A DNA stretch of 64,000 nt from Oscillospiraceae bacterium (GTDB taxonomy: Bacteria > Bacillota > Clostridia > Oscillospirales > Acutalibacteraceae). Of the stretch, positions 1-64,000 are shown piece after piece. A program made the position numbers and the translations under genes. Each line of letters opens with the position of its first letter. Within the stretch, counting starts at the first letter, position 1. The notes beneath the pieces are model-generated. The model saw nothing but the letters and a program-made list of their open reading frames with translations, did not search any database and was not told the DNA's origin. The stretch is taken from positions 1 through 64,000 of the forward strand of contig SVOC01000014.1 of the NCBI GenBank assembly GCA_015066625.1. Reading direction: 5' to 3'.

Positions 1-2
1 AT

Positions 3-983
3 ATGTTTATAACCGAAGGATACCGCATATCCGATGATGAAATAAAAAATTATGTGGAAACACATAAATACGATATGATAGGTGCAATAGCTGCCGAATA
101 CGGTGATTTTGAGTCGGAGTACAAGATATTTGTCAAAGGTTACAGGCACATAAATCTGGGTTCGGTTAACACGCTGAAAATGAATTTTGTTGATTTACCC
201 ATAATGCGGGGCGATAAAATAATTGCCCTTGCAACACTTTATGAATATGAGGGCGAACTCAGAAATGACCTTTCGGTGAGGGGAGTGGGCATTGATGAAA
301 TAGGGGATATCTTCAATGAAAATCCCGATGACGAGCTTGTTTTTCTGTATTACGGAATGAGAGAAATTGTTGTTACGCCCTCAAACCGTATTTACAGCAC
401 CGGCAGTGCCTCGGAAGCAAGCCTCGGTCTGGATTACAGCATTGATTATTACGGTAATTACAAAACAGAATATAATACATTTTCACTTGCCGATCTTAAA
501 AATAAGTCCAATTATATTACCGTAGTACCGTTGCCGGAGGAAGAAATTACCGGTTATACACCCGAACAAACCGAAACTGAAGCTGAAACGGAATCGTTTG
601 AATTACCGACGCTTGAAAATACATCGACTGCTGATATTACGCTTGATGAAATTATATCGAAGGAAATAATTTCGGTTGAATGGGGTAACAGCTACAATTT
701 GTTGATGAATAAACCATTGAAAAAAACTACCTCGGAGCAAGCAGAAAGAATGATTGATTCTATTTCACGTATGAAGCTTGTAAAGGCCGAAAAAGTGGTT
801 TATATGGCAGGCGGCGGCTGGCTTGCAAGGCTGAACTATGCAGACGGCACATATGCGATTGTTTGTGTCAGGGGTTCGAATCAGGTTGTCTTTGAAACCT
901 CAGAAGGTGTTAGCATTATTTATGATGATTTGTCGGGTAATGCAACGGTGTTTGAAAATTATCTGATAAGCCTTGTTGAATAA
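3..983 (+). CDS. hypothetical protein, possibly 5'-truncated by the window edge
   Basis: Long ORF to TAA; no family recognised; Thr/Glu-rich linker in the middle. Confidence 0.7.
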   Translation: MFITEGYRISDDEIKNYVETHKYDMIGAIAAEYGDFESEYKIFVKGYRHINLGSVNTLKMNFVDLPIMRGDKIIALATLYEYEGELRNDLSVRGVGIDEIGDIFNENPDDELVFLYYGMREIVVTPSNRIYSTGSASEASLGLDYSIDYYGNYKTEYNTFSLADLKNKSNYITVVPLPEEEITGYTPEQTETEAETESFELPTLENTSTADITLDEIISKEIISVEWGNSYNLLMNKPLKKTTSEQAERMIDSISRMKLVKAEKVVYMAGGGWLARLNYADGTYAIVCVRGSNQVVFETSEGVSIIYDDLSGNATVFENYLISLVE

Positions 984-988
984 AGAAA

Positions 989-1020
989 CTCCCGTGAAAT
1001 CAATCTGAATTTCACGGGAG
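989..1020. terminator. bidirectional hairpin between convergent genes
   Basis: CTCCCGTGAAAT-caatctga-ATTTCACGGGAG between the stop codons of convergent genes. Confidence 0.75.
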
Positions 1021-1026
1021 CGATTT

Positions 1027-2742
1027 TCATTTAAGTCTTTCGGCAATCATTTCCTTAACGGTATCGATAACCTTATCAACCTCAACTTTAAGGCTTACAG
1101 TCTTATCTCTTGTAACAACCTCGCATACACCTTCTTTAAGGTTTCTGGGGCTTACGATAACTCTTACGGGAACACCAAGAAGGTCAGCATCGGAGAACAT
1201 TGCACCTGGACGGATGTTTCTGTCATCATAGATAACTTCCATTCTGTCGTCAAGCATCTTCCGGTAAAGGTCGTCGGATACACCCTTGCATTCCTCGTCA
1301 TCGGCTCTCAGACAGCAAATCTGAACGTGCCAGGGAGCAATGCTCATGGGCCAGATGGGGCCGTATTCATCGTGATGTGCTTCACATACGGATGCGGCAA
1401 GTCTGCCGACGCCTATGCCGTAGCAGCCCATAATGGGATACTGAAGGTTGCCTTCGCTGTCGAGATACTGCATACCCATTGATTTTGTATATTTTGTGCC
1501 CAGCTGGAAGATGTTACCTACCTCAATACCTCTTGAAATCGAGATTGCGTGCTTACCGCACTTGGGGCAGATGCCGCCTTCCTTGATTTTTGCAAGGTCG
1601 ATATATTCAACTTCACCGATGTCACGGCTGATTTTGAGTCCTGTATAGTGGTGGTCAGCCTGGTTTGCACCGCAGGAAAGGTTATGGGTGTTTTCGAGGG
1701 ATTTGTCGAAAAGAACGGTGAACTTTTCTCTGTCCATACCAAAGGGACCTATAAAGCCAGCAAAAAGTCCGCAATCGTCGGTGATGATTGCAGGGTGAAC
1801 TGCTTCGCCGAGATAGTTGGTAAGCTTTGTTTCGTTGATATCAAGGTCGCCTCTGATGAAGATAACAACATATTCATCTGTCATATTCTTCTGATATACA
1901 ACGGCTTTGCAGCTTTCTTCAAGGGGAGTTTTCAGGAAGTTGCAGATATCTTCAATTGTATGGATGTCAGGTGTATATACGAGTTCAAGCTCCTTTGATT
2001 CACCTTCAATTTTGTTTTCAATGATGCTTTCGGCTGCTTCCATATTTGCTCTGTAATCACATTCGGAGCAAACTGCGATTGAATCTTCGCCGATGGGGGA
2101 GAGAAGCATATATTCGTGTGAAATGCTGCCGCCCATCATACCAGAGTCGGAAGCAACAGTGATAACCTCGGGGATACCTGCTCTTGCGAAGATGCGTTCA
2201 TATGCCTTATAGCAGATGTCATAATATCTTTCAAGGTCTTCCTGAGATGTATGGAATGAATATGCATCCTTCATTGTGAATTCACGAACACGGATAAGAC
2301 CGCCTCTGGGTCTTGCTTCGTCACGGAATTTGGTCTGCACCTGGTAAATCATAAAGGGGTATCTTGTATAGCTGTTTGCGTATTCTCTTACAAGCTGGAC
2401 GGCGGCCTCTTCATGGGTCATACCGAGAACCATGGGTGAGTCATTTCTGTCCTTGAAACGCATAAGCTCGCTGCCGATGCTTTCGTATCTGCCGGATTCC
2501 GCCCAAAGAGAAGCAGGCATAACAACGGGGAACTGAACTTCCTGACCGTCGATTGCATCCATTTCTTCGCGAATGATGTTTTCAATTTTTCTTGTGATTC
2601 TTCTCAGGGGCATAAATGAAGAATAAATGCCGTTGGCAACGCCCTTCATGTAGCCGCCTCTGAGCATAAGCGCATGGCTGTCTATGACGCAATCCGAGGG
2701 TTTTTCTTTAAAACGTTCGCCTGCAAGTTTGTCAATTTTCAT
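1027..2742 (-). CDS. proS: proline--tRNA ligase
   Basis: Class II aaRS motifs (FRDEARPRGGLIRVREFTMKDAYSFH; GCYGIGVGRLAAS); ATG at 2742 with a GGAGGT ribosome-binding site, so the listed 2769 start is probably too long. Confidence 0.95.
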   Translation of the reverse strand: MKIDKLAGERFKEKPSDCVIDSHALMLRGGYMKGVANGIYSSFMPLRRITRKIENIIREEMDAIDGQEVQFPVVMPASLWAESGRYESIGSELMRFKDRNDSPMVLGMTHEEAAVQLVREYANSYTRYPFMIYQVQTKFRDEARPRGGLIRVREFTMKDAYSFHTSQEDLERYYDICYKAYERIFARAGIPEVITVASDSGMMGGSISHEYMLLSPIGEDSIAVCSECDYRANMEAAESIIENKIEGESKELELVYTPDIHTIEDICNFLKTPLEESCKAVVYQKNMTDEYVVIFIRGDLDINETKLTNYLGEAVHPAIITDDCGLFAGFIGPFGMDREKFTVLFDKSLENTHNLSCGANQADHHYTGLKISRDIGEVEYIDLAKIKEGGICPKCGKHAISISRGIEVGNIFQLGTKYTKSMGMQYLDSEGNLQYPIMGCYGIGVGRLAASVCEAHHDEYGPIWPMSIAPWHVQICCLRADDEECKGVSDDLYRKMLDDRMEVIYDDRNIRPGAMFSDADLLGVPVRVIVSPRNLKEGVCEVVTRDKTVSLKVEVDKVIDTVKEMIAERLK

Positions 2743-2762
2743 GTTTTTACCTCCAAAAAAAA

Positions 2763-3002
2763 TGCCCAAGCCCTAAGGCTTGGGACAAACAAAATAGTCT
2801 GCGGTACCACCCAAGTTCAGATTAATGATAATCTGCTCTCTTAAATCCGATAACGGGGAATTAACCGTCGGCGCTTACTTGATTCTGCGCCGAGGCTCAA
2901 AGACGGGTTGGGCGGGCTGAATTAAGGGCTTTCACCGACCGCCCTCTCTCTGTAAAAACAGAATCCGCTTACTGTTTCTTTTCACTGCCTTTTTAAATAT
3001 CG
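2763..3002 (-). promoter_or_regulatory. T-box leader of proS
   Basis: Minus strand reads GGGTGGTACCGC (T-box), then GTCCCAAGCCTTAGGGCTTGGGC-ATTTTTTTT terminator; candidate specifier CCC followed by G (complement of 2905-2907). Confidence 0.88.
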
Positions 3003-3008
3003 GCTAAT

Positions 3009-3037
3009 ATTTTACATCAAAGGCGTAAAATTGTCAA
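3009..3037 (-). promoter_or_regulatory. sigma-A-like promoter of proS
   Basis: Minus strand TTGACA-17 nt-TAAAAT. Confidence 0.7.
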
Positions 3038-3180
3038 TCGATTTTTAAATTTTACTGTTTTTTTATACAAAACCGAACAAATGACGGTGCATATGTAAGA
3101 AAACTGTTACATTTGCTGTTGAACTGTTTTCATAAATATGGTAAAATATTTTATAGATTCTGGAAAAGGAGATGAACGGA

Positions 3181-4341
3181 ATGAGTGGGGGACTTAATGT
3201 TATAACCGGCGGTAAAGGATATGTCGGCTTTGCACTTGTAAAAGAACTTGAAGCAAGAGGCGAAAAAATGCGTCTTCTCCTTCGTACGGACAGCCCTTAT
3301 TTTGACGGCATCGAATGTGAAAAATTTATGGGAGATGTTACTGACCCCGAGCAGCTTGTTCAGGCTTTTGAGGGTGCGGAAACGGTTTATCATATTGCCG
3401 GAATAGTTGATATAAGCGGCACAAAGGATAAGCAGGTGTGGAATGTCAATTTTGAGGGAACAAAGAATGTTGTTGCCGCCTGTAAAAAATGCGGAGTAAA
3501 AAATCTTATATATTGTTCATCGGTTGATGCGATTCCCGCAGGCGAGGGTAATGAGGTTCTTACCGAAATCAGTAAGTTTGACCCCGATTTGCTTGAAGGT
3601 ACATACGCAAAATCAAAAGCTTGCGCTACTCAGTATGTGCTTGACAGTGCAGATGAAAACCTTAAAGTGTGCGTTGTTCATCCAAGCTGCTGTCTCGGTC
3701 CTCACGATAATAACAACACTTCAAGCGTAGGCTCAATGATAAGCCTTTTTCTGAAAGGTCTTTTCCCTGTTACTCTTGATTTCGGCGCGTATAACTTTGT
3801 TGATGTAAGAGATGTTGCAAAGGGCATGGCGGCTGCTGCCGAAAAGGGAAGAAACGGTGAATGCTACATACTCAGCGGTTATGTCCACACCATTGATGAA
3901 TTCATAAGAACCCTTGCTTATGTGTGCGATAAAAGATCGCCTGAGTTAAAGCTGCGCAAAAGTATGATTCTTGCACTTCTTCCCTTCATTGAAAAGGCAT
4001 TTGAAGTTCTTAAAATGCCTCCTGTGCTAAATGAATATTCAATTCGTAAGCTTTGCGAAAACTGCAATTTTTCCTGTGATAAGGCAAGGGCAGAGCTTGG
4101 TTATGAGCCTATGAGCCTTGAAGAATCGCTTGAGGGCACTGTTAAATGGATGTTAGAGCGTGAAATTGATGAAAAAGAACGTGAGGCTCAGGAAGAAGCT
4201 TATGAGGAATTCAGCAAAGAGCTTGATAAGCTTGATAAAAAGATGAAAAAAGAACAGGAAAAGTTCAATAAAAAGATTGGTAAAATTGAAGAAAAGACAA
4301 AAAAAGAGCTGAAAAAACTGAACAAAGAAACAAACGAATAA
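3181..4341 (+). CDS. NAD(P)-dependent epimerase/dehydratase (extended SDR) with a charged Lys/Glu-rich C-terminal tail
   Basis: N-terminal NVITGGKGYVGFALVKEL Rossmann motif, YAKSKACATQYV (YxxxK); tail EKEREAQEEAYEEFSKELDKLDKKMKKEQEKFNKKIGKIEEKTKKELKKLNK. Confidence 0.85.
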   Translation: MSGGLNVITGGKGYVGFALVKELEARGEKMRLLLRTDSPYFDGIECEKFMGDVTDPEQLVQAFEGAETVYHIAGIVDISGTKDKQVWNVNFEGTKNVVAACKKCGVKNLIYCSSVDAIPAGEGNEVLTEISKFDPDLLEGTYAKSKACATQYVLDSADENLKVCVVHPSCCLGPHDNNNTSSVGSMISLFLKGLFPVTLDFGAYNFVDVRDVAKGMAAAAEKGRNGECYILSGYVHTIDEFIRTLAYVCDKRSPELKLRKSMILALLPFIEKAFEVLKMPPVLNEYSIRKLCENCNFSCDKARAELGYEPMSLEESLEGTVKWMLEREIDEKEREAQEEAYEEFSKELDKLDKKMKKEQEKFNKKIGKIEEKTKKELKKLNKETNE

Positions 4342-4344
4342 TTT

Positions 4345-4378
4345 AAAGGCTTGTACGGTTGATTCCGTACAAGCCTTT
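4345..4378. terminator. bidirectional terminator
   Basis: AAAGGCTTGTACGG-ttgatt-CCGTACAAGCCTTT between convergent genes. Confidence 0.8.
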
Positions 4379-4389
4379 CTCTGTATTTT

Positions 4390-6489
4390 TTATTCTTCAA
4401 TTATGCCGTAATATCTTGCAAACCAGTAGGGGAGAAGATATGTGCTGGGGCTGCAAGCACTTCGTCCGTGGCCATCATCAACACGGAAGGGGTTACTGTC
4501 GTAATTACGAATAACTCTGGAATCAATGTCAAGAGCTTCTTTGAGCTGAGTGGGCTCACCCCATTTTTCCTGTTCGGTGTCATAGACAAGACCTTTTCTT
4601 GCTGAGTTGAAAAGAGGTCTGTTAAGGAAATCAAGGGGGAAGTCACGGAGTGTTTTTGCAGCGATGTCAAGGTCACAGTTATCATCCGAGAATGCACCGT
4701 AAACAAGATTGAAGAGGACGCAGTGTTCGGGTCTTTCATATTCCCAATGATGCTTAAGTCCCATAAGCAGATATTTTCTGATTGCGGGGTCTTTTTCAAT
4801 GCGGAGAATGGTCATTGTGCTTAGGAAGCCGAGGTTATCGTCAATATGGCAGGTGTGACCGTCATCCTTTTTGTGCTGTGCCGCATTGAGGAGGTAATGC
4901 TCGTCAATGGCAAGGCGGAGAAATTCTTTTCTGTATTTCTCGTCGCCCGAAACGTGGTATGCAACATTGAGGAATGTAAGCATCTCAAGGGAGTTAATGC
5001 ACTTCTCCCATATCCACATATTGTTTCTGTTAAGCTGTTCGGGATCCCAGTTTGCCCAGGTTGTAGGCAGACCGTCAACATCGCAGAGTCTGTAATTATT
5101 TTCAAGAATGTGGTCTGTTATATCGCAGATGATTTCCTTGATGTATTCTTTTTCCTCATCATTTGCACAGAAATCATAGTAAAGGGAGAAACCGAAGTAG
5201 TGACCCGTCATTTCATCGCTTGATGTTTCGCCCAGCCATTCGCATTCGCCGTTGGGTGCAGGATGCCATTCAGCACCGTCGCGCTTTACAACAGTGCCGT
5301 AGCCGTCTTCGCCCTCAAAGCGTACTGCTCTTGCGGTAAAGCCCTTTACTCCTGTTACCTTTGTAAGGTAACCCATGGCCTTCATCGAGCGTCTTGCGGC
5401 TTCGAGAATTTTTTCATCCTTTGTAACCGCATAAGCATATGCGAGAGCTCCGATGTAGGTTTGAGTCCAGAGGCCGTCGTTATCGGTTATGCAGGGTGAA
5501 CCGGTATTTATGTCGCAATCTTTAATCTTGTTGAGCCCCGTAACATAGCCGAGGGTTCTTACATATTTTTCTTCGGTAAATTTAAAGCAGTAATCCGCTT
5601 TCTCTTCAAGAGTCATTTCGGTTTCGGTGATTTTGCTTACACCCGAATCTGTTGCGGTCCAGATTGTGTTTCCGCAGGCGATTGCGGCGTTGATTTTGCT
5701 TTCACAAGCCCAACGGGTTGCGGGCAGATATTTGCGTGAGCCGTTTTTGAGAATGATAAGACCCGCTTCGGATGAAAGGATAACTCTGCCGTCATCGGCA
5801 AAGAAAATGTTGAAGATTTCTTCTTCGGGAAGTGCGTTGAGTTCACTGTGACCGAACCAGTTGCACTTGCAGTCAAATATGTAAACACCTTTATCCGTGC
5901 CCAGCCAGAGGAAGCCTGTGCCGTTATCAAACGCAAGGCAGTTTATTCTGAGTTCAGGCATATTTGAGTGCTCGGGGAATATGCTCATCCAGTGTTTTCT
6001 TTTACCGTTTACAATGCTGAGAGCTCTGTTTTTTGCGGCGGTGATTTTAGTGTCTGAAATTGCAAGGCAATCCGCATCAATTTCGTTGTGGAAGAATCTT
6101 TCAAACTTTCCGTTTTCAAGCTTGTAAAGTGCGTTTGAAGCAAGCAGATAAACACCGTCGGTTCCGCTCATTGCACGGATTTCGCCGTCGAAGCTCTGCA
6201 TTTCTTCAATTTTGCCGTCTGTAACCGAGTAAACGGTATTTTCTGTTGCAAAGTAAACCGTGCCCTCTGCCGAAGTGTAAGCCGTCTTTACAGCACCGCA
6301 GGGGAACGAACCTATTGTGCCGTCAGCCTTTGTGTAATTAAGACCGCCGTCTGTGCCGATGTAAACCGCTCCGTTTCTGTCACAGGCAAGACAATAAGCC
6401 TTGTCACTGAGCAGACCGTTGCCTGCACCGAAATATTCACAGGTGCGCTGGGGAAATTTTTTGCTCTTATAGCTGCCTTTTCTTTCCAT
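4390..6489 (-). CDS. propeller-repeat protein fused to a C-terminal (alpha/alpha)6-toroid-like domain, possibly a glycoside hydrolase
   Basis: Repeats of the type NGAVYIGTDGGLNY / TGFLWLGTDKGVYIF; C-terminal half rich in Trp and His with PTTWANWDPEQLN, shared with the protein at 30128. Confidence 0.65.
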   Translation of the reverse strand: MERKGSYKSKKFPQRTCEYFGAGNGLLSDKAYCLACDRNGAVYIGTDGGLNYTKADGTIGSFPCGAVKTAYTSAEGTVYFATENTVYSVTDGKIEEMQSFDGEIRAMSGTDGVYLLASNALYKLENGKFERFFHNEIDADCLAISDTKITAAKNRALSIVNGKRKHWMSIFPEHSNMPELRINCLAFDNGTGFLWLGTDKGVYIFDCKCNWFGHSELNALPEEEIFNIFFADDGRVILSSEAGLIILKNGSRKYLPATRWACESKINAAIACGNTIWTATDSGVSKITETEMTLEEKADYCFKFTEEKYVRTLGYVTGLNKIKDCDINTGSPCITDNDGLWTQTYIGALAYAYAVTKDEKILEAARRSMKAMGYLTKVTGVKGFTARAVRFEGEDGYGTVVKRDGAEWHPAPNGECEWLGETSSDEMTGHYFGFSLYYDFCANDEEKEYIKEIICDITDHILENNYRLCDVDGLPTTWANWDPEQLNRNNMWIWEKCINSLEMLTFLNVAYHVSGDEKYRKEFLRLAIDEHYLLNAAQHKKDDGHTCHIDDNLGFLSTMTILRIEKDPAIRKYLLMGLKHHWEYERPEHCVLFNLVYGAFSDDNCDLDIAAKTLRDFPLDFLNRPLFNSARKGLVYDTEQEKWGEPTQLKEALDIDSRVIRNYDSNPFRVDDGHGRSACSPSTYLLPYWFARYYGIIEE

Positions 6490-6501
6490 TTTTGTTCCTC
6501 C

Positions 6502-7104
6502 TTAATAAACCGTAATGGATGTCTGAGTGTATTTGTCAGAATTTTTTTCTCTGATAATAACCATTCTTTCGCCGGGTTCGCAGCTTTCTTCGATTGTGAA
6601 ATCCCAGCTTGCGATACCCGAGGAATCCGCCCTTGTTGCTTCAAGACCGCCGTATGCGGCTTTTTTTGTTTCAGTTTCATAAAATTCAATGGTGTACGAA
6701 GCACCGGGAGTGCCCATAATTATAACCGAAGCATTATTGCCTTTCAGCACGGGCGATGTCTTTGAAAGGATGTTAATGCCGTTTGCGATTTCTTCAAGCT
6801 TATCTGATTGATTTCTCCGGGCGGTTGTTTCTGCTGAAGTCTTTGTGCTTCCGGCATCTTCCGGCTTTTCGGTTTTTTCAATCTTCTGACGTGTAGGTAC
6901 GGGCGGCGCAACGTGAACATATTCCGAAACGGGCTCCATTGTGAATACGGCATTGTTGTATGTGTAGCCGTTGCTTTTTGTTGTGCTTACCTGTCCTGCG
7001 GTTGTGGTTGCCGTGTCCGGCACATCCTTTTTGCAGGCAGTGAATAAAAGTATTCCTGCCGACAGTGCGAGAATCACTGCGGTGTATATTTTAAGTTTGT
7101 TCAT
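6502..7104 (-). CDS. putative lipoprotein
   Basis: N-terminus MNKLKIYTAVILALSAGILLFTAC with lipobox FTAC. Confidence 0.7.
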   Translation of the reverse strand: MNKLKIYTAVILALSAGILLFTACKKDVPDTATTTAGQVSTTKSNGYTYNNAVFTMEPVSEYVHVAPPVPTRQKIEKTEKPEDAGSTKTSAETTARRNQSDKLEEIANGINILSKTSPVLKGNNASVIIMGTPGASYTIEFYETETKKAAYGGLEATRADSSGIASWDFTIEESCEPGERMVIIREKNSDKYTQTSITVY

Positions 7105-7108
7105 TCCG

Positions 7109-7798
7109 TTACCTCATTTTAACTGATATTTCTCCCGAGGAGAGGGTTTCTTCAATTCCGTCACTGCGGCAAACAATCAGATTGCAAAGGCTGTTTATTC
7201 CTTTTACGGTTGCGGTGAATTCAGTGCCGTTTTTTGTGTATGACACTTCTTTCCCGATAACAAAAAGTCTTTTTTCGTATTCGTCGAGAATATATTTGCT
7301 GTCGGTAAGCGATAAAAACTGCTCCGATATCATCAGAGCAAGCTCTGTTTTGTTGCAGTCAATATTAATACTGCCCGGATTGGGGATATCAGAAGGGAAA
7401 TCATTTGTTGTGAGATTGATTCCTATGCCCAATGCGATATATTTTTTTCCGTTATGCAGAAAGCTTTCTGCAAGGATTCCGCAGACCTTGAGCATTCCTA
7501 TATAAACATCGTTTACCCATTTGATCTGAGGGTTTATTCCGTAGCTTTCAAGCGCGTTACAGACTGCTACTGCCGCGGCGGGTGTGATAAGCTCGCATTC
7601 ATCGGGTGCCTCAAAAACAAGTGTCATATACAGCCCGGTTTTGTCGGGTGAATAAAAGCTTTTGCCGTGTCTTCCTCTGCCTGCGGTCTGCTTGTCTGCA
7701 GTGATAAGAGAGGGCAGGGTAAGGGCTTGAATATTCTGTTTTGCATAGGTGTTTGTTGAGCCGACAGTGCCGAGGGTTACAAGAGTTATGGGTTTCAT
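7109..7798 (-). CDS. birA: biotin--[acetyl-CoA-carboxylase] ligase
   Basis: GSTNTYAKQ, TADKQTAGRGRHGKSFYSP, KWVNDVYIG, KVCGILAE motifs. Confidence 0.92.
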   Translation of the reverse strand: MKPITLVTLGTVGSTNTYAKQNIQALTLPSLITADKQTAGRGRHGKSFYSPDKTGLYMTLVFEAPDECELITPAAAVAVCNALESYGINPQIKWVNDVYIGMLKVCGILAESFLHNGKKYIALGIGINLTTNDFPSDIPNPGSINIDCNKTELALMISEQFLSLTDSKYILDEYEKRLFVIGKEVSYTKNGTEFTATVKGINSLCNLIVCRSDGIEETLSSGEISVKMR

Positions 7799-7884
7799 TT
7801 TTCTCTGCTCCGGTTAGAATTTATTTTATTCTACCATACGCAAAAAATAATTTCAACAGTTTACTTAAATAAAGCATTTTGGTA

Positions 7885-7913
7885 TTGACAGTAAAAAGTA
7901 AAAGGTTTAAAAT
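7885..7913 (+). promoter_or_regulatory. sigma-A-like promoter of the glycyl radical enzyme operon
   Basis: TTGACA-17 nt-TAAAAT; AAAAGTA...TACTTTT inverted repeat overlaps the -10 region. Confidence 0.7.
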
Positions 7914-7942
7914 TACTTTTAATAAGGAAAGGCGGTGAGACC

Positions 7943-8647
7943 GTGAAAATTCTTCAAAAAGGGTTCAATTATTCGCAGGACGGTCCGGGTAACCGCCTTG
8001 TTTATCATCTGCAGGGCTGTAATTTTGCCTGCAAATGGTGTTCCAATGCAGACAGCATACCGCCCGAAAACCCCAACGCAAAGGATTACACGGTTGATGA
8101 GGTGTATGACGAGATAATGCGCAGCCGTATGATGTTTTTTGACGGTGGAGGAGTCACCTTCACGGGCGGTGAGGTGTGTATGCAGGCAGAAGAACTTGTT
8201 TCATTGCTGAAAAAACTGAAAGAGGACGGAATTCACACTGCCGTTGAAACAAATGCATCATATTATTCCTTGCGTGAAGCGGCGGAGTACATAGATTACC
8301 TTATTACGGATTTCAAGCATTATGACGATGATCTCCACCGGAAGTGGATCGGCTCGTCAAACAAATCCGTCAAAGAAAACATTGAATATTTCCTTGCAAG
8401 CGGCAGGCAGATTCATATAAGAATACCCGTTATTCACGGAGTGAACGATACTCCCGACGGCTTTGCGGAATATTTCAGACGGTTTGATACATCCAATGCG
8501 GTTTTTGAGTTTCTTTCTTATCACGAATACGGCAAGGATAAGTGGAAGGGCAATTATGAAATCGAAAACGGCTTTGTGCCGTCTGACAAAATAAAGGAGT
8601 TTACACATAAATTCAACATCTGCGGAATGAAAACCGTTGTAACATAA
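7943..8647 (+). CDS. glycyl radical enzyme activating protein (radical SAM, PFL-AE-like)
   Basis: CNFACKWC (CX3CX2C) radical SAM motif; 234 aa with no obvious ferredoxin insert; directly upstream of the glycyl radical enzyme. Confidence 0.9.
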   Translation: MKILQKGFNYSQDGPGNRLVYHLQGCNFACKWCSNADSIPPENPNAKDYTVDEVYDEIMRSRMMFFDGGGVTFTGGEVCMQAEELVSLLKKLKEDGIHTAVETNASYYSLREAAEYIDYLITDFKHYDDDLHRKWIGSSNKSVKENIEYFLASGRQIHIRIPVIHGVNDTPDGFAEYFRRFDTSNAVFEFLSYHEYGKDKWKGNYEIENGFVPSDKIKEFTHKFNICGMKTVVT

Positions 8648-8658
8648 GGAGAATGAAA

Positions 8659-10983
8659 ATGAATACAATTCTTGACAGCGTAAAAATCACCGAAATGGCA
8701 AAGAAGCTTTTTGCCGAAAAGAGAGCAGGCAACCGACTTGACGGTTGGTTTATTGCAAAAGAAGCCGAGCTCCGTCTTTCAAAGGAGTTTGAGGGCGAGA
8801 ATGAAGAAGTGAAAAAGGCTCTCATACTCAGAGAAATCGTTAAGACACTTCCCATATATCTGAGCGATTATCAGCTTTTTGCAGGTACTCAGGACGATGC
8901 TTTTGCAAGGAGCTACGCTTTGATTAACCCTGCATTCAAGGTTGAAGAGTTCAGCGGTTACTGCGACCCTGCGGCTGTTTTCGGCGATATTGAACCCAAC
9001 GGCGAATTCACTGCAGAAAGAATCGGTGCGGCAAGAGATGAATTTGCCAAAACCGAATACGCTGTAAAGCTGGGTGAGGTTTACGGCAAAAACGAGTGCT
9101 ATACCAAGGAAGTTATCTTCTTCTTCGAGCAGGTTACGGGTCATCTTATTCCCGATATGCGTTATGCAATCAAAAACGGCGTCAAGGCAATGATTGAAAA
9201 GATTGAGGGTAAGGAAGGCAACGGCTACAAGGCTTTCAGAATTGCTCTTGAAAGTGCAATCATTCTTGCAAACCGTTATGCAGACCTTGCGGCTGAGCAG
9301 GCAAAAACCGCTTCAGCCGAAAGAAAAGCACAGCTTGAAATAATGGAAAAGACTCTTCGCAAGGTGCCCGAAAACGGTGCGGAAAATCTTTGCGAAGCAA
9401 TTCAGGCATTCATCATTATGTGGCAGATTATGTGCCTCGAACAGACTCCCAATCCCTTTGCATTCTCCGTGGGTAATGCAGACAGATTTTTTGAGCCTTA
9501 CAGAAACGGTCTTGACCGTGACACGGTTGCATCACTTTTCAAGCATTTCCTTGTGTTCTTCAATGTTGCGGACAGAAGCTGGGCTATTTCGCAGAATATC
9601 ATTATCAGCGGCCGAGATATTGACGGAAACGACCTTACAAACGATTCATCATATGCTCTTATGGATGCATATTACGATATGAACCTTCCTCAGCCTATTC
9701 TTTCCGTTAAGCTTCATAAGAATACTCCCCGGAAGCTTTATGAGGAAATGGGCAGATTCCTTTTCACACCCGGTGCACTTACTCCTTCATTCTTCAACGA
9801 TGATTCGCTTTTTGCAGTGCTTTCGTCGAAGGGCGTTGCGGATTGCGACCTTGCGGATATTTCAATAGCGGGATGTCAGGAGCCTCTTGTTATGGGTAAG
9901 GATAACGGCAACACCACCAACAGCTGGCTTAACCTTCCCAAGATTCTTGAAATGACACTTACGGGCGGTGTTTCAACAATAACAGGCGAAAAGCTTGTTG
10001 ATGTTGAGCCTTGCAGTCTTGAAAACGTGCGTGAGGCTTTCTGGCAGAATGTTGAGCGTTTTGTTGCCGCAATGGGCGAAGCAGCAAACGGTGCATCGGC
10101 AGCGCTTTCAACTCAGAGAGTACCTTTCCTTTCCTGCCTTATGGGCGGCCTTGAAAACGGTATTGATGCAAGAGATACAAAGGCGCAGGGTACTGAGTAT
10201 AACGGCAGCGGATGCCTTATTCACGGTGTATCCGTTATTGCCGACAGCTTTGCCGCTATCGATAAGCTTCTTGCGGAAAGACCCGAAGATGCGGATAAGC
10301 TGGTTGATGCACTTAAAGCAGATTTCAACGGCTACGAGGATTTGAGAGAATTCCTTCTTTCGGCAGATAAATTCGGCAACAATATCGAAGGTGTTGACCG
10401 TGAAGCAGGTGAGATTGCTTCAAGGGTTGCGGATATTGTTTCGTCAACCAAGAATTATCTGGGCAATTCCTTCAGACCCGATTTCAGCTCACCTTCAACC
10501 CATCTTCTTTACGGTTATTGGGTAGGTGCAACTCCCGATGGCAGAAAATCAAGAGATATGCTTGGTTACGGCGTTGACCCTCTTTACGGCAGTGCGGAAA
10601 ACGGTCTTGGCTTCCGTATGCTTTCAAATATGAAGATGCCCTTTGAAAAGATGAACGGCGGCTACGCTTCACATCTCGGCATCGACCCCAAATATTTCAC
10701 ATCGGATAACACGGAAGGCAAGGGTGTTGAATTCAGGGATAAGGTTATCAATCCCTTGTTCTTCAATCCTATGAAAGACGGTGTTTCACCTTTCTATCTG
10801 TATGTCAATGTTACCACTGCCGAAATTCTCAGAAAGGTGCTTGCAGACCCCAAAAAGTATGCGCCCAGCGGTGTTTACATTATGAGAATTCACGGTACAT
10901 TTGTTAACTTCCTTGATCTTTCACCTGCAATTCAGCAGGATATCATTACAAGACTTGACCCCAAGTCAACCGTTCTTTGCTGA
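8659..10983 (+). CDS. glycyl radical enzyme of the PFL/dehydratase superfamily, substrate unknown
   Basis: Active-site GCQEP (GCxE), C-terminal glycyl loop MRIHGTFVNFLDLSPAIQQDIITR; AAGGAG ribosome-binding site 7 nt before ATG 8659. Confidence 0.9.
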   Translation: MNTILDSVKITEMAKKLFAEKRAGNRLDGWFIAKEAELRLSKEFEGENEEVKKALILREIVKTLPIYLSDYQLFAGTQDDAFARSYALINPAFKVEEFSGYCDPAAVFGDIEPNGEFTAERIGAARDEFAKTEYAVKLGEVYGKNECYTKEVIFFFEQVTGHLIPDMRYAIKNGVKAMIEKIEGKEGNGYKAFRIALESAIILANRYADLAAEQAKTASAERKAQLEIMEKTLRKVPENGAENLCEAIQAFIIMWQIMCLEQTPNPFAFSVGNADRFFEPYRNGLDRDTVASLFKHFLVFFNVADRSWAISQNIIISGRDIDGNDLTNDSSYALMDAYYDMNLPQPILSVKLHKNTPRKLYEEMGRFLFTPGALTPSFFNDDSLFAVLSSKGVADCDLADISIAGCQEPLVMGKDNGNTTNSWLNLPKILEMTLTGGVSTITGEKLVDVEPCSLENVREAFWQNVERFVAAMGEAANGASAALSTQRVPFLSCLMGGLENGIDARDTKAQGTEYNGSGCLIHGVSVIADSFAAIDKLLAERPEDADKLVDALKADFNGYEDLREFLLSADKFGNNIEGVDREAGEIASRVADIVSSTKNYLGNSFRPDFSSPSTHLLYGYWVGATPDGRKSRDMLGYGVDPLYGSAENGLGFRMLSNMKMPFEKMNGGYASHLGIDPKYFTSDNTEGKGVEFRDKVINPLFFNPMKDGVSPFYLYVNVTTAEILRKVLADPKKYAPSGVYIMRIHGTFVNFLDLSPAIQQDIITRLDPKSTVLC

Positions 10984-10992
10984 GGTGACGGA

Positions 10993-12273
10993 ATGAAAAT
11001 TATCGGACTTGATATCGGCACAACAAGCATATGCGGTGTTTGTGTCAATGCCGCAAACGGCGAAATACTGAAATCCGTCACTAAATCGAACAATTCATTT
11101 ATCGCAACCGATAAAAGCTATGAAAAAATTCAGAATCCCGAGGTTATAATGGAAACCGTTCATGCAGTTGTTGATGAACTGGGTCTGAATGAAGTTTCGG
11201 CAATAGGCTTTTCGGGTCAGATGCACGGTGTTGTTTACACCGATGCAGAGGGTAAAGCGGTAAGCCCTCTCTACATCTGGCAGGATGAACGTGCCGCTGA
11301 GGAATACAAAGACGGCAAATCCTATGCACAGACTATCGGATGTTTTGCAGGCTACGGTCTTGCAACGGATTTCTATAATGAAATAAACGGTATTATCCCC
11401 GAAAATGCGGTAACTCTTTGCACCATAGCCGATTATGCGGCAATGTGCCTTTGCGGCTTGAAAAAGCCCGTTGTTCATATCACAAATGCGGCAAGTCTGG
11501 GCTGCTTTGATGTTAAAGAAAACCGTTTTACGGTTGAGAATCCCCGTCTGCCCGAGGTGACTGCCGATTTCAAAGCGGTTGGAACATATAAAGATATTCC
11601 CGTTTGTGTTGCTTTGGGCGATAATCAGGCAAGCTTCATCGGTTCGGTTTCTGACGGGGATGATGCACTTATAAATGTGGGTACAGGTTCGCAGATTTCC
11701 TGGCTTACCTCCGTGCCTGTTGAAGGCGGTGCGGTTGAAAACAGACCCTTCGACGGTAAGCGGTTTCTTGCGGCAGGCTGTGCCCTTTGCGGCGGCAGGG
11801 CTTTTGCAATGCTTGAAGGCTTTTTCAGGCAGATAGCAGGCAGTGAAAATGCTGTTTACGGCTATATTGACAGCCTTCTTGAAAGCAAAACCGAAACTAC
11901 CCTCAGAGCTGATTGCCGTTTCTGCGGAACAAGAAATGACCCGTCGCAGCGTGGTTCTTTCACCAACATTTCCGAGGAAAATTTTACACCCGCCGATTTT
12001 GCACTGGCAGTGCTCAACGGTATGTCCGATGAGCTTTACCGGATGTATGAGCAGGGCGGCAAGAAGGCGAAAGGTCTTGTGTGTTCGGGTAACGGAATGA
12101 GAAAGAACAAGGCTTTACGCAGAATAACATCCGAAATGTTCGGCTGTGAAATAAAAATTCCTCTTTATGCAGAGGAAGCATCATACGGTGCGGCACTTGC
12201 GGCGGCTGTTGCGGCAGGCAAATTCAAAAATATTGATGAGGCATGCAGCCTTATCGGATATGCGGAGAATTGA
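10993..12273 (+). CDS. FGGY-family carbohydrate kinase, sedoheptulokinase-like by eye
   Basis: LDIGTTSICG, GFSGQMHGVVY, GDNQASFIGS, NVGTGSQISW. Confidence 0.82.
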   Translation: MKIIGLDIGTTSICGVCVNAANGEILKSVTKSNNSFIATDKSYEKIQNPEVIMETVHAVVDELGLNEVSAIGFSGQMHGVVYTDAEGKAVSPLYIWQDERAAEEYKDGKSYAQTIGCFAGYGLATDFYNEINGIIPENAVTLCTIADYAAMCLCGLKKPVVHITNAASLGCFDVKENRFTVENPRLPEVTADFKAVGTYKDIPVCVALGDNQASFIGSVSDGDDALINVGTGSQISWLTSVPVEGGAVENRPFDGKRFLAAGCALCGGRAFAMLEGFFRQIAGSENAVYGYIDSLLESKTETTLRADCRFCGTRNDPSQRGSFTNISEENFTPADFALAVLNGMSDELYRMYEQGGKKAKGLVCSGNGMRKNKALRRITSEMFGCEIKIPLYAEEASYGAALAAAVAAGKFKNIDEACSLIGYAEN

Positions 12274-12275
12274 TT

Positions 12276-13292
12276 ATGTTTTACAATAAACCTATTTTCT
12301 TTGAAAAGAACAGAGTATTCAGAGTTTATACCGGAGGAAAGCTTTTTTCGGATTTCTTCGGTGATGAGTCAACAGACGGCTTCTATCCCGAAGAATGGGT
12401 AGCCTCAAGTGTCAGAGCACTTAACGAAGGCAGCACCGATGAATATGAAGGTGTTTCAAAAATAAGAGATACCGATATCTATCTTAGTGATGCAATTGAA
12501 AAATACAAAACGGAAATTCTCGGCAGCAGAGATGACCTGGGAATTCTCACAAAGATTCTCGACAGTGCAATAAGACTTCCCGTGCAGGCACATCCCGATA
12601 AGGCTTTTTCCGAAAAGTATTTTTCATCAAAATACGGCAAGGAAGAAAGCTGGATTATTCTTGCAACACGCCCCGATGCAAAAATCTTTTTCGGCTTCAA
12701 AGACGGTGTAACTCTTGAAGATTTTGAAAAAGCCATTGATGAGAGCGAAAACGGCGGCGACGCTATGGAAAATCTGCTTTGCTCAATCAATGTCAAGGCG
12801 GGGGATGTAATTTACATTCCTGCAAAAATGGTTCACGCCATCGGCAAGGGCTGCCTGCTTCTTGAGGTGCAGGAGCCTACGGATTTTACAATTCAGCCCG
12901 AACGCTGGTGCGGTGAATATAAACTGTCGGATAAAGAGATGTATCTCGGTCTTGACCGTGAAAAGGCCCTTGAATGCTTTGATATGGGCAAAAAATATCC
13001 TGCTCCGCTGACACCCAAAACAATCAGCGAAGCCGACGGCATAAAGTATGATGCAATAATCGATGAAACAATTACTTTAAGCTTTGCGGTAAGAAGTGTT
13101 ACCTTGACCGGCGGCAGCTTTGAGCTTCACAGGGGAGCGGCGGTTTATGTTGTAACCGAAGGTAACGGTGAAATTATCGGTGACGGCTATAACACCGCGG
13201 TAAAAAAAGGTGATTATTTCCTTATGCCCGAAAATGCTAAAAACAAATTTTCGGTAACGGGAAATCTTAAATTGGTTGAATGTTATGCATAA
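12276..13292 (+). CDS. mannose-6-phosphate isomerase, class I-like
   Basis: PVQAHPDKAFSEK, GDVIYIPAKMVHAIGKGCLLLEVQ; ATG 12276 two nt after the kinase stop. Confidence 0.85.
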   Translation: MFYNKPIFFEKNRVFRVYTGGKLFSDFFGDESTDGFYPEEWVASSVRALNEGSTDEYEGVSKIRDTDIYLSDAIEKYKTEILGSRDDLGILTKILDSAIRLPVQAHPDKAFSEKYFSSKYGKEESWIILATRPDAKIFFGFKDGVTLEDFEKAIDESENGGDAMENLLCSINVKAGDVIYIPAKMVHAIGKGCLLLEVQEPTDFTIQPERWCGEYKLSDKEMYLGLDREKALECFDMGKKYPAPLTPKTISEADGIKYDAIIDETITLSFAVRSVTLTGGSFELHRGAAVYVVTEGNGEIIGDGYNTAVKKGDYFLMPENAKNKFSVTGNLKLVECYA

Positions 13293-13324
13293 TAGCAACA
13301 ATAATATAACAAGGGAGGTAGTTT

Positions 13325-14503
13325 ATGAACACAAATGCAATGTTTAAAATCGGCTACGGTCTTTATATTCTGACCGCCAAAGAAAACGGATTTGATAACG
13401 GATGTGTAATCAACACCGTTACTCAGGTTACATCAAATCCCAACAGAATAACCGTTGCCGTCAACAAGGCAAACAAAACCCACGATATGATTCTCGCAAC
13501 AAATGAATTCAATGTGAGTATTCTTACCACGGGTGCAAAATTCGAGCTTTTCAAAGCTTTCGGTTTCAGAAGCGGTAAAGATGTTGATAAGTTTGAAGAC
13601 TTCAATGCAAAAAAGAGAAGCGAAAACGGTCTTTATTACATCACCGATTCAACAAATGCCTATATTTCCGCAAAGGTTGTTACCGCAACCGACCTTGGTA
13701 CACACACGCTTTTCCTTGCGGATGTTACCGATTGCGAAATTCTTTCGGAAGTGCCGAGTGTAACTTATGATTATTATCATAAGTATATCAAGCCGAAGCC
13801 CGAAATCAAAAAGACTGCAAAGGTTTATTACCGCTGTAAGATATGCGGTTATATTTACGAAGGCGATGAACTTCCCGCAGATTTTATCTGCCCTCTTTGC
13901 AAGCATCCCGCTTCAGATTTTGAAAGAGTTGAGGCGGTTGAAGAAAATACAAACAAAGGAGAAATAACAATGAATCTTAAGGGTACAAAAACAGAACAGA
14001 ATCTTATGACTGCTTTTGCTGGCGAGTCACAGGCAAGAAACAAGTACACATACTTTGCATCGGTTGCAAAGAAGGAAGGCTTTGAGCAGATTTCGGCTAT
14101 TTTCACCGAAACAGCCAACAACGAGAAAGAGCATGCAAAAATGTGGTTCAAGGCTCTCGGAGAGCTTGGCGATACAGCGCAGAATCTTCTTCACGCTGCA
14201 GAAGGCGAAAACTATGAGTGGACCGATATGTACGCTACATTTGCAAAAGAAGCTGATGAAGAAGGCTTCACAGAGCTTGCAGAAAAATTCCGTATGGTAG
14301 CCGCTATCGAAAAGACACACGAAGAAAGATACCGCGCACTTCTCAGCAATGTTGAAATGCAGAAGGTATTTGAAAAGGCAGAAGAAACAATGTGGGAATG
14401 CCGTAACTGCGGTCACCTTGTAATGGGCAAGAAGGCTCCCGAGGTTTGCCCCGTTTGTGCTCATCCTCAGGCTTACTTCGAAGTAAGAAAAGAAAACTAT
14501 TAA
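13325..14503 (+). CDS. flavin reductase domain - rubredoxin - rubrerythrin - rubredoxin fusion
   Basis: N-terminal FMN reductase-like domain; [12 protein letters not shown]...[11 protein letters not shown] rubredoxin; [13 protein letters not shown]...NEKEHAKMW rubrerythrin; [13 protein letters not shown]...[12 protein letters not shown]-terminal rubredoxin. Confidence 0.9.
13955..13972 (+). promoter_or_regulatory. internal Shine-Dalgarno plus in-frame ATG
   Basis: AAAGGAG (13955-13961), 8-nt spacer, ATG at 13970, in frame with the fusion ORF (codon 216), giving [26 protein letters not shown]. Confidence 0.75.
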
Positions 14504-14515
14504 TTATCTGTTATC

Positions 14516-14548
14516 TCCGGGAACATTTTGTTCCCGGAATTTTTTTTG
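14516..14548 (+). terminator. intrinsic terminator
   Basis: TCCGGGAAC-atttt-GTTCCCGGA then AATTTTTTTT-like U tract. Confidence 0.9.
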
Positions 14549-14641
14549 CAAATTTTTGATGAACATTCAAAAATACTGTTGCTATTTTCCCATTTAAAAT
14601 ATATAATTAAAATGTAAATTAAAATAGGAGAGTATGGACTT

Positions 14642-15274
14642 ATGAAAAAGTTTATCAGAATTATTGCACTTTGCCTTGCATTTGTATTTGTTTTCGGTGC
14701 CTGCGGTAATACGGAAAAGCCCGTTACAGACGATGACGGAGCAGCACAGTCAACCCAAAAATCAAGTGTGTCAGGTAATTCAAAGGTTAAGTTCACAATG
14801 GAAAACGGCGGTGAGTTCGTTATTGAGCTTCACCCCGAATACGCACCGCAGACCGTTGAAAATTTTTTGAAGCTTGTTTCGGAAGGCTTCTATGACGGGC
14901 TTACCTTCCACAGAGTTCTTGACGGTTTTATGGCTCAGGGCGGTGACCCGGACGGTGACGGCACAGGCGGAAGTCCCGATAAGATTTACGGCGAATTCGC
15001 TTCAAACGGCTATATGAATAACAAGCTTTCGCACACAAGAGGTGTTGTTTCAATGGCACGCCGCGGCGATTCAATGAATTCTGCATCATCCCAGTTCTTT
15101 ATCTGCTATGCGGATGCAACCTACCTTGACGGTGATTATGCCGCATTCGGTACTGTTACCGAGGGTATGGAAGTTGTTGATTCTTTCCTCGATGTTGCAA
15201 GAACGTACGGCAGCGACGGTAAGCTTTCAAGGCCCGTAACACCGATTGTTATTGAAAAGGCAGAGGTGATATGA
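14642..15274 (+). CDS. peptidyl-prolyl cis-trans isomerase (cyclophilin), lipoprotein
   Basis: Lipobox FGAC; FHRVLDGFMAQGGDPDGDGTGG, SMNSASSQFFI. Confidence 0.92.
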   Translation: MKKFIRIIALCLAFVFVFGACGNTEKPVTDDDGAAQSTQKSSVSGNSKVKFTMENGGEFVIELHPEYAPQTVENFLKLVSEGFYDGLTFHRVLDGFMAQGGDPDGDGTGGSPDKIYGEFASNGYMNNKLSHTRGVVSMARRGDSMNSASSQFFICYADATYLDGDYAAFGTVTEGMEVVDSFLDVARTYGSDGKLSRPVTPIVIEKAEVI

Positions 15275-15667
15275 TTGGCAAACAACATTGTTTTTAAAGG
15301 GTATAAGGCAAGCGAAATCGAGTTTGTCAACAAGTGCGAAAACGGTGCAAAGCTTGAATTTGAAACCAAGTATTCCTACAATGTGAAATATTCACCCAAC
15401 AACACTTGTCTTGGCGAATTTACCGTTGAAGTGAATGACAAGGCAGATAAAGAAAGATTTAAAATCAAAGCGGTTATTCACGGCGTTTTCACATTCAACC
15501 CCGAAATCAAAAAGGAAGTGCTTCACGTTCAGACCTTCAAGGAGCTTTTTCCCTACGCAAGAACAATGATATCATCCCTTACGGTCAATGCGGGTGTACC
15601 GCCCGTTATAATTCCCAATTTTGACATTGAATCACAAAGCATTTACAAGTTCGGTAAGAACTGCTGA
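15275..15667 (+). CDS. SecB-like protein
   Basis: TFKELFPYARTMISSLTVNAGVPPVIIPNFD resembles the conserved SecB C-terminal motif (LFPYAR..ISSL...G.PP....P..F); TTG start. Confidence 0.65.
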   Translation: MANNIVFKGYKASEIEFVNKCENGAKLEFETKYSYNVKYSPNNTCLGEFTVEVNDKADKERFKIKAVIHGVFTFNPEIKKEVLHVQTFKELFPYARTMISSLTVNAGVPPVIIPNFDIESQSIYKFGKNC

Positions 15668-15685
15668 GAAAGGAAAGCGGAAAAT

Positions 15686-17119
15686 ATGGATATTATGGAT
15701 CTCGCCTCAAAAGGTATCGTGGCAATAACAAAATCATTCGGTAAAAAGGTTTGCAAAAACGGAACGGCACCCGAAATAGAAAAAGTTGTCCCCGCAGTTA
15801 TCAGCGGCAGCGGATACAGAGCAGGATTTGCAACAGACGAAATTATGCCCGACCTTGAAAGCGGCAAAACCTACTGGATTGCCGGTCACGGCTCAGGTCA
15901 CAAAATGGAGGGTGTTCTTTCACCTGTATACATAAGCGCGGTATGGATTGATTGCGGCAACGACGAAGGTATGCTCTGGCTTGGTGCGGATATTGTCGGT
16001 ATGACAAGAGTTGAAGTCAATAAAATCCGTTCAATGATTATGGCTTCACCCAATATCAAAGGCTGCAAGTGCATCAATTTCAGCTGTACCCACAGCCATT
16101 CCGGTATTGATACCCTTGGCTACTGGGGCAAGCCCAATCTTGTCAGCATTCCCTCAGACGGTAAAGACCCCGAATATATGGATATGCTTATGGATAAGGC
16201 AGTCAAGGTTGCTGAAGAGGCATATGCCGCAAGAAAGAACGGCAAGCTTTACACCGGTGATATCAAGATTGAAGACGGCCTTCAGACTCGCAGAGGCTTC
16301 CTTGATAAGCACGAAATTCTCACAAGATTCCGCTTTGTACCCGATGACGGCAGTGCCGAAACCTGGATTATGAATTTCGGTGCACATCCCAATTCACTGG
16401 GCGGCTCAAACCGTATGCTCAGCGGCGAATATCCTTATTTTATGCGCGAACAGATTAAAGCTGAAAACGGTGCAAACGTACTTTTCGGTATCGGTGCCAT
16501 CGGTGCTATGGATGCGGCAGAGCTTGACGAAAAAGACAATGTGAACTGCATAAAGCTGCAGGCAAAAATGATTGCAGATGCGGCATTGAAGATTGATAAC
16601 GACAAAGAATTACAGCCCGAAATGAAGATTATGCAGCAGCCCTTCTATCTTCCCGTAGGCAACTATGTTCTTACTCTGCTTGCAATGCGTCATGTTATGA
16701 GCTTCAAGGCATATCCCTGCAAAGAAAGCGACATCGGTATTGCAATGATGACCGAAATGACCTATATGTCAATCGGGGGAAAGAAAGTTCTTCTTCTTCC
16801 CGGCGAAAGCTTTGTTTCAACTGTTTACGGCGGATATAAATCAGCGGAAACCTCACCTACGGGTAAAGGCGGCGAAATCAATCCCACACCTCTTGCAGAG
16901 ATTGCAGGGGAGCCCGAAATGGTTGTTTTCGGCGTTTCAAACGATATGACGGGTTATGTCGTACCTCCCAATGATTTCATCCTTAACCCCACACAGCCCT
17001 ATCTCAACGGCTATAAGGATAAGTTTGATCTTAACCATTACCACGAAACAAACTCAATGGGTATCGGAGCACAGAAATCCATTGCAGATGCTTTTGCCGA
17101 TATGGTAAGCAGATTCTGA
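15686..17119 (+). CDS. neutral/alkaline ceramidase-like (non-lysosomal ceramidase N-terminal) protein
   Basis: AGFATDEIMPD, WLGADIVGMTRVEVNKIR, NFSCTHSHSGIDTLGYWG; no signal peptide seen. Confidence 0.7.
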   Translation: MDIMDLASKGIVAITKSFGKKVCKNGTAPEIEKVVPAVISGSGYRAGFATDEIMPDLESGKTYWIAGHGSGHKMEGVLSPVYISAVWIDCGNDEGMLWLGADIVGMTRVEVNKIRSMIMASPNIKGCKCINFSCTHSHSGIDTLGYWGKPNLVSIPSDGKDPEYMDMLMDKAVKVAEEAYAARKNGKLYTGDIKIEDGLQTRRGFLDKHEILTRFRFVPDDGSAETWIMNFGAHPNSLGGSNRMLSGEYPYFMREQIKAENGANVLFGIGAIGAMDAAELDEKDNVNCIKLQAKMIADAALKIDNDKELQPEMKIMQQPFYLPVGNYVLTLLAMRHVMSFKAYPCKESDIGIAMMTEMTYMSIGGKKVLLLPGESFVSTVYGGYKSAETSPTGKGGEINPTPLAEIAGEPEMVVFGVSNDMTGYVVPPNDFILNPTQPYLNGYKDKFDLNHYHETNSMGIGAQKSIADAFADMVSRF

Positions 17120-17120
17120 T

Positions 17121-17900
17121 ATGCTTGCGGCAATATATTCGGCGGTAATTCTGGTTGCAACAACTCTCGGCGCCTTTGTGGGCTTGGGCGGGGGAGTGAT
17201 AATAAAGCCGGTTCTGGATTTTATAGGTGCAGAGCCCAGAATGCAGGTTGATTTTCTTTCCTCAATTGCGGTTTTTACTATGTCCGTTGTTTCGACCCTG
17301 CGTTACATAAAGAACAAGGTCGAATTCAGAAAAGGTATCATTCTGTTTATTTCCTTCGGCTCAATAGCGGGCGGTTGGCTGGGCAGTAAATCAATGGATT
17401 TGCTCAGCACCGCAATTCCGCAGGAAACGGTAAGGTGCGTTCAGGCTTTTGTGCTTGCAGCTTTGCTTCTGGGAGTATGTTTTTATGTAAGCAAAGAGCG
17501 TAAATCCTTTCACATAAAAAACAATGCCGCAATTCTGCTTGTGGGTCTGATGCTTGGCTTTTTTGCATCATTTCTCGGCATAGGCGGCGGACCTGTCAAT
17601 GTTGCGGTGCTCACCTTGTTTTTCTCTCTGAGTGTCAAGGAATCGGCGGTGTATTCCGTTGCAATTATATTTTTTTCACAGCTTTCAAAACTTGCAACAC
17701 TGTTTGTTTCAACGGGAATCGACCCTTATGCACATCAGTGGAAAACACTGGTATTTATTCTGCCTGCGGCAATATTGGGTGGAATTATCGGCTCAAAATT
17801 CAACCGCAGATTTGACGATAAGCTTATCCGTAAAATATTTTCAGCGGTTATGATTTTGCTTGTGGCACTGAATGTTTACAACGGTATAAGTTATATTTGA
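17121..17900 (+). CDS. TSUP (TauE/SafE) family membrane transporter
   Basis: FVGLGGGVIIKPVLDFIG and FASFLGIGGGPVNVAVLTLFF duplicated motifs; hydrophobic throughout. Confidence 0.85.
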   Translation: MLAAIYSAVILVATTLGAFVGLGGGVIIKPVLDFIGAEPRMQVDFLSSIAVFTMSVVSTLRYIKNKVEFRKGIILFISFGSIAGGWLGSKSMDLLSTAIPQETVRCVQAFVLAALLLGVCFYVSKERKSFHIKNNAAILLVGLMLGFFASFLGIGGGPVNVAVLTLFFSLSVKESAVYSVAIIFFSQLSKLATLFVSTGIDPYAHQWKTLVFILPAAILGGIIGSKFNRRFDDKLIRKIFSAVMILLVALNVYNGISYI

Positions 17901-17904
17901 AAGT

Positions 17905-17943
17905 ACATCCCCTCGGAATTCAAATTGAACTCCGAGGGGATGT
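17905..17943. terminator. bidirectional terminator
   Basis: ACATCCCCTCGGA-loop-TCCGAGGGGATGT between convergent genes. Confidence 0.85.
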
Positions 17944-17947
17944 TTGT

Positions 17948-18484
17948 TTATTCGTATTTTGCTCTTTCGCCGCCGATGTATTTGGGTCTTGTTTTTGCAG
18001 CTGAGAGCCTTGCTTCGCCTATGGTGTTGCATTCAAGTCTGAGGGGCACGGCAACTCTTTTAAGGTGCATACCGATAAGTGTTGTGCCGATGTCAATGCC
18101 CGCATCCGCTTTGATTTCTTCAACCGCAACGGGGTTTTTCATAGTCTGCCGGGCGGCTGTTGCAAATGAGCCTCCTGCACGGGGATGGGGCACAACGCAG
18201 ACCTGTTCAAGACCAAGCATATCAGCCTTTTCTTTTTCTATGATAATTGCTCTGTTAAGGTGCTCACAGCACTGTGCGGCAATGTATATTCCTTTTTCAG
18301 AGAAGGCGGCGTTAAGACCGTTGAATATTTCCTGAGCCACATCAAGAGTACCGCTTGTGCCGATTTTTTCGCCGATAACCTCACTTGTTGAGCAGCCGAT
18401 AACAACAACATCTCCGCTGCCGATACCCGATTTTTCAATAAGCTCTGCCGCGGCAGAATATGCTTGATTATATATTTCGTTCAT
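17948..18484 (-). CDS. UPF0340 / TIGR01440 family protein (YwlG-like)
   Basis: VVIGCSTSEVIGEKIGTSG, AAQCCEHLNRA, HPRAGGSFATAA. Confidence 0.85.
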   Translation of the reverse strand: MNEIYNQAYSAAAELIEKSGIGSGDVVVIGCSTSEVIGEKIGTSGTLDVAQEIFNGLNAAFSEKGIYIAAQCCEHLNRAIIIEKEKADMLGLEQVCVVPHPRAGGSFATAARQTMKNPVAVEEIKADAGIDIGTTLIGMHLKRVAVPLRLECNTIGEARLSAAKTRPKYIGGERAKYE

Positions 18485-18490
18485 TATGAA

Positions 18491-19027
18491 TTATCCTTTC
18501 CCGAAGAAATCCGAAAGAGTCTTGCTTCTTTTGATTGCGGCATCAAGTGCGGTGCTTAAAGCGAATGCGGCAACAATACCTGCCACACCCTGAATAATGT
18601 TGGGGACAACGCTTCCTGCGGCAGCCATTCCGTATTTAAGAATAACCGCTTCATATGCAAAATATCCGCCAACCATAATAACCTCCGCTGTCAGACCGCT
18701 GAGGATTTTTGCACCGATGCGTGTTTTTTTGCTCAATGATTTGAAAATAAGGCAGGCAAAAACAGCCATAAGAGCCTTGATAACAAAGGTTGCGGGTGCA
18801 TACTGCGAATAACCGGCAAGCATATCTGCAAGCGCAGAACCGAGACCGGCGGCAAGTGCACCGTAGCCGTAACCAAGATACATACCTGCAATAAGCACAA
18901 AGCAGTCACCGAGGTTAACATATCCGCCCGTAGCAGGTGACGGAATCTGGACAATAAAAGTTGCAACGCAGATTACAGCTGTGAAAAGTGCTGCTACAAC
19001 GGTTTTGGTTAATCTCTGAAATTTCAT
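18491..19027 (-). CDS. ECF transporter S component
   Basis: FIVQIPSPATGGYVNLGDCFVLIAGMYLGYGYGALAAGLGSALADMLAGY. Confidence 0.82.
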   Translation of the reverse strand: MKFQRLTKTVVAALFTAVICVATFIVQIPSPATGGYVNLGDCFVLIAGMYLGYGYGALAAGLGSALADMLAGYSQYAPATFVIKALMAVFACLIFKSLSKKTRIGAKILSGLTAEVIMVGGYFAYEAVILKYGMAAAGSVVPNIIQGVAGIVAAFALSTALDAAIKRSKTLSDFFGKG

Positions 19028-19133
19028 TTTTGCCTCCTCTTATTTTTTCGTTTTCATAAAGTATAATCCAAACAGGAATTAATTTCAAGGTTTGTTTTGT
19101 TGTCATTTTTACCATAAATATGCTTTCATTACC

Positions 19134-19162
19134 TTGAAAAAATGATAATATTGTGATATAAA
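19134..19162 (+). promoter_or_regulatory. sigma-A-like promoter of the GH2 gene
   Basis: TTGAAA-17 nt-TATAAA. Confidence 0.65.
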
Positions 19163-19173
19163 TTAAGTATTAA

Positions 19174-22203
<3,030 letters not shown>

Positions 22204-23250
22204 ATGCTGAAATTTGAGATTGATGAAAAGTCCTCGTGGGAAAAAATTAAAGAAAGCACCTTGCCTGTTGTGGTTTACGGAATGGGCAACGGTGCAGATA
22301 AGGTTATCGATGAATTCAACCGTCTGGGTATACCCGTCAAAGGTGTTACCGCCAGTGACGATTTCATCAGAGGTCAGAGCTTCAGAGGATTTACGGTAAA
22401 AAAGCTTTCCGAATTTGAAGGAGAGTTTATTGTTGCCGTTGCATTTGCAACCTGTATTCCCGAGGTAATGAACCGTATTTATTCCCTTTGTGAAAAATAC
22501 AGGGTTATTGTGCCTTGCGTTCCCGTTTTTGGCGATGAAATCTTCAACCGTGACTTTATCGAACTCAACGAAGACAGAATAAATGCGGCATACGACCTTT
22601 TTGATGATGAGTCAAAAAAATTTTTTGCAGGCTGTGTCAACTTTATGTTCGGCGGCGAGCTTGAAGTGCTGAAAGAAATTACCACCGATAAAGACGAAAT
22701 TTTCGGCGGTGTATTCTCAATGGGCAAAAACGAGAGCTTTCTTGATTTGGGTGCATACAGAGGGGATACGGTTGAGGAATTCCTGCATTACTGCGGCAGT
22801 GAATACGGCGAAATAATTGCACTTGAACCAGACAGACGAACCTTTAAAAAGCTCTGTGCTTATCTTGAAAATGTGCCCCGTTCAACAGCTGTGCAAAAGG
22901 CAATTTACAGTGAAAAAACCGTTTTGACATTCAGCAGTAAGGCGGGCAGACAGTCAACAATTTCCGATAATGGTGAGCAGATTGAAGCAACAACCATTGA
23001 CGAAATCTGCAAGGATAAAGAAATAACCTATATCAAAATGGATGTTGAGGGTGCAGAGAAAGAGGCACTTGACGGTGCCGTTGATACGCTTAAAAGCAAA
23101 AAGCCAAAGCTTAATATTGCTCTGTATCACAGAAGTGCAGATATATTTGAACTGCCGCTTAAAATTGCGAAAGTCAACCCGAGTTATAAATTCCATATTC
23201 GCAGACATCCTTATATTCCTTGCTGGGATATGAATTTATACTGCATCTGA
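22204..23250 (+). CDS. FkbM family methyltransferase with an N-terminal Rossmann-like domain
   Basis: FLDLGAYRGDTVEEFL, IALEPDRRTFKKL, TIDEICKDKEITYIKMDVEGAEKEAL. Confidence 0.88.
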   Translation: MLKFEIDEKSSWEKIKESTLPVVVYGMGNGADKVIDEFNRLGIPVKGVTASDDFIRGQSFRGFTVKKLSEFEGEFIVAVAFATCIPEVMNRIYSLCEKYRVIVPCVPVFGDEIFNRDFIELNEDRINAAYDLFDDESKKFFAGCVNFMFGGELEVLKEITTDKDEIFGGVFSMGKNESFLDLGAYRGDTVEEFLHYCGSEYGEIIALEPDRRTFKKLCAYLENVPRSTAVQKAIYSEKTVLTFSSKAGRQSTISDNGEQIEATTIDEICKDKEITYIKMDVEGAEKEALDGAVDTLKSKKPKLNIALYHRSADIFELPLKIAKVNPSYKFHIRRHPYIPCWDMNLYCI

Positions 23251-23252
23251 TA

Positions 23253-23281
23253 TTGACAAAGTAAATAAACAATGCTATCCT
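23253..23281 (+). promoter_or_regulatory. promoter of the padR operon
   Basis: TTGACA-17 nt-TATCCT. Confidence 0.6.
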
Positions 23282-23320
23282 ATACATAGATACTCGATGT
23301 ATCGAAAATCTATGTATAGG
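23279..23320. promoter_or_regulatory. inverted repeat, probable PadR operator
   Basis: CCTATACATAGAT (23279-23291) and ATCTATGTATAGG (23308-23320), perfect 13-bp arms. Confidence 0.7.
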
Positions 23321-23329
23321 AGTTTTTTT

Positions 23330-23671
23330 ATGAAGATAAGTAAAGAGCTTGCCAAAGGCAGTACGGGTCTCCTTGTGCTGAGTGTAATTTCAAAGCGTGA
23401 TATGTACGGATATCAGATAATAAAGACTATTGAAAACGCAAGCGAGGAAGTGTTTACCCTTAATGAAGGTACACTTTATCCCATTCTTCATTCTCTTGAA
23501 GCGGAAGGCAGTCTTGAAGCTTATTGGAGTGAGTGTGAGGGCAGAAAGCGTAAGTACTATAAGATAACTGAAAAGGGGCTTAAGGAGCTTTCGGGAAGAG
23601 AACAGGAGTGGAATACATTCTCAACAGCCGTCAAAAAGGTTTTGGGGGGTGCGGAGCTTGCAAGAACATAA
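23330..23671 (+). CDS. PadR family transcriptional regulator
   Basis: MYGYQIIKTIENASEEVFTLNEGTLYPILHSLEAEGSLEAYWSECEGRKRKYYKITEKG. Confidence 0.93.
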   Translation: MKISKELAKGSTGLLVLSVISKRDMYGYQIIKTIENASEEVFTLNEGTLYPILHSLEAEGSLEAYWSECEGRKRKYYKITEKGLKELSGREQEWNTFSTAVKKVLGGAELART

Positions 23672-25382
23672 ATTTGACGATGTGCTCAATTACCTTTGCT
23701 CGGGAATAATGTCAAAAAGTGAAAGGCAGAGTGTCCGAGACGAGCTTTACGACCACCTTATGTGCAGATATGAAACCAATATTGCGGTAGGCATGAGCGA
23801 AGATGAAGCCGAAGAAAAGGCAGTTGAGGCACTGGGAAATAAATCAGCACTAAAAGACAAATTTCAAAAGGTGCATTGGTACTATCCTGCACAAAGTTTA
23901 AGAACAGCGTTTTACATTCTTATTCTTTCGATGACTTTGCCGCTTATTTCCGTTTTGTTATCTTCCGGAGACAATATGTATGCAGTGGGTATGATTGCAA
24001 GTGTTATTTCGATAGTTGTTGAAATAACCGCACTCTATATGTTCAGAACTGCTAACGGATGGTTTGAGAATTCATTTAAAATCGGTATTGCTTCATCGGT
24101 TATGTCTGTTTTGCAGCTTGTATCCGAGCCGTTTTTATTACAATGGCAAGAAGCAAATATGTGGCTTTCTTTTGCAGTTTTATTATTCTCGACGGTAAAA
24201 TATTATTTGATTTACAAAGGTGTCAAAGAACTTGTCAAACCGTATGACGGTGGTAAGACGGTGAGTCAAGGCTTTGTATTCTACTTTCAGACTTTTATTT
24301 TTGGCTTAAATGTACCGTCGGGCGTAAACAACGATGTTTTCTCAGTTGTTTATTCTGTTATCTGTTTTTTTTCCTTTGTTGCGTATATGCTCAAGGCGTC
24401 GGATATTCTTTACAGAAGTGACCACGAATATAAAATTGATATTTCATTAACCAAAAGGTGGCTGGTCGCCCTTTCGGCGTTATTAATTATTTTTGCCGTA
24501 ATATTTACAGGTAATTTTGTGTATTCAAAAACTAAAATCAATAAATCTCACAATATTCCTTATTCAACAGAAGATGTGAAAATGGAACAACAGGAGTATG
24601 AACGGATTTTAGAGAATATTTCTTCCTACGGCATTGACAAAAATCTGGTATCGTTATTTCCAAAGAGTGAAGTGTCAAAATACGCGGGGGTAATCAATAA
24701 ATCCGAGCTTTACGAAAGTGCACGCCTCCTCTGGGATCACTATAATAAAACCATAGAAGATTCCGAAGCTTATGATTTTGACAGAAACCAACAGAGTTTT
24801 TATGATTATTGTATGGTCAGAAATTATGCGGTTCCGTTGGGATATTCGGATGACGGTGAGCAGCTTGTCAGATTTATAAAAGTGTTCAGGGTTCCTGAAG
24901 AAACGAGCAGGAAATACTATAAGGACATCGTGTTATTTGACGATTACCTTGAAAACATCTATATGATGTTACCTGATTTTAAAGAAGAAAAGTACGGCGG
25001 TGACCTGCTGGTTGCTTTAAAACTTGAAGACGGCAAGCTTTATCAACGTGATTTAAAGCTGGTCAACGGAAAATATGATTCTAAAAACGAATTAAACAGA
25101 CCTGTCAGAGGCTTTATGTTTGATGTTGAACCGGGTGTTACAATCATTTATGCTGCGACCAAGAAGATTAAGGATATCGGTTCTACTGTTGCTGATGTGA
25201 ATTTTACATATTATCATCAGAAATCTTTATTTATTTTTCCGTTGAGAAATGTGGAGGAACTGTTTAAAATTGAAGCCTTTTCGGATATTCCGAGTTACGA
25301 AATTTGTAAATATGAATCCTCATTGCATTACTACGTTATGCCGGAATGTGAGTATTACGTACCGTCAGAAAACAGCAAATGA
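23649..25382 (+). CDS. membrane protein with N-terminal permease prefix/HAAS-like domain and C-terminal extracytoplasmic region
   Basis: FDDVLNYLCSGIMSKSERQSVRDELYDHLMCRYE...GMSEDEAEEKAVEALG; several TM segments; overlaps the padR end. Confidence 0.8.
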   Translation: MRSLQEHKFDDVLNYLCSGIMSKSERQSVRDELYDHLMCRYETNIAVGMSEDEAEEKAVEALGNKSALKDKFQKVHWYYPAQSLRTAFYILILSMTLPLISVLLSSGDNMYAVGMIASVISIVVEITALYMFRTANGWFENSFKIGIASSVMSVLQLVSEPFLLQWQEANMWLSFAVLLFSTVKYYLIYKGVKELVKPYDGGKTVSQGFVFYFQTFIFGLNVPSGVNNDVFSVVYSVICFFSFVAYMLKASDILYRSDHEYKIDISLTKRWLVALSALLIIFAVIFTGNFVYSKTKINKSHNIPYSTEDVKMEQQEYERILENISSYGIDKNLVSLFPKSEVSKYAGVINKSELYESARLLWDHYNKTIEDSEAYDFDRNQQSFYDYCMVRNYAVPLGYSDDGEQLVRFIKVFRVPEETSRKYYKDIVLFDDYLENIYMMLPDFKEEKYGGDLLVALKLEDGKLYQRDLKLVNGKYDSKNELNRPVRGFMFDVEPGVTIIYAATKKIKDIGSTVADVNFTYYHQKSLFIFPLRNVEELFKIEAFSDIPSYEICKYESSLHYYVMPECEYYVPSENSK

Positions 25383-25416
25383 CTGAGAAGTGAAAACCGT
25401 TTAGAGGAGGGATGAA

Positions 25417-27078
25417 ATGGAGAAAAGATTTGACGATGTGCTCAATTACCTTTGTTCGGGGATAATGTCAAAAGCCGAAAGGCAGAGTGTCCGAGACGAG
25501 CTTTATGACCACCTTATGTGCAAATATGAAACCAATATTGCTGTGGGTATGAGCGAGGACGAAGCCGAAGAAAAGGCGGTTGAAGCACTGGGCGATAAGT
25601 CCATGCTTAAATTCAAGCTTTCTCAGGTTCATTCCTATGCACCGAAACCTACACTGAAAAAGGCAATGAATCTTCTGATACTGGGCTATATTCTTGTTTC
25701 ATTTCACATTTCATTCTTTACGGGAATGAAAGAAATAACTACATTCATCGGTAATGTTTGTTTGATTGTTGCTTTGTTCAGTTTAGGCAAAGCAAATAAA
25801 AAATTAAAGTTTTCATTTGTCGTAAAAGCGGTTTCATTAATAATTTCTTTTGGTTGTAAAGCCGCCGAACCCATATACAATCTGCCCATTCCTGTTACGG
25901 CATCAACAGGCGTTGTGTCGTTGGTTTTATCGTTTCTTTGCATTGTATTTCTCATATTGGGGCTTAAAGAGCTTGTAAAGCCTTATCTTGACGGCTATCC
26001 CAAAAAGATACCGTTTGATTCGGGCACGGCTGTGAATCTTTTGTGGGTTGCGGTTAACACTTTTATTTTTACGGGTTTTGCCCTTGACGGAAAAACCTCT
26101 GCCGAATTTGAAAGCATAATATTGCTTTGCTTCGGCTTGGCGGTTATAATCTTTAACCTTCTTATTTTCGTAAGGTCGTCAAAACTTCTCTGGAACAGTG
26201 ATCACGAATACAAAATTGAAGATTCATCTGCAAAGAAATGGATTGCCGCAGTTCTTGCGGTTATAATTGCAATCGTTCCCACCGTTGCCGTTGATTTTGC
26301 TCTTGCAGGTCAGAAGGCTGAAACCTCGGTTTATTCGGTTGATGACACTGATATGCCGCAAGCCGAATATGAACGCATATGTTTAAATCTTCTTTCATAC
26401 GGTATTCCCGAAAAAATCGTTTACAGTCTGCCCGAAAGCGAAATTCTGAAATATTCGGACAGTATCAATAAAAACGATTATGATGAAGAAACTCTGAAAT
26501 ATCTGGGTGACCCTTGCTATTCTCACGACGCTGAAATCTGTAACGACGTGAATGCAGTGTTTTCTGTCTGTGCTGTGGGTATGGCGGATTCTGACGGTTA
26601 TCCTTATGTTCGTATTATCTCGTGGGTTGAATATCTCAGCACGGGCAAAGGCTATGACGACGCACTGTTCTGGGGATGTCTGCAAAAAAATCTGATACTC
26701 TATAATTCCTACGAAGCATACGGAGGGGATTTATTGTTGATTTTATCTGAGGAAAATGGTAATATAATAAAAAATGAACCCCTTGATATTTACACAGATA
26801 AAAACGGTCTGACAGACAGAATGACGGGTGTGAGGTTTGAGAGCAAAGAGAAGATGATCCTTATCCACGCTGAAACTTTCGGCCTTTCAAGCAATAAGGG
26901 CGTCACATATGCAAACTATTATCTTCAACTTGCACACAGAGTTTCGCCGTTCACCTTGTTTTACCGTTCACCTCTGACTGTTAAAGAAAATAATGTCCGT
27001 CAGAACGGAATGGGGTATATGCTGTGTAATGAAAATACCATGATAAGCTGGTGTTCACCCGATTCAGCGGAGGAATAA
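25417..27078 (+). CDS. paralogous HAAS-like membrane protein
   Basis: N-terminal ~70 aa nearly identical to the preceding gene; DHEYKIEDSSAKKW before the last TM matches DHEYKIDISLTKRW. Confidence 0.8.
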   Translation: MEKRFDDVLNYLCSGIMSKAERQSVRDELYDHLMCKYETNIAVGMSEDEAEEKAVEALGDKSMLKFKLSQVHSYAPKPTLKKAMNLLILGYILVSFHISFFTGMKEITTFIGNVCLIVALFSLGKANKKLKFSFVVKAVSLIISFGCKAAEPIYNLPIPVTASTGVVSLVLSFLCIVFLILGLKELVKPYLDGYPKKIPFDSGTAVNLLWVAVNTFIFTGFALDGKTSAEFESIILLCFGLAVIIFNLLIFVRSSKLLWNSDHEYKIEDSSAKKWIAAVLAVIIAIVPTVAVDFALAGQKAETSVYSVDDTDMPQAEYERICLNLLSYGIPEKIVYSLPESEILKYSDSINKNDYDEETLKYLGDPCYSHDAEICNDVNAVFSVCAVGMADSDGYPYVRIISWVEYLSTGKGYDDALFWGCLQKNLILYNSYEAYGGDLLLILSEENGNIIKNEPLDIYTDKNGLTDRMTGVRFESKEKMILIHAETFGLSSNKGVTYANYYLQLAHRVSPFTLFYRSPLTVKENNVRQNGMGYMLCNENTMISWCSPDSAEE

Positions 27079-27080
27079 AA

Positions 27081-27656
27081 ATGAGAAACGACGAAATGTA
27101 TTTGCAGCTTTATATAATCCGTCACGCAGAAAGTCAGGGCAATGTTGACCCTGACGGAGATTTTGATAAATCAAATCCTTTGCTCACTCCCCACGGTGAA
27201 GCCCAGGCAAAGGCATTGGGCGAGCGATTCACGGGTCTTGAAAGCTACACTCTTTATGCCAGCCCTCTTACCAGAGCAAGAAAAACTGCAAAGTGCATTT
27301 CCGATGAAATGATAATTGATTCCGATTTGCTTGAATGGGGTGTAAGACAGACCGAAAACGGCTTTGAGGATTTTGCTGAAAGTCCGGAAGAAGCCTTTGA
27401 GAGAGCAAAAAAGGTTATTGAAAGGCTGAAATCAAGGCACAACAAGAAAGAAAATGTGATTATCGTAACCCACGGTATGTTTACTCAATTTCTTCTTAAA
27501 GCCGCACTTGAAATAAGCGATACAATGCGTTTTTCTGTTTACAACGCATCTGTTTCAAAAGTTAATTTCAGTTACGATTATCCTCCCAAGCTTGCCTTGC
27601 AGAATGATGTATCACATTTGAAAGAAACAGACGGTGAAAAACTCTTCTGGATGTAA
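27081..27656 (+). CDS. histidine phosphatase family protein
   Basis: LYIIRHAESQGN (RHG-type motif), YASPLTRARKTAKCI, VIIVTHGMFTQFL. Confidence 0.92.
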   Translation: MRNDEMYLQLYIIRHAESQGNVDPDGDFDKSNPLLTPHGEAQAKALGERFTGLESYTLYASPLTRARKTAKCISDEMIIDSDLLEWGVRQTENGFEDFAESPEEAFERAKKVIERLKSRHNKKENVIIVTHGMFTQFLLKAALEISDTMRFSVYNASVSKVNFSYDYPPKLALQNDVSHLKETDGEKLFWM

Positions 27657-27664
27657 AAAAATAT

Positions 27665-27690
27665 GCCTCCCGGTCAAATGACCCGGAGGC
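27665..27690. terminator. bidirectional hairpin between convergent genes
   Basis: GCCTCCCGGTCA-aa-TGACCCGGAGGC (one mismatch), followed by GTTTTGCTTTTT. Confidence 0.75.
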
Positions 27691-27700
27691 GTTTTGCTTT

Positions 27701-28255
27701 TTAAAGTTTAATCATCTGCATATCCCTGCAGATTTTATCAAGTGTCTTTTCGTCCATGTTGTCATTGCCGTCAAGTTTTACGGTGTAATATGCCGAAACA
27801 TTTCCCGAAAGGGGATAGATTACATTAAGGTCAACCGTTTCGCTGCCGGGTGCATCCACATAGGTGATTGCATATGTTACATCCTTGTATTCATGCTTCA
27901 CACCTTTGGTAATATCGTTTTCGTCAAAGTCCATTGAAAGACCGCCGATAACGGTTGCCACGTCATCTTTATGATATCTGATATGAACGGTAATACCCGA
28001 ATATGTGAAGCCGCTTTTGCCTTCAACGGAAGCGTCAAGGGAATAAGCGATGTTGTTATCGGCAACATGGAATGTGATATCATCCGTGTTTTCGTAGTCT
28101 GCAAGCATTTCGGGCAGATATCTCATATAATCGGGTATCTGCGAATTGGTTGTTTCTATGTAATTTGTGAAAAATTCAACATTTTTTGATGTGCCGCAGG
28201 CAGTGAGCATAACGGCACAGAGAACAATGCATAAAACGGATTTCATTAATTTCAT
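27701..28255 (-). CDS. putative lipoprotein
   Basis: Signal sequence MKLMKSVLCIVLCAVMLTAC with lipobox LTAC. Confidence 0.75.
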   Translation of the reverse strand: MKLMKSVLCIVLCAVMLTACGTSKNVEFFTNYIETTNSQIPDYMRYLPEMLADYENTDDITFHVADNNIAYSLDASVEGKSGFTYSGITVHIRYHKDDVATVIGGLSMDFDENDITKGVKHEYKDVTYAITYVDAPGSETVDLNVIYPLSGNVSAYYTVKLDGNDNMDEKTLDKICRDMQMIKL

Positions 28256-28266
28256 ATTAACACTCC

Positions 28267-29091
28267 TTACGGCATATAGGGATTATCGTCGAATTCGTAG
28301 TCTTCAGGCATTATGAAAGGACGGAAGTAGTTGATAGTGTAGTCAATTCCCCACTGACCCTTTTTGCCGTGCCAATATTCTGAATGAGGCTCGATGGAAA
28401 GCATACCGTTGTAATCCTTGGTATAAAGAATATCCATTGCCGCGCCCCAGTTTATGCAGTCAAGACCTGCGGGTGCATCGTCATAAACATCGTTATCAAA
28501 ATACACACAGCCTTTAAGGTGGAAATGATAGAATCTGTGACCCCAGTCACGCATTTCGGCAAGGTAGTTGCCGTTATCGTAAATACAGTGTGAAATATCG
28601 TATTTTATGCCAAGCTCAGGCAGAGCAGAAAGCACGATTTCCCAGACCTTGGGCTCAACAATGAAATTTTCCCAGCGGCAGTTGTAAACTGCAATCTTAA
28701 CGCCTTTATCCTTTGCAAAATCAATCAGGTTACGGAGATAATCAATTGCGATGTTGCAGTTTTCATAAAAGCTTTTACCCTCAACATAGTTTACACCGCA
28801 GTTATAAACGGGGCAGCCGATGATTGAAGCTGCTTCAATAAGGTTTTTGTCATTCTGAAAAGCTTCGGGAAGTATATCACCGTTATCGTCAATGCGTGTC
28901 ATACCCCATCTGCCCATTGAGCCCACGGCAACGCCGTATTTTTCGCTGTAGCCTTTGATTTCGTGAGCCTGAGCGAGGAATTCAGCGGAATCGTAATTAT
29001 AATTAACGCAGAATTCAACTGCTTCAAGACCTTTTTCGTGAACGTATTTGATACATCCTTCGCTCCAGCCGTTTATGATACCGAGTTTCAT
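28267..29091 (-). CDS. sugar phosphate isomerase/epimerase (xylose isomerase-like TIM barrel)
   Basis: MKLGIINGWSEGCIKYVHEKGLEAVEF; IKYDISHCIYDNGNY; HFHLKGC; EPH near the C-terminus. Confidence 0.82.
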   Translation of the reverse strand: MKLGIINGWSEGCIKYVHEKGLEAVEFCVNYNYDSAEFLAQAHEIKGYSEKYGVAVGSMGRWGMTRIDDNGDILPEAFQNDKNLIEAASIIGCPVYNCGVNYVEGKSFYENCNIAIDYLRNLIDFAKDKGVKIAVYNCRWENFIVEPKVWEIVLSALPELGIKYDISHCIYDNGNYLAEMRDWGHRFYHFHLKGCVYFDNDVYDDAPAGLDCINWGAAMDILYTKDYNGMLSIEPHSEYWHGKKGQWGIDYTINYFRPFIMPEDYEFDDNPYMP

Positions 29092-29982
29092 TTAATCATT
29101 CCTTTCAATAAACACAGTGTTTTTCTCTATAAGCTCAACGGGATGATATGAGAGCTTTGATTTTCTCAACCCTTCATCGCCGCAGTCTTCTTCACGGTTG
29201 ACATATTTCACGTCATCGCCCTCGGCATACATATGAAGAAACTGATTTGTCAGCATCTGATATGCCCCTGCATAGGAAATATCCGCCTTTTCAATATGGC
29301 TGAAAAGGGTATCGCCTACGGTTTCGCCGATGGAATATGCAATTATTTTTTTGCCGACTCTCAGTGCGCCGCCCTGCATTGCGTAGGCATTGTATTTTTC
29401 AAGAACTTCCATACACATCTGAAGTTCAAGCATGGCACTTTCGTCTTTGTCGGCACCGAAGGTGAAATTTTTTGTGAATTCAATAAGCTCGGGAATGTTA
29501 TCGCCCGAAATCGGTTCAAAGCTCCAATCGGTGTATAGCTTTTTGAATTTATTTATGTGGTTTCTGGGTGTGCCGTATTTTCTGCCCGAAAGGTTAAGCA
29601 TAGCCTCTTTTTCGTAAAGATAGTCAAACCAATCTCTGTCTGCATTTGCACTTATTTTACCGAAGCGTTCGTCAAGCAGCGGTAATTCAGCTTTGTTGAC
29701 GGAGCAGAAAACAAGAGGGATGCCAAGCTCTTTGCAGTGTGCTTCCAACGCATCAAATGCGCCGTTTACGTTTTTGCCTATGGGGAATGAAAAACACACT
29801 TCATCCTTGAATCTGCTGGAAAATATTATTGTTCCGTCAATAACCGCAAAGCTGTTTTCAAAGTAGTCGCGCCACATTGCGGTTGCGCCTGCCGACCTGT
29901 CGCACTGCCTTGACGGATATGCCGAAAAATATGCTTTGAGAACAGGGATATCGGTCAGTTCAATTTTTTTGAAATTAATCAT
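29092..29982 (-). CDS. DUF2156 (phosphatidylglycerol lysyltransferase C-terminal-like, GNAT fold) protein
   Basis: RKYGTPRNHINKFKK...; EKADISYAGAYQMLTNQFLHMYAEGDDVKYVNREEDCGDEGLRKSKLSYHP; ATG 29982 is more plausible than 30174. Confidence 0.78.
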   Translation of the reverse strand: MINFKKIELTDIPVLKAYFSAYPSRQCDRSAGATAMWRDYFENSFAVIDGTIIFSSRFKDEVCFSFPIGKNVNGAFDALEAHCKELGIPLVFCSVNKAELPLLDERFGKISANADRDWFDYLYEKEAMLNLSGRKYGTPRNHINKFKKLYTDWSFEPISGDNIPELIEFTKNFTFGADKDESAMLELQMCMEVLEKYNAYAMQGGALRVGKKIIAYSIGETVGDTLFSHIEKADISYAGAYQMLTNQFLHMYAEGDDVKYVNREEDCGDEGLRKSKLSYHPVELIEKNTVFIERND

Positions 29983-30127
29983 ATTTCCTCTTTTTTTAAA
30001 TTTATTTTCTGAATTATTATACCACCGCAAAACTCGGATGTAAATATAATAAATGTTAATTTTTATGTTGCATATGCTTTTCCTTTCTGTTATATTATAG
30101 ATAATCTTTTTATTTATGAGGTGCCAT

Positions 30128-31903
30128 ATGATAAAGCCGTATAAGCTTAAATCACATCTGTGCAGGTTCTGCACCTTTTATAAGGCAGGGGATGAAAAGA
30201 TACCCCATGCTCTTTTTGAAACAGAAAATGAAAAACCGAATCTTGAAGGCTTTGCCTATCCGTTACCTTCTAAGAAAAGCGATTATACCTGCTTTGCAAA
30301 GACGGGCGAAATTGAATGGTACGGCGCATCAAACGGTCTGACACGCTACGATGCAAATGCAGAACGCGAAGAAGATATCGTTATGTATTTCAGCGCTCCC
30401 AGAGATTTGCTTGACAACAATGTCAGGGCTGTTATGCCCGACGGAGAGAATGTATGGGTGCTTACCGATACAGGCGCAGCATATATTGAAATGCGACTTG
30501 TGGGCGCGGAGGAAAAGGCTGATATCCTTCTTGAAGAAACACTTAAATATGTTGACCGCAGAGGTATGATAAGCCAGAAATATCTTTTTGAGGGCAGAAA
30601 TCTTGAGTCAATCAAGCCCTACGGCCATTCCGATAATGACGGTACATTCACGGGTAATTTTGCTTTCGGTGAAATGTTCCGCTATGCAACATTCAGACGT
30701 GAAAAAGGGGAGGATCATCCCGATACTGTTAAGGCAAGAGCGATAGCAACGAGAGCGGTTGAAGCCTGCCTTCTTCTCCTTCATATTCACAGCAGAGGCG
30801 ACGGCTTTGCCGCAAGAACATATCTTTGCGCGGACGAACCTGTTCCCGATGACGGACTTTTTTTCAGAATCACTGACGGTAAGGCTACCTGCCTTAAAAC
30901 TACCGATTCGGAAAACAAGGGAGTTACGGGCGTGGTTATTGATGCATCCGCACCTGTTCCCGAAAGACTTGCAAAGCTTTACACAGAAAAGGGTTACACG
31001 ATAAATGATGTAATATACAAAGCTGATACCAGCAGTGATGAAATAACACATCACTTCATCAATCTCCTTACTGCCCACGAAATTCTCGGCGATGATGCAG
31101 AGCTTGATGAAATTATTGTTTCATCAACAAAGAAGCTGATGATGCACATTATCGACCACGGCTATGAGCTTCACGATTTCACGGGTAAGCCTACCACATG
31201 GGCAAAGTGGAGCGTAAGCTATTTCAACACCGAGTTCGGATGGGTTGACGGTACTCTCAACTCTGCACAGCTTCTTATGTATCTGCTTGTTACGATGAAG
31301 GTTACGGGCGAAGAAGGCATCTGGCGTGAGCATTACGACCGCCTTATCAACGAGCTTGGTTATGCCGACAGAGCTGAAAAGCATTTTGACCGACTTTATC
31401 AGGCAAGCCTTTCAATGGGCTTTGATTACTTTGAAGATATTATGTACGGCGACCATATGCTTGCAACCCTTGCGTATTACGGAATCTGCACCCTTGAAAA
31501 GGATGAAAAGCTTCTTGCCAAATACAGAAAGGGTTATAAGGCTTGGAGAACATCCATTGAAAGAGAGCATAACCCCGGTTATGACCTGCTTTATGCGGTA
31601 GCCTGTCCTGACGAAGAAATTGACCTTGAACGCCACGCAGAGTGGTTTTACAGAACAAATGCAAGCCGTCTTGCAGCAGGTGTTTCGCTCAAAGGAAGAC
31701 ACGATGTTCCGGTTAAGAAGCTTCGTGCAGGTGCAGAAGAAATATCAACCCTTCTTCCTCCCGATGAAAGATTTATTTCGAAATATGACCGCAATCCTTT
31801 TGATTATAAAGATGAGGATTCGGGCGGCGTTATGTGTGTTGAAAGCTGTTATGTATACACACTGGCATATTGGTTCGGAAGATACCACGGATTCTTTGAA
31901 TAA
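30128..31903 (+). CDS. (alpha/alpha)6-toroid-like protein, paralog of 4390..6489
   Basis: Shares SDEITHHF..., GKPTTWAKW, and C-terminal YDRNPF...ESCYVYTLAYWFGRYHG with the protein at 4390. Confidence 0.65.
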   Translation: MIKPYKLKSHLCRFCTFYKAGDEKIPHALFETENEKPNLEGFAYPLPSKKSDYTCFAKTGEIEWYGASNGLTRYDANAEREEDIVMYFSAPRDLLDNNVRAVMPDGENVWVLTDTGAAYIEMRLVGAEEKADILLEETLKYVDRRGMISQKYLFEGRNLESIKPYGHSDNDGTFTGNFAFGEMFRYATFRREKGEDHPDTVKARAIATRAVEACLLLLHIHSRGDGFAARTYLCADEPVPDDGLFFRITDGKATCLKTTDSENKGVTGVVIDASAPVPERLAKLYTEKGYTINDVIYKADTSSDEITHHFINLLTAHEILGDDAELDEIIVSSTKKLMMHIIDHGYELHDFTGKPTTWAKWSVSYFNTEFGWVDGTLNSAQLLMYLLVTMKVTGEEGIWREHYDRLINELGYADRAEKHFDRLYQASLSMGFDYFEDIMYGDHMLATLAYYGICTLEKDEKLLAKYRKGYKAWRTSIEREHNPGYDLLYAVACPDEEIDLERHAEWFYRTNASRLAAGVSLKGRHDVPVKKLRAGAEEISTLLPPDERFISKYDRNPFDYKDEDSGGVMCVESCYVYTLAYWFGRYHGFFE

Positions 31904-31915
31904 TGAGGTGCGGAT

Positions 31916-34387
31916 ATGAACAATAAAATACATATTATCAGCAATGCACATCTTGACCCGATCTGGCTTTGGAGATGGCAGGAAGGCTGCGGCGAAGTGC
32001 TTCAGACATTCAGAAGTGCGGTTGAGAGAATTAAAGAATATAAAGGCATGATTTTTACCTGTTCATCAGCTTCGTATTATAAGTGGGTTGAAGAAATTGA
32101 CCCCGAGCTTTTTGAGGAAATCAGAAAGCTTGTGAAAAAAGGCAAATGGGTGCCTGTGAACGGTTGGTGGGTTCAGCCCGACTGCAATATGCCTTCGGCA
32201 GAGAGCTTTGCCCGTCAGGCACTTTACAGCCAGCTTTACTATTACGAAAAATTCGGTGAAATCTGCAAGACGGGTTACAATGTTGACTCCTTCGGACACA
32301 ATGCAATGCTTCCGCAGCTCCTTAATAACGGCGGTATGCGTTGCTATGTTATGATGCGCCCAGGTATGCATGAAAACCCCGAGATTCCAGAAAACCTTTT
32401 CTGGTGGGACAGCCCCGACGGTTCAAGAGTTCTTACTTACAGAATACCTTACAGCTATTGTGTAAACGGTAAGAGAGATATTGACAGAGAGCTGCCTTTG
32501 CTTAAAGAACGCATCAAAGATACCGGTCACGGAATGATGTTCTTTTTCGGTGTGGGTAATCACGGAGGCGGACCTACAAAGGGCGACCTTGATTATATAC
32601 TTGAACTCAAAAAAGACGGATACGAGGAGCTTGAATATTCAAGTCCCGACGAATATTTTGAAGATATGTGTGCCGACAGACTTGACCTTCCCGTGTGGAG
32701 TGATGAAATGCAGCATCACGCAAGCGGCTGTTATTCGGCAACATCAATGGTGAAACAGCTTAACAGAAAAGCTGAGTACTGGCTTGCAAATGCGGAAAAA
32801 TGGAATACCGTATCCGCAAAAATATCCAATCTGCCAAAGGCTACCGAAAGATTCGGTAAAGCGTGGCAGGAGGTATGCTTCAATCAGTTCCACGATATCT
32901 TTTGCGGCTGCTCAATTATGGAAGCATACGATGATGTCCGTGATTCAATGGGCTATGCAATGAAGATTGCCGCTGATGAGGAAAATAAGGCAATGCTTAA
33001 AATTGCACAGCAGGTTGATACATGGCTTGACGGCGTAACCGATGCACAGTCAAGTGTTGCACGACATCATTGCCGTAACCTTAAATTCCCCAGACCCGTT
33101 ATTGTATTCAATCCCAATTCCTTTGAGGTTGAAACTCCCGTAAGAACCTACCATCCTTCAAGAAAGGTTGAGGATTCAGAGGGTAACGAAGTGCTTTTCC
33201 AGAATGTACGCTCATCACGTTCAAACGATTCACATCTTGATACCGTTTTCAACGCAAATGTTCCCGCACTGGGCTATGCTACCTATTGGTTGTGGCACGA
33301 GGATTCGGAATTTACCGAAAGAAGCACTCTCGACGGCGGTTTGTATGCCGACGGTCTTACGGTTGAAAACAAGCATATCAAGGTTGTGTTTGACGGCGAA
33401 ACAGGCGGCATAAAGAGTCTTGTTTCAAAGGCAGACGGTACTGAGTTTGTGGGCGGCGAATTCTGTGTTCCCACGGTTGTCGATAACACTGAACCCGACA
33501 CCTGGGCACATAATATATTCAAATTCGATAAAACAATCGGCACAATGAGTCTCAAATCCATTGAGCTTGTTGAGTGCGGTGCACTCAGGGCTGTTATGAG
33601 GGTTAAACATACCTGCGGCGGCTCATATCTTACTCAGGATTTTATTCTCGGTGCAGACAGCAAGCATATCAGGGTCAAGTGCCGTGTTCTCTGGCAGGAG
33701 CCTCTGACCATACTTAAAATGCCTGTTACCGTTGAAGGCGAGAATCCTGTTTCAACCTATGAAATTCCTGCCGGCTTTATCAAACGTCCCTGCAACGGCG
33801 AAGAAGAGCCTGCTCTTACCTGGGGCGATATTACCGCCGGAAGCGAAAACCGCAAGGGTGTAGCGATTATAAGCAATGCAAAATACAGCTATGACTGTCC
33901 CGGTAACACTCTCAGACTTACAATGCTGAGAAACTCAATTTTTGCCGACCATTATTCTGACCGTCCCGATGCTGATTTTAATTACTGTGACGAAGGTATC
34001 CACAGATTTGAATATGCTGTTTATCCTCATATGGGAGAAGCAGAGGAAAGCGATGTTCAGCGTCTTGCAACAGAGCTCAATTCAAAGCTTGTTGCAGTGC
34101 CTGTAAGCTATCATAAGGGAACAATGCCTCTCAGAAAGAGCTTTATCAGCATAAACAAGCCCAATATCCGTCTTGAAGCATTCAAGTTCTGCGAAGACGG
34201 CTCCGGTGATGTTGTTATGCGTCTTTGCGAAACAGACGGTAAGCCCGTTAAGGCTGCGATTGTCTGTGATATTGCAGAGGCAGGCTTCTATGCGGATTTC
34301 AGAAAGTTTGAAGTCAAAACCTTCCGTATAAACAGTGAAGGCTATGTAACCGAAACAAATTACCTTGAAGGTATAGTTGAAGAATAA
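31916..34387 (+). CDS. GH38 family alpha-mannosidase
   Basis: HIISNAHLDPIWLWRWQEG, WVPVNGWWVQPDCNMPSAES, GYNVDSFGHNAMLPQLL. Confidence 0.93.
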   Translation: MNNKIHIISNAHLDPIWLWRWQEGCGEVLQTFRSAVERIKEYKGMIFTCSSASYYKWVEEIDPELFEEIRKLVKKGKWVPVNGWWVQPDCNMPSAESFARQALYSQLYYYEKFGEICKTGYNVDSFGHNAMLPQLLNNGGMRCYVMMRPGMHENPEIPENLFWWDSPDGSRVLTYRIPYSYCVNGKRDIDRELPLLKERIKDTGHGMMFFFGVGNHGGGPTKGDLDYILELKKDGYEELEYSSPDEYFEDMCADRLDLPVWSDEMQHHASGCYSATSMVKQLNRKAEYWLANAEKWNTVSAKISNLPKATERFGKAWQEVCFNQFHDIFCGCSIMEAYDDVRDSMGYAMKIAADEENKAMLKIAQQVDTWLDGVTDAQSSVARHHCRNLKFPRPVIVFNPNSFEVETPVRTYHPSRKVEDSEGNEVLFQNVRSSRSNDSHLDTVFNANVPALGYATYWLWHEDSEFTERSTLDGGLYADGLTVENKHIKVVFDGETGGIKSLVSKADGTEFVGGEFCVPTVVDNTEPDTWAHNIFKFDKTIGTMSLKSIELVECGALRAVMRVKHTCGGSYLTQDFILGADSKHIRVKCRVLWQEPLTILKMPVTVEGENPVSTYEIPAGFIKRPCNGEEEPALTWGDITAGSENRKGVAIISNAKYSYDCPGNTLRLTMLRNSIFADHYSDRPDADFNYCDEGIHRFEYAVYPHMGEAEESDVQRLATELNSKLVAVPVSYHKGTMPLRKSFISINKPNIRLEAFKFCEDGSGDVVMRLCETDGKPVKAAIVCDIAEAGFYADFRKFEVKTFRINSEGYVTETNYLEGIVEE

Positions 34388-34393
34388 TTTTTT

Positions 34394-34420
34394 AAGACCT
34401 GCACTCCGGTGCAGGTCTTT
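34394..34420 (+). terminator. intrinsic terminator
   Basis: AAGACCTGCAC-tccg-GTGCAGGTCTTTT. Confidence 0.88.
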
Positions 34421-34488
34421 TGTTGTTGAAATTAATATTTATGTGTGATAAAATACAGAGCAGCATATAATACTCACGAGGTGAATTT

Positions 34489-35913
34489 ATGAGAATTCTT
34501 GAAGGTCTTAAACCCGAAAAGGTGTTTTATTATTTTGAGGAAATTTCGGCAATTCCCAGAGGCTCGGGAAAAACCGACGAAATAAGGGATTACTGTGCCG
34601 ATTTTGCAAAAGCAAGAGGTCTTGAATATGTTATCGATGATGCAGGCAACATTATTATTTTCAAGCCTGCCTGCGGCAAAGAGGGTGAACCGGTTATTAT
34701 TCAGGGTCATCTTGATATGGTGTGGGAAAAGGATGAAACCTGCCGTATTGACTTTGAAAAAGACGGTCTTGAGCTTTTTGTTGAAAACGGATATATAGGA
34801 GCAAAAGGTACAACTCTCGGTGCCGATGACGGCATTGCGGTTGCAATGTGCCTTGCCCTGCTTGATTCCGATGATATTGTTCATCCTCCGCTTGAAATAG
34901 TGTTTACAGCAGATGAAGAGGTTGGTATGACGGGTGCCACGGGTCTTGATTGTTCTGTACTCAAAGGCAAGCGTATGATTAACCTAGACTCCGAAGAAGA
35001 CGGTGTTATGTGGGTAAGCTGTGCAGGCGGTGTCCGTGCCGATGTTTCTCTTGATATTGAATTTGCAGAAAATAAGCTTGATTGCTTTGAAATCAGCGTT
35101 TCGGGTCTTCACGGCGGTCATTCGGGTGCGGAAATCCATAACGGTTATGCAAATGCAAATAAAGTTCTGGGAAAAGTTCTTTCGGCACTTTACAAAAAAG
35201 CTGATTATGCTTTGTGCAGTATAAACGGCGGTGCCATGGATAACGCCATAACCCGTGATTCAAAATGCGTTGTTGCTTCGGATTCCGATGTATGCGGAAT
35301 CATAAATGAAATTTCGGATGCAATTGCGGAAGAATACAAAAAAGCAGATCCCGATATAAAAATTTCCGCTTCACCCTGCGGCAAAACGGAAAAATTAATG
35401 AGTTCAGTATCCTCAAAGAATGTTATTGCGCTTCTCAATGACCTGCCCAGCGGCGTTATTGCAATGAGCAAGGATATTGAGGGTTTTGTTGAAACTTCAC
35501 TTAATCTCGGTGTGCTTAAAACCGCAGGCAATGCAGTGTCATACAGCTTTGCCGTCAGAAGCGGCGTTGATGCGGAAAGAGATAAGCTTTGTGACAGCCT
35601 TAAAGAAATTGCACAAAAGTACTGTGCGAAAATCAGTTTCAGAACCCCGTATCCTGCCTGGGAATTCAAAGACGGCTCTGAGCTTCAGGAAATAATGAAG
35701 AAAATCTATTTTGACATCAACGGCAAAGAGCTTGTTGTAACAGGTATCCACGCAGGTCTTGAATGCGGAATGTTCTGCGGCAAAATCAAAGGTCTGGACT
35801 GCGTGTCACTCGGTCCCGAAATGCACGGTATTCATACCCCGAAGGAAAGGCTCAGCATTGAATCCTGCGAAAAACTGTGGCATTTCCTTCTTGCTGTTTT
35901 GAAAACAATCTGA
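34489..35913 (+). CDS. pepD: aminoacyl-histidine dipeptidase
   Basis: IPRGSGKTDEI, VIIQGHLDMVWEKD, GTTLGADDGIAVAM, TADEEVGMTGATGLD, ISVSGLHGGHSGAEIH. Confidence 0.93.
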   Translation: MRILEGLKPEKVFYYFEEISAIPRGSGKTDEIRDYCADFAKARGLEYVIDDAGNIIIFKPACGKEGEPVIIQGHLDMVWEKDETCRIDFEKDGLELFVENGYIGAKGTTLGADDGIAVAMCLALLDSDDIVHPPLEIVFTADEEVGMTGATGLDCSVLKGKRMINLDSEEDGVMWVSCAGGVRADVSLDIEFAENKLDCFEISVSGLHGGHSGAEIHNGYANANKVLGKVLSALYKKADYALCSINGGAMDNAITRDSKCVVASDSDVCGIINEISDAIAEEYKKADPDIKISASPCGKTEKLMSSVSSKNVIALLNDLPSGVIAMSKDIEGFVETSLNLGVLKTAGNAVSYSFAVRSGVDAERDKLCDSLKEIAQKYCAKISFRTPYPAWEFKDGSELQEIMKKIYFDINGKELVVTGIHAGLECGMFCGKIKGLDCVSLGPEMHGIHTPKERLSIESCEKLWHFLLAVLKTI

Positions 35914-37204
35914 TGTCGCAAATCTTAATTAATCTGCCGAAGCTGAGATAAAAGTTGATTATCTCACTGGCATAAAGAATAAAAATATAACCCTTGACGG
36001 AATATCGGGGCAAAAGAAAATATACAAGACCTACGCAGAGTGCGGAGTCGATTATGTTATATCGCATGGAGCTTATCTGCTGGTCAAGGCCTTTGAGCAT
36101 TCCGTCGGTTATCATATCGGTATACATTACGGGAACAAGCGGTGAGAGTATTCTTATATACATCACCGCTTCGTTTGATTTATAAACAAGCTTTGATATA
36201 AGCGGAGCGAAAAACACAAAAATCAAGGAACATATAATTGAAAAAAACAGTGATTTTTTCAGATATTTTTCAACTGTTTTATTGATTTTTTCTTTTTCGT
36301 TTTTCTCATTCATTGTTGCAAGCTCGGGCACAAGCAAAGCTGAAAGTGATGAAAGAATTGCACCCGGAAAAAGCAGTACGGGCAGTGCAAGACCGTGAAT
36401 ATTTCCGTATGCCGAAAGTGCTTCTTCGCTGCCTTCGCCCGATTTCTCGAAACCTTTGGGAATAAGCAAATGTTCAACCGTCAGCAGAATACTTCTTGCA
36501 CAGGTGCCTGCCGCATCGGGCAGAGCAACTCTCAGCATTTTACCGATGTCAAGAATAGGTTTGTTGCTTTTTGCAGGTATTGCGCGGCGTTTCAGAAGTG
36601 ATGACAATGTGAACGAAAAGATTTCTGCGGCGGTCATACCTGCAACTACGGCAATGCATGAATAAAGGCTCGATTTTTCTGCAGCAGTGCCGAGAATAAG
36701 TACGGTAAGAATGATTTTGAAAATCTGTTCAAGCATCTGTACTGCCGAATATTGCGGTATCTTTTCCACTGCGGTGAAGTATCCTCCCAAAGCCGAAGAC
36801 ATGGCAACAAAAGGCAGACTGAGTGAAAGAATTCGCAGAGGTAATGCCGTCTGTGAATCGGAAATCCAATGTATGCTTATAAAATCGGAAAGCGTAAACA
36901 GAAGAAATCCGATTAAACAGCCGCATATGCCTGCATAAGTCACGCACATTGCAACTGATTTGTTCATATCATTCTTTTTGAGGGTGTTTATTTCAACAGC
37001 TACTCTTGTTGTTGCAAGCCGTACTCCCGCACTTGAAAATGTAACCGTAAGTGAATAAACCGTCATCACAAGCTGAAAAAGACCCATGCCCGATGAGCCG
37101 ATTTTTGCTGTCAGATAGGCATTGAACCCTACACCGGCAGCTCTCATAACAAGATTTACGGCGGTCATTATTGCTGTATGTTTTATCAGCTTGTTTTTTT
37201 TCAT
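35852..37204 (-). CDS. SpoVB/MurJ-type polysaccharide flippase
   Basis: MKKNKLIKHTAIMTAVNLVMRAAGVGFNAYLTAKIGSSGMGLFQL; about 12-14 TM segments; ATG 37204 is more plausible than 37390. Confidence 0.82.
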   Translation of the reverse strand: MKKNKLIKHTAIMTAVNLVMRAAGVGFNAYLTAKIGSSGMGLFQLVMTVYSLTVTFSSAGVRLATTRVAVEINTLKKNDMNKSVAMCVTYAGICGCLIGFLLFTLSDFISIHWISDSQTALPLRILSLSLPFVAMSSALGGYFTAVEKIPQYSAVQMLEQIFKIILTVLILGTAAEKSSLYSCIAVVAGMTAAEIFSFTLSSLLKRRAIPAKSNKPILDIGKMLRVALPDAAGTCARSILLTVEHLLIPKGFEKSGEGSEEALSAYGNIHGLALPVLLFPGAILSSLSALLVPELATMNEKNEKEKINKTVEKYLKKSLFFSIICSLIFVFFAPLISKLVYKSNEAVMYIRILSPLVPVMYTDMITDGMLKGLDQQISSMRYNIIDSALCVGLVYFLLPRYSVKGYIFILYASEIINFYLSFGRLIKICDIRLFSKQQEGNATVFRRIQC

Positions 37205-37265
37205 ATTTGTTCCTTTCGAGGTTGCAAAAATAATTTGTTGTGATATAATTAAACAGGGTGATTTT

Positions 37266-38096
37266 ATGAAGAATATGAAAAGAATATCTGCACTTTTGCT
37301 TGCGGCGGTGATGCTGCTTTGCATCTGTCCTTCATCATTTGCACAGGAAGGTGTGCCGGAAATGAAAGAATACGGCTTTGTTGACTGCAACGGTGCAAAA
37401 ATCGAATACGGAATTTACGGCGATTTAAACGGTGAGCCCTTGCTCCTTCTTCCTCCCAACGGGGGAGATATGCACTGCTTCGATGACAGCGTTCTGCCTG
37501 AAATGTCAAAGCATTTCAAGGTTATTGCCGTTTCGCCCAGAGGTACGGGCAATTCGGATTGGATTGAAGGTACAATGAATTTTGAAACAATGAGTGATGA
37601 CCTTGCAATAATCCTTGATTACCTCAAAATCGAAAAGACAAATATTTTCGGATTCAGTGACGGCGGCAATCTGGGTGTTGTATTTACTTTGAGATATCAG
37701 GATCGGGTAAAATCACTTGTTATAATGGGTTCAAATATTAATACTCTGGGTACAAATACCTTTGACCAGATTCAGATTACCTGGCAGTATTTTGTTCTCT
37801 GCGTTGAAGCTTGGATAACAGGCGACAGAGATACAAAAATACGCCGTGACATCAAAGGAATGATGGTTGGTCAGCCCAGCCTTACATTCAAGGATATTTC
37901 CGCAATAAAAGTTCCCGTGCTCAATATTTACGGTGAACACGATATGATTCAGCGCTGGCATTCAAGGCTGATTACAAAGTCAATCGAGGGTGCGGAAGAA
38001 ATAATGATAATCGGCGGCGGACACAGCACCTGCTTTGAGTTTACGGATACAATCATCAACCCTGCTTTGCTTGATTTTTACGGCGTTACCGCATAA
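37266..38096 (+). CDS. alpha/beta hydrolase with signal peptide
   Basis: MKNMKRISALLLAAVMLLCICPSSFA signal; NIFGFSDGGNLGV nucleophile elbow; GGGHSTCFE. Confidence 0.88.
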   Translation: MKNMKRISALLLAAVMLLCICPSSFAQEGVPEMKEYGFVDCNGAKIEYGIYGDLNGEPLLLLPPNGGDMHCFDDSVLPEMSKHFKVIAVSPRGTGNSDWIEGTMNFETMSDDLAIILDYLKIEKTNIFGFSDGGNLGVVFTLRYQDRVKSLVIMGSNINTLGTNTFDQIQITWQYFVLCVEAWITGDRDTKIRRDIKGMMVGQPSLTFKDISAIKVPVLNIYGEHDMIQRWHSRLITKSIEGAEEIMIIGGGHSTCFEFTDTIINPALLDFYGVTA

Positions 38097-38104
38097 AAAT
38101 TATA

Positions 38105-38133
38105 TTGACAACACCGTGTTTGTATGATAGAAT
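38105..38133 (+). promoter_or_regulatory. sigma-A-like promoter of valS
   Basis: TTGACA-17 nt-TAGAAT. Confidence 0.75.
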
Positions 38134-38139
38134 ATCAAA

Positions 38140-38420
38140 AACTTAATATAAAGGTTTTGACGGGGAGGGCGGCATAAAGTGCGTTCTCAGAGAGTCGGCG
38201 GCAGGTGAGAGCCGATGAACAGCGTATGTCAGTTGTAGCCCCCGAGCCGAAGGGAAGAAAGCTTTAAGCGAGTAGAACCCTTCCGTGATTGCTGCGTTAA
38301 TGCATAGGGCTTGTCAGAGCCCAAAGAGCGGCGCTTTTCGGCGCAATTTGAGTGGTACCGCGGGTATGATTTATTACTCGTCTCATTGATTTTATTATCT
38401 GTGAGGCGAGTTTTTTCGTT
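38140..38420 (+). promoter_or_regulatory. T-box leader of valS
   Basis: GAGTGGTACCGCGGG T-box; hairpin CTCGTCTCA...TGAGGCGAG-TTTTTT; candidate specifier GTA (38235-38237) followed by G. Confidence 0.9.
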
Positions 38421-38447
38421 TCACAAAAAGAAAGGATTGATTTCAGA

Positions 38448-41141
38448 ATGGCAAAAGAGCTTGCCAAGCAGTACGATCCCAAAAATGTTGAGGATCGTAT
38501 TTACGACTTCTGGCTGAAGGGAAAGTATTTCCACGCCAAAACAGAAAATGACAAAAAACCTTACACAATCGTTATTCCTCCTCCCAACATCACGGGTCAG
38601 CTTCATATGGGTCACGCCCTTGACAACACTCTGCAGGATATCCTTATCCGCTGGAGAAGAATGCAGGGTTATGACGCTCTTTGGCTTCCAGGCACAGACC
38701 ACGCTTCAATCGCAACCGAAGCAAAGATTGTTGAAGCTATGGCAGCGGAAGGTCTTACAAAGGATGATCTCGGCAGAGACGGTTTCCTTGTCCGCGCATG
38801 GGATTGGAAAGAAAAGTACGGCGGACGCATCATTGAACAGCTTAAGAAGATGGGCTCGTCCTGTGACTGGGACAGAGAGCGTTTCACTCTTGACGAAGGC
38901 TGCAGCAGAGCGGTTCGTGAAGTATTCGTAAGACTTTACGAAAAAGACCTTATTTACAGAGGCAACAGAATGGTTAACTGGTGCCCCTACTGTAATACAT
39001 CAATCTCCGATGCTGAGGTTGATTATGACGAGCAGGACGGTAACTTCTGGCATCTTCTTTACACCGTTAAAGAAACAGGCGAGCAGCTTGAACTTGCTAC
39101 CACCAGACCCGAAACAATGCTCGGTGATACAGCAGTTGCAATTAACGCAGAGGATGAAAGATATGCACATCTTCACGGCTGCCACGTAATTCTTCCTCTT
39201 CTCAATAAAGAAATTCCCATTGTTTGCGACGAGCACGCAGATATGACAAAGGGTACCGGTGTTGTTAAGATTACACCTGCCCATGACCCCAACGACTTCG
39301 AGGTCGGCAGACGCCATAACCTGCCTATGGTAAGAACATTTACCTATGACGGTTATATGACAGGCGCGGCAGATAAGGCTGTTTATGATGAGCTTGTTGC
39401 AAGCGGCAAGGCTGCGGCAGATGAGCCCGAAGTTCTTGATTGCGGAAAGTATGCAGGTATGACTACCGCAGAGGCAAGAAAGGCAATCCTCAAAGACCTT
39501 GAAGAAGGCGGATATATCAAGTATATCGAGCCCATCAAGCACGAGGTCGGCACCTGCTACCGTTGCCACACCAACATTGAGCCCATGATTTCAAAGCAGT
39601 GGTTTGTTCGTATGGAACCCCTTGCAAAGCCTGCTATTGAAGCTGTAGAAAAGGGCGAAACTGTTTTTGTTCCCGAAAGATTTACAAAGAACTATATGAA
39701 CTGGATGAGAGGTACCCGTGACTGGTGTATCTCCCGTCAGCTCTGGTGGGGTCACCGTATTCCTGCCTGGTACTGTGCGGATTGCGGCGCGGCTACCGTT
39801 TCAAAGACCGATATCGATTGCTGTCCTCACTGTTCAAGCAAGAATATTGAGCAGGACGGCGATACACTTGATACCTGGTTCTCATCAGCTCTCTGGCCCT
39901 TCTCAACCCTTGGCTGGCCCGATGAAACAAGCGACCTCAAACACTACTACCCCACAAGTACACTTGTTACAGGCTACGATATCATCGGTTTCTGGGTAAG
40001 CCGTATGATATTCTCGGCTCTTGAATATACAGGTCAGGTTCCCTTCGATACCGTTCTTATTCACGGTCTTGTCAGAGATGCTCAGGGCAGAAAGATGTCA
40101 AAGTCACTTGGTAACGGTATTGATCCTCTTGAAATCATTGATCAGTACGGTGCAGATGCTCTCAGACTTACTCTTGCAACAGGTAACAGCCCCGGAAACG
40201 ATATGAGATTCTCAGACGAAAAGGTAAGTGCAAGCCGTAACTTTGCAAATAAGCTGTGGAACGCATCAAGATTCATTCTTATGAACATCGGTGATGATGA
40301 AATTCCCTGTCAGCTTCCCGCAGAGCTTGCTCTTGAAGATAAGTGGGTTATCAGCCTTGTTAACCGTCTTGCAAAGGAAGTTACCGATAATCTTGAAAAG
40401 TTTGAACTCGGTATTGCCATTGCGAAGCTTTATGATTTTATCTGGGATGTATTCTGCGATTGGTACATTGAAATTGCAAAAATCCGTCTTCAGAAGGGTG
40501 GAGATGAAGCACAGACCGCAAAGCAGGTTCTTGTCTGGGTTATGGATAAAATCCTTAAACTTCTTCATCCCTTTATGCCTTTTATTACAGAAGAAATCTG
40601 GCAGACAATTCCTCACAACGGCGAATCAATTATGATTTCCGCCTGGCCTGAATTTGACGATGCACTTTCATTCTCGGCGGAAGAAGCTGAAATGGAACGC
40701 ATTATGACTGCTGTACGTGCAATCCGTAACCGCAGAGCAGAGATGAATGTACCTCCTTCAAAGAAGGCGAAGGTTTATATTGCGACATCCTATAAGTCAA
40801 CCTTTGAGCAGGGCGGTGTATTTATGCAGCGACTTGCAAGCGCATCAGAGGTTGAGGTTGCAGACAGCTTTGAGCTTGAGGGTGCGGTTTGCATCGTTAC
40901 TCAGGATGCAAAGATTTACATTCCTATGGGTGAACTTGTTGATTTTGAAGCTGAAAAAGCAAGACTCAACAAGGAGCTTGAAGCAGTGCAGAAGGACCTT
41001 GATTTTGTAAACAACAAGCTTTCAAATGAAAACTTTGTTGCCAAGGCTCCCGCAAATGTTGTTGCGGCACAGCGTGAGGCTGCTGCAAAATATGCAGAAA
41101 AAATTGCAATGCTCAAAGAAAGTATCGCAAAGTTAGGTTAA
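38448..41141 (+). CDS. valS: valine--tRNA ligase
   Basis: PPPNITGQLHMGHALDNTLQD (HIGH), GRKMSKSLGNGIDP (KMSKS), C-terminal coiled coil. Confidence 0.97.
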   Translation: MAKELAKQYDPKNVEDRIYDFWLKGKYFHAKTENDKKPYTIVIPPPNITGQLHMGHALDNTLQDILIRWRRMQGYDALWLPGTDHASIATEAKIVEAMAAEGLTKDDLGRDGFLVRAWDWKEKYGGRIIEQLKKMGSSCDWDRERFTLDEGCSRAVREVFVRLYEKDLIYRGNRMVNWCPYCNTSISDAEVDYDEQDGNFWHLLYTVKETGEQLELATTRPETMLGDTAVAINAEDERYAHLHGCHVILPLLNKEIPIVCDEHADMTKGTGVVKITPAHDPNDFEVGRRHNLPMVRTFTYDGYMTGAADKAVYDELVASGKAAADEPEVLDCGKYAGMTTAEARKAILKDLEEGGYIKYIEPIKHEVGTCYRCHTNIEPMISKQWFVRMEPLAKPAIEAVEKGETVFVPERFTKNYMNWMRGTRDWCISRQLWWGHRIPAWYCADCGAATVSKTDIDCCPHCSSKNIEQDGDTLDTWFSSALWPFSTLGWPDETSDLKHYYPTSTLVTGYDIIGFWVSRMIFSALEYTGQVPFDTVLIHGLVRDAQGRKMSKSLGNGIDPLEIIDQYGADALRLTLATGNSPGNDMRFSDEKVSASRNFANKLWNASRFILMNIGDDEIPCQLPAELALEDKWVISLVNRLAKEVTDNLEKFELGIAIAKLYDFIWDVFCDWYIEIAKIRLQKGGDEAQTAKQVLVWVMDKILKLLHPFMPFITEEIWQTIPHNGESIMISAWPEFDDALSFSAEEAEMERIMTAVRAIRNRRAEMNVPPSKKAKVYIATSYKSTFEQGGVFMQRLASASEVEVADSFELEGAVCIVTQDAKIYIPMGELVDFEAEKARLNKELEAVQKDLDFVNNKLSNENFVAKAPANVVAAQREAAAKYAEKIAMLKESIAKLG

Positions 41142-41192
41142 AATCATTACGAGCCCGAGGTGTGTCCTCGGGCTCAAAAAGCAGGTGTGACT

Positions 41193-42470
41193 ATGAATTG
41201 CAACGAGGCAATAGAATATATTCATTCTCTCGAAAAATTTGGCATAAAGCCCGGTATGGAGCGTATCCGCGCCCTTTGTGCGGAGCTTGGCAATCCTCAG
41301 GAAAAACTCAAAATAATTCATGTTGCAGGCACTAACGGCAAAGGTTCAACCTCAACAATCATTTCCAACATTCTCCGTCAGAGCGGGTATAATACGGGTC
41401 TGTTTATTTCACCCTATGTTACCGATTTCCGCGAAAGAATACAGTATAACGGCAATATGATTGAGAAAAACGAGCTTGCAGAGTGCGTTGAAAAAGTAAA
41501 AGAAGCCATAGATAAGCTTGCCTTGCAGGATATACAGCCTACGGAATTTGAAGCGATTACAGCGGCGGCTTTCCTTTATTTTAAAAAGAAAAACTGTGAT
41601 TTCGTTGTGCTTGAAGTGGGTCTGGGAGGCAGGCTTGATTCAACCAATGTCATTGTTGCACCTTATGTCAGCGTCATAACAAGCATATCTCTCGATCACA
41701 CCGCAATCCTCGGCGATACCGTTGAAGAAATTGCTGCGGAAAAATGCGGTATAATCAAATTCGGTGCGGAAACCGTTGCCTACCCGTTTCAGGATGAAAA
41801 GGCAATGGCGGTTATCCGTGAAACCTGCAAAAACAAACTCAATGAACTCCGTGTTCCCGATATAAGCAAACTCACCGTAAAAGAAGAACGGCTTGAAGGT
41901 ACTTGCGCCGTGTATGACGGTATGGAATTCCTTCTTCCTCTTGCAGGCGAACATATGATATACAATGCCTGCACCGCCATCGAAGCTGTGCGCTCACTGT
42001 CAAGGCTTGCCGTTGAAATTCCCGATGATGCGATTATCGGGGGTATCGAAAAATCTGTTATGCCTGCACGTACGGAGCTGATAAAGAAAAAGCCCGTTAT
42101 CATTCTTGACGGCGGTCACAATGAAGGCTGTGCAAATGCTCTCAGCACTTCTATAAAGAAACATCTTGCAGGCAAAAGAATAATTATGCTCAGCTCAATG
42201 ATGGCAGATAAAGATTATAAATCATACCTGAGCATAGTTGCACCTCTTGCACAGACGTTTATCGCCACAAAAGCGGATGTTCCCAGAGCACTCGGCAGTG
42301 ATGAACTTTGCGAAAGCGCAAAGGCATACTGCGACAACTGCTATTCCGTTGCTGACCCTGTTAAAGCCGTTGCGGCGGCAAGGAATATTATGCAGTCTGA
42401 CGATGTGCTTATTGTGTGCGGTTCATTCTACCTTGCAGGTGAAATCAGAGATTGCTTGCTTAATTTTTGA
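41193..42470 (+). CDS. folC: folylpolyglutamate synthase/dihydrofolate synthase
   Basis: IIHVAGTNGKGSTSTI, LEVGLGGRLDSTNVI, SLDHTAILGDT. Confidence 0.94.
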   Translation: MNCNEAIEYIHSLEKFGIKPGMERIRALCAELGNPQEKLKIIHVAGTNGKGSTSTIISNILRQSGYNTGLFISPYVTDFRERIQYNGNMIEKNELAECVEKVKEAIDKLALQDIQPTEFEAITAAAFLYFKKKNCDFVVLEVGLGGRLDSTNVIVAPYVSVITSISLDHTAILGDTVEEIAAEKCGIIKFGAETVAYPFQDEKAMAVIRETCKNKLNELRVPDISKLTVKEERLEGTCAVYDGMEFLLPLAGEHMIYNACTAIEAVRSLSRLAVEIPDDAIIGGIEKSVMPARTELIKKKPVIILDGGHNEGCANALSTSIKKHLAGKRIIMLSSMMADKDYKSYLSIVAPLAQTFIATKADVPRALGSDELCESAKAYCDNCYSVADPVKAVAAARNIMQSDDVLIVCGSFYLAGEIRDCLLNF

Positions 42471-42503
42471 ATAATATAATTTTCGACCGATATTTTATTA
42501 CAA

Positions 42504-42537
42504 ATCCCTTATCCTATGCGGTAAGGGATATTTTTTT
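42504..42537 (+). terminator. terminator or attenuator hairpin directly upstream of spoIIAA
   Basis: ATCCCTTA-loop-TAAGGGAT-A-T7, ending 3 nt before AAGGAG (42541). Confidence 0.7.
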
Positions 42538-42553
42538 GCAAAGGAGTGTAAAA

Positions 42554-42865
42554 ATGGCAATAAAGATTTCATCAACTCCCGTCAGGGTTACCGTTGAACT
42601 CAGCGGAGAAATAGATCATCACAATGCCGCTGCGTTAAGGCTTGAAGCCGATGAAGCCATCCAGAAGGCTCTTGCACCAAATGTGCGCCTTGACTTCGGA
42701 GAAGTGACTTTTATGGACAGCTCGGGCATAGGCTTTGTGCTGGGCAGATACAGAATAGCTGAAAGCTACGGCGGTAATATTGAGGTAGTCAATCTGTCGG
42801 GCAGGAATTATTCCATGATGAAGCTTGCAGGGCTGGACAGGCTCGTAACATTAAAAAGGAAGTGA
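42554..42865 (+). CDS. spoIIAA: anti-sigma F factor antagonist (STAS domain)
   Basis: VELSGEIDHHNAAALR, LDFGEVTFMDSSGIGFVLGRY; followed by spoIIAB and sigF. Confidence 0.95.
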   Translation: MAIKISSTPVRVTVELSGEIDHHNAAALRLEADEAIQKALAPNVRLDFGEVTFMDSSGIGFVLGRYRIAESYGGNIEVVNLSGRNYSMMKLAGLDRLVTLKRK

Positions 42866-42869
42866 AGAA

Positions 42870-43319
42870 ATGAAAGCGATTAATGAAATGAGATTGCAGA
42901 TTGAAAGCAGGTCAGTAAATGAGGCGTTTGCCAGGGCAACTGTAGCTGCATTTGCGGCACAGCTTGATCCCAATATTGAAGAAATATCCGATATCAAAAC
43001 TGCCGTCAGCGAGGCTGTCACAAACTGCATTGTCCATGCCTATAAGGAAAGTGTGGGCAGAATTTACATATGGGCGGCAATTTATGAAAACGGCTGCTTT
43101 AAAGTGAAAATCAGAGATAAAGGCTGCGGAATTGAAGATATAAAGCAGGCAATGGAGCCGCTATTTACAACTCTCGGCGGCGAGAGAGCAGGTCTGGGTT
43201 TTGCGGTTATGGAAAGCTTTTGCGACAGAATCAAGGTAATCTCAAAGGTTGGTAAGGGTACAACGGTAACCCTGGAAAAGCACTTTAAAGGGCGTGACGC
43301 AGATAATGACCGCGGCTAA
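42870..43319 (+). CDS. spoIIAB: anti-sigma F factor (serine kinase)
   Basis: DIKTAVSEAVTNCIVHAY, IRDKGCGIEDIKQAMEPLFTT, RAGLGFAVMESFCD. Confidence 0.96.
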   Translation: MKAINEMRLQIESRSVNEAFARATVAAFAAQLDPNIEEISDIKTAVSEAVTNCIVHAYKESVGRIYIWAAIYENGCFKVKIRDKGCGIEDIKQAMEPLFTTLGGERAGLGFAVMESFCDRIKVISKVGKGTTVTLEKHFKGRDADNDRG

Positions 43320-43968
43320 TGAAAAAAGAAATAAGCTGGTTGAAAATAATCTTGGTCTTGTTCATTCCTGTGCAAACCGTTTCAGGGGCAGGGGAGCCGA
43401 ATATGACGATTTGTTTCAGGCGGGCTGTGTAGGTCTTATCAAAGCGGCGGATAATTTTGATGAATCGAGAGGCTTTTCTTTTTCGACCTATGCCGTGCCC
43501 GTTATTCTCGGGGAGATACGGCGCATATTCCGTGACGGAGGTACGGTAAAAGTAGGTCGGGCAATAAAAGAAAAATCAAGGACTGCATTAAAGAAAAAAG
43601 AAGAGATCTCCGTTGAGCTGGGCAGAGAGCCCACCATAGGGGAGCTTGCCGAATGTCTCGGTATTGATACTGCCGAAACGGCAATGCTGCTCAATGCGTC
43701 GTTACCTGCAGTTTCGCTTACGGTAGGCGAAGACGGTGAAAACCAGCTTGAAATTCCTGTTGATTCTCCCGAAAATGAAATATCGGATTTGCTTGCACTG
43801 CGTCAGGTGCTTCTGAAGCTTGATGAGCGTGACAGAAAAATGATAGAGCTTCGGTATTTCAGAGGGCTTACTCAATCAAAAACCGCAATTCGGCTCGGTA
43901 TGACACAGGTGCAGGTTTCAAGGCGCGAAAAGGCGGTGCTTGAAGGTATGAGAAAAAAATTAATTTAG
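43294..43968 (+). CDS. sigF: RNA polymerase sporulation sigma factor SigF (start may be ATG 43306)
   Basis: Sigma-70 regions: YDDLFQAGCVGLIKAADNFDESRGFSFSTYAVPVILGEIRR; operon order spoIIAA-AB-sigF. Confidence 0.95.
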   Translation: MTQIMTAANEKRNKLVENNLGLVHSCANRFRGRGAEYDDLFQAGCVGLIKAADNFDESRGFSFSTYAVPVILGEIRRIFRDGGTVKVGRAIKEKSRTALKKKEEISVELGREPTIGELAECLGIDTAETAMLLNASLPAVSLTVGEDGENQLEIPVDSPENEISDLLALRQVLLKLDERDRKMIELRYFRGLTQSKTAIRLGMTQVQVSRREKAVLEGMRKKLI

Positions 43969-44048
43969 CATTGACAAAACTCTTCAATAAATGTAAACTT
44001 AATTGCGGCAGGGTTCTGCCGCTTATTTTTATTTTTGGAGTGATTTAT

Positions 44049-44969
44049 GTGATTAAAGGTATTCCCAACGGTGTATACCCCACAATGGTAACCCCTTTCA
44101 CCAAAGATAACAAGGTAGATTATAACGGTGTTCTGCAGATTATTGAATGGTATGAAAAAAACGGTGTTGACGGCATATTTGCAATCTGCCAGTCCAGCGA
44201 AATATTCTTTCTCTCATTTGAGGAAAGACTTGAACTGCTCAGATTCATTATGAAAAACAAGCCTGCCGATATGGTTGTTGTTGCATCGGGTCACACCGCA
44301 GATGAGCTTGACAGACAGATTTATGAAGCAAATGCATTTATAAATGAAGGCATTGATGCATATGTTTTTATTGCAAACCGTTTTGCAAAGCAGGATGAGG
44401 ATGACTCTGTATTTATTCGCAACTACGAAAAAATGGTTTCTTCGATTCCCGAAATAGGTTTGGGAATTTATGAGTGTCCTTACCCTTACAAGCGTATTAT
44501 GACCCCCGAAACCCTCAGGCACTGTGCTCTTGACGGCAGACTTAAATTCCTCAAAGATACCTGTTGCCGTATTGGAAAAATTGAAGCAAAACTCAAAGCG
44601 GTTGAGGGTCTCGGACTTAAAATATACAATGCAAACTCTGCAACTCTTCTTGAATCTCTCAGAGCAGGCTGTGCAGGCTTTTCAGGCGTTATGGCAAACT
44701 TCCATCCTGAAATGTATTCCTGGCTTTGCAAGAATTATGAAAAAGAGCCCGAAAAAGCAGAGAAGGTGCAGGCTTTCCTTGCCTTTGCTTCACTTGCCGA
44801 GTGTCAGATGTATCCCGTAAATGCAAAGTATCATATGGGTCTCTGCGGTCTTGATGTAGGCTATGATTGCCGTGTGAAGGATGCATCTTTATTCACAGAA
44901 GGTAACAAAAAAGAGATAAATCAGATGTATATAGTTGAAAAAATGTTCAAAGAAATGCTCGGAATCTGA
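44049..44969 (+). CDS. dihydrodipicolinate synthase/N-acetylneuraminate lyase family protein
   Basis: IPNGVYPTMVTPFTKDNKVDYNGVLQIIEWYEKNGVDGIFAICQSSE; Lys in KFLKDTCC; GTG start. Confidence 0.88.
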   Translation: MIKGIPNGVYPTMVTPFTKDNKVDYNGVLQIIEWYEKNGVDGIFAICQSSEIFFLSFEERLELLRFIMKNKPADMVVVASGHTADELDRQIYEANAFINEGIDAYVFIANRFAKQDEDDSVFIRNYEKMVSSIPEIGLGIYECPYPYKRIMTPETLRHCALDGRLKFLKDTCCRIGKIEAKLKAVEGLGLKIYNANSATLLESLRAGCAGFSGVMANFHPEMYSWLCKNYEKEPEKAEKVQAFLAFASLAECQMYPVNAKYHMGLCGLDVGYDCRVKDASLFTEGNKKEINQMYIVEKMFKEMLGI

Positions 44970-45009
44970 TTTTTGTTACAAATTTATACATAATGAACCG
45001 AAAATGTGG

Positions 45010-45038
45010 TTGATTTGTAAACTTTTATATGTTAAAAT
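45010..45038 (+). promoter_or_regulatory. sigma-A-like promoter
   Basis: TTGATT-17 nt-TAAAAT. Confidence 0.6.
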
Positions 45039-45084
45039 TATCATGTAGCAATTTGACAAAATAAACTTTTTGGAGGAATTCAAA

Positions 45085-46632
45085 ATGGCACAGAAAAAGA
45101 CCGTATTCCTGACCGGTGCTTCGGGTACAATGGGTTGGGAAGGCTTCAATCAGCTTTACGCAAAGAAGGATAAGTTCAACATCGTTGTTCTTCTCCGTGA
45201 CAGCGAAAAGAACAGAAAGCAGTTTGCTCCCTATATGAACGATCCTTCGGTTAAGATTGTTTGGGGCGACCTCAAAAGGTATGAAAGCGTTCTTGAATGT
45301 GTAAACGGTGCGGATTATGTTCTTCATGTCGGCGGTATGGTATCACCCGCTGCTGACTATTATCCCATCAACACAATCAAAACAAACGTTGGTGCTGCAA
45401 AGAATATCGTTGCTGCCGTTAAGGCTCAGCCCGATCCCGATGCAGTAAAGGTTGTTTACATCGGTACAGTTGCCGAGACCGGTGAAAGAGATGATCCCAT
45501 CCATTGGGCACGTACAGGCGACCCTGTTAAAATCAGCATTTATGACCACTATGCAACATCAAAGGTTCTTGCAGAATCAGTTTTTGCAGAGTCAGGTCTC
45601 AAGTACTGGGTATCACTCCGTCAGTCAGGTATCCTTTACCCCGAAATTCTTAAAAATATGGAACCCATTATGTATCACGTTGTTATCAACGGTGTTCTTG
45701 AATGGGCAACAGTTGAAGATTCAGGCCGTCTTCTTGTTAATGTTTGCGGTGACGATGTTCCCGAAGAATTCTGGAGAAGATTCTATAATATCGGTTCAGG
45801 TGCTCAGTACAGAATTACAAACATGGAATTTGAACAGCTTCTTCTCGGCGATTGCGGTCTCGGTCTCGGTGATCCCAAAAAGCTCTTTGACCCCGATTGG
45901 TTCATTACCCGCAACTTCCACGGTCAGTGGTACCTTGACTCTGATGTTCTCGAGAATTATCTTCATTTCAGAGCCTATACTCCCATCAAGGATTATTTCA
46001 AGAGCATGATGAACAGAGTTGAATGGTTCTATAAGCTTGCTAAGCTTGCAAAGCCCTTCGCATTTGCTGTTAAGCCCTTTATGAAGAAGATTGCTCAGAC
46101 TCCCGTCTACGGTACACTCTGGTGGAAAGCAAACAACGTTGAACCCAGAATCAACGCTTATGTAGGCTCAATGGAGAAGTGGAATTCAATCGGCAGCGAT
46201 TGGAGCAAGGTTAAGGTTTACCGTCCCAATGATGATCCCTCAAAGGCTCTCGTTCTTGATCACGGTTATGATGAAACCAAGGACTTTGATTCACTTACTC
46301 TCGAAGACCTTCAGAAGGCAGCTGCATTCAGAGGCGGCGAATGCCTTGCAACAGAAATCGTTGATATGTATACTCCCATTCTCTGGAAGTGTGCTCACGG
46401 TCACGAGTTCATGATGTCACCCAACCTTGTTCTCCGCGGCGGTCACTGGTGCCCCGAAGAGCTTCCCTCAACACTTGAAAAGTGCGAGCAGAAGAAATTC
46501 CGTTGGGCATATGATGACGAAGCTAAGGTTAACCCCTTCTTTGCACAGGTTTGGTATCCTCTTCATGACAAGAGCGAAAACAACGTATACACCGAAGAAA
46601 TCTACAAGGATTTCAAGGAATACAAGAACTGA
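45085..46632 (+). CDS. NAD-dependent epimerase/dehydratase with extra C-terminal zinc-finger-like domain
   Basis: TVFLTGASGTMGWEGFNQL; YDHYATSKVLAE; C-terminal LWKCAHGHEFMMSPNLVLRGGHWCPEE. Confidence 0.82.
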   Translation: MAQKKTVFLTGASGTMGWEGFNQLYAKKDKFNIVVLLRDSEKNRKQFAPYMNDPSVKIVWGDLKRYESVLECVNGADYVLHVGGMVSPAADYYPINTIKTNVGAAKNIVAAVKAQPDPDAVKVVYIGTVAETGERDDPIHWARTGDPVKISIYDHYATSKVLAESVFAESGLKYWVSLRQSGILYPEILKNMEPIMYHVVINGVLEWATVEDSGRLLVNVCGDDVPEEFWRRFYNIGSGAQYRITNMEFEQLLLGDCGLGLGDPKKLFDPDWFITRNFHGQWYLDSDVLENYLHFRAYTPIKDYFKSMMNRVEWFYKLAKLAKPFAFAVKPFMKKIAQTPVYGTLWWKANNVEPRINAYVGSMEKWNSIGSDWSKVKVYRPNDDPSKALVLDHGYDETKDFDSLTLEDLQKAAAFRGGECLATEIVDMYTPILWKCAHGHEFMMSPNLVLRGGHWCPEELPSTLEKCEQKKFRWAYDDEAKVNPFFAQVWYPLHDKSENNVYTEEIYKDFKEYKN

Positions 46633-46648
46633 TTTTAATACTTACAAA

Positions 46649-46673
46649 GGCGTCTTTCCTTGTGAAAGGCGCC
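46649..46673 (+). terminator. intrinsic terminator
   Basis: GGCGTCTTTC-cttgt-GAAAGGCGCC then ATTTTTC. Confidence 0.7.
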
Positions 46674-46765
46674 ATTTTTCTTGTTTTATAAAAATTGTTA
46701 TTGTAACAGCAGAAGTAATGTGATAAAATAAAACCATCAAATAAAAATGAGGCAGTATTGGTTTT

Positions 46766-48700
46766 ATGAAAATATTCAAATCTGTTTTTTGTATATTAAT
46801 TTGCATATGTGTGTTTGTTCTTCCTTCCTGCAAGGGAGCAGGCGGTTCATCTGAACTCAGAATCGGTGTTGAGGGAATTACAGGCGAATTCAATCCTTTT
46901 TATGCCAAAACAGATGCTGACAGAAATATTGTTATGCAGATGTTCAGAAGCATTCAGCGCCCCGACGGCAACAACAGGCTTGTAAATTCCAGTGGCGGTA
47001 TTTCATACGAATATATCGGCGATACTCAGGTTGAATATACCGTTTCCATAAGTAAAGATCTGAGATTTTCTGACGGAACAAACATTACGATTGATGATGT
47101 TATATTCTTCTATCATTTTATAGCAGACGCCTCCTATGACGGATACTATAAAAACTGGTATCTCAATGATATCGAAGGTCTTAAAGAATTTTATTTTGAT
47201 GATAAAAATTATGAAGCTTCAATAAGAAAAATTGAAGAAAAAATTGAAAAGAACTACACGTTAACGACCATTGAAACCTCCGATTATTTAAAATATCTTA
47301 CGGAAACAATGCTTGAAGGCAAGTTTGACGGTAATCTTGACAGCATATCGCCCTCGGGTGCAAGCTGGGAAGAATATCTTTTAAAGCTTGGCTACGGTGA
47401 GGCGCTTAAAGACCTTGGCAGCAATCCTTCGCAGGATAAGATTATAAAGCTTGTTGCAACGGCTGAGGCGGAGAGCAATCCTCTTGCCTATAACCCCGAA
47501 AATTGGTACAGAGAAAAGCTGTATGCTCAGTATATTGAAGACAATTACAATAACGGTACGGATGTTGAAAGCATTTCTGGAATCAAGAAGGTTGACGACT
47601 ACACCTGCACGGTGCTTTTTAATTCACGAAATATAAATGCTGTTTCTCAGCTCAATGCTTTGCTTGTTTCAAAAACAGCTTTTTCGGCTGAATATGTCAA
47701 GGGCGAAGCGGAAAAGGTCAGGCAGCTCGGCAGCTTCAATGTTGCCTCCGGACCTTATGTGCTTACAGACTATGACCTCGGTGTTGCCGTGCTTTCATAC
47801 AACACAAATTACGGGGAATCCTGTGATTTTTCATCTCTTGAGTTTATTGATATATCCGATGAAAAAGACCTTGTAAAGCTTGTTACATCAGGCAAAACGG
47901 ATATTATTGAAACTTATGCAACGGCAGACGATGTTAACAGGCTTTCAGATAAAGATGTCAGTTATTTTATAGAAGACTGCGACTACTATGTTTCTCTGTT
48001 TCTTAACACACGGACCCTGGATTTATCTGCAAGAAAGGCACTGATTGGCGTTTGTGATGTTAATGAAGCCGTTGAAGCTCAGATAGGCTCATATTATACC
48101 AGACCTCTCAGACCCTTAAGCGTCAGATTTGACGAATATCCGTCGCAGATAACCGAGCCTTATCACAGTGAAAGTGCCTTCACCGTATACAATATGGGTA
48201 CTTCGGAAAAAATTAAGGAAGTTGATTTATATTATTGCGGCAGTGAGGATGATCTTGCATATATTGCCGTTACCGAATATAAAAATGTGCTTTCCGAAAA
48301 AGGATTAACGCTCAATATAGTTGTTACAGATGAAAAGAACCTGAATGCAGCCATTCTGTCGGGCAAGGCGGATATGTGGGTTGAAAAAGTGTATGACGGG
48401 GCATCCTGTGACAAGTTTGATTATTACAACAGTGTGGGTCAGAATAACAAAACAGGAATAAACCGAGCAGAAATTGATACGCTTACCGCTTCAATCCGTT
48501 CAGCTACCGGTTATTCCAATAAGGCGGGTATGACCGCTCAGCTTATGGAGCTTGTTATGGAGGAGGCTGTTGAATGTCCTTTGTATCAGCAACAGAAAAT
48601 GACGGTTTACAACACGGAAACCGTAAGTCCCGATTCCTTTGATAATCTGGCGGATATGGACGGTTTCACTTATGTGATTCCCTTGCTTAAAAAGATGTAA
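46766..48700 (+). CDS. ABC transporter substrate-binding lipoprotein (family 5/peptide-type)
   Basis: Lipobox LPSC; FNPFYAKTDADRNIVMQMF, YTVSISKDLRFSDGTNITIDDVIFFYHF. Confidence 0.83.
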   Translation: MKIFKSVFCILICICVFVLPSCKGAGGSSELRIGVEGITGEFNPFYAKTDADRNIVMQMFRSIQRPDGNNRLVNSSGGISYEYIGDTQVEYTVSISKDLRFSDGTNITIDDVIFFYHFIADASYDGYYKNWYLNDIEGLKEFYFDDKNYEASIRKIEEKIEKNYTLTTIETSDYLKYLTETMLEGKFDGNLDSISPSGASWEEYLLKLGYGEALKDLGSNPSQDKIIKLVATAEAESNPLAYNPENWYREKLYAQYIEDNYNNGTDVESISGIKKVDDYTCTVLFNSRNINAVSQLNALLVSKTAFSAEYVKGEAEKVRQLGSFNVASGPYVLTDYDLGVAVLSYNTNYGESCDFSSLEFIDISDEKDLVKLVTSGKTDIIETYATADDVNRLSDKDVSYFIEDCDYYVSLFLNTRTLDLSARKALIGVCDVNEAVEAQIGSYYTRPLRPLSVRFDEYPSQITEPYHSESAFTVYNMGTSEKIKEVDLYYCGSEDDLAYIAVTEYKNVLSEKGLTLNIVVTDEKNLNAAILSGKADMWVEKVYDGASCDKFDYYNSVGQNNKTGINRAEIDTLTASIRSATGYSNKAGMTAQLMELVMEEAVECPLYQQQKMTVYNTETVSPDSFDNLADMDGFTYVIPLLKKM

Positions 48701-48712
48701 GGAGTTTTGAAT

Positions 48713-50440
48713 ATGGGAAGTATTTTTTCGGCAGCACTGCTTGCGGCAGGTGCGGCGGCAGCTGCAAAGTTTATCAAAAACAAAGATATCGATGACCTTA
48801 ACCCTCAGACTCTTGCAAAAAAAGCCGTGAATTCAGTAAAGCTTACCTGCGACACCTCTGTTCCTTACGATAACGGTGCGGCACTTACTCCGCCTATGGG
48901 TTGGTCAAGCTGGAATCTTTTCAGAAACAGGATAAATGAAAACCTGATTTATGAAACGGCAAAGGCTGTTAAAGAAAGCGGTCTGGCGGATTGCGGTTAT
49001 CAATACATCAACATTGACGATTGCTGGCAGTCCTCAATGAGAGATGAAAACGGCAAACTTCAGGGCGATTTCGGCTCATTTCCAAGCGGTATAAAGGCAC
49101 TTGTTGAAAAGGTTAACGGGCTTGGGCTTAAACTTGGTATTTACAGCTCTAACGGTACACTTACCTGCGAAGATTTACCTGCAAGCCTGGGGTATGAAGC
49201 AATAGATGCCGATACCTTTGCCGAGTGGGGAATTGAATATTTCAAATATGATTTTTGCCATAATGTTCCGATACCCACACAAGCGCCTAAAATCGAAAAA
49301 ATTGTTGTTGCCGAGGCGGGTACTGCAAACGGCAAAGAATACGGTCCCGATGAAGCCGTGCTCACGGGTGAGGCAAAGCTTATTGATGACGAAAAGCTTG
49401 TCAGCGGTAAATACATAAGCGGTCTGTCATCAAATATGGGATGCTGCGAATTTCCTTGTGTTTATGCGGAGAAAGACGGTGAATACATTCTTACTCTTTG
49501 CATACGAAAAAAGAGCAACAATAATAAATACGCTGAAATCCTTGTGAACGGAACGGATTTGTATAAAACTTTTCTTCCTGCAACAAAGTCCTTCACGGCA
49601 GAGGGCAGGCATCAGATTAAAATCCGTCTGAACGAAGGCCTCAACAGTATCAGAATATACAATCCCGTGGCTTCGAGGCAGGACAGCGCGGCTATTCAGT
49701 ATGCCGATATGGGCAGAGAACTGAAAAGGGCTGCAAGAGAGTATGCCGAAAAGAACGGTTGCGAGGAGAAGCCGATTGTATTCTCCATTTGCGAATGGGG
49801 ACGAAACTTTCCTTGGAATTGGGGAGCACACGCAGGCAATCTGTGGAGAACAACTCCCGATATTATGCCTAAGTGGTCTTCGATTCTCGGTATATATGAG
49901 TTTAATGTGCTTCTTTATAAGCATTCAGGGGCAGGTAGCTGGAATGACCCTGATATGCTTGAAGTGGGCAACGGAAATCTTACCTTTGAAGAGAATAAAT
50001 CACACTTTACTCTTTGGTGTATGATGGCAGCTCCGCTTATTCTCGGCAACGATATCCGCAAATTTATTCTTGATGACGGTACGGTTGATACAGAAAATCC
50101 CACATATAAAATCCTGACCAACAAGGATGTTATTGCTGTTGACCAGGATCCTCTCGGTGTACAGTGCCGCAGATTCAGAACAAACGGTCCGGAGGATGTG
50201 CTTGTCAAGCCTCTTGTAAATGGCGAATTTGCTGTTTGTCTTTTTAACAAAGCAAGCAGCGAAACCGAAATAAGTTTTGATATCGGTGAAATAATCAATA
50301 AAAATTTTGTTAATACGCCAATATCACAAGAATATTTGTTGACCGATTTGTGGAGCAAAGAAGAATTTACAGCATACGGCGGATTTTCTGCTGCGGTACC
50401 CGGTCACGGAATCAGATTATTTAAGGTAACGGTGAAATAA
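48713..50440 (+). CDS. GH27 family alpha-galactosidase with inserted domain
   Basis: PPMGWSSWNLFRNRINE, YINIDDCWQS, FKYDFCHN (nucleophile region), FSICEWGRNFPWNWG, WNDPDMLEVGNG. Confidence 0.92.
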   Translation: MGSIFSAALLAAGAAAAAKFIKNKDIDDLNPQTLAKKAVNSVKLTCDTSVPYDNGAALTPPMGWSSWNLFRNRINENLIYETAKAVKESGLADCGYQYINIDDCWQSSMRDENGKLQGDFGSFPSGIKALVEKVNGLGLKLGIYSSNGTLTCEDLPASLGYEAIDADTFAEWGIEYFKYDFCHNVPIPTQAPKIEKIVVAEAGTANGKEYGPDEAVLTGEAKLIDDEKLVSGKYISGLSSNMGCCEFPCVYAEKDGEYILTLCIRKKSNNNKYAEILVNGTDLYKTFLPATKSFTAEGRHQIKIRLNEGLNSIRIYNPVASRQDSAAIQYADMGRELKRAAREYAEKNGCEEKPIVFSICEWGRNFPWNWGAHAGNLWRTTPDIMPKWSSILGIYEFNVLLYKHSGAGSWNDPDMLEVGNGNLTFEENKSHFTLWCMMAAPLILGNDIRKFILDDGTVDTENPTYKILTNKDVIAVDQDPLGVQCRRFRTNGPEDVLVKPLVNGEFAVCLFNKASSETEISFDIGEIINKNFVNTPISQEYLLTDLWSKEEFTAYGGFSAAVPGHGIRLFKVTVK

Positions 50441-50441
50441 A

Positions 50442-51704
50442 ATGTGTTTGAAAGATTTATTTAGAAAGAGCAAAAACGGAGCAGGGGATTATTCAATTCC
50501 TATGGTCCGACTTGACGTAATGCCCGAGGACACTCCCGATGAGCTTGAATATCTTTACGAGCTTTCGGTTGTTGATAATGAACTTGATTATCTTGGGCAT
50601 CCCGATGCCGTTCTGCTTAAAGACGGAAGCATACTTGACGTTTATCCTTCGGGGCACGGTAAAGGTGCTATCAGAAGCAGCATAAGCCGTGACGGCGGCG
50701 TTACGTACGGCTATGAAATCGAAAATATGCCGAAGTCATGGGAAACTTCGAGAGAAACTCCTACGGTATACCGCCTTGAATTTGCTGACGGTACTCCCGA
50801 TAAAATACTTCTGATTTCAGGCAATCCCAACTGGCATGACGGAAACGGTACAATCGGCGGCTTCAATTTTTCGCTTTCGGATGATGAAGGCAAAACCTGG
50901 AGCGAATTCGAGCTTTGTTTTTCAAAGAAACATGATTTTACCGTAATTCCCATTGTTTCAATGGCATCACTTACCAGACTCAAAGAAAACGGTGTATTCG
51001 TTGATAAGTGGATGGCATTTTTCCATAATCCCGACTTTGTCAACTACAAAACAATCCTTTCATTTGTTGACGGTAAGCCCGTATGGAGTAAGCCCGAGCC
51101 TTATTTTTCACAGCACAGAGCCATTGAAAAGAAAGCAAATATGTGCGAGGTAGAGGTAGTTCGTTCCGATTGCGGGAAAGGTGATGAGCTTTGCCTTATC
51201 GCAAGAAGTAACAATAAAAACTATAACAGCCTTCTTTCGTTTTCTCAGGATGAAGGTAAAACCTGGTCGGCACCCGTTTTTGCACCTTCTGCGCTGAACG
51301 GCGAAAGACACAAGGCGGATTACACATCAGACGGCAGACTTTTCATTACTTTCCGTTCAATCGAAAGATGTGAAGAGAAAATTAAAAAGAATTCCATCGA
51401 GAAGATGAAAAACTGGTACAGCGAAGGCTGGGTTGCCTGGGTAGGTACATATGATGACCTTAAAAACGGCACGGAGGGTCAGTACAGAATCAAGCTTGCC
51501 CACACATATCTCGATAAGCAGACAGAGCCTTCTATCTGTGCAAATGCAGATACGGGCTATTGCGGTAATGTGGTGCTTGATGACGGCACAATAGTAACAT
51601 CAACCTACGGTCAGTTCGGTGAAAAGAAAAATGACGGAAAATATAAGACATATGTTGCATCAAAACGTCTTAAGCTTTCCGATGTGGAAAAACTTATTAA
51701 ATAA
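50442..51704 (+). CDS. sialidase-fold (BNR/Asp-box) protein
   Basis: Asp boxes SISRDGGVTY, SLSDDEGKTW, SFSQDEGKTW. Confidence 0.82.
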   Translation: MCLKDLFRKSKNGAGDYSIPMVRLDVMPEDTPDELEYLYELSVVDNELDYLGHPDAVLLKDGSILDVYPSGHGKGAIRSSISRDGGVTYGYEIENMPKSWETSRETPTVYRLEFADGTPDKILLISGNPNWHDGNGTIGGFNFSLSDDEGKTWSEFELCFSKKHDFTVIPIVSMASLTRLKENGVFVDKWMAFFHNPDFVNYKTILSFVDGKPVWSKPEPYFSQHRAIEKKANMCEVEVVRSDCGKGDELCLIARSNNKNYNSLLSFSQDEGKTWSAPVFAPSALNGERHKADYTSDGRLFITFRSIERCEEKIKKNSIEKMKNWYSEGWVAWVGTYDDLKNGTEGQYRIKLAHTYLDKQTEPSICANADTGYCGNVVLDDGTIVTSTYGQFGEKKNDGKYKTYVASKRLKLSDVEKLIK

Positions 51705-51727
51705 TTTTCTGAAAGGAGAAATTGAAT

Positions 51728-53035
51728 ATGGGACTTATTAAAGCAGGTATTGGTGCACTCGGCGGTGTGCTGGCAGATCAGTGGAAGGAATTTTTCTACT
51801 GTGATTCACTTGAAAATGATGTGCTTATGGTGAAAGGACAGAAGCGTGTAGGCGGACGTTCTTCCAACACCAAAGGCAGCGACAATATCATTTCAAACGG
51901 TTCGGGTATTGCCGTTGCAGACGGTCAGTGCATGATTATCGTTGAGCAGGGCAAGGTTGTTGAAGTCTGTGCAGAGCCGGGTGAATTCACATATGATTCA
52001 TCGACAGAACCCAGCATTTTCTCGGGTAAACTCGGTGACAGCATCAAGGAAACATTCAAGCTTATCGGAAAAAGATTTACATACGGCGGCGATACAGGCA
52101 AGGATCAGAGAGTTTATTATTTCAACACAAAAGAAATTCTTGATAACAAGTTCGGCACACCCAATCCCTTTATGTTTGAAGTTGTGAATAAAAGATTGGG
52201 TATGAGCAGAACTGTTCAGGTGAGATGCAACGGTATTTATTCATACAGAATCAGCGATCCCATTCTTTTCTATACGAAGATTGCAGGCAATGTAAGCGAC
52301 GAATACAGAAGAGATGAAATTGATATGCAGCTCAAAACAGAGTTTATTTCCGCTCTCCAGCCTGCATTTGCAAGGCTTACAGAGCTTGAACTCAGACCTG
52401 CTCAGATTCCTGCACACACAACAGAGCTTAAGGATGCAATGAATGCGGCACTTAAGGTTGAGTGGACAGACCGCAGAGGTATCTCTGTTGAATCCATCGC
52501 ACTTAATCCCATTACCCTCACAGAAGAGGATATGAAGAAAATCAATCAGATGGAAGATGCCGCAACACTTGGTTCAAATCCCTTTATGATGGCAGGAAGA
52601 ATGACAGATGCTCAGGCAAATGCCATGGAAGCTGCTGCAGCTAATGAAGGCGGTGCAATGACAGGTTTTATGGGTATGGGTATGGCGATGAATGCAAACG
52701 GCGGCTTCAATGCACAGCAGATGTATCAGGCAGGTGTTCAGCAGACGGCACAGCAGCAGACTGCACAGAATACCTGGAAGTGTGCCTGCGGTGCAACCGT
52801 AAGCGGTAATTTCTGCACTGAATGCGGGGCAAAGAAACCCTCCGATGAAGGCTGGACCTGTTCCTGCGGAGCAGTAAACAAAGGCAAGTTCTGCCCCAAC
52901 TGCGGAGCGAAAAAGCCCGAAGGCGCACCTCTTTATCAGTGCGATAAATGCGGCTGGAAGCCCGAGGATCCCAAGAATCCTCCCAAGTTCTGTCCCGAGT
53001 GCGGTGACAGATTCGATGAGAATGATGTAAAATGA
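51728..53035 (+). CDS. SPFH-domain (virion core protein-like) protein with C-terminal zinc ribbons
   Basis: GLIKAGIGALGGVLADQWKEFFYCDSLENDVLMVKGQKR; three CxC/CxxC ribbon pairs in the last ~90 aa. Confidence 0.85.
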   Translation: MGLIKAGIGALGGVLADQWKEFFYCDSLENDVLMVKGQKRVGGRSSNTKGSDNIISNGSGIAVADGQCMIIVEQGKVVEVCAEPGEFTYDSSTEPSIFSGKLGDSIKETFKLIGKRFTYGGDTGKDQRVYYFNTKEILDNKFGTPNPFMFEVVNKRLGMSRTVQVRCNGIYSYRISDPILFYTKIAGNVSDEYRRDEIDMQLKTEFISALQPAFARLTELELRPAQIPAHTTELKDAMNAALKVEWTDRRGISVESIALNPITLTEEDMKKINQMEDAATLGSNPFMMAGRMTDAQANAMEAAAANEGGAMTGFMGMGMAMNANGGFNAQQMYQAGVQQTAQQQTAQNTWKCACGATVSGNFCTECGAKKPSDEGWTCSCGAVNKGKFCPNCGAKKPEGAPLYQCDKCGWKPEDPKNPPKFCPECGDRFDENDVK

Positions 53036-53044
53036 TAAAGTAAT

Positions 53045-53078
53045 AACTCCCTCGATACTGTGATGTATCGGGGGAGTT
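53045..53078. terminator. bidirectional hairpin
   Basis: AACTCCCTCGATAC-loop-GTATCGGGGGAGTT between convergent genes. Confidence 0.75.
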
Positions 53079-53087
53079 GTTTGTATA

Positions 53088-54368
53088 TCATACTATAACT
53101 TTTTCTGGCTGACCGCCATTTTCCATAGATTTATCTGCAAGAAATACAACGAGATGACCGAGAAGTGAATCGCTTATATCCGTGCAGGATACCGAGGGCT
53201 TTTCTCCTCTTGCGTATGCAACAAAATCACGCACAAGGTCAAGGTCACCGCCGCCGTGGCTGTCGTTATCGATTTTCACATCATAAACCGTATCTTTGTG
53301 TTCACAGCCGGGTCTGGGGTCGATTTCAGAAACAGTGAATACACCTTTTTCAAAATCGCCTTCAATTACACCTTTTGTACCTGTGATATGAATTGTGCGT
53401 GTGCCGTAGCTTGTGCCGCCAATCATATTGTGTGTTCCCGTGGCACCGCTTTCAAAAAGCACGCTGACGGTCTGATGGTCAACCACATTGTTGTCGCTCT
53501 TAAATGCGCAAACACCGTAAGGGCTGGTTTTAAGCAGTTCGATTTTATCTTCAATCGTCGGATTTTCGATATGTTCAAGTGCATCCCATACATAGAAGGA
53601 CCATCTGTCCGGGTGGTCAATATAAAGTCTTTTTGCGGAGTAAAGACATTCTTCGGAAAGAGGGCAGTCAACAAGACATCTTGTACCTGAGTTTTCCGGT
53701 GCATTTTCTTTTGTGAACTGCATATTGCAGCCGAAGCTTGAAACAACAGCAGGTTTTGTTTCGCTCATAAGCCACATCATTATATCAAGGTCGTGACAGC
53801 ATTTTGCAAGCAGCATTGAGCTGTGGCATCTGTCTGAATTGTTCCATTTGCCTCTTACGTGGCTTGTAGACATATGATGGTAGCTGACATATTCATTTGT
53901 TGAAATGCCGATTATTCTGCCGATTTCGCCTGACATAATGATGTCTTTGATTTTTCTGTAAAAAGGTGCATATCTGAGCACAAAGCACACCATAACCTTT
54001 CTGCCGTATTTCTCGGCAGCGGCAACAAGCTCTTTTGCCTCAGCTTCGTTTACGGAAAAGGGTTTTTCAAGAAGCACATCATATCCCGCCTTGAGAAGAG
54101 GAATTGTGGTTGAAACGTGAATATGGTCCATTGTACCGTTAATGACTGCATCCGCAAATTTGGGTACGGCAGTTATTTCATCGGATGTTTTAAAACATCT
54201 TTCAGCAGGAATATTGAATTGCTTTGCGATGGCATTTCGTCTTGTTTCGTCGGGGTCTGCAATGCCTACAATTTCCATTTTGTCTTTTTCGATATTGGCA
54301 AGCTGTGCGTAGGTGAGGCTTCTGTGTCCGCCGCCTACGATGATAGTTTTCAGGGGTCTTGTTTCCAT
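53088..54368 (-). CDS. Gfo/Idh/MocA family oxidoreductase
   Basis: TIIVGGGHRSLTYAQLAN, DVLLEKPFSVNEAEAKEL, CCHDLDIMMWL. Confidence 0.93.
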   Translation of the reverse strand: METRPLKTIIVGGGHRSLTYAQLANIEKDKMEIVGIADPDETRRNAIAKQFNIPAERCFKTSDEITAVPKFADAVINGTMDHIHVSTTIPLLKAGYDVLLEKPFSVNEAEAKELVAAAEKYGRKVMVCFVLRYAPFYRKIKDIIMSGEIGRIIGISTNEYVSYHHMSTSHVRGKWNNSDRCHSSMLLAKCCHDLDIMMWLMSETKPAVVSSFGCNMQFTKENAPENSGTRCLVDCPLSEECLYSAKRLYIDHPDRWSFYVWDALEHIENPTIEDKIELLKTSPYGVCAFKSDNNVVDHQTVSVLFESGATGTHNMIGGTSYGTRTIHITGTKGVIEGDFEKGVFTVSEIDPRPGCEHKDTVYDVKIDNDSHGGGDLDLVRDFVAYARGEKPSVSCTDISDSLLGHLVVFLADKSMENGGQPEKVIV

Positions 54369-54375
54369 AGTGTTT

Positions 54376-55869
54376 TTAAACGCTTTCTTCTATTGTGATT
54401 TTGATTTCGTTGCTTTCATTTGTCATCTTTTCGTTCATTTCGCGTCTTCTTACCATAAGCTCGTTATACATACGGTTTCTTACATCACCCGAAAGAGGGT
54501 AGAGGAATTTTGGTATAACGGCAAGTATACCCGTAAGCTGGGGAATACCGGTGCAGAGTGCGAAAAGCCACCATTTTGTTTTGTCGCTCTGAGTTCCGAT
54601 TGCAATGCCCTGTTCATAGCCGATTGCACTGAGGATAAGGCTTTTTACGGAGTTCATTATAATGTTCTGTATCTTGGTAATAAGGTTTCGCGCAACGCCG
54701 ATTGTGGCCTCAACGCGGTATCCGTTCTTCCATTCGCAATAGTCCATAGCTTCGTTGTAAAGCTCGGCTTTTACAACTTTTCTGATACCGAATGCCCATT
54801 TGTCAAACCACGCCTGAATGCCGAAAAGAATGCACATAAGCAAACGCTTTTTGTAGTTCTTTTTTATTGAACCGATAACAAAGAGAAGTATAATCCAGAA
54901 TCTTGTGTAGAGGTCTTCAAATACCCATATTGCTTTGGTTGAAAATTTTTCTCTGATGGGCTTTACAAAAGCATAGCTTATTGAACCGTTCATACTTGAA
55001 GGAATGTTTAACAAGGTCTGAAGTGATGCCGAGCCCAGAACGTCAATGAAATAGTTAGTGCTGCTTGAACCTACGCTGAATCCGCCGAGGAAATCGGAAA
55101 GGGTAATCAGCAGAACGGGGTAGTTGTTTACAACGGCTTTAAGACCCTGTAAAACGCTGGGAGCCTCAATGGACTGCATAACTCTTTCTCTTGAAACAAG
55201 GAAGAAATAAAGTGTAAAAGCAGATGAGATAATGCTTGTGCCCAGACCCATTGCAAGGAATACATTCTGCAGCTTCCATTTAAGGAAGCCGTTGTTGATA
55301 AGGTCAATAAGGACGCCCATTATGTAGTTGGGCATATCCTCGCCCATATAGCCCGTCAGCAGTTCCGCAAGGGTTATCAGTCTCGCTCGGTCATTCGGGT
55401 GCGGTGTGACGGTTGTCATATAGCCTGCCTTTGCGATGCTTGTGAATGTACCTGCCGTTTCATTTACAACATTGAATGCAAAATAATAAATAAGCTTTGG
55501 CAGATGTGTACCCGAAGTTCCGGGAAAGAAAAAGGGGATGAACCAATAAAGCGCTCCCAATAATGTCATAGGTATCTGGAAAGATACCAGATAAGGTCTG
55601 AATTTACCCCATCTTGTTCTTGTTTTATCAACAACAGCGGCAATGATGGGGTCGTTTATTATATCCCACGCACCTGTGAAAAGGCTTACAAGTGCGTTTG
55701 TTTTGAAGTCGATTTTTACAACGTCCCAGATAAATCTGTCGGTGTATTGTCCTATGTTGAATGCGTTTGAAAAGTCATTCAGCAGGTAAGCGATGGTTTC
55801 TTTGGCACCTACATATTTTCTGTCATAAACTTTGAACTCGGAATGAGTTCGGTTAGGTTGTTCACTCAT
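54376..55869 (-). CDS. MFS transporter, glycoside-pentoside-hexuronide (GPH) type
   Basis: TDRFIWDVVKIDFKTNALVSLFTGAWDIINDPIIAAVVDKTRTRWGKFRPYLV. Confidence 0.88.
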   Translation of the reverse strand: MSEQPNRTHSEFKVYDRKYVGAKETIAYLLNDFSNAFNIGQYTDRFIWDVVKIDFKTNALVSLFTGAWDIINDPIIAAVVDKTRTRWGKFRPYLVSFQIPMTLLGALYWFIPFFFPGTSGTHLPKLIYYFAFNVVNETAGTFTSIAKAGYMTTVTPHPNDRARLITLAELLTGYMGEDMPNYIMGVLIDLINNGFLKWKLQNVFLAMGLGTSIISSAFTLYFFLVSRERVMQSIEAPSVLQGLKAVVNNYPVLLITLSDFLGGFSVGSSSTNYFIDVLGSASLQTLLNIPSSMNGSISYAFVKPIREKFSTKAIWVFEDLYTRFWIILLFVIGSIKKNYKKRLLMCILFGIQAWFDKWAFGIRKVVKAELYNEAMDYCEWKNGYRVEATIGVARNLITKIQNIIMNSVKSLILSAIGYEQGIAIGTQSDKTKWWLFALCTGIPQLTGILAVIPKFLYPLSGDVRNRMYNELMVRRREMNEKMTNESNEIKITIEESV

Positions 55870-55898
55870 ATTGACGCCTCCCAAGTTATTGAAAGAAA

Positions 55899-55925
55899 GG
55901 CGTTGCGGCAAAATTCCGCAACGCC
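55899..55925 (-). terminator. intrinsic terminator after the PC4-like gene
   Basis: Minus strand GGCGTTGCGG-aattttg-CCGCAACGCC-TTTCTTTC. Confidence 0.8.
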
Positions 55926-55943
55926 CGCTTGAACGACGATGGA

Positions 55944-56159
55944 TTAAAGACCTTTGACAGCTTCTTTGAGTGCTGCCATTTCATCCTTGCTGAGAGTAAC
56001 GCCCTTGCCCATCTTTTCATGGTCAGGCGCCCACTCACGGATATCATACTTAGGATCTCTTCCGTTCCAGCTGATAAGATTGAGTTCCTTTGTCCATCCC
56101 TTGGGATTTTCTGAAAGAACTGCTACGGATTCAACAATTTCATAAGTAAACTCGGGCAT
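55944..56159 (-). CDS. YdbC/PC4-like ssDNA-binding protein
   Basis: 71 aa: VLSENPKGWTKELNLISWNGRDPKYDIREWAPDHEKMGKGVTLSKDEM, characteristic YdbC/PC4 signature. Confidence 0.85.
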   Translation of the reverse strand: MPEFTYEIVESVAVLSENPKGWTKELNLISWNGRDPKYDIREWAPDHEKMGKGVTLSKDEMAALKEAVKGL

Positions 56160-56349
56160 GGTGTTGCTCCTTTCATTATTTATACAAGTTCATTATAATA
56201 TAAAGTTTTTTAATTGTAAATATATTTATATAAAAAATTTTCCGTAATCTATAGTTATTTTGAAGAAATATGGGCGAAATCCGCCTTGAAGTCATAAGTT
56301 GGACAGGTGATGAATATATTGTGGTGATAAATATAACGGGAGGAATAAT

Positions 56350-57879
56350 ATGAACCTTAACTGTGAAACACAAAAAGCAGGCTTCTGCGAAACTGTTTTT
56401 GAGTCAACTGCGGAGCAATCTCTTGATGCGGATATTTCTCTGCCCGATTACTGCCCTGAAATTCAGCGCATACTTAAATGCACGGTATCGCCCAACGTTA
56501 CCTCGGTGCAGAATAATTCGGGCAGGGTTACAGCAGATGTTAATGCCGCCGTAAGAGTAATTTATGCCGATGAAAACGGAAAGATTGCGGCGTATGAGCA
56601 AAACTATCCGTTGCAGAAATTTATTGAATCAAACAAAATTACCTCAGACTCGGCAGTAAGCGTAACGGTTAATACGGACTATGTGAATTGCAGAGCGGTG
56701 AATTCGCGCAGAGTTGATATCAGAGGCATTCTTACCTTTTTATTCAGGGCAATCAACAAGAGAGAGGAGCACATTCTTTGCGGTGTCAGCGGCGGAGGAA
56801 TGCAGGTGTCCTCATCCGAATACAGCTTCGCTTCGGTGACGGGAGTGTGCGAGAGAGCTTTTTCAATGAGCGAGGTTGTTGAGCTTGATGACAGCCGCGA
56901 GCCCGTTTCAAGAATAATCAATGTTTCTTCAAATGTTTCGGCAAACGATGTGAAGGTAATAAACAACAAGGCACTGATAAAAGGGGATTGCAATGTTAAA
57001 ATTTATTATGTAACAGAAAGCGGCTCCGTTGAAAGCGTTGAACACTCCATGCCCATGAGTCAGATCGTTGAGCTTGAAGGTCTGAACGAAAAAAGCATAA
57101 GCAGTCTTGCTCTCAATGTCTGCTCATGTGAAGCGGCGGCAAAGTCAAATACATCGGGAGATATGCGTCTTATCGATTTAAATATGCGTATAACTGCTTT
57201 TATGGTTGCCTTTGATGAAATTCCTCTTTCGCTTATCGATGACGCTTATTCAACGGAATATGAGGTAAAAAACACGGCAAAGAACACAGAGGTTTTTGAG
57301 TATAACGATAACATTGCAGGTGTGTTCACAAATAAGGTTGTTTTTGAAAGTATAGGTGTCAGCGTTGACTGTGTGCTTGCCGTGTGGTGTTCCGATGTAA
57401 AATATAATTTCGGCTGCAAGGACGGTCAGTTTGTTGCAAGCGGAACCTACAATGCGAATATTTTATATAAAGATTCCGATAACGAACCCGGTGTTGTTCA
57501 GAAACTCGTTGATTTTGAATATGTATCAAAACTTCCCGTAAAAGCAGAAAAGATACTCAGCTACGGCTGTGTATCTGTTCTCGGATGCTCCTGTTCCGTT
57601 ACGGGCGACAGCCGTCTTGAACTGAAAACCGAGATGTCTGTAAATGCAACCGCTCTTACAAGCAGCATGAAAAAATACATAGGTTCAACGGAACTTTCAG
57701 GTGAGCGTGCAAAAAACAAAAAGCCCTGTGCCCTTACAATTTATTTTTGCAATGGGAATGAAAACCTCTGGAATATTGCAAAAAAATATGCAACTACTGT
57801 TGAGGCAATTATGTCTGAAAACGGAATTAATGACGGATGCGTTGAAAGCGGCAGAATGCTTCTTATTCCCGGTGTATAA
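56350..57879 (+). CDS. DUF3794 and LysM domain protein (SpoVID-like)
   Basis: SLDADISLPDYCPEIQRILKC, repeated SPOCS-like regions; C-terminal NENLWNIAKKYATTVEAIMSENG LysM. Confidence 0.88.
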   Translation: MNLNCETQKAGFCETVFESTAEQSLDADISLPDYCPEIQRILKCTVSPNVTSVQNNSGRVTADVNAAVRVIYADENGKIAAYEQNYPLQKFIESNKITSDSAVSVTVNTDYVNCRAVNSRRVDIRGILTFLFRAINKREEHILCGVSGGGMQVSSSEYSFASVTGVCERAFSMSEVVELDDSREPVSRIINVSSNVSANDVKVINNKALIKGDCNVKIYYVTESGSVESVEHSMPMSQIVELEGLNEKSISSLALNVCSCEAAAKSNTSGDMRLIDLNMRITAFMVAFDEIPLSLIDDAYSTEYEVKNTAKNTEVFEYNDNIAGVFTNKVVFESIGVSVDCVLAVWCSDVKYNFGCKDGQFVASGTYNANILYKDSDNEPGVVQKLVDFEYVSKLPVKAEKILSYGCVSVLGCSCSVTGDSRLELKTEMSVNATALTSSMKKYIGSTELSGERAKNKKPCALTIYFCNGNENLWNIAKKYATTVEAIMSENGINDGCVESGRMLLIPGV

Positions 57880-57958
57880 AAAATGACCTTCTTTCGGTAT
57901 AAATCCGCTCATTATTTAAAAAATAATGTAGAATAATACCGAGAGAAGGAAAGAGAAT

Positions 57959-58279
57959 ATGAAAATATTTTATGTTACCGATGACAGCTATTCAAAGGAA
58001 ATAGAGGAGTTTGACGGCACAGTGCTCATAGATTTCTTTGCCGATTGGTGTGCACCCTGCAAAATGCTTTCTCCCATAATCGAAGATGTTGCCGAGGATG
58101 TATCCGACAGAGTCAAGGTGTGCAAGGTAAATGTGGAATCGGAAACGGAGCTTGCCAAAAAATTCGGAATAATGACTATTCCCACACTGGTTGTTATGGA
58201 AAACGGTTCTGTAAAAAACAGAAGCGTAGGAGTAACGGGAAAACGTGCAATCATGGATATGCTTGAACAAAAACAGTGA
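57959..58279 (+). CDS. trxA: thioredoxin
   Basis: DFFADWCAPCKMLSPIIEDVA, GIMTIPTLVVMENG. Confidence 0.95.
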   Translation: MKIFYVTDDSYSKEIEEFDGTVLIDFFADWCAPCKMLSPIIEDVAEDVSDRVKVCKVNVESETELAKKFGIMTIPTLVVMENGSVKNRSVGVTGKRAIMDMLEQKQ

Positions 58280-58328
58280 AAAGTGTGTTGTTTTAGACAA
58301 AGAGTGAACATTGTATACCAGTTGTGTG

Positions 58329-58358
58329 TTGACTTGAAACTATGTCTTGATGTATAAT
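58329..58358 (+). promoter_or_regulatory. sigma-A-like promoter of the 45-aa small ORF
   Basis: TTGACT-18 nt-TATAAT. Confidence 0.7.
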
Positions 58359-58404
58359 TTTTTTGCAGTAAACACTGTAAAAATTAAACAGGAGGACAAA
58401 AACA

Positions 58405-58542
58405 ATGGAATTTATAACTGAAATCCTTGCAATGGTTGAGAAGATTCTTGCTTATTTCAACGAAGCAGAAGCAGCAGGTGTTGTTGAAATCATTAAGAAT
58501 TCACTTGCAGCAATTTTTGCAGGTATTCCCATGCCTTTCTGA
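58405..58542 (+). CDS. small 45-aa amphipathic/hydrophobic protein, not in the supplied ORF list
   Basis: AGGAGG ribosome-binding site; MEFITEILAMVEKILAYFNEAEAAGVVEIIKNSLAAIFAGIPMPF; own promoter and terminator. Confidence 0.72.
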   Translation: MEFITEILAMVEKILAYFNEAEAAGVVEIIKNSLAAIFAGIPMPF

Positions 58543-58557
58543 TTTGAAATCTATCAA

Positions 58558-58593
58558 AAAAGCCGACCCTTGGGTACCCAAGGGTCGGCTTTT
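58558..58593. terminator. 36-bp perfectly palindromic terminator
   Basis: AAAAGCCGACCCTTGGGTACCCAAGGGTCGGCTTTT between the small ORF and the convergent ACT gene. Confidence 0.85.
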
Positions 58594-58598
58594 GCTAT

Positions 58599-59057
58599 TC
58601 AAAATTCTTCTTTTATTGCTTCAATTACATTATCAACATCGGATTTGACAACGAGCAGTGAAATTTCTATTTCGGATGTGGTTATCATTCTTACATCCGC
58701 ACTAACGCTTGCTGCCGCTTTGAATATTCTTGCCGATACACCGGGAGTACCGCGCATTTCTTCACCGCTGACGGTGATTTTGCAGTTGCCGCTGCTGACG
58801 CTGATTTTTGTCTTGGGTGACCTTGTGCGAAGCTCTGAGGCGATAGACAGCACAGGAACAAAATCCTTATCGTTAACCGTGAAAGAGAATCCCGAACCGG
58901 AACCGCTTGAAGGGAACTGAGAAATCATATCCACATCAATTCCTGCATCTGCAATCATTTTAAAAACCTCTGCCATATGTTCAATATCGGCAGGTGCATC
59001 GCAAAGTGAAAAAAGCGTTACATCTTCGGTTACAAAAATATTATCAACAAGCTTCAT
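58599..59057 (-). CDS. stand-alone tandem ACT-domain protein resembling the aspartokinase regulatory region
   Basis: ISQFPSSGSGSGFSFTVNDKD; MRGTPGVSARIFKAAASVSADVRMITTSEIEISLLV. Confidence 0.85.
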   Translation of the reverse strand: MKLVDNIFVTEDVTLFSLCDAPADIEHMAEVFKMIADAGIDVDMISQFPSSGSGSGFSFTVNDKDFVPVLSIASELRTRSPKTKISVSSGNCKITVSGEEMRGTPGVSARIFKAAASVSADVRMITTSEIEISLLVVKSDVDNVIEAIKEEF

Positions 59058-59074
59058 TTTTATTCCTCCGCTTA

Positions 59075-59836
59075 TTAAAGCATATCCGACATTTTATAAA
59101 GTCCTGCAGGTTTGCCGCAGATGAATTTTGCGGCGCTGACGGCACCTGTTGCAAAAAGCTCCTTGCTTCTTGCGGAGTGGGATATTGTGATAATCTCATC
59201 AAGCCCTGCAAAAATCACCTGATGTTCACCTGTTATTGTACCGCCTCTTACTGCGTGAATGCCGATTTCTTTCTTAGTTCTCTTTTCGCGCTTTGAATGG
59301 CGGTCATATTCGTATACAACGCCGTTATCAAGCTCTTCTTTGATGGAATCGGCAATCATGAGTGCGGTGCCGCTGGGAGCATCAATTTTTTGGTTGTGGT
59401 GCATTTCCACAATTTCAATATCAAAAGAATCACCGAGAACATTTGCCGCCTTTTTTGCAAGTTCACAAACAAGATTAACGCCAAGTGACATATTGGCACT
59501 GAAGAATACGGGTATCTTCTTTGATGCATCTCTGATGAGATTAATCTGCGAATCACTGAGACCTGTGGTTGAAATTACGGCAGGAATTGAATTCTTAACC
59601 GCATATTCAAGCAGACCCGACAGTGCGGCGGGGTTTGAAAAATCAATGATTACATCAACTTTTTCCGTAATATCGTTTGTTACGTTGGCAGGTGCTGAGA
59701 AAACGGGATAGCCCGCAGAAGCTTCGGTAAAAATATCAATACCGCCTGCGATTTTGCAGTCTGTGCTTTCTGCAACACATCTTGTAACCGCTTTACCCAT
59801 TTTTCCGTTGCAGCCGCTTAATAAAATTCCTGTCAT
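59075..59836 (-). CDS. dapB: 4-hydroxy-tetrahydrodipicolinate reductase
   Basis: LLSGCNGKMGKAV, VIDFSNPAAL, EMHHNQKIDAPSGTALM. Confidence 0.95.
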   Translation of the reverse strand: MTGILLSGCNGKMGKAVTRCVAESTDCKIAGGIDIFTEASAGYPVFSAPANVTNDITEKVDVIIDFSNPAALSGLLEYAVKNSIPAVISTTGLSDSQINLIRDASKKIPVFFSANMSLGVNLVCELAKKAANVLGDSFDIEIVEMHHNQKIDAPSGTALMIADSIKEELDNGVVYEYDRHSKREKRTKKEIGIHAVRGGTITGEHQVIFAGLDEIITISHSARSKELFATGAVSAAKFICGKPAGLYKMSDML

Positions 59837-59853
59837 TTCGGATTACCTCTTGA

Positions 59854-60744
59854 TTACTTTACAAGTCCGTGTCTTGCAAGTGTATTTCTGAGTGTTTCTC
59901 TTGCGGTATCAGTCATTCTGAAAAGGGGAAGTCTGCAATCGCCCACATCCATACCCATCATATTCATTGCTTCCTTAACCGGGATAGGATTAACATCAAT
60001 GAAAAGGTCATGGCAAAGGTCGATGTATTCAAGCTGAAGCTTGCGGCTTTCTTCGTACTTTCCTTCGAGGTAAAGTGCGGGAATATTGTGTGCAACTTCA
60101 GGTGCGATATTTGAAAGCACCGAAATTGAACCCTTGCCGCCAAGTGACATAAGCGCCGTAACCTGGTCGTCGTTGCCTGAGTAAACGGAGAAATCCTCAC
60201 CGCAGAGAGCGATTGTTCTTGCAACGGATGAAATATCACCGTTAGCTTCCTTAGTGCCCACGATTCTTTCGTGCTTTGAAAGCTCAAGGTATGTTTCGGG
60301 AAGAATGTTCACACCTGTTCTTGAAGGAACATTGTAAAGAATGATGGGAGCACTTACCCTGTCGGCAATATAGTTGAAATGCTGAACAAGACCCCTCTGT
60401 GAAGTTTTGTTATAGTAAGGAGTAACGGAAAGGAGTGCGTCAACACCTGCTTTTTCAGCCTCGTTTGAAAGCTTTACCGCATAGTTTGTGTCGTTGCTTC
60501 CCGTACCGGCGATAACGGGAATTCTCTTGTTTACAACATCAACGGTGAACTTTATTGCGTTTGAATGTTCTTCGTGGTCAAGAGTTGAGCCTTCACCTGT
60601 TGTTCCGCAAATAATGATTGCGTCAGTTTTGTTGGCAATCTGGAATTCAAGAAGCTCGGCAAGCTTATCGTAATTGATTTTATTATCTTTTGTAAAAGGT
60701 GTAACGATAGCAACGCCTGCGCCCGTAAATACAGTCTGCTTCAT
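59854..60744 (-). CDS. dapA: 4-hydroxy-tetrahydrodipicolinate synthase
   Basis: IICGTTGEGSTLDHEEH, YYNKTSQRGLVQHF, ILYNVPSRTGVNI, IVGTKEANGD; ATG 60744 preferred. Confidence 0.95.
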   Translation of the reverse strand: MKQTVFTGAGVAIVTPFTKDNKINYDKLAELLEFQIANKTDAIIICGTTGEGSTLDHEEHSNAIKFTVDVVNKRIPVIAGTGSNDTNYAVKLSNEAEKAGVDALLSVTPYYNKTSQRGLVQHFNYIADRVSAPIILYNVPSRTGVNILPETYLELSKHERIVGTKEANGDISSVARTIALCGEDFSVYSGNDDQVTALMSLGGKGSISVLSNIAPEVAHNIPALYLEGKYEESRKLQLEYIDLCHDLFIDVNPIPVKEAMNMMGMDVGDCRLPLFRMTDTARETLRNTLARHGLVK

Positions 60745-60760
60745 TGTCTGACTCCTTTCA

Positions 60761-61852
60761 TCAGTTGAATTTTGGTGTGATGTAGCCCTGAGCGCAAAGC
60801 TGTTCAGCCATAAGAACAGCACCGCCTGCGGCGCCTCTCAGTGTGTTGTGTGAAAGGCAAACGAACTTGTAGTCATACTGTGTATCTTCTCTGAGACGGC
60901 CGATTGAAACAGCCATACCGTTTTCAAGGTTTCTCTGAAGCTTTGTCTGGGGAAGGTTATCCTCTTCAAAGTAGTTGAGGAACTGTTTGGGTGCACTGGG
61001 AAGCTCTGCCTCCTGGGGATAGCCCTTGAACTCTTTCCAGATTTCCTTCATTTCGTCCATAGAGGGTTTGTTTTCGAATCTTACGAACACTGCAGCCATG
61101 TGACCGTCTGATGCAGGAACACGAAGGCACTGTGCAGTGAAGTTGGGAGCCTTTGCGGGAACAATTTCATCACCGACAATTTCACCCCAGATTTTGAGGG
61201 GTTCTTTTTCTGATTTCTCTTCTTCACCGCCGATGTAGGGGATTACATTATCAACCATTTCGGGCCATGTATCGAAGGTTTTACCTGCACCTGAAATAGC
61301 CTGATATGTGCAAACGAGAACATCCTTTACACCAAACTTGTTGAGGGGGTAAAGTGCGGGAACATAGCTCTGAAGTGAGCAGTTTGACTTAACGGAAATG
61401 AATCCTCTTTCTGTACCCAGACGCTTTTTCTGTGAATCAATAATTTTAGCGTGGTCTGTGTTGAGCTCGGGAACGATCATGGGAACGTCGGGGGTCATTC
61501 TGTGAGCACTGTTGTTTGAAACAACGGGGCACTCTGCCTTTGCGTATGCTTCTTCAAGTGCTTTGATTTCGTCTTTCTTCATATCAACCGCACAGAAAAT
61601 GAAATCAACCGATGCGGCGATTTTTTCGATATCTGCAGTTGCGTCCATAACAACGATATCAGCCATCTTTTCGGGGATATCTGTTGCCATACACCATTTG
61701 CTGCCTACGGCATCCTTATATTTTTTACCCGCTGAACGGGGACTTGCTGCGAGAACCTTAACATCGAACCAAGGGTGATTGTCAAGAAGAGTAGCAAATC
61801 TCTGACCTACCATACCTGTTGCGCCGACGATGCCGACTTTGTAATTCTTCAT
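60761..61852 (-). CDS. asd: aspartate-semialdehyde dehydrogenase
   Basis: VGIVGATGMVGQRF, VSNNSAHRM, SVKSNCSLQSYVPAL; ATG 61852 preferred. Confidence 0.94.
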   Translation of the reverse strand: MKNYKVGIVGATGMVGQRFATLLDNHPWFDVKVLAASPRSAGKKYKDAVGSKWCMATDIPEKMADIVVMDATADIEKIAASVDFIFCAVDMKKDEIKALEEAYAKAECPVVSNNSAHRMTPDVPMIVPELNTDHAKIIDSQKKRLGTERGFISVKSNCSLQSYVPALYPLNKFGVKDVLVCTYQAISGAGKTFDTWPEMVDNVIPYIGGEEEKSEKEPLKIWGEIVGDEIVPAKAPNFTAQCLRVPASDGHMAAVFVRFENKPSMDEMKEIWKEFKGYPQEAELPSAPKQFLNYFEEDNLPQTKLQRNLENGMAVSIGRLREDTQYDYKFVCLSHNTLRGAAGGAVLMAEQLCAQGYITPKFN

Positions 61853-61905
61853 AAGTTTTAACCTCTTTTCGGATAATCTGTTCAAATTTTTGTGGAATAT
61901 GCGCC

Positions 61906-61934
61906 TTGACAAAAACTTCTCATAATAATATTAT
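61906..61934 (+). promoter_or_regulatory. sigma-A-like promoter of queA-tgt
   Basis: TTGACA-17 nt-TATTAT, close to the divergent asd start. Confidence 0.7.
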
Positions 61935-62018
61935 AGATAATAACACATACGACAATATAAATCAAATGATTATTTATACAAAGATATCGGATTTTTTGAG
62001 AGAATTTTGAGGTTTTTA

Positions 62019-63050
62019 ATGAAAAGAAGCGATTTTTACTATGAATTACCCAAAGAGCTGATTGCACAGACTCCCGTTGAACCCCGTGACAGTTCAAGAA
62101 TGCTTGCGGTTAACAGGCAGACGGGTGAGCTTTTTCACAGGGTGTTCAGTGATATAACCGAGTATTTCAGACCCGGTGACTGTCTTATTCTCAATAACAC
62201 CAGAGTGCTTCCCGCGAGAATGTACGGCGAAAGAATCGACACGGGTTCCGTTGTTGAATTCCTTCTGCTCAATCAGAGAAGCTTTGATACCTGGGAGGTT
62301 ATTACAGGTCCGGGAAAAAAGGCGAGAGTAGGTCATAAATTCACCTTTGCAGACGGTATTCTGACAGCAGAAATCATTGAGGTTCTTGCAGACGGCAACC
62401 GTATTGCAAAGTTCGGGTTTGAAGGCAACTTCTTTGAAGTGATTGATAAGGTTGGCGAGATGCCTTTGCCTCACTACATAACCGAAAGACTTGAAGATAA
62501 AGAACGCTATCAGACCGTTTATGCCAAGGAGCAGGGCAGTGCCGCCGCACCTACGGCAGGGCTGCATTTCACGCCCGAGCTTATGGAAAAAATCAGGTCA
62601 ATGGGTGTTGAAATAGGCTTTGTAACCCTTCATGTAGGTCTGGGTACTTTCAGACCCGTTAAGGCAGACAACATAGAAGAGCATCATATGCATTCCGAGC
62701 ATTATCATCTTCCCGCCGAAACGGCAGAGCTTATAAACAGAACGAAAGCTGACGGCGGCAGAGTTTTTGCGGTGGGAACAACCTGCTGCAGAACCCTTGA
62801 ATCCGTTGCAACTTTCAGAGGCGAAATCTGTGAGGATGACGGTTGGACAAACATATTCATTTATCCCGGATATGAGTTCAAATGTATTGACTGCCTTGTT
62901 ACCAACTTTCATCTTCCCGAAAGCACGCTGATTATGCTTGTCAGTGCATTCTGCGGCTATGAAAACACAATGAACGCGTATAAAGTTGCCGTTGAAGAAA
63001 AATACAGATTCTTCAGTTTCGGCGATGCCTGCGTATTTTACGGAGAATAA
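62019..63050 (+). CDS. queA: S-adenosylmethionine:tRNA ribosyltransferase-isomerase
   Basis: [49 protein letters not shown]. Confidence 0.96.
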
Positions 63051-63053
63051 GCT

Positions 63054-64000
63054 ATGTATAAACTTATCAAAAAAGAAGGCAATGCAAGACGTGGTGAATT
63101 CGTTACCGTTCACGGTACGGTGCAGACACCTGCATTTATGAATGTTGCAACCTGCGGTGCAATCAAGGGAGCCCTTTCTTCAACAGATTTGAAGGAAATC
63201 GGCTGTCAGGTTATGCTTTCAAATACATATCATCTTCATGTGCGCCCCGGTGACGGTCTTGTTCGTGATATGGGCGGACTTCACAAGTTTACGGGCTGGG
63301 AGGGACCTATCCTTACGGATAGCGGCGGATTTCAGGTTTTTTCACTTGCATCTCTTCGTAAAATCAATGAGGAAGGCGTGAATTTTCAGTCCCATGTTGA
63401 CGGAAAGCACATTTTTATGGGTCCCGAGGAGAGCATGCAGATTCAGTCAAATCTCGGCTCAACAATAGCCATGGCTTTTGACGAATGTGTTGAAAACCCT
63501 GCAAAATACGAATATGCAAAGCAATCCTGCGAAAGAACCGTAAGATGGCTTGAACGTTGCAAGGCGGAGATGAAAAGACTTAATTCTCTTCCTGATACAA
63601 TAAATAAAAACCAGCTTCTTTTCGGTATTAATCAGGGCAGTACATACGACGACCTTCGCGTTGAAAATATGAAGCAGATTGCTCAGCTTGACCTTGACGG
63701 CTATGCAATCGGCGGCCTTGCGGTAGGCGAACCCAAAGAGGATATGTATCGCATTATTTCTGCAGTAGAACCTCATATGCCTGCGGATAAAATCCGATAT
63801 CTTATGGGTGTCGGCACTCCCGGCAACATCATTGAAGCGGTTTACAGAGGCGTTGATTTGTTTGATTGCGTTATGCCAAGCAGAAATGCAAGGCACGGAC
63901 ATCTTTTTACAAAGAAGGGTATTATCAATCTCAACAACAAAAAGTATGAGCGTGATTCACTGCCTATTGACCCTGAATGTAACTGTCCTGTTTGTTCCAA
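63054..64000 (+). CDS. tgt: queuine/archaeosine tRNA-ribosyltransferase, truncated at the window end
   Basis: Read from sequence (no stop in window): MYKLIKKEGNARRGEFVTVHGTVQTPAFMNVATCGAIKG...LSNTYHLHVRPGDGL...LTDSGGFQVFSL. Confidence 0.95.
   Translation, partial: MYKLIKKEGNARRGEFVTVHGTVQTPAFMNVATCGAIKGALSSTDLKEIGCQVMLSNTYHLHVRPGDGLVRDMGGLHKFTGWEGPILTDSGGFQVFSLASLRKINEEGVNFQSHVDGKHIFMGPEESMQIQSNLGSTIAMAFDECVENPAKYEYAKQSCERTVRWLERCKAEMKRLNSLPDTINKNQLLFGINQGSTYDDLRVENMKQIAQLDLDGYAIGGLAVGEPKEDMYRIISAVEPHMPADKIRYLMGVGTPGNIIEAVYRGVDLFDCVMPSRNARHGHLFTKKGIINLNNKKYERDSLPIDPECNCPVCS

What the first reader, a model, noticed from the sequence alone, without database searches (positions are those of the whole stretch)
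58329..58593. Unlisted stand-alone 45-aa small protein gene with its own promoter, strong RBS and terminator
Between trxA and the convergent ACT gene: TTGACT-18-TATAAT, then AGGAGGacaaaaacaATG, then MEFITEILAMVEKILAYFNEAEAAGVVEIIKNSLAAIFAGIPMPF*, then a 36-bp perfect palindrome terminator. It is below the ORF-track length cutoff. The regulatory signals are among the strongest in the window, and the peptide looks like amphipathic helices with a hydrophobic C-terminal half. It could be a membrane-active peptide, secreted signal, leaderless bacteriocin-like peptide or small regulatory protein.
Basis: partly seen in the sequence, partly recalled or inferred. Interest (0 to 1): 0.64.

Follow-up and report, generated by a model that had tools for sequence, protein, structure and literature searches.

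The report
Unannotated, strongly expressed amphipathic small protein
A 45-amino-acid gene between trxA and an ACT-domain gene is real and belongs to a previously unlisted family of small, acidic, helix-forming proteins that rumen and gut Clostridia appear to make in large amounts; what the protein does is not known, and its closest look-alikes are staphylococcal surfactant peptides.

Summary
Homologues of the 45-aa protein occur in 29 of 45 genomes of the genus and a few other genera of the same family. None was found in 391 class-wide genomes (other than its own) or in the viral, phage and plasmid collections searched. The amino-acid sequence is under purifying selection (closest pairs pN/pS about 0.06-0.35). 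Codon usage resembles ribosomal-protein genes (rank 2 of 49 in the window).

The cassette (promoter, 5' hairpin, strong SD, ORF, terminator) stands alone at many unrelated sites, with no conserved partner, exporter or immunity gene.

The proteins are leaderless, lack Cys, are almost all acidic, and form two or three amphipathic helices. No family, PDB or fold match is significant. Best reading: an abundant, surface-active or self-assembling helical protein, physically like beta-type phenol-soluble modulins but not shown to be homologous. Leaderless bacteriocin and type I toxin fit worse. Existence is near certain; function is inference.

The parts
58329..58358 (+). Sigma-A-type promoter: TTGACT, 18-nt spacer, TATAAT
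   Evidence: sequence; 11/12 match. Nearest relative keeps it (G020 TTGACT-18-TATGAT), and many members have TTGACA-17-TATAAT.
58365..58378 (+). 5'-terminal mRNA hairpin GCAGT-AAAC-ACTGT (core CAGT/ACTG 58366-58369 and 58374-58377), starting at about the predicted +1
   Evidence: in both MFE and centroid fold; 20/33 members with a stem at this position vs 4.7 expected; 10/18 members vs 9/104 control promoters.
58390..58395 (+). Shine-Dalgarno AGGAGG, 9 nt before the ATG
   Evidence: an SD of this kind is present in front of every member listed.
58405..58542 (+). 45-aa small-protein gene MEFITEILAMVEKILAYFNEAEAAGVVEIIKNSLAAIFAGIPMPF; leaderless, net charge -4, predicted helices 2-15 and 20-40
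58558..58593 (.). Perfect 36-nt palindrome; probable bidirectional intrinsic terminator shared with the convergent ACT gene
   Evidence: sequence; 16-bp stem. 35 of 40 members have a stem plus T-rich tail downstream although the stem sequences differ.
57959..58279 (+). Upstream neighbour: thioredoxin gene (context only)
   Evidence: PF00085 E=1.9e-27.
58599..59057 (-). Downstream convergent neighbour: ACT-domain gene, followed by dapB (context only)

Best explanation
SHOWN BY SEQUENCE: a self-contained cassette for one small protein (promoter, 5'-terminal hairpin, strong SD, 36-87 codon ORF, terminator), conserved as coding sequence in most species of one genus of rumen/gut Clostridia and some related genera, found at many unrelated sites without a partner gene. 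INFERRED, likely: the product is abundant, from strong promoter and SD, ribosomal-protein-like codon usage, and a hairpin at the 5' end that should slow decay from that end. INFERRED, uncertain: the protein works as a leaderless, acidic, amphipathic helical hairpin that lies on a lipid or other hydrophobic surface, or self-assembles through its hydrophobic faces, as beta-type phenol-soluble modulins do. It would either be exported by a general peptide exporter encoded elsewhere and act as a surfactant or matrix peptide at the cell surface, or coat membranes from inside. My estimates: real translated gene 0.97; abundant 0.85; acts through its amphipathic faces at a membrane or by self-assembly 0.45; specifically secreted and PSM-like 0.25-0.3.
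For: Homologues in 29 of 45 genus genomes at E<=0.001 (second profile), and in other genera of the family. pN/pS 0.19-0.26 among G000, G020, G036 and G061, and 0.06-0.35 among the four 39-aa sequences. Codon adaptation 0.708 against window median 0.48, rank 2 of 49, P=0.003 against background synonymous codons. Position-conserved 5' hairpin with sequence turnover, rare in control promoters. Solitary at many different sites. 39 of 40 proteins are acidic (-1 to -7), none has Cys, maximal helical hydrophobic moment 0.40-0.69. AlphaFold2: helices 2-15 and 20-40, mean pLDDT 77. Beta-type PSMs are described as 34-45 aa, amphipathic helical, net negative (PMC7825627). Weak PSM-alpha profile matches below cut-offs.
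Against: No homology to PSMs at any accepted cut-off; the weak matches are to alpha-type models and the one resolved covers 15 residues, which short amphipathic helices can give by chance. No exporter gene next to any member. No data on transcription, translation or location. The helix model has pTM 0.45 and no significant fold match, so a soluble oligomer or a protein-binding helical hairpin is just as possible structurally. About five of 15 high-quality genomes of the genus lack it, so it is not essential.
Confidence: 0.45

Rival explanations
1. Cytoplasmic small protein: the helical hairpin dimerises or caps a partner (a small regulator or chaperone), and its hydrophobic face is a protein interface, not a membrane face.
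For: Helix-turn-helix shape with a conserved turn (consensus LGEFEAAGI; E20, A23 and G25 nearly invariant). Acidic, Cys-free, no signal peptide, no transmembrane segment. Purifying selection.
Against: No conserved neighbour to suggest a partner. C-terminal third highly variable in length and sequence. Sporadic absence. Very strong expression signals are unusual for a regulator.
Confidence: 0.33
2. Leaderless bacteriocin: an exported antibacterial peptide made without a leader.
For: Leaderless, 36-60 aa, amphipathic helices, tandem pairs of related peptides in another genus (g36).
Against: [quoted passage not shown] Almost no Trp. No transporter or immunity gene next to it at any site examined. 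No Pfam or NCBIfam bacteriocin match.
Confidence: 0.1
3. Moving cargo or selfish cassette of a mobile element or phage (accessory gene).
For: Found at many different chromosomal sites with its own signals; patchy presence.
Against: No match in 50,697 phage or 72,556 plasmid records or IMG/VR by the motif scan; one copy per genome as a rule; neighbours are housekeeping genes.
Confidence: 0.06
4. Type I toxin of a toxin-antitoxin pair: small hydrophobic peptide on a stable mRNA, silenced by an antisense RNA.
For: Short ORF, stable-looking mRNA, and a fold in which the SD pairs with the end of the ORF in the window's own transcript.
Against: That pairing is no stronger than in synonymous shuffles and is not kept in relatives. 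No antisense promoter above shuffled level in 40 members. No transmembrane segment. Strong SD with ribosomal-like codons, the opposite of a restrained toxin.
Confidence: 0.04
5. A non-coding small RNA with a chance ORF.
For: About 230-nt transcript with hairpins at both ends; absence from Rfam does not exclude a new sRNA.
Against: Frame conserved with pN/pS well below 1; start and SD kept; length changes are in frame; codon bias.
Confidence: 0.02

Closest known systems
Beta-type phenol-soluble modulins of Staphylococcus (34-45 aa, net negative; PMC7825627)
   Same: Length, leaderless, amphipathic alpha-helix, acidic, encoded as small genes of their own.
   Different: No significant sequence match. 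The family here has a conserved helix-turn-helix with an LGEFEAAGI-type turn, comes in 36-87 aa sizes with duplicated modules, lives in Clostridia, and no export system is known.
LspU/LspD PSM-like small proteins of S. aureus (PMC12607899)
   Same: Previously unannotated small ORFs predicted as amphipathic helices; show how such peptides can act at the cell envelope.
   Different: Encoded in the UTRs of a lipase mRNA; LspU is exported by the PSM transporters. Here the gene is solitary and its neighbours vary.
Leaderless bacteriocins (lacticin Q / enterocin 7 type; PMC6131525)
   Same: Leaderless, about 50 aa, helical.
   Different: Those are mostly highly cationic; here acidic, no saposin-fold match of significance, no transporter or immunity genes nearby.
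Transcripts stabilised by 5' stem-loops (B. subtilis aprE leader, E. coli papA and others; works cited in PMC3997798)
   Same: Stem-loop at the very 5' end followed by an A-rich stretch and a strong SD.
   Different: Here inferred from comparison of species only; +1 not mapped, stability not measured.

Membership tests
Beta-type phenol-soluble modulins | Sequence membership of a PSM/staphylococcal haemolytic-peptide model above cut-off | tested here: not met
   No Pfam or NCBIfam PSM model above cut-off; best weak alpha-PSM matches E=0.0034 (Pfam) and 0.0014 (NCBIfam) among 27 members.
Beta-type phenol-soluble modulins | 34-45 aa, leaderless, amphipathic helix, net negative | tested here: met
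   45 aa, charge -4, helical hydrophobic moment 0.60, helices by AlphaFold2; definition from PMC7825627. Longer members exceed the size range.
Beta-type phenol-soluble modulins | Secretion through a dedicated ABC exporter; surfactant activity | not testable with these tools
   No exporter adjacent at any site; location and activity need experiment.
Leaderless bacteriocins | Cationic, amphipathic peptide | tested here: not met
   39 of 40 members acidic.
Leaderless bacteriocins | Biosynthetic cluster with transporter/immunity genes | tested here: not met
   Flanks differ between sites and look like housekeeping genes.
Leaderless bacteriocins | Antibacterial activity | not testable with these tools
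   Needs synthetic peptide assays.
Type I toxin-antitoxin | Antisense RNA gene overlapping the toxin mRNA | tested here: not met
   No antisense promoter above shuffled level in any of 40 members.
Type I toxin-antitoxin | Conserved sequestration of the SD in the full-length mRNA | tested here: not met
   SD pairing not conserved and not above synonymous shuffles.
Known protein family of any kind | Match above curated cut-off in Pfam or NCBIfam; significant match in PHROGs, PADLOC, PDB | tested here: not met

The most novel reading that the evidence does not exclude
A new class of abundant, leaderless, acidic helical surfactant or matrix peptides in uncultured rumen Clostridia, carried by a self-contained, 5'-hairpin-stabilised expression cassette that changes chromosomal address between species: a PSM-like system outside staphylococci built on unrelated sequence.
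Probability: 0.25. Interest if true: 0.72.

Novelty: new variant of a known kind. Interest (0 to 1): 0.45.

Why it matters
Annotation pipelines skip genes of this size, yet by every sequence signal this should be among the more abundant proteins of these rumen and gut bacteria. If it is a surfactant or matrix peptide, it gives a handle on how a large uncultured group interacts with surfaces, lipids or neighbours in the rumen. The positionally fixed 5' hairpin with free sequence is also a clean natural set for testing 5'-end mRNA protection in Clostridia.

Tried and rejected
Rfam scan of the region: nothing. Phages, plasmids and viral contigs: none. Hairpin tested by stem length alone with dinucleotide shuffles: not significant (combined P=0.18); only the position-specific test is, so I claim the hairpin by position, not by stem strength. 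SD sequestration by the 3' end, suggested: rejected. Antisense promoter: rejected. The first codon-adaptation run included one non-ribosomal ORF in the reference; redone with ribosomal proteins only. Second AlphaFold2 model (58-aa member): three helices but pLDDT 62, not used. Foldseek: no match with E<=0.001. Several weak hits in the sensitive searches (G035, G012:C378, G025 and others) lie inside long ORFs or lack an SD and were discarded. Paper text search for six family motifs: none.

Full report
OBSERVATION. All coordinates in the finding are right: promoter 58329-58358 (TTGACT-18-TATAAT), AGGAGG 58390-58395, ATG 58405, TGA 58540-58542, perfect 36-nt palindrome 58558-58593. The neighbours are a thioredoxin gene upstream and a convergent ACT-domain gene followed by dapB downstream. 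The palindrome ends about 5 nt from the end of the ACT gene on the other strand, so one structure probably terminates both transcripts.

IT IS A GENE, AND A FAMILY. The ORF is single-copy in its own genome. A profile of its relatives finds members in 29 of 45 genomes of the genus at E<=0.001, not counting one longer secreted protein in G022 (second profile), and in a few other genera of the same taxonomic family, but in no other genome among 391 sampled across the class at E<=0.003, and not in phages, plasmids or viral contigs with the searches run. Named records are rumen and ruminant-gut MAGs labelled Ruminococcaceae, Clostridiaceae, Lachnospiraceae or Clostridia. Synonymous changes exceed amino-acid changes: pN/pS 0.19-0.26 among G000/G020/G036/G061, 0.24 for G002/G062, 0.06-0.35 among the four 39-aa sequences. 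More distant pairs are near saturation at synonymous sites and less informative. Codon usage is close to that of the organism's ribosomal-protein genes: 0.708 against a window median of 0.48, rank 2 of 49, P=0.003.

FAMILY ANATOMY. Consensus M-x-F-V-x-x-I-L-x-x-V-x-x-I-L-x-x-L-G-E-F-E-A-A-G-I-x-x-I-V-K-x-F-L, then a variable tail. E20, A23 and G25 of the window protein are the most conserved. Sizes run from 36 to 87 aa. Two members (G014, G063) hold a duplicated helix-turn module and match the profile twice; some (G066 and others) have a third helix; one genus (g36) has two related peptides in tandem. 39 of 40 proteins are acidic, none has Cys, hydrophobic moments are 0.40-0.69, and there is no transmembrane-grade segment in the 12 checked. 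AlphaFold2 gives helices 2-15 and 20-40 with mean pLDDT 77 and pTM 0.45: the secondary structure is credible, the packing is not.

THE 5' HAIRPIN. Reading the leaders side by side shows that, in many members, a small stem-loop begins 4-8 nt after the -10 box, that is about at +1, with quite different sequences: CAGT/ACTG (window), TTAACAT/ATGTTAA (G036), AACAG/CTGTT (G062), AGGCT/AGCCT (G061), CAATC/GATTG (G030), CGGA/TCCG (G492), CAGTCAA/TTGACTG (G007), TGCAAAGAG/CTCTTTGCA (G414). At that position 20 of 33 members have a perfect stem of at least 4 bp with a loop of 3-7, against 4.7 expected from shuffling (none of 20,000 simulations reached 20). Among strict promoter matches, members have it in 10 of 18 cases and other promoter-like sites in the same DNA in 9 of 104 (Fisher P=1.6e-5). 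The members are related, so counts are not fully independent. By stem length alone the signal is not significant. Loop lengths vary, which argues for an RNA hairpin over a protein-binding operator with fixed half-site spacing. 5'-terminal stem-loops are known to protect mRNAs such as aprE and papA (works cited in PMC3997798). Stabilisation here is inference.

CONTEXT. The cassette sits after a SipL-domain gene and trxA in ten genomes of the set, which is the window's site. It sits after an MscL gene and a gene for a protein of about 530 aa in eight, near a pyruvate phosphate dikinase gene in two or three, and at single other sites in the rest (neighbour names at these sites were read by eye from the sequences, not by a profile search). 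One relative (G024) has the SipL-trxA pair with no such small ORF after it. No transporter, protease, immunity or regulator gene travels with it. About five of the 15 high-quality genomes lack a detectable copy.

WHAT IT PROBABLY DOES. Shown: conserved coding sequence in an autonomous cassette. Likely: high expression. Inferred: an amphipathic helical protein used in bulk, at a membrane or other hydrophobic surface or as a self-assembling material. Beta-type phenol-soluble modulins (34-45 aa, helical, net negative; PMC7825627) are the closest functional analogue. Sequence membership in that family was tested and not met; the weak alpha-PSM profile hits are best read as convergence. A soluble helical-bundle protein with a cytoplasmic partner is the strongest rival. 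Leaderless bacteriocin (wrong charge, no cluster) and type I toxin (no antisense promoter, SD not sequestered beyond chance, no transmembrane helix) are unlikely. No match above cut-off exists in Pfam or NCBIfam and none of significance in PHROGs, PADLOC or PDB sequences or folds, and no paper in the held library prints the family's motifs. Small-ORF catalogues held in supplements could not be searched, so the sequence may already be listed somewhere without a function.

VERDICT. Observation confirmed; interpretation partly supported; a real, uncatalogued small-protein family with a convincing expression cassette and an unproven function.

Noticed in passing
L077:5637-5798 (-) and L074:6308-6457 (+): A second unlisted small protein (54 and 51 aa, MS[IF]NG[IF]IML..HI.GF.QEV.AH.DDF...NFFGYL) with its own AGGAGG lies upstream of the family member in two genomes, about 62% identical between them; no Pfam family above cut-off.
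   Followed up: partly
L106:1863-2000, L107:1181-1327 (-), L088:5487-5636: In genus g36 the family member is accompanied by a second acidic amphipathic peptide (MDQI[MI]E...GIIDK.....LI), so the peptides come in pairs there.
   Followed up: partly
L050:1168-1620: A protein with a signal peptide and a Cys/His-rich region ends in repeats of a GIDF..I..KV..FIGGIDF helical module that resembles these small proteins; may be a secreted relative or convergence.
   Followed up: partly
L048:1687-1842: In G034 the gene is followed by a second small ORF made of three ~17-residue repeats (MDLSAVMTAVMGILAKI/DYAKLMEVVMGLLKNV/DFAKIMEMVTKLLASVSA).
   Followed up: no
window 56350-57879: SipL (SPOCS) domain plus LysM protein, a spore-morphogenesis type gene directly upstream of trxA; in line with a spore-forming Clostridia host.
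   Followed up: no
window 45085-46632: A 515-aa NAD-dependent epimerase/dehydratase-like gene has the most ribosomal-like codon usage of the window (0.768), higher than any other gene there.
   Followed up: no
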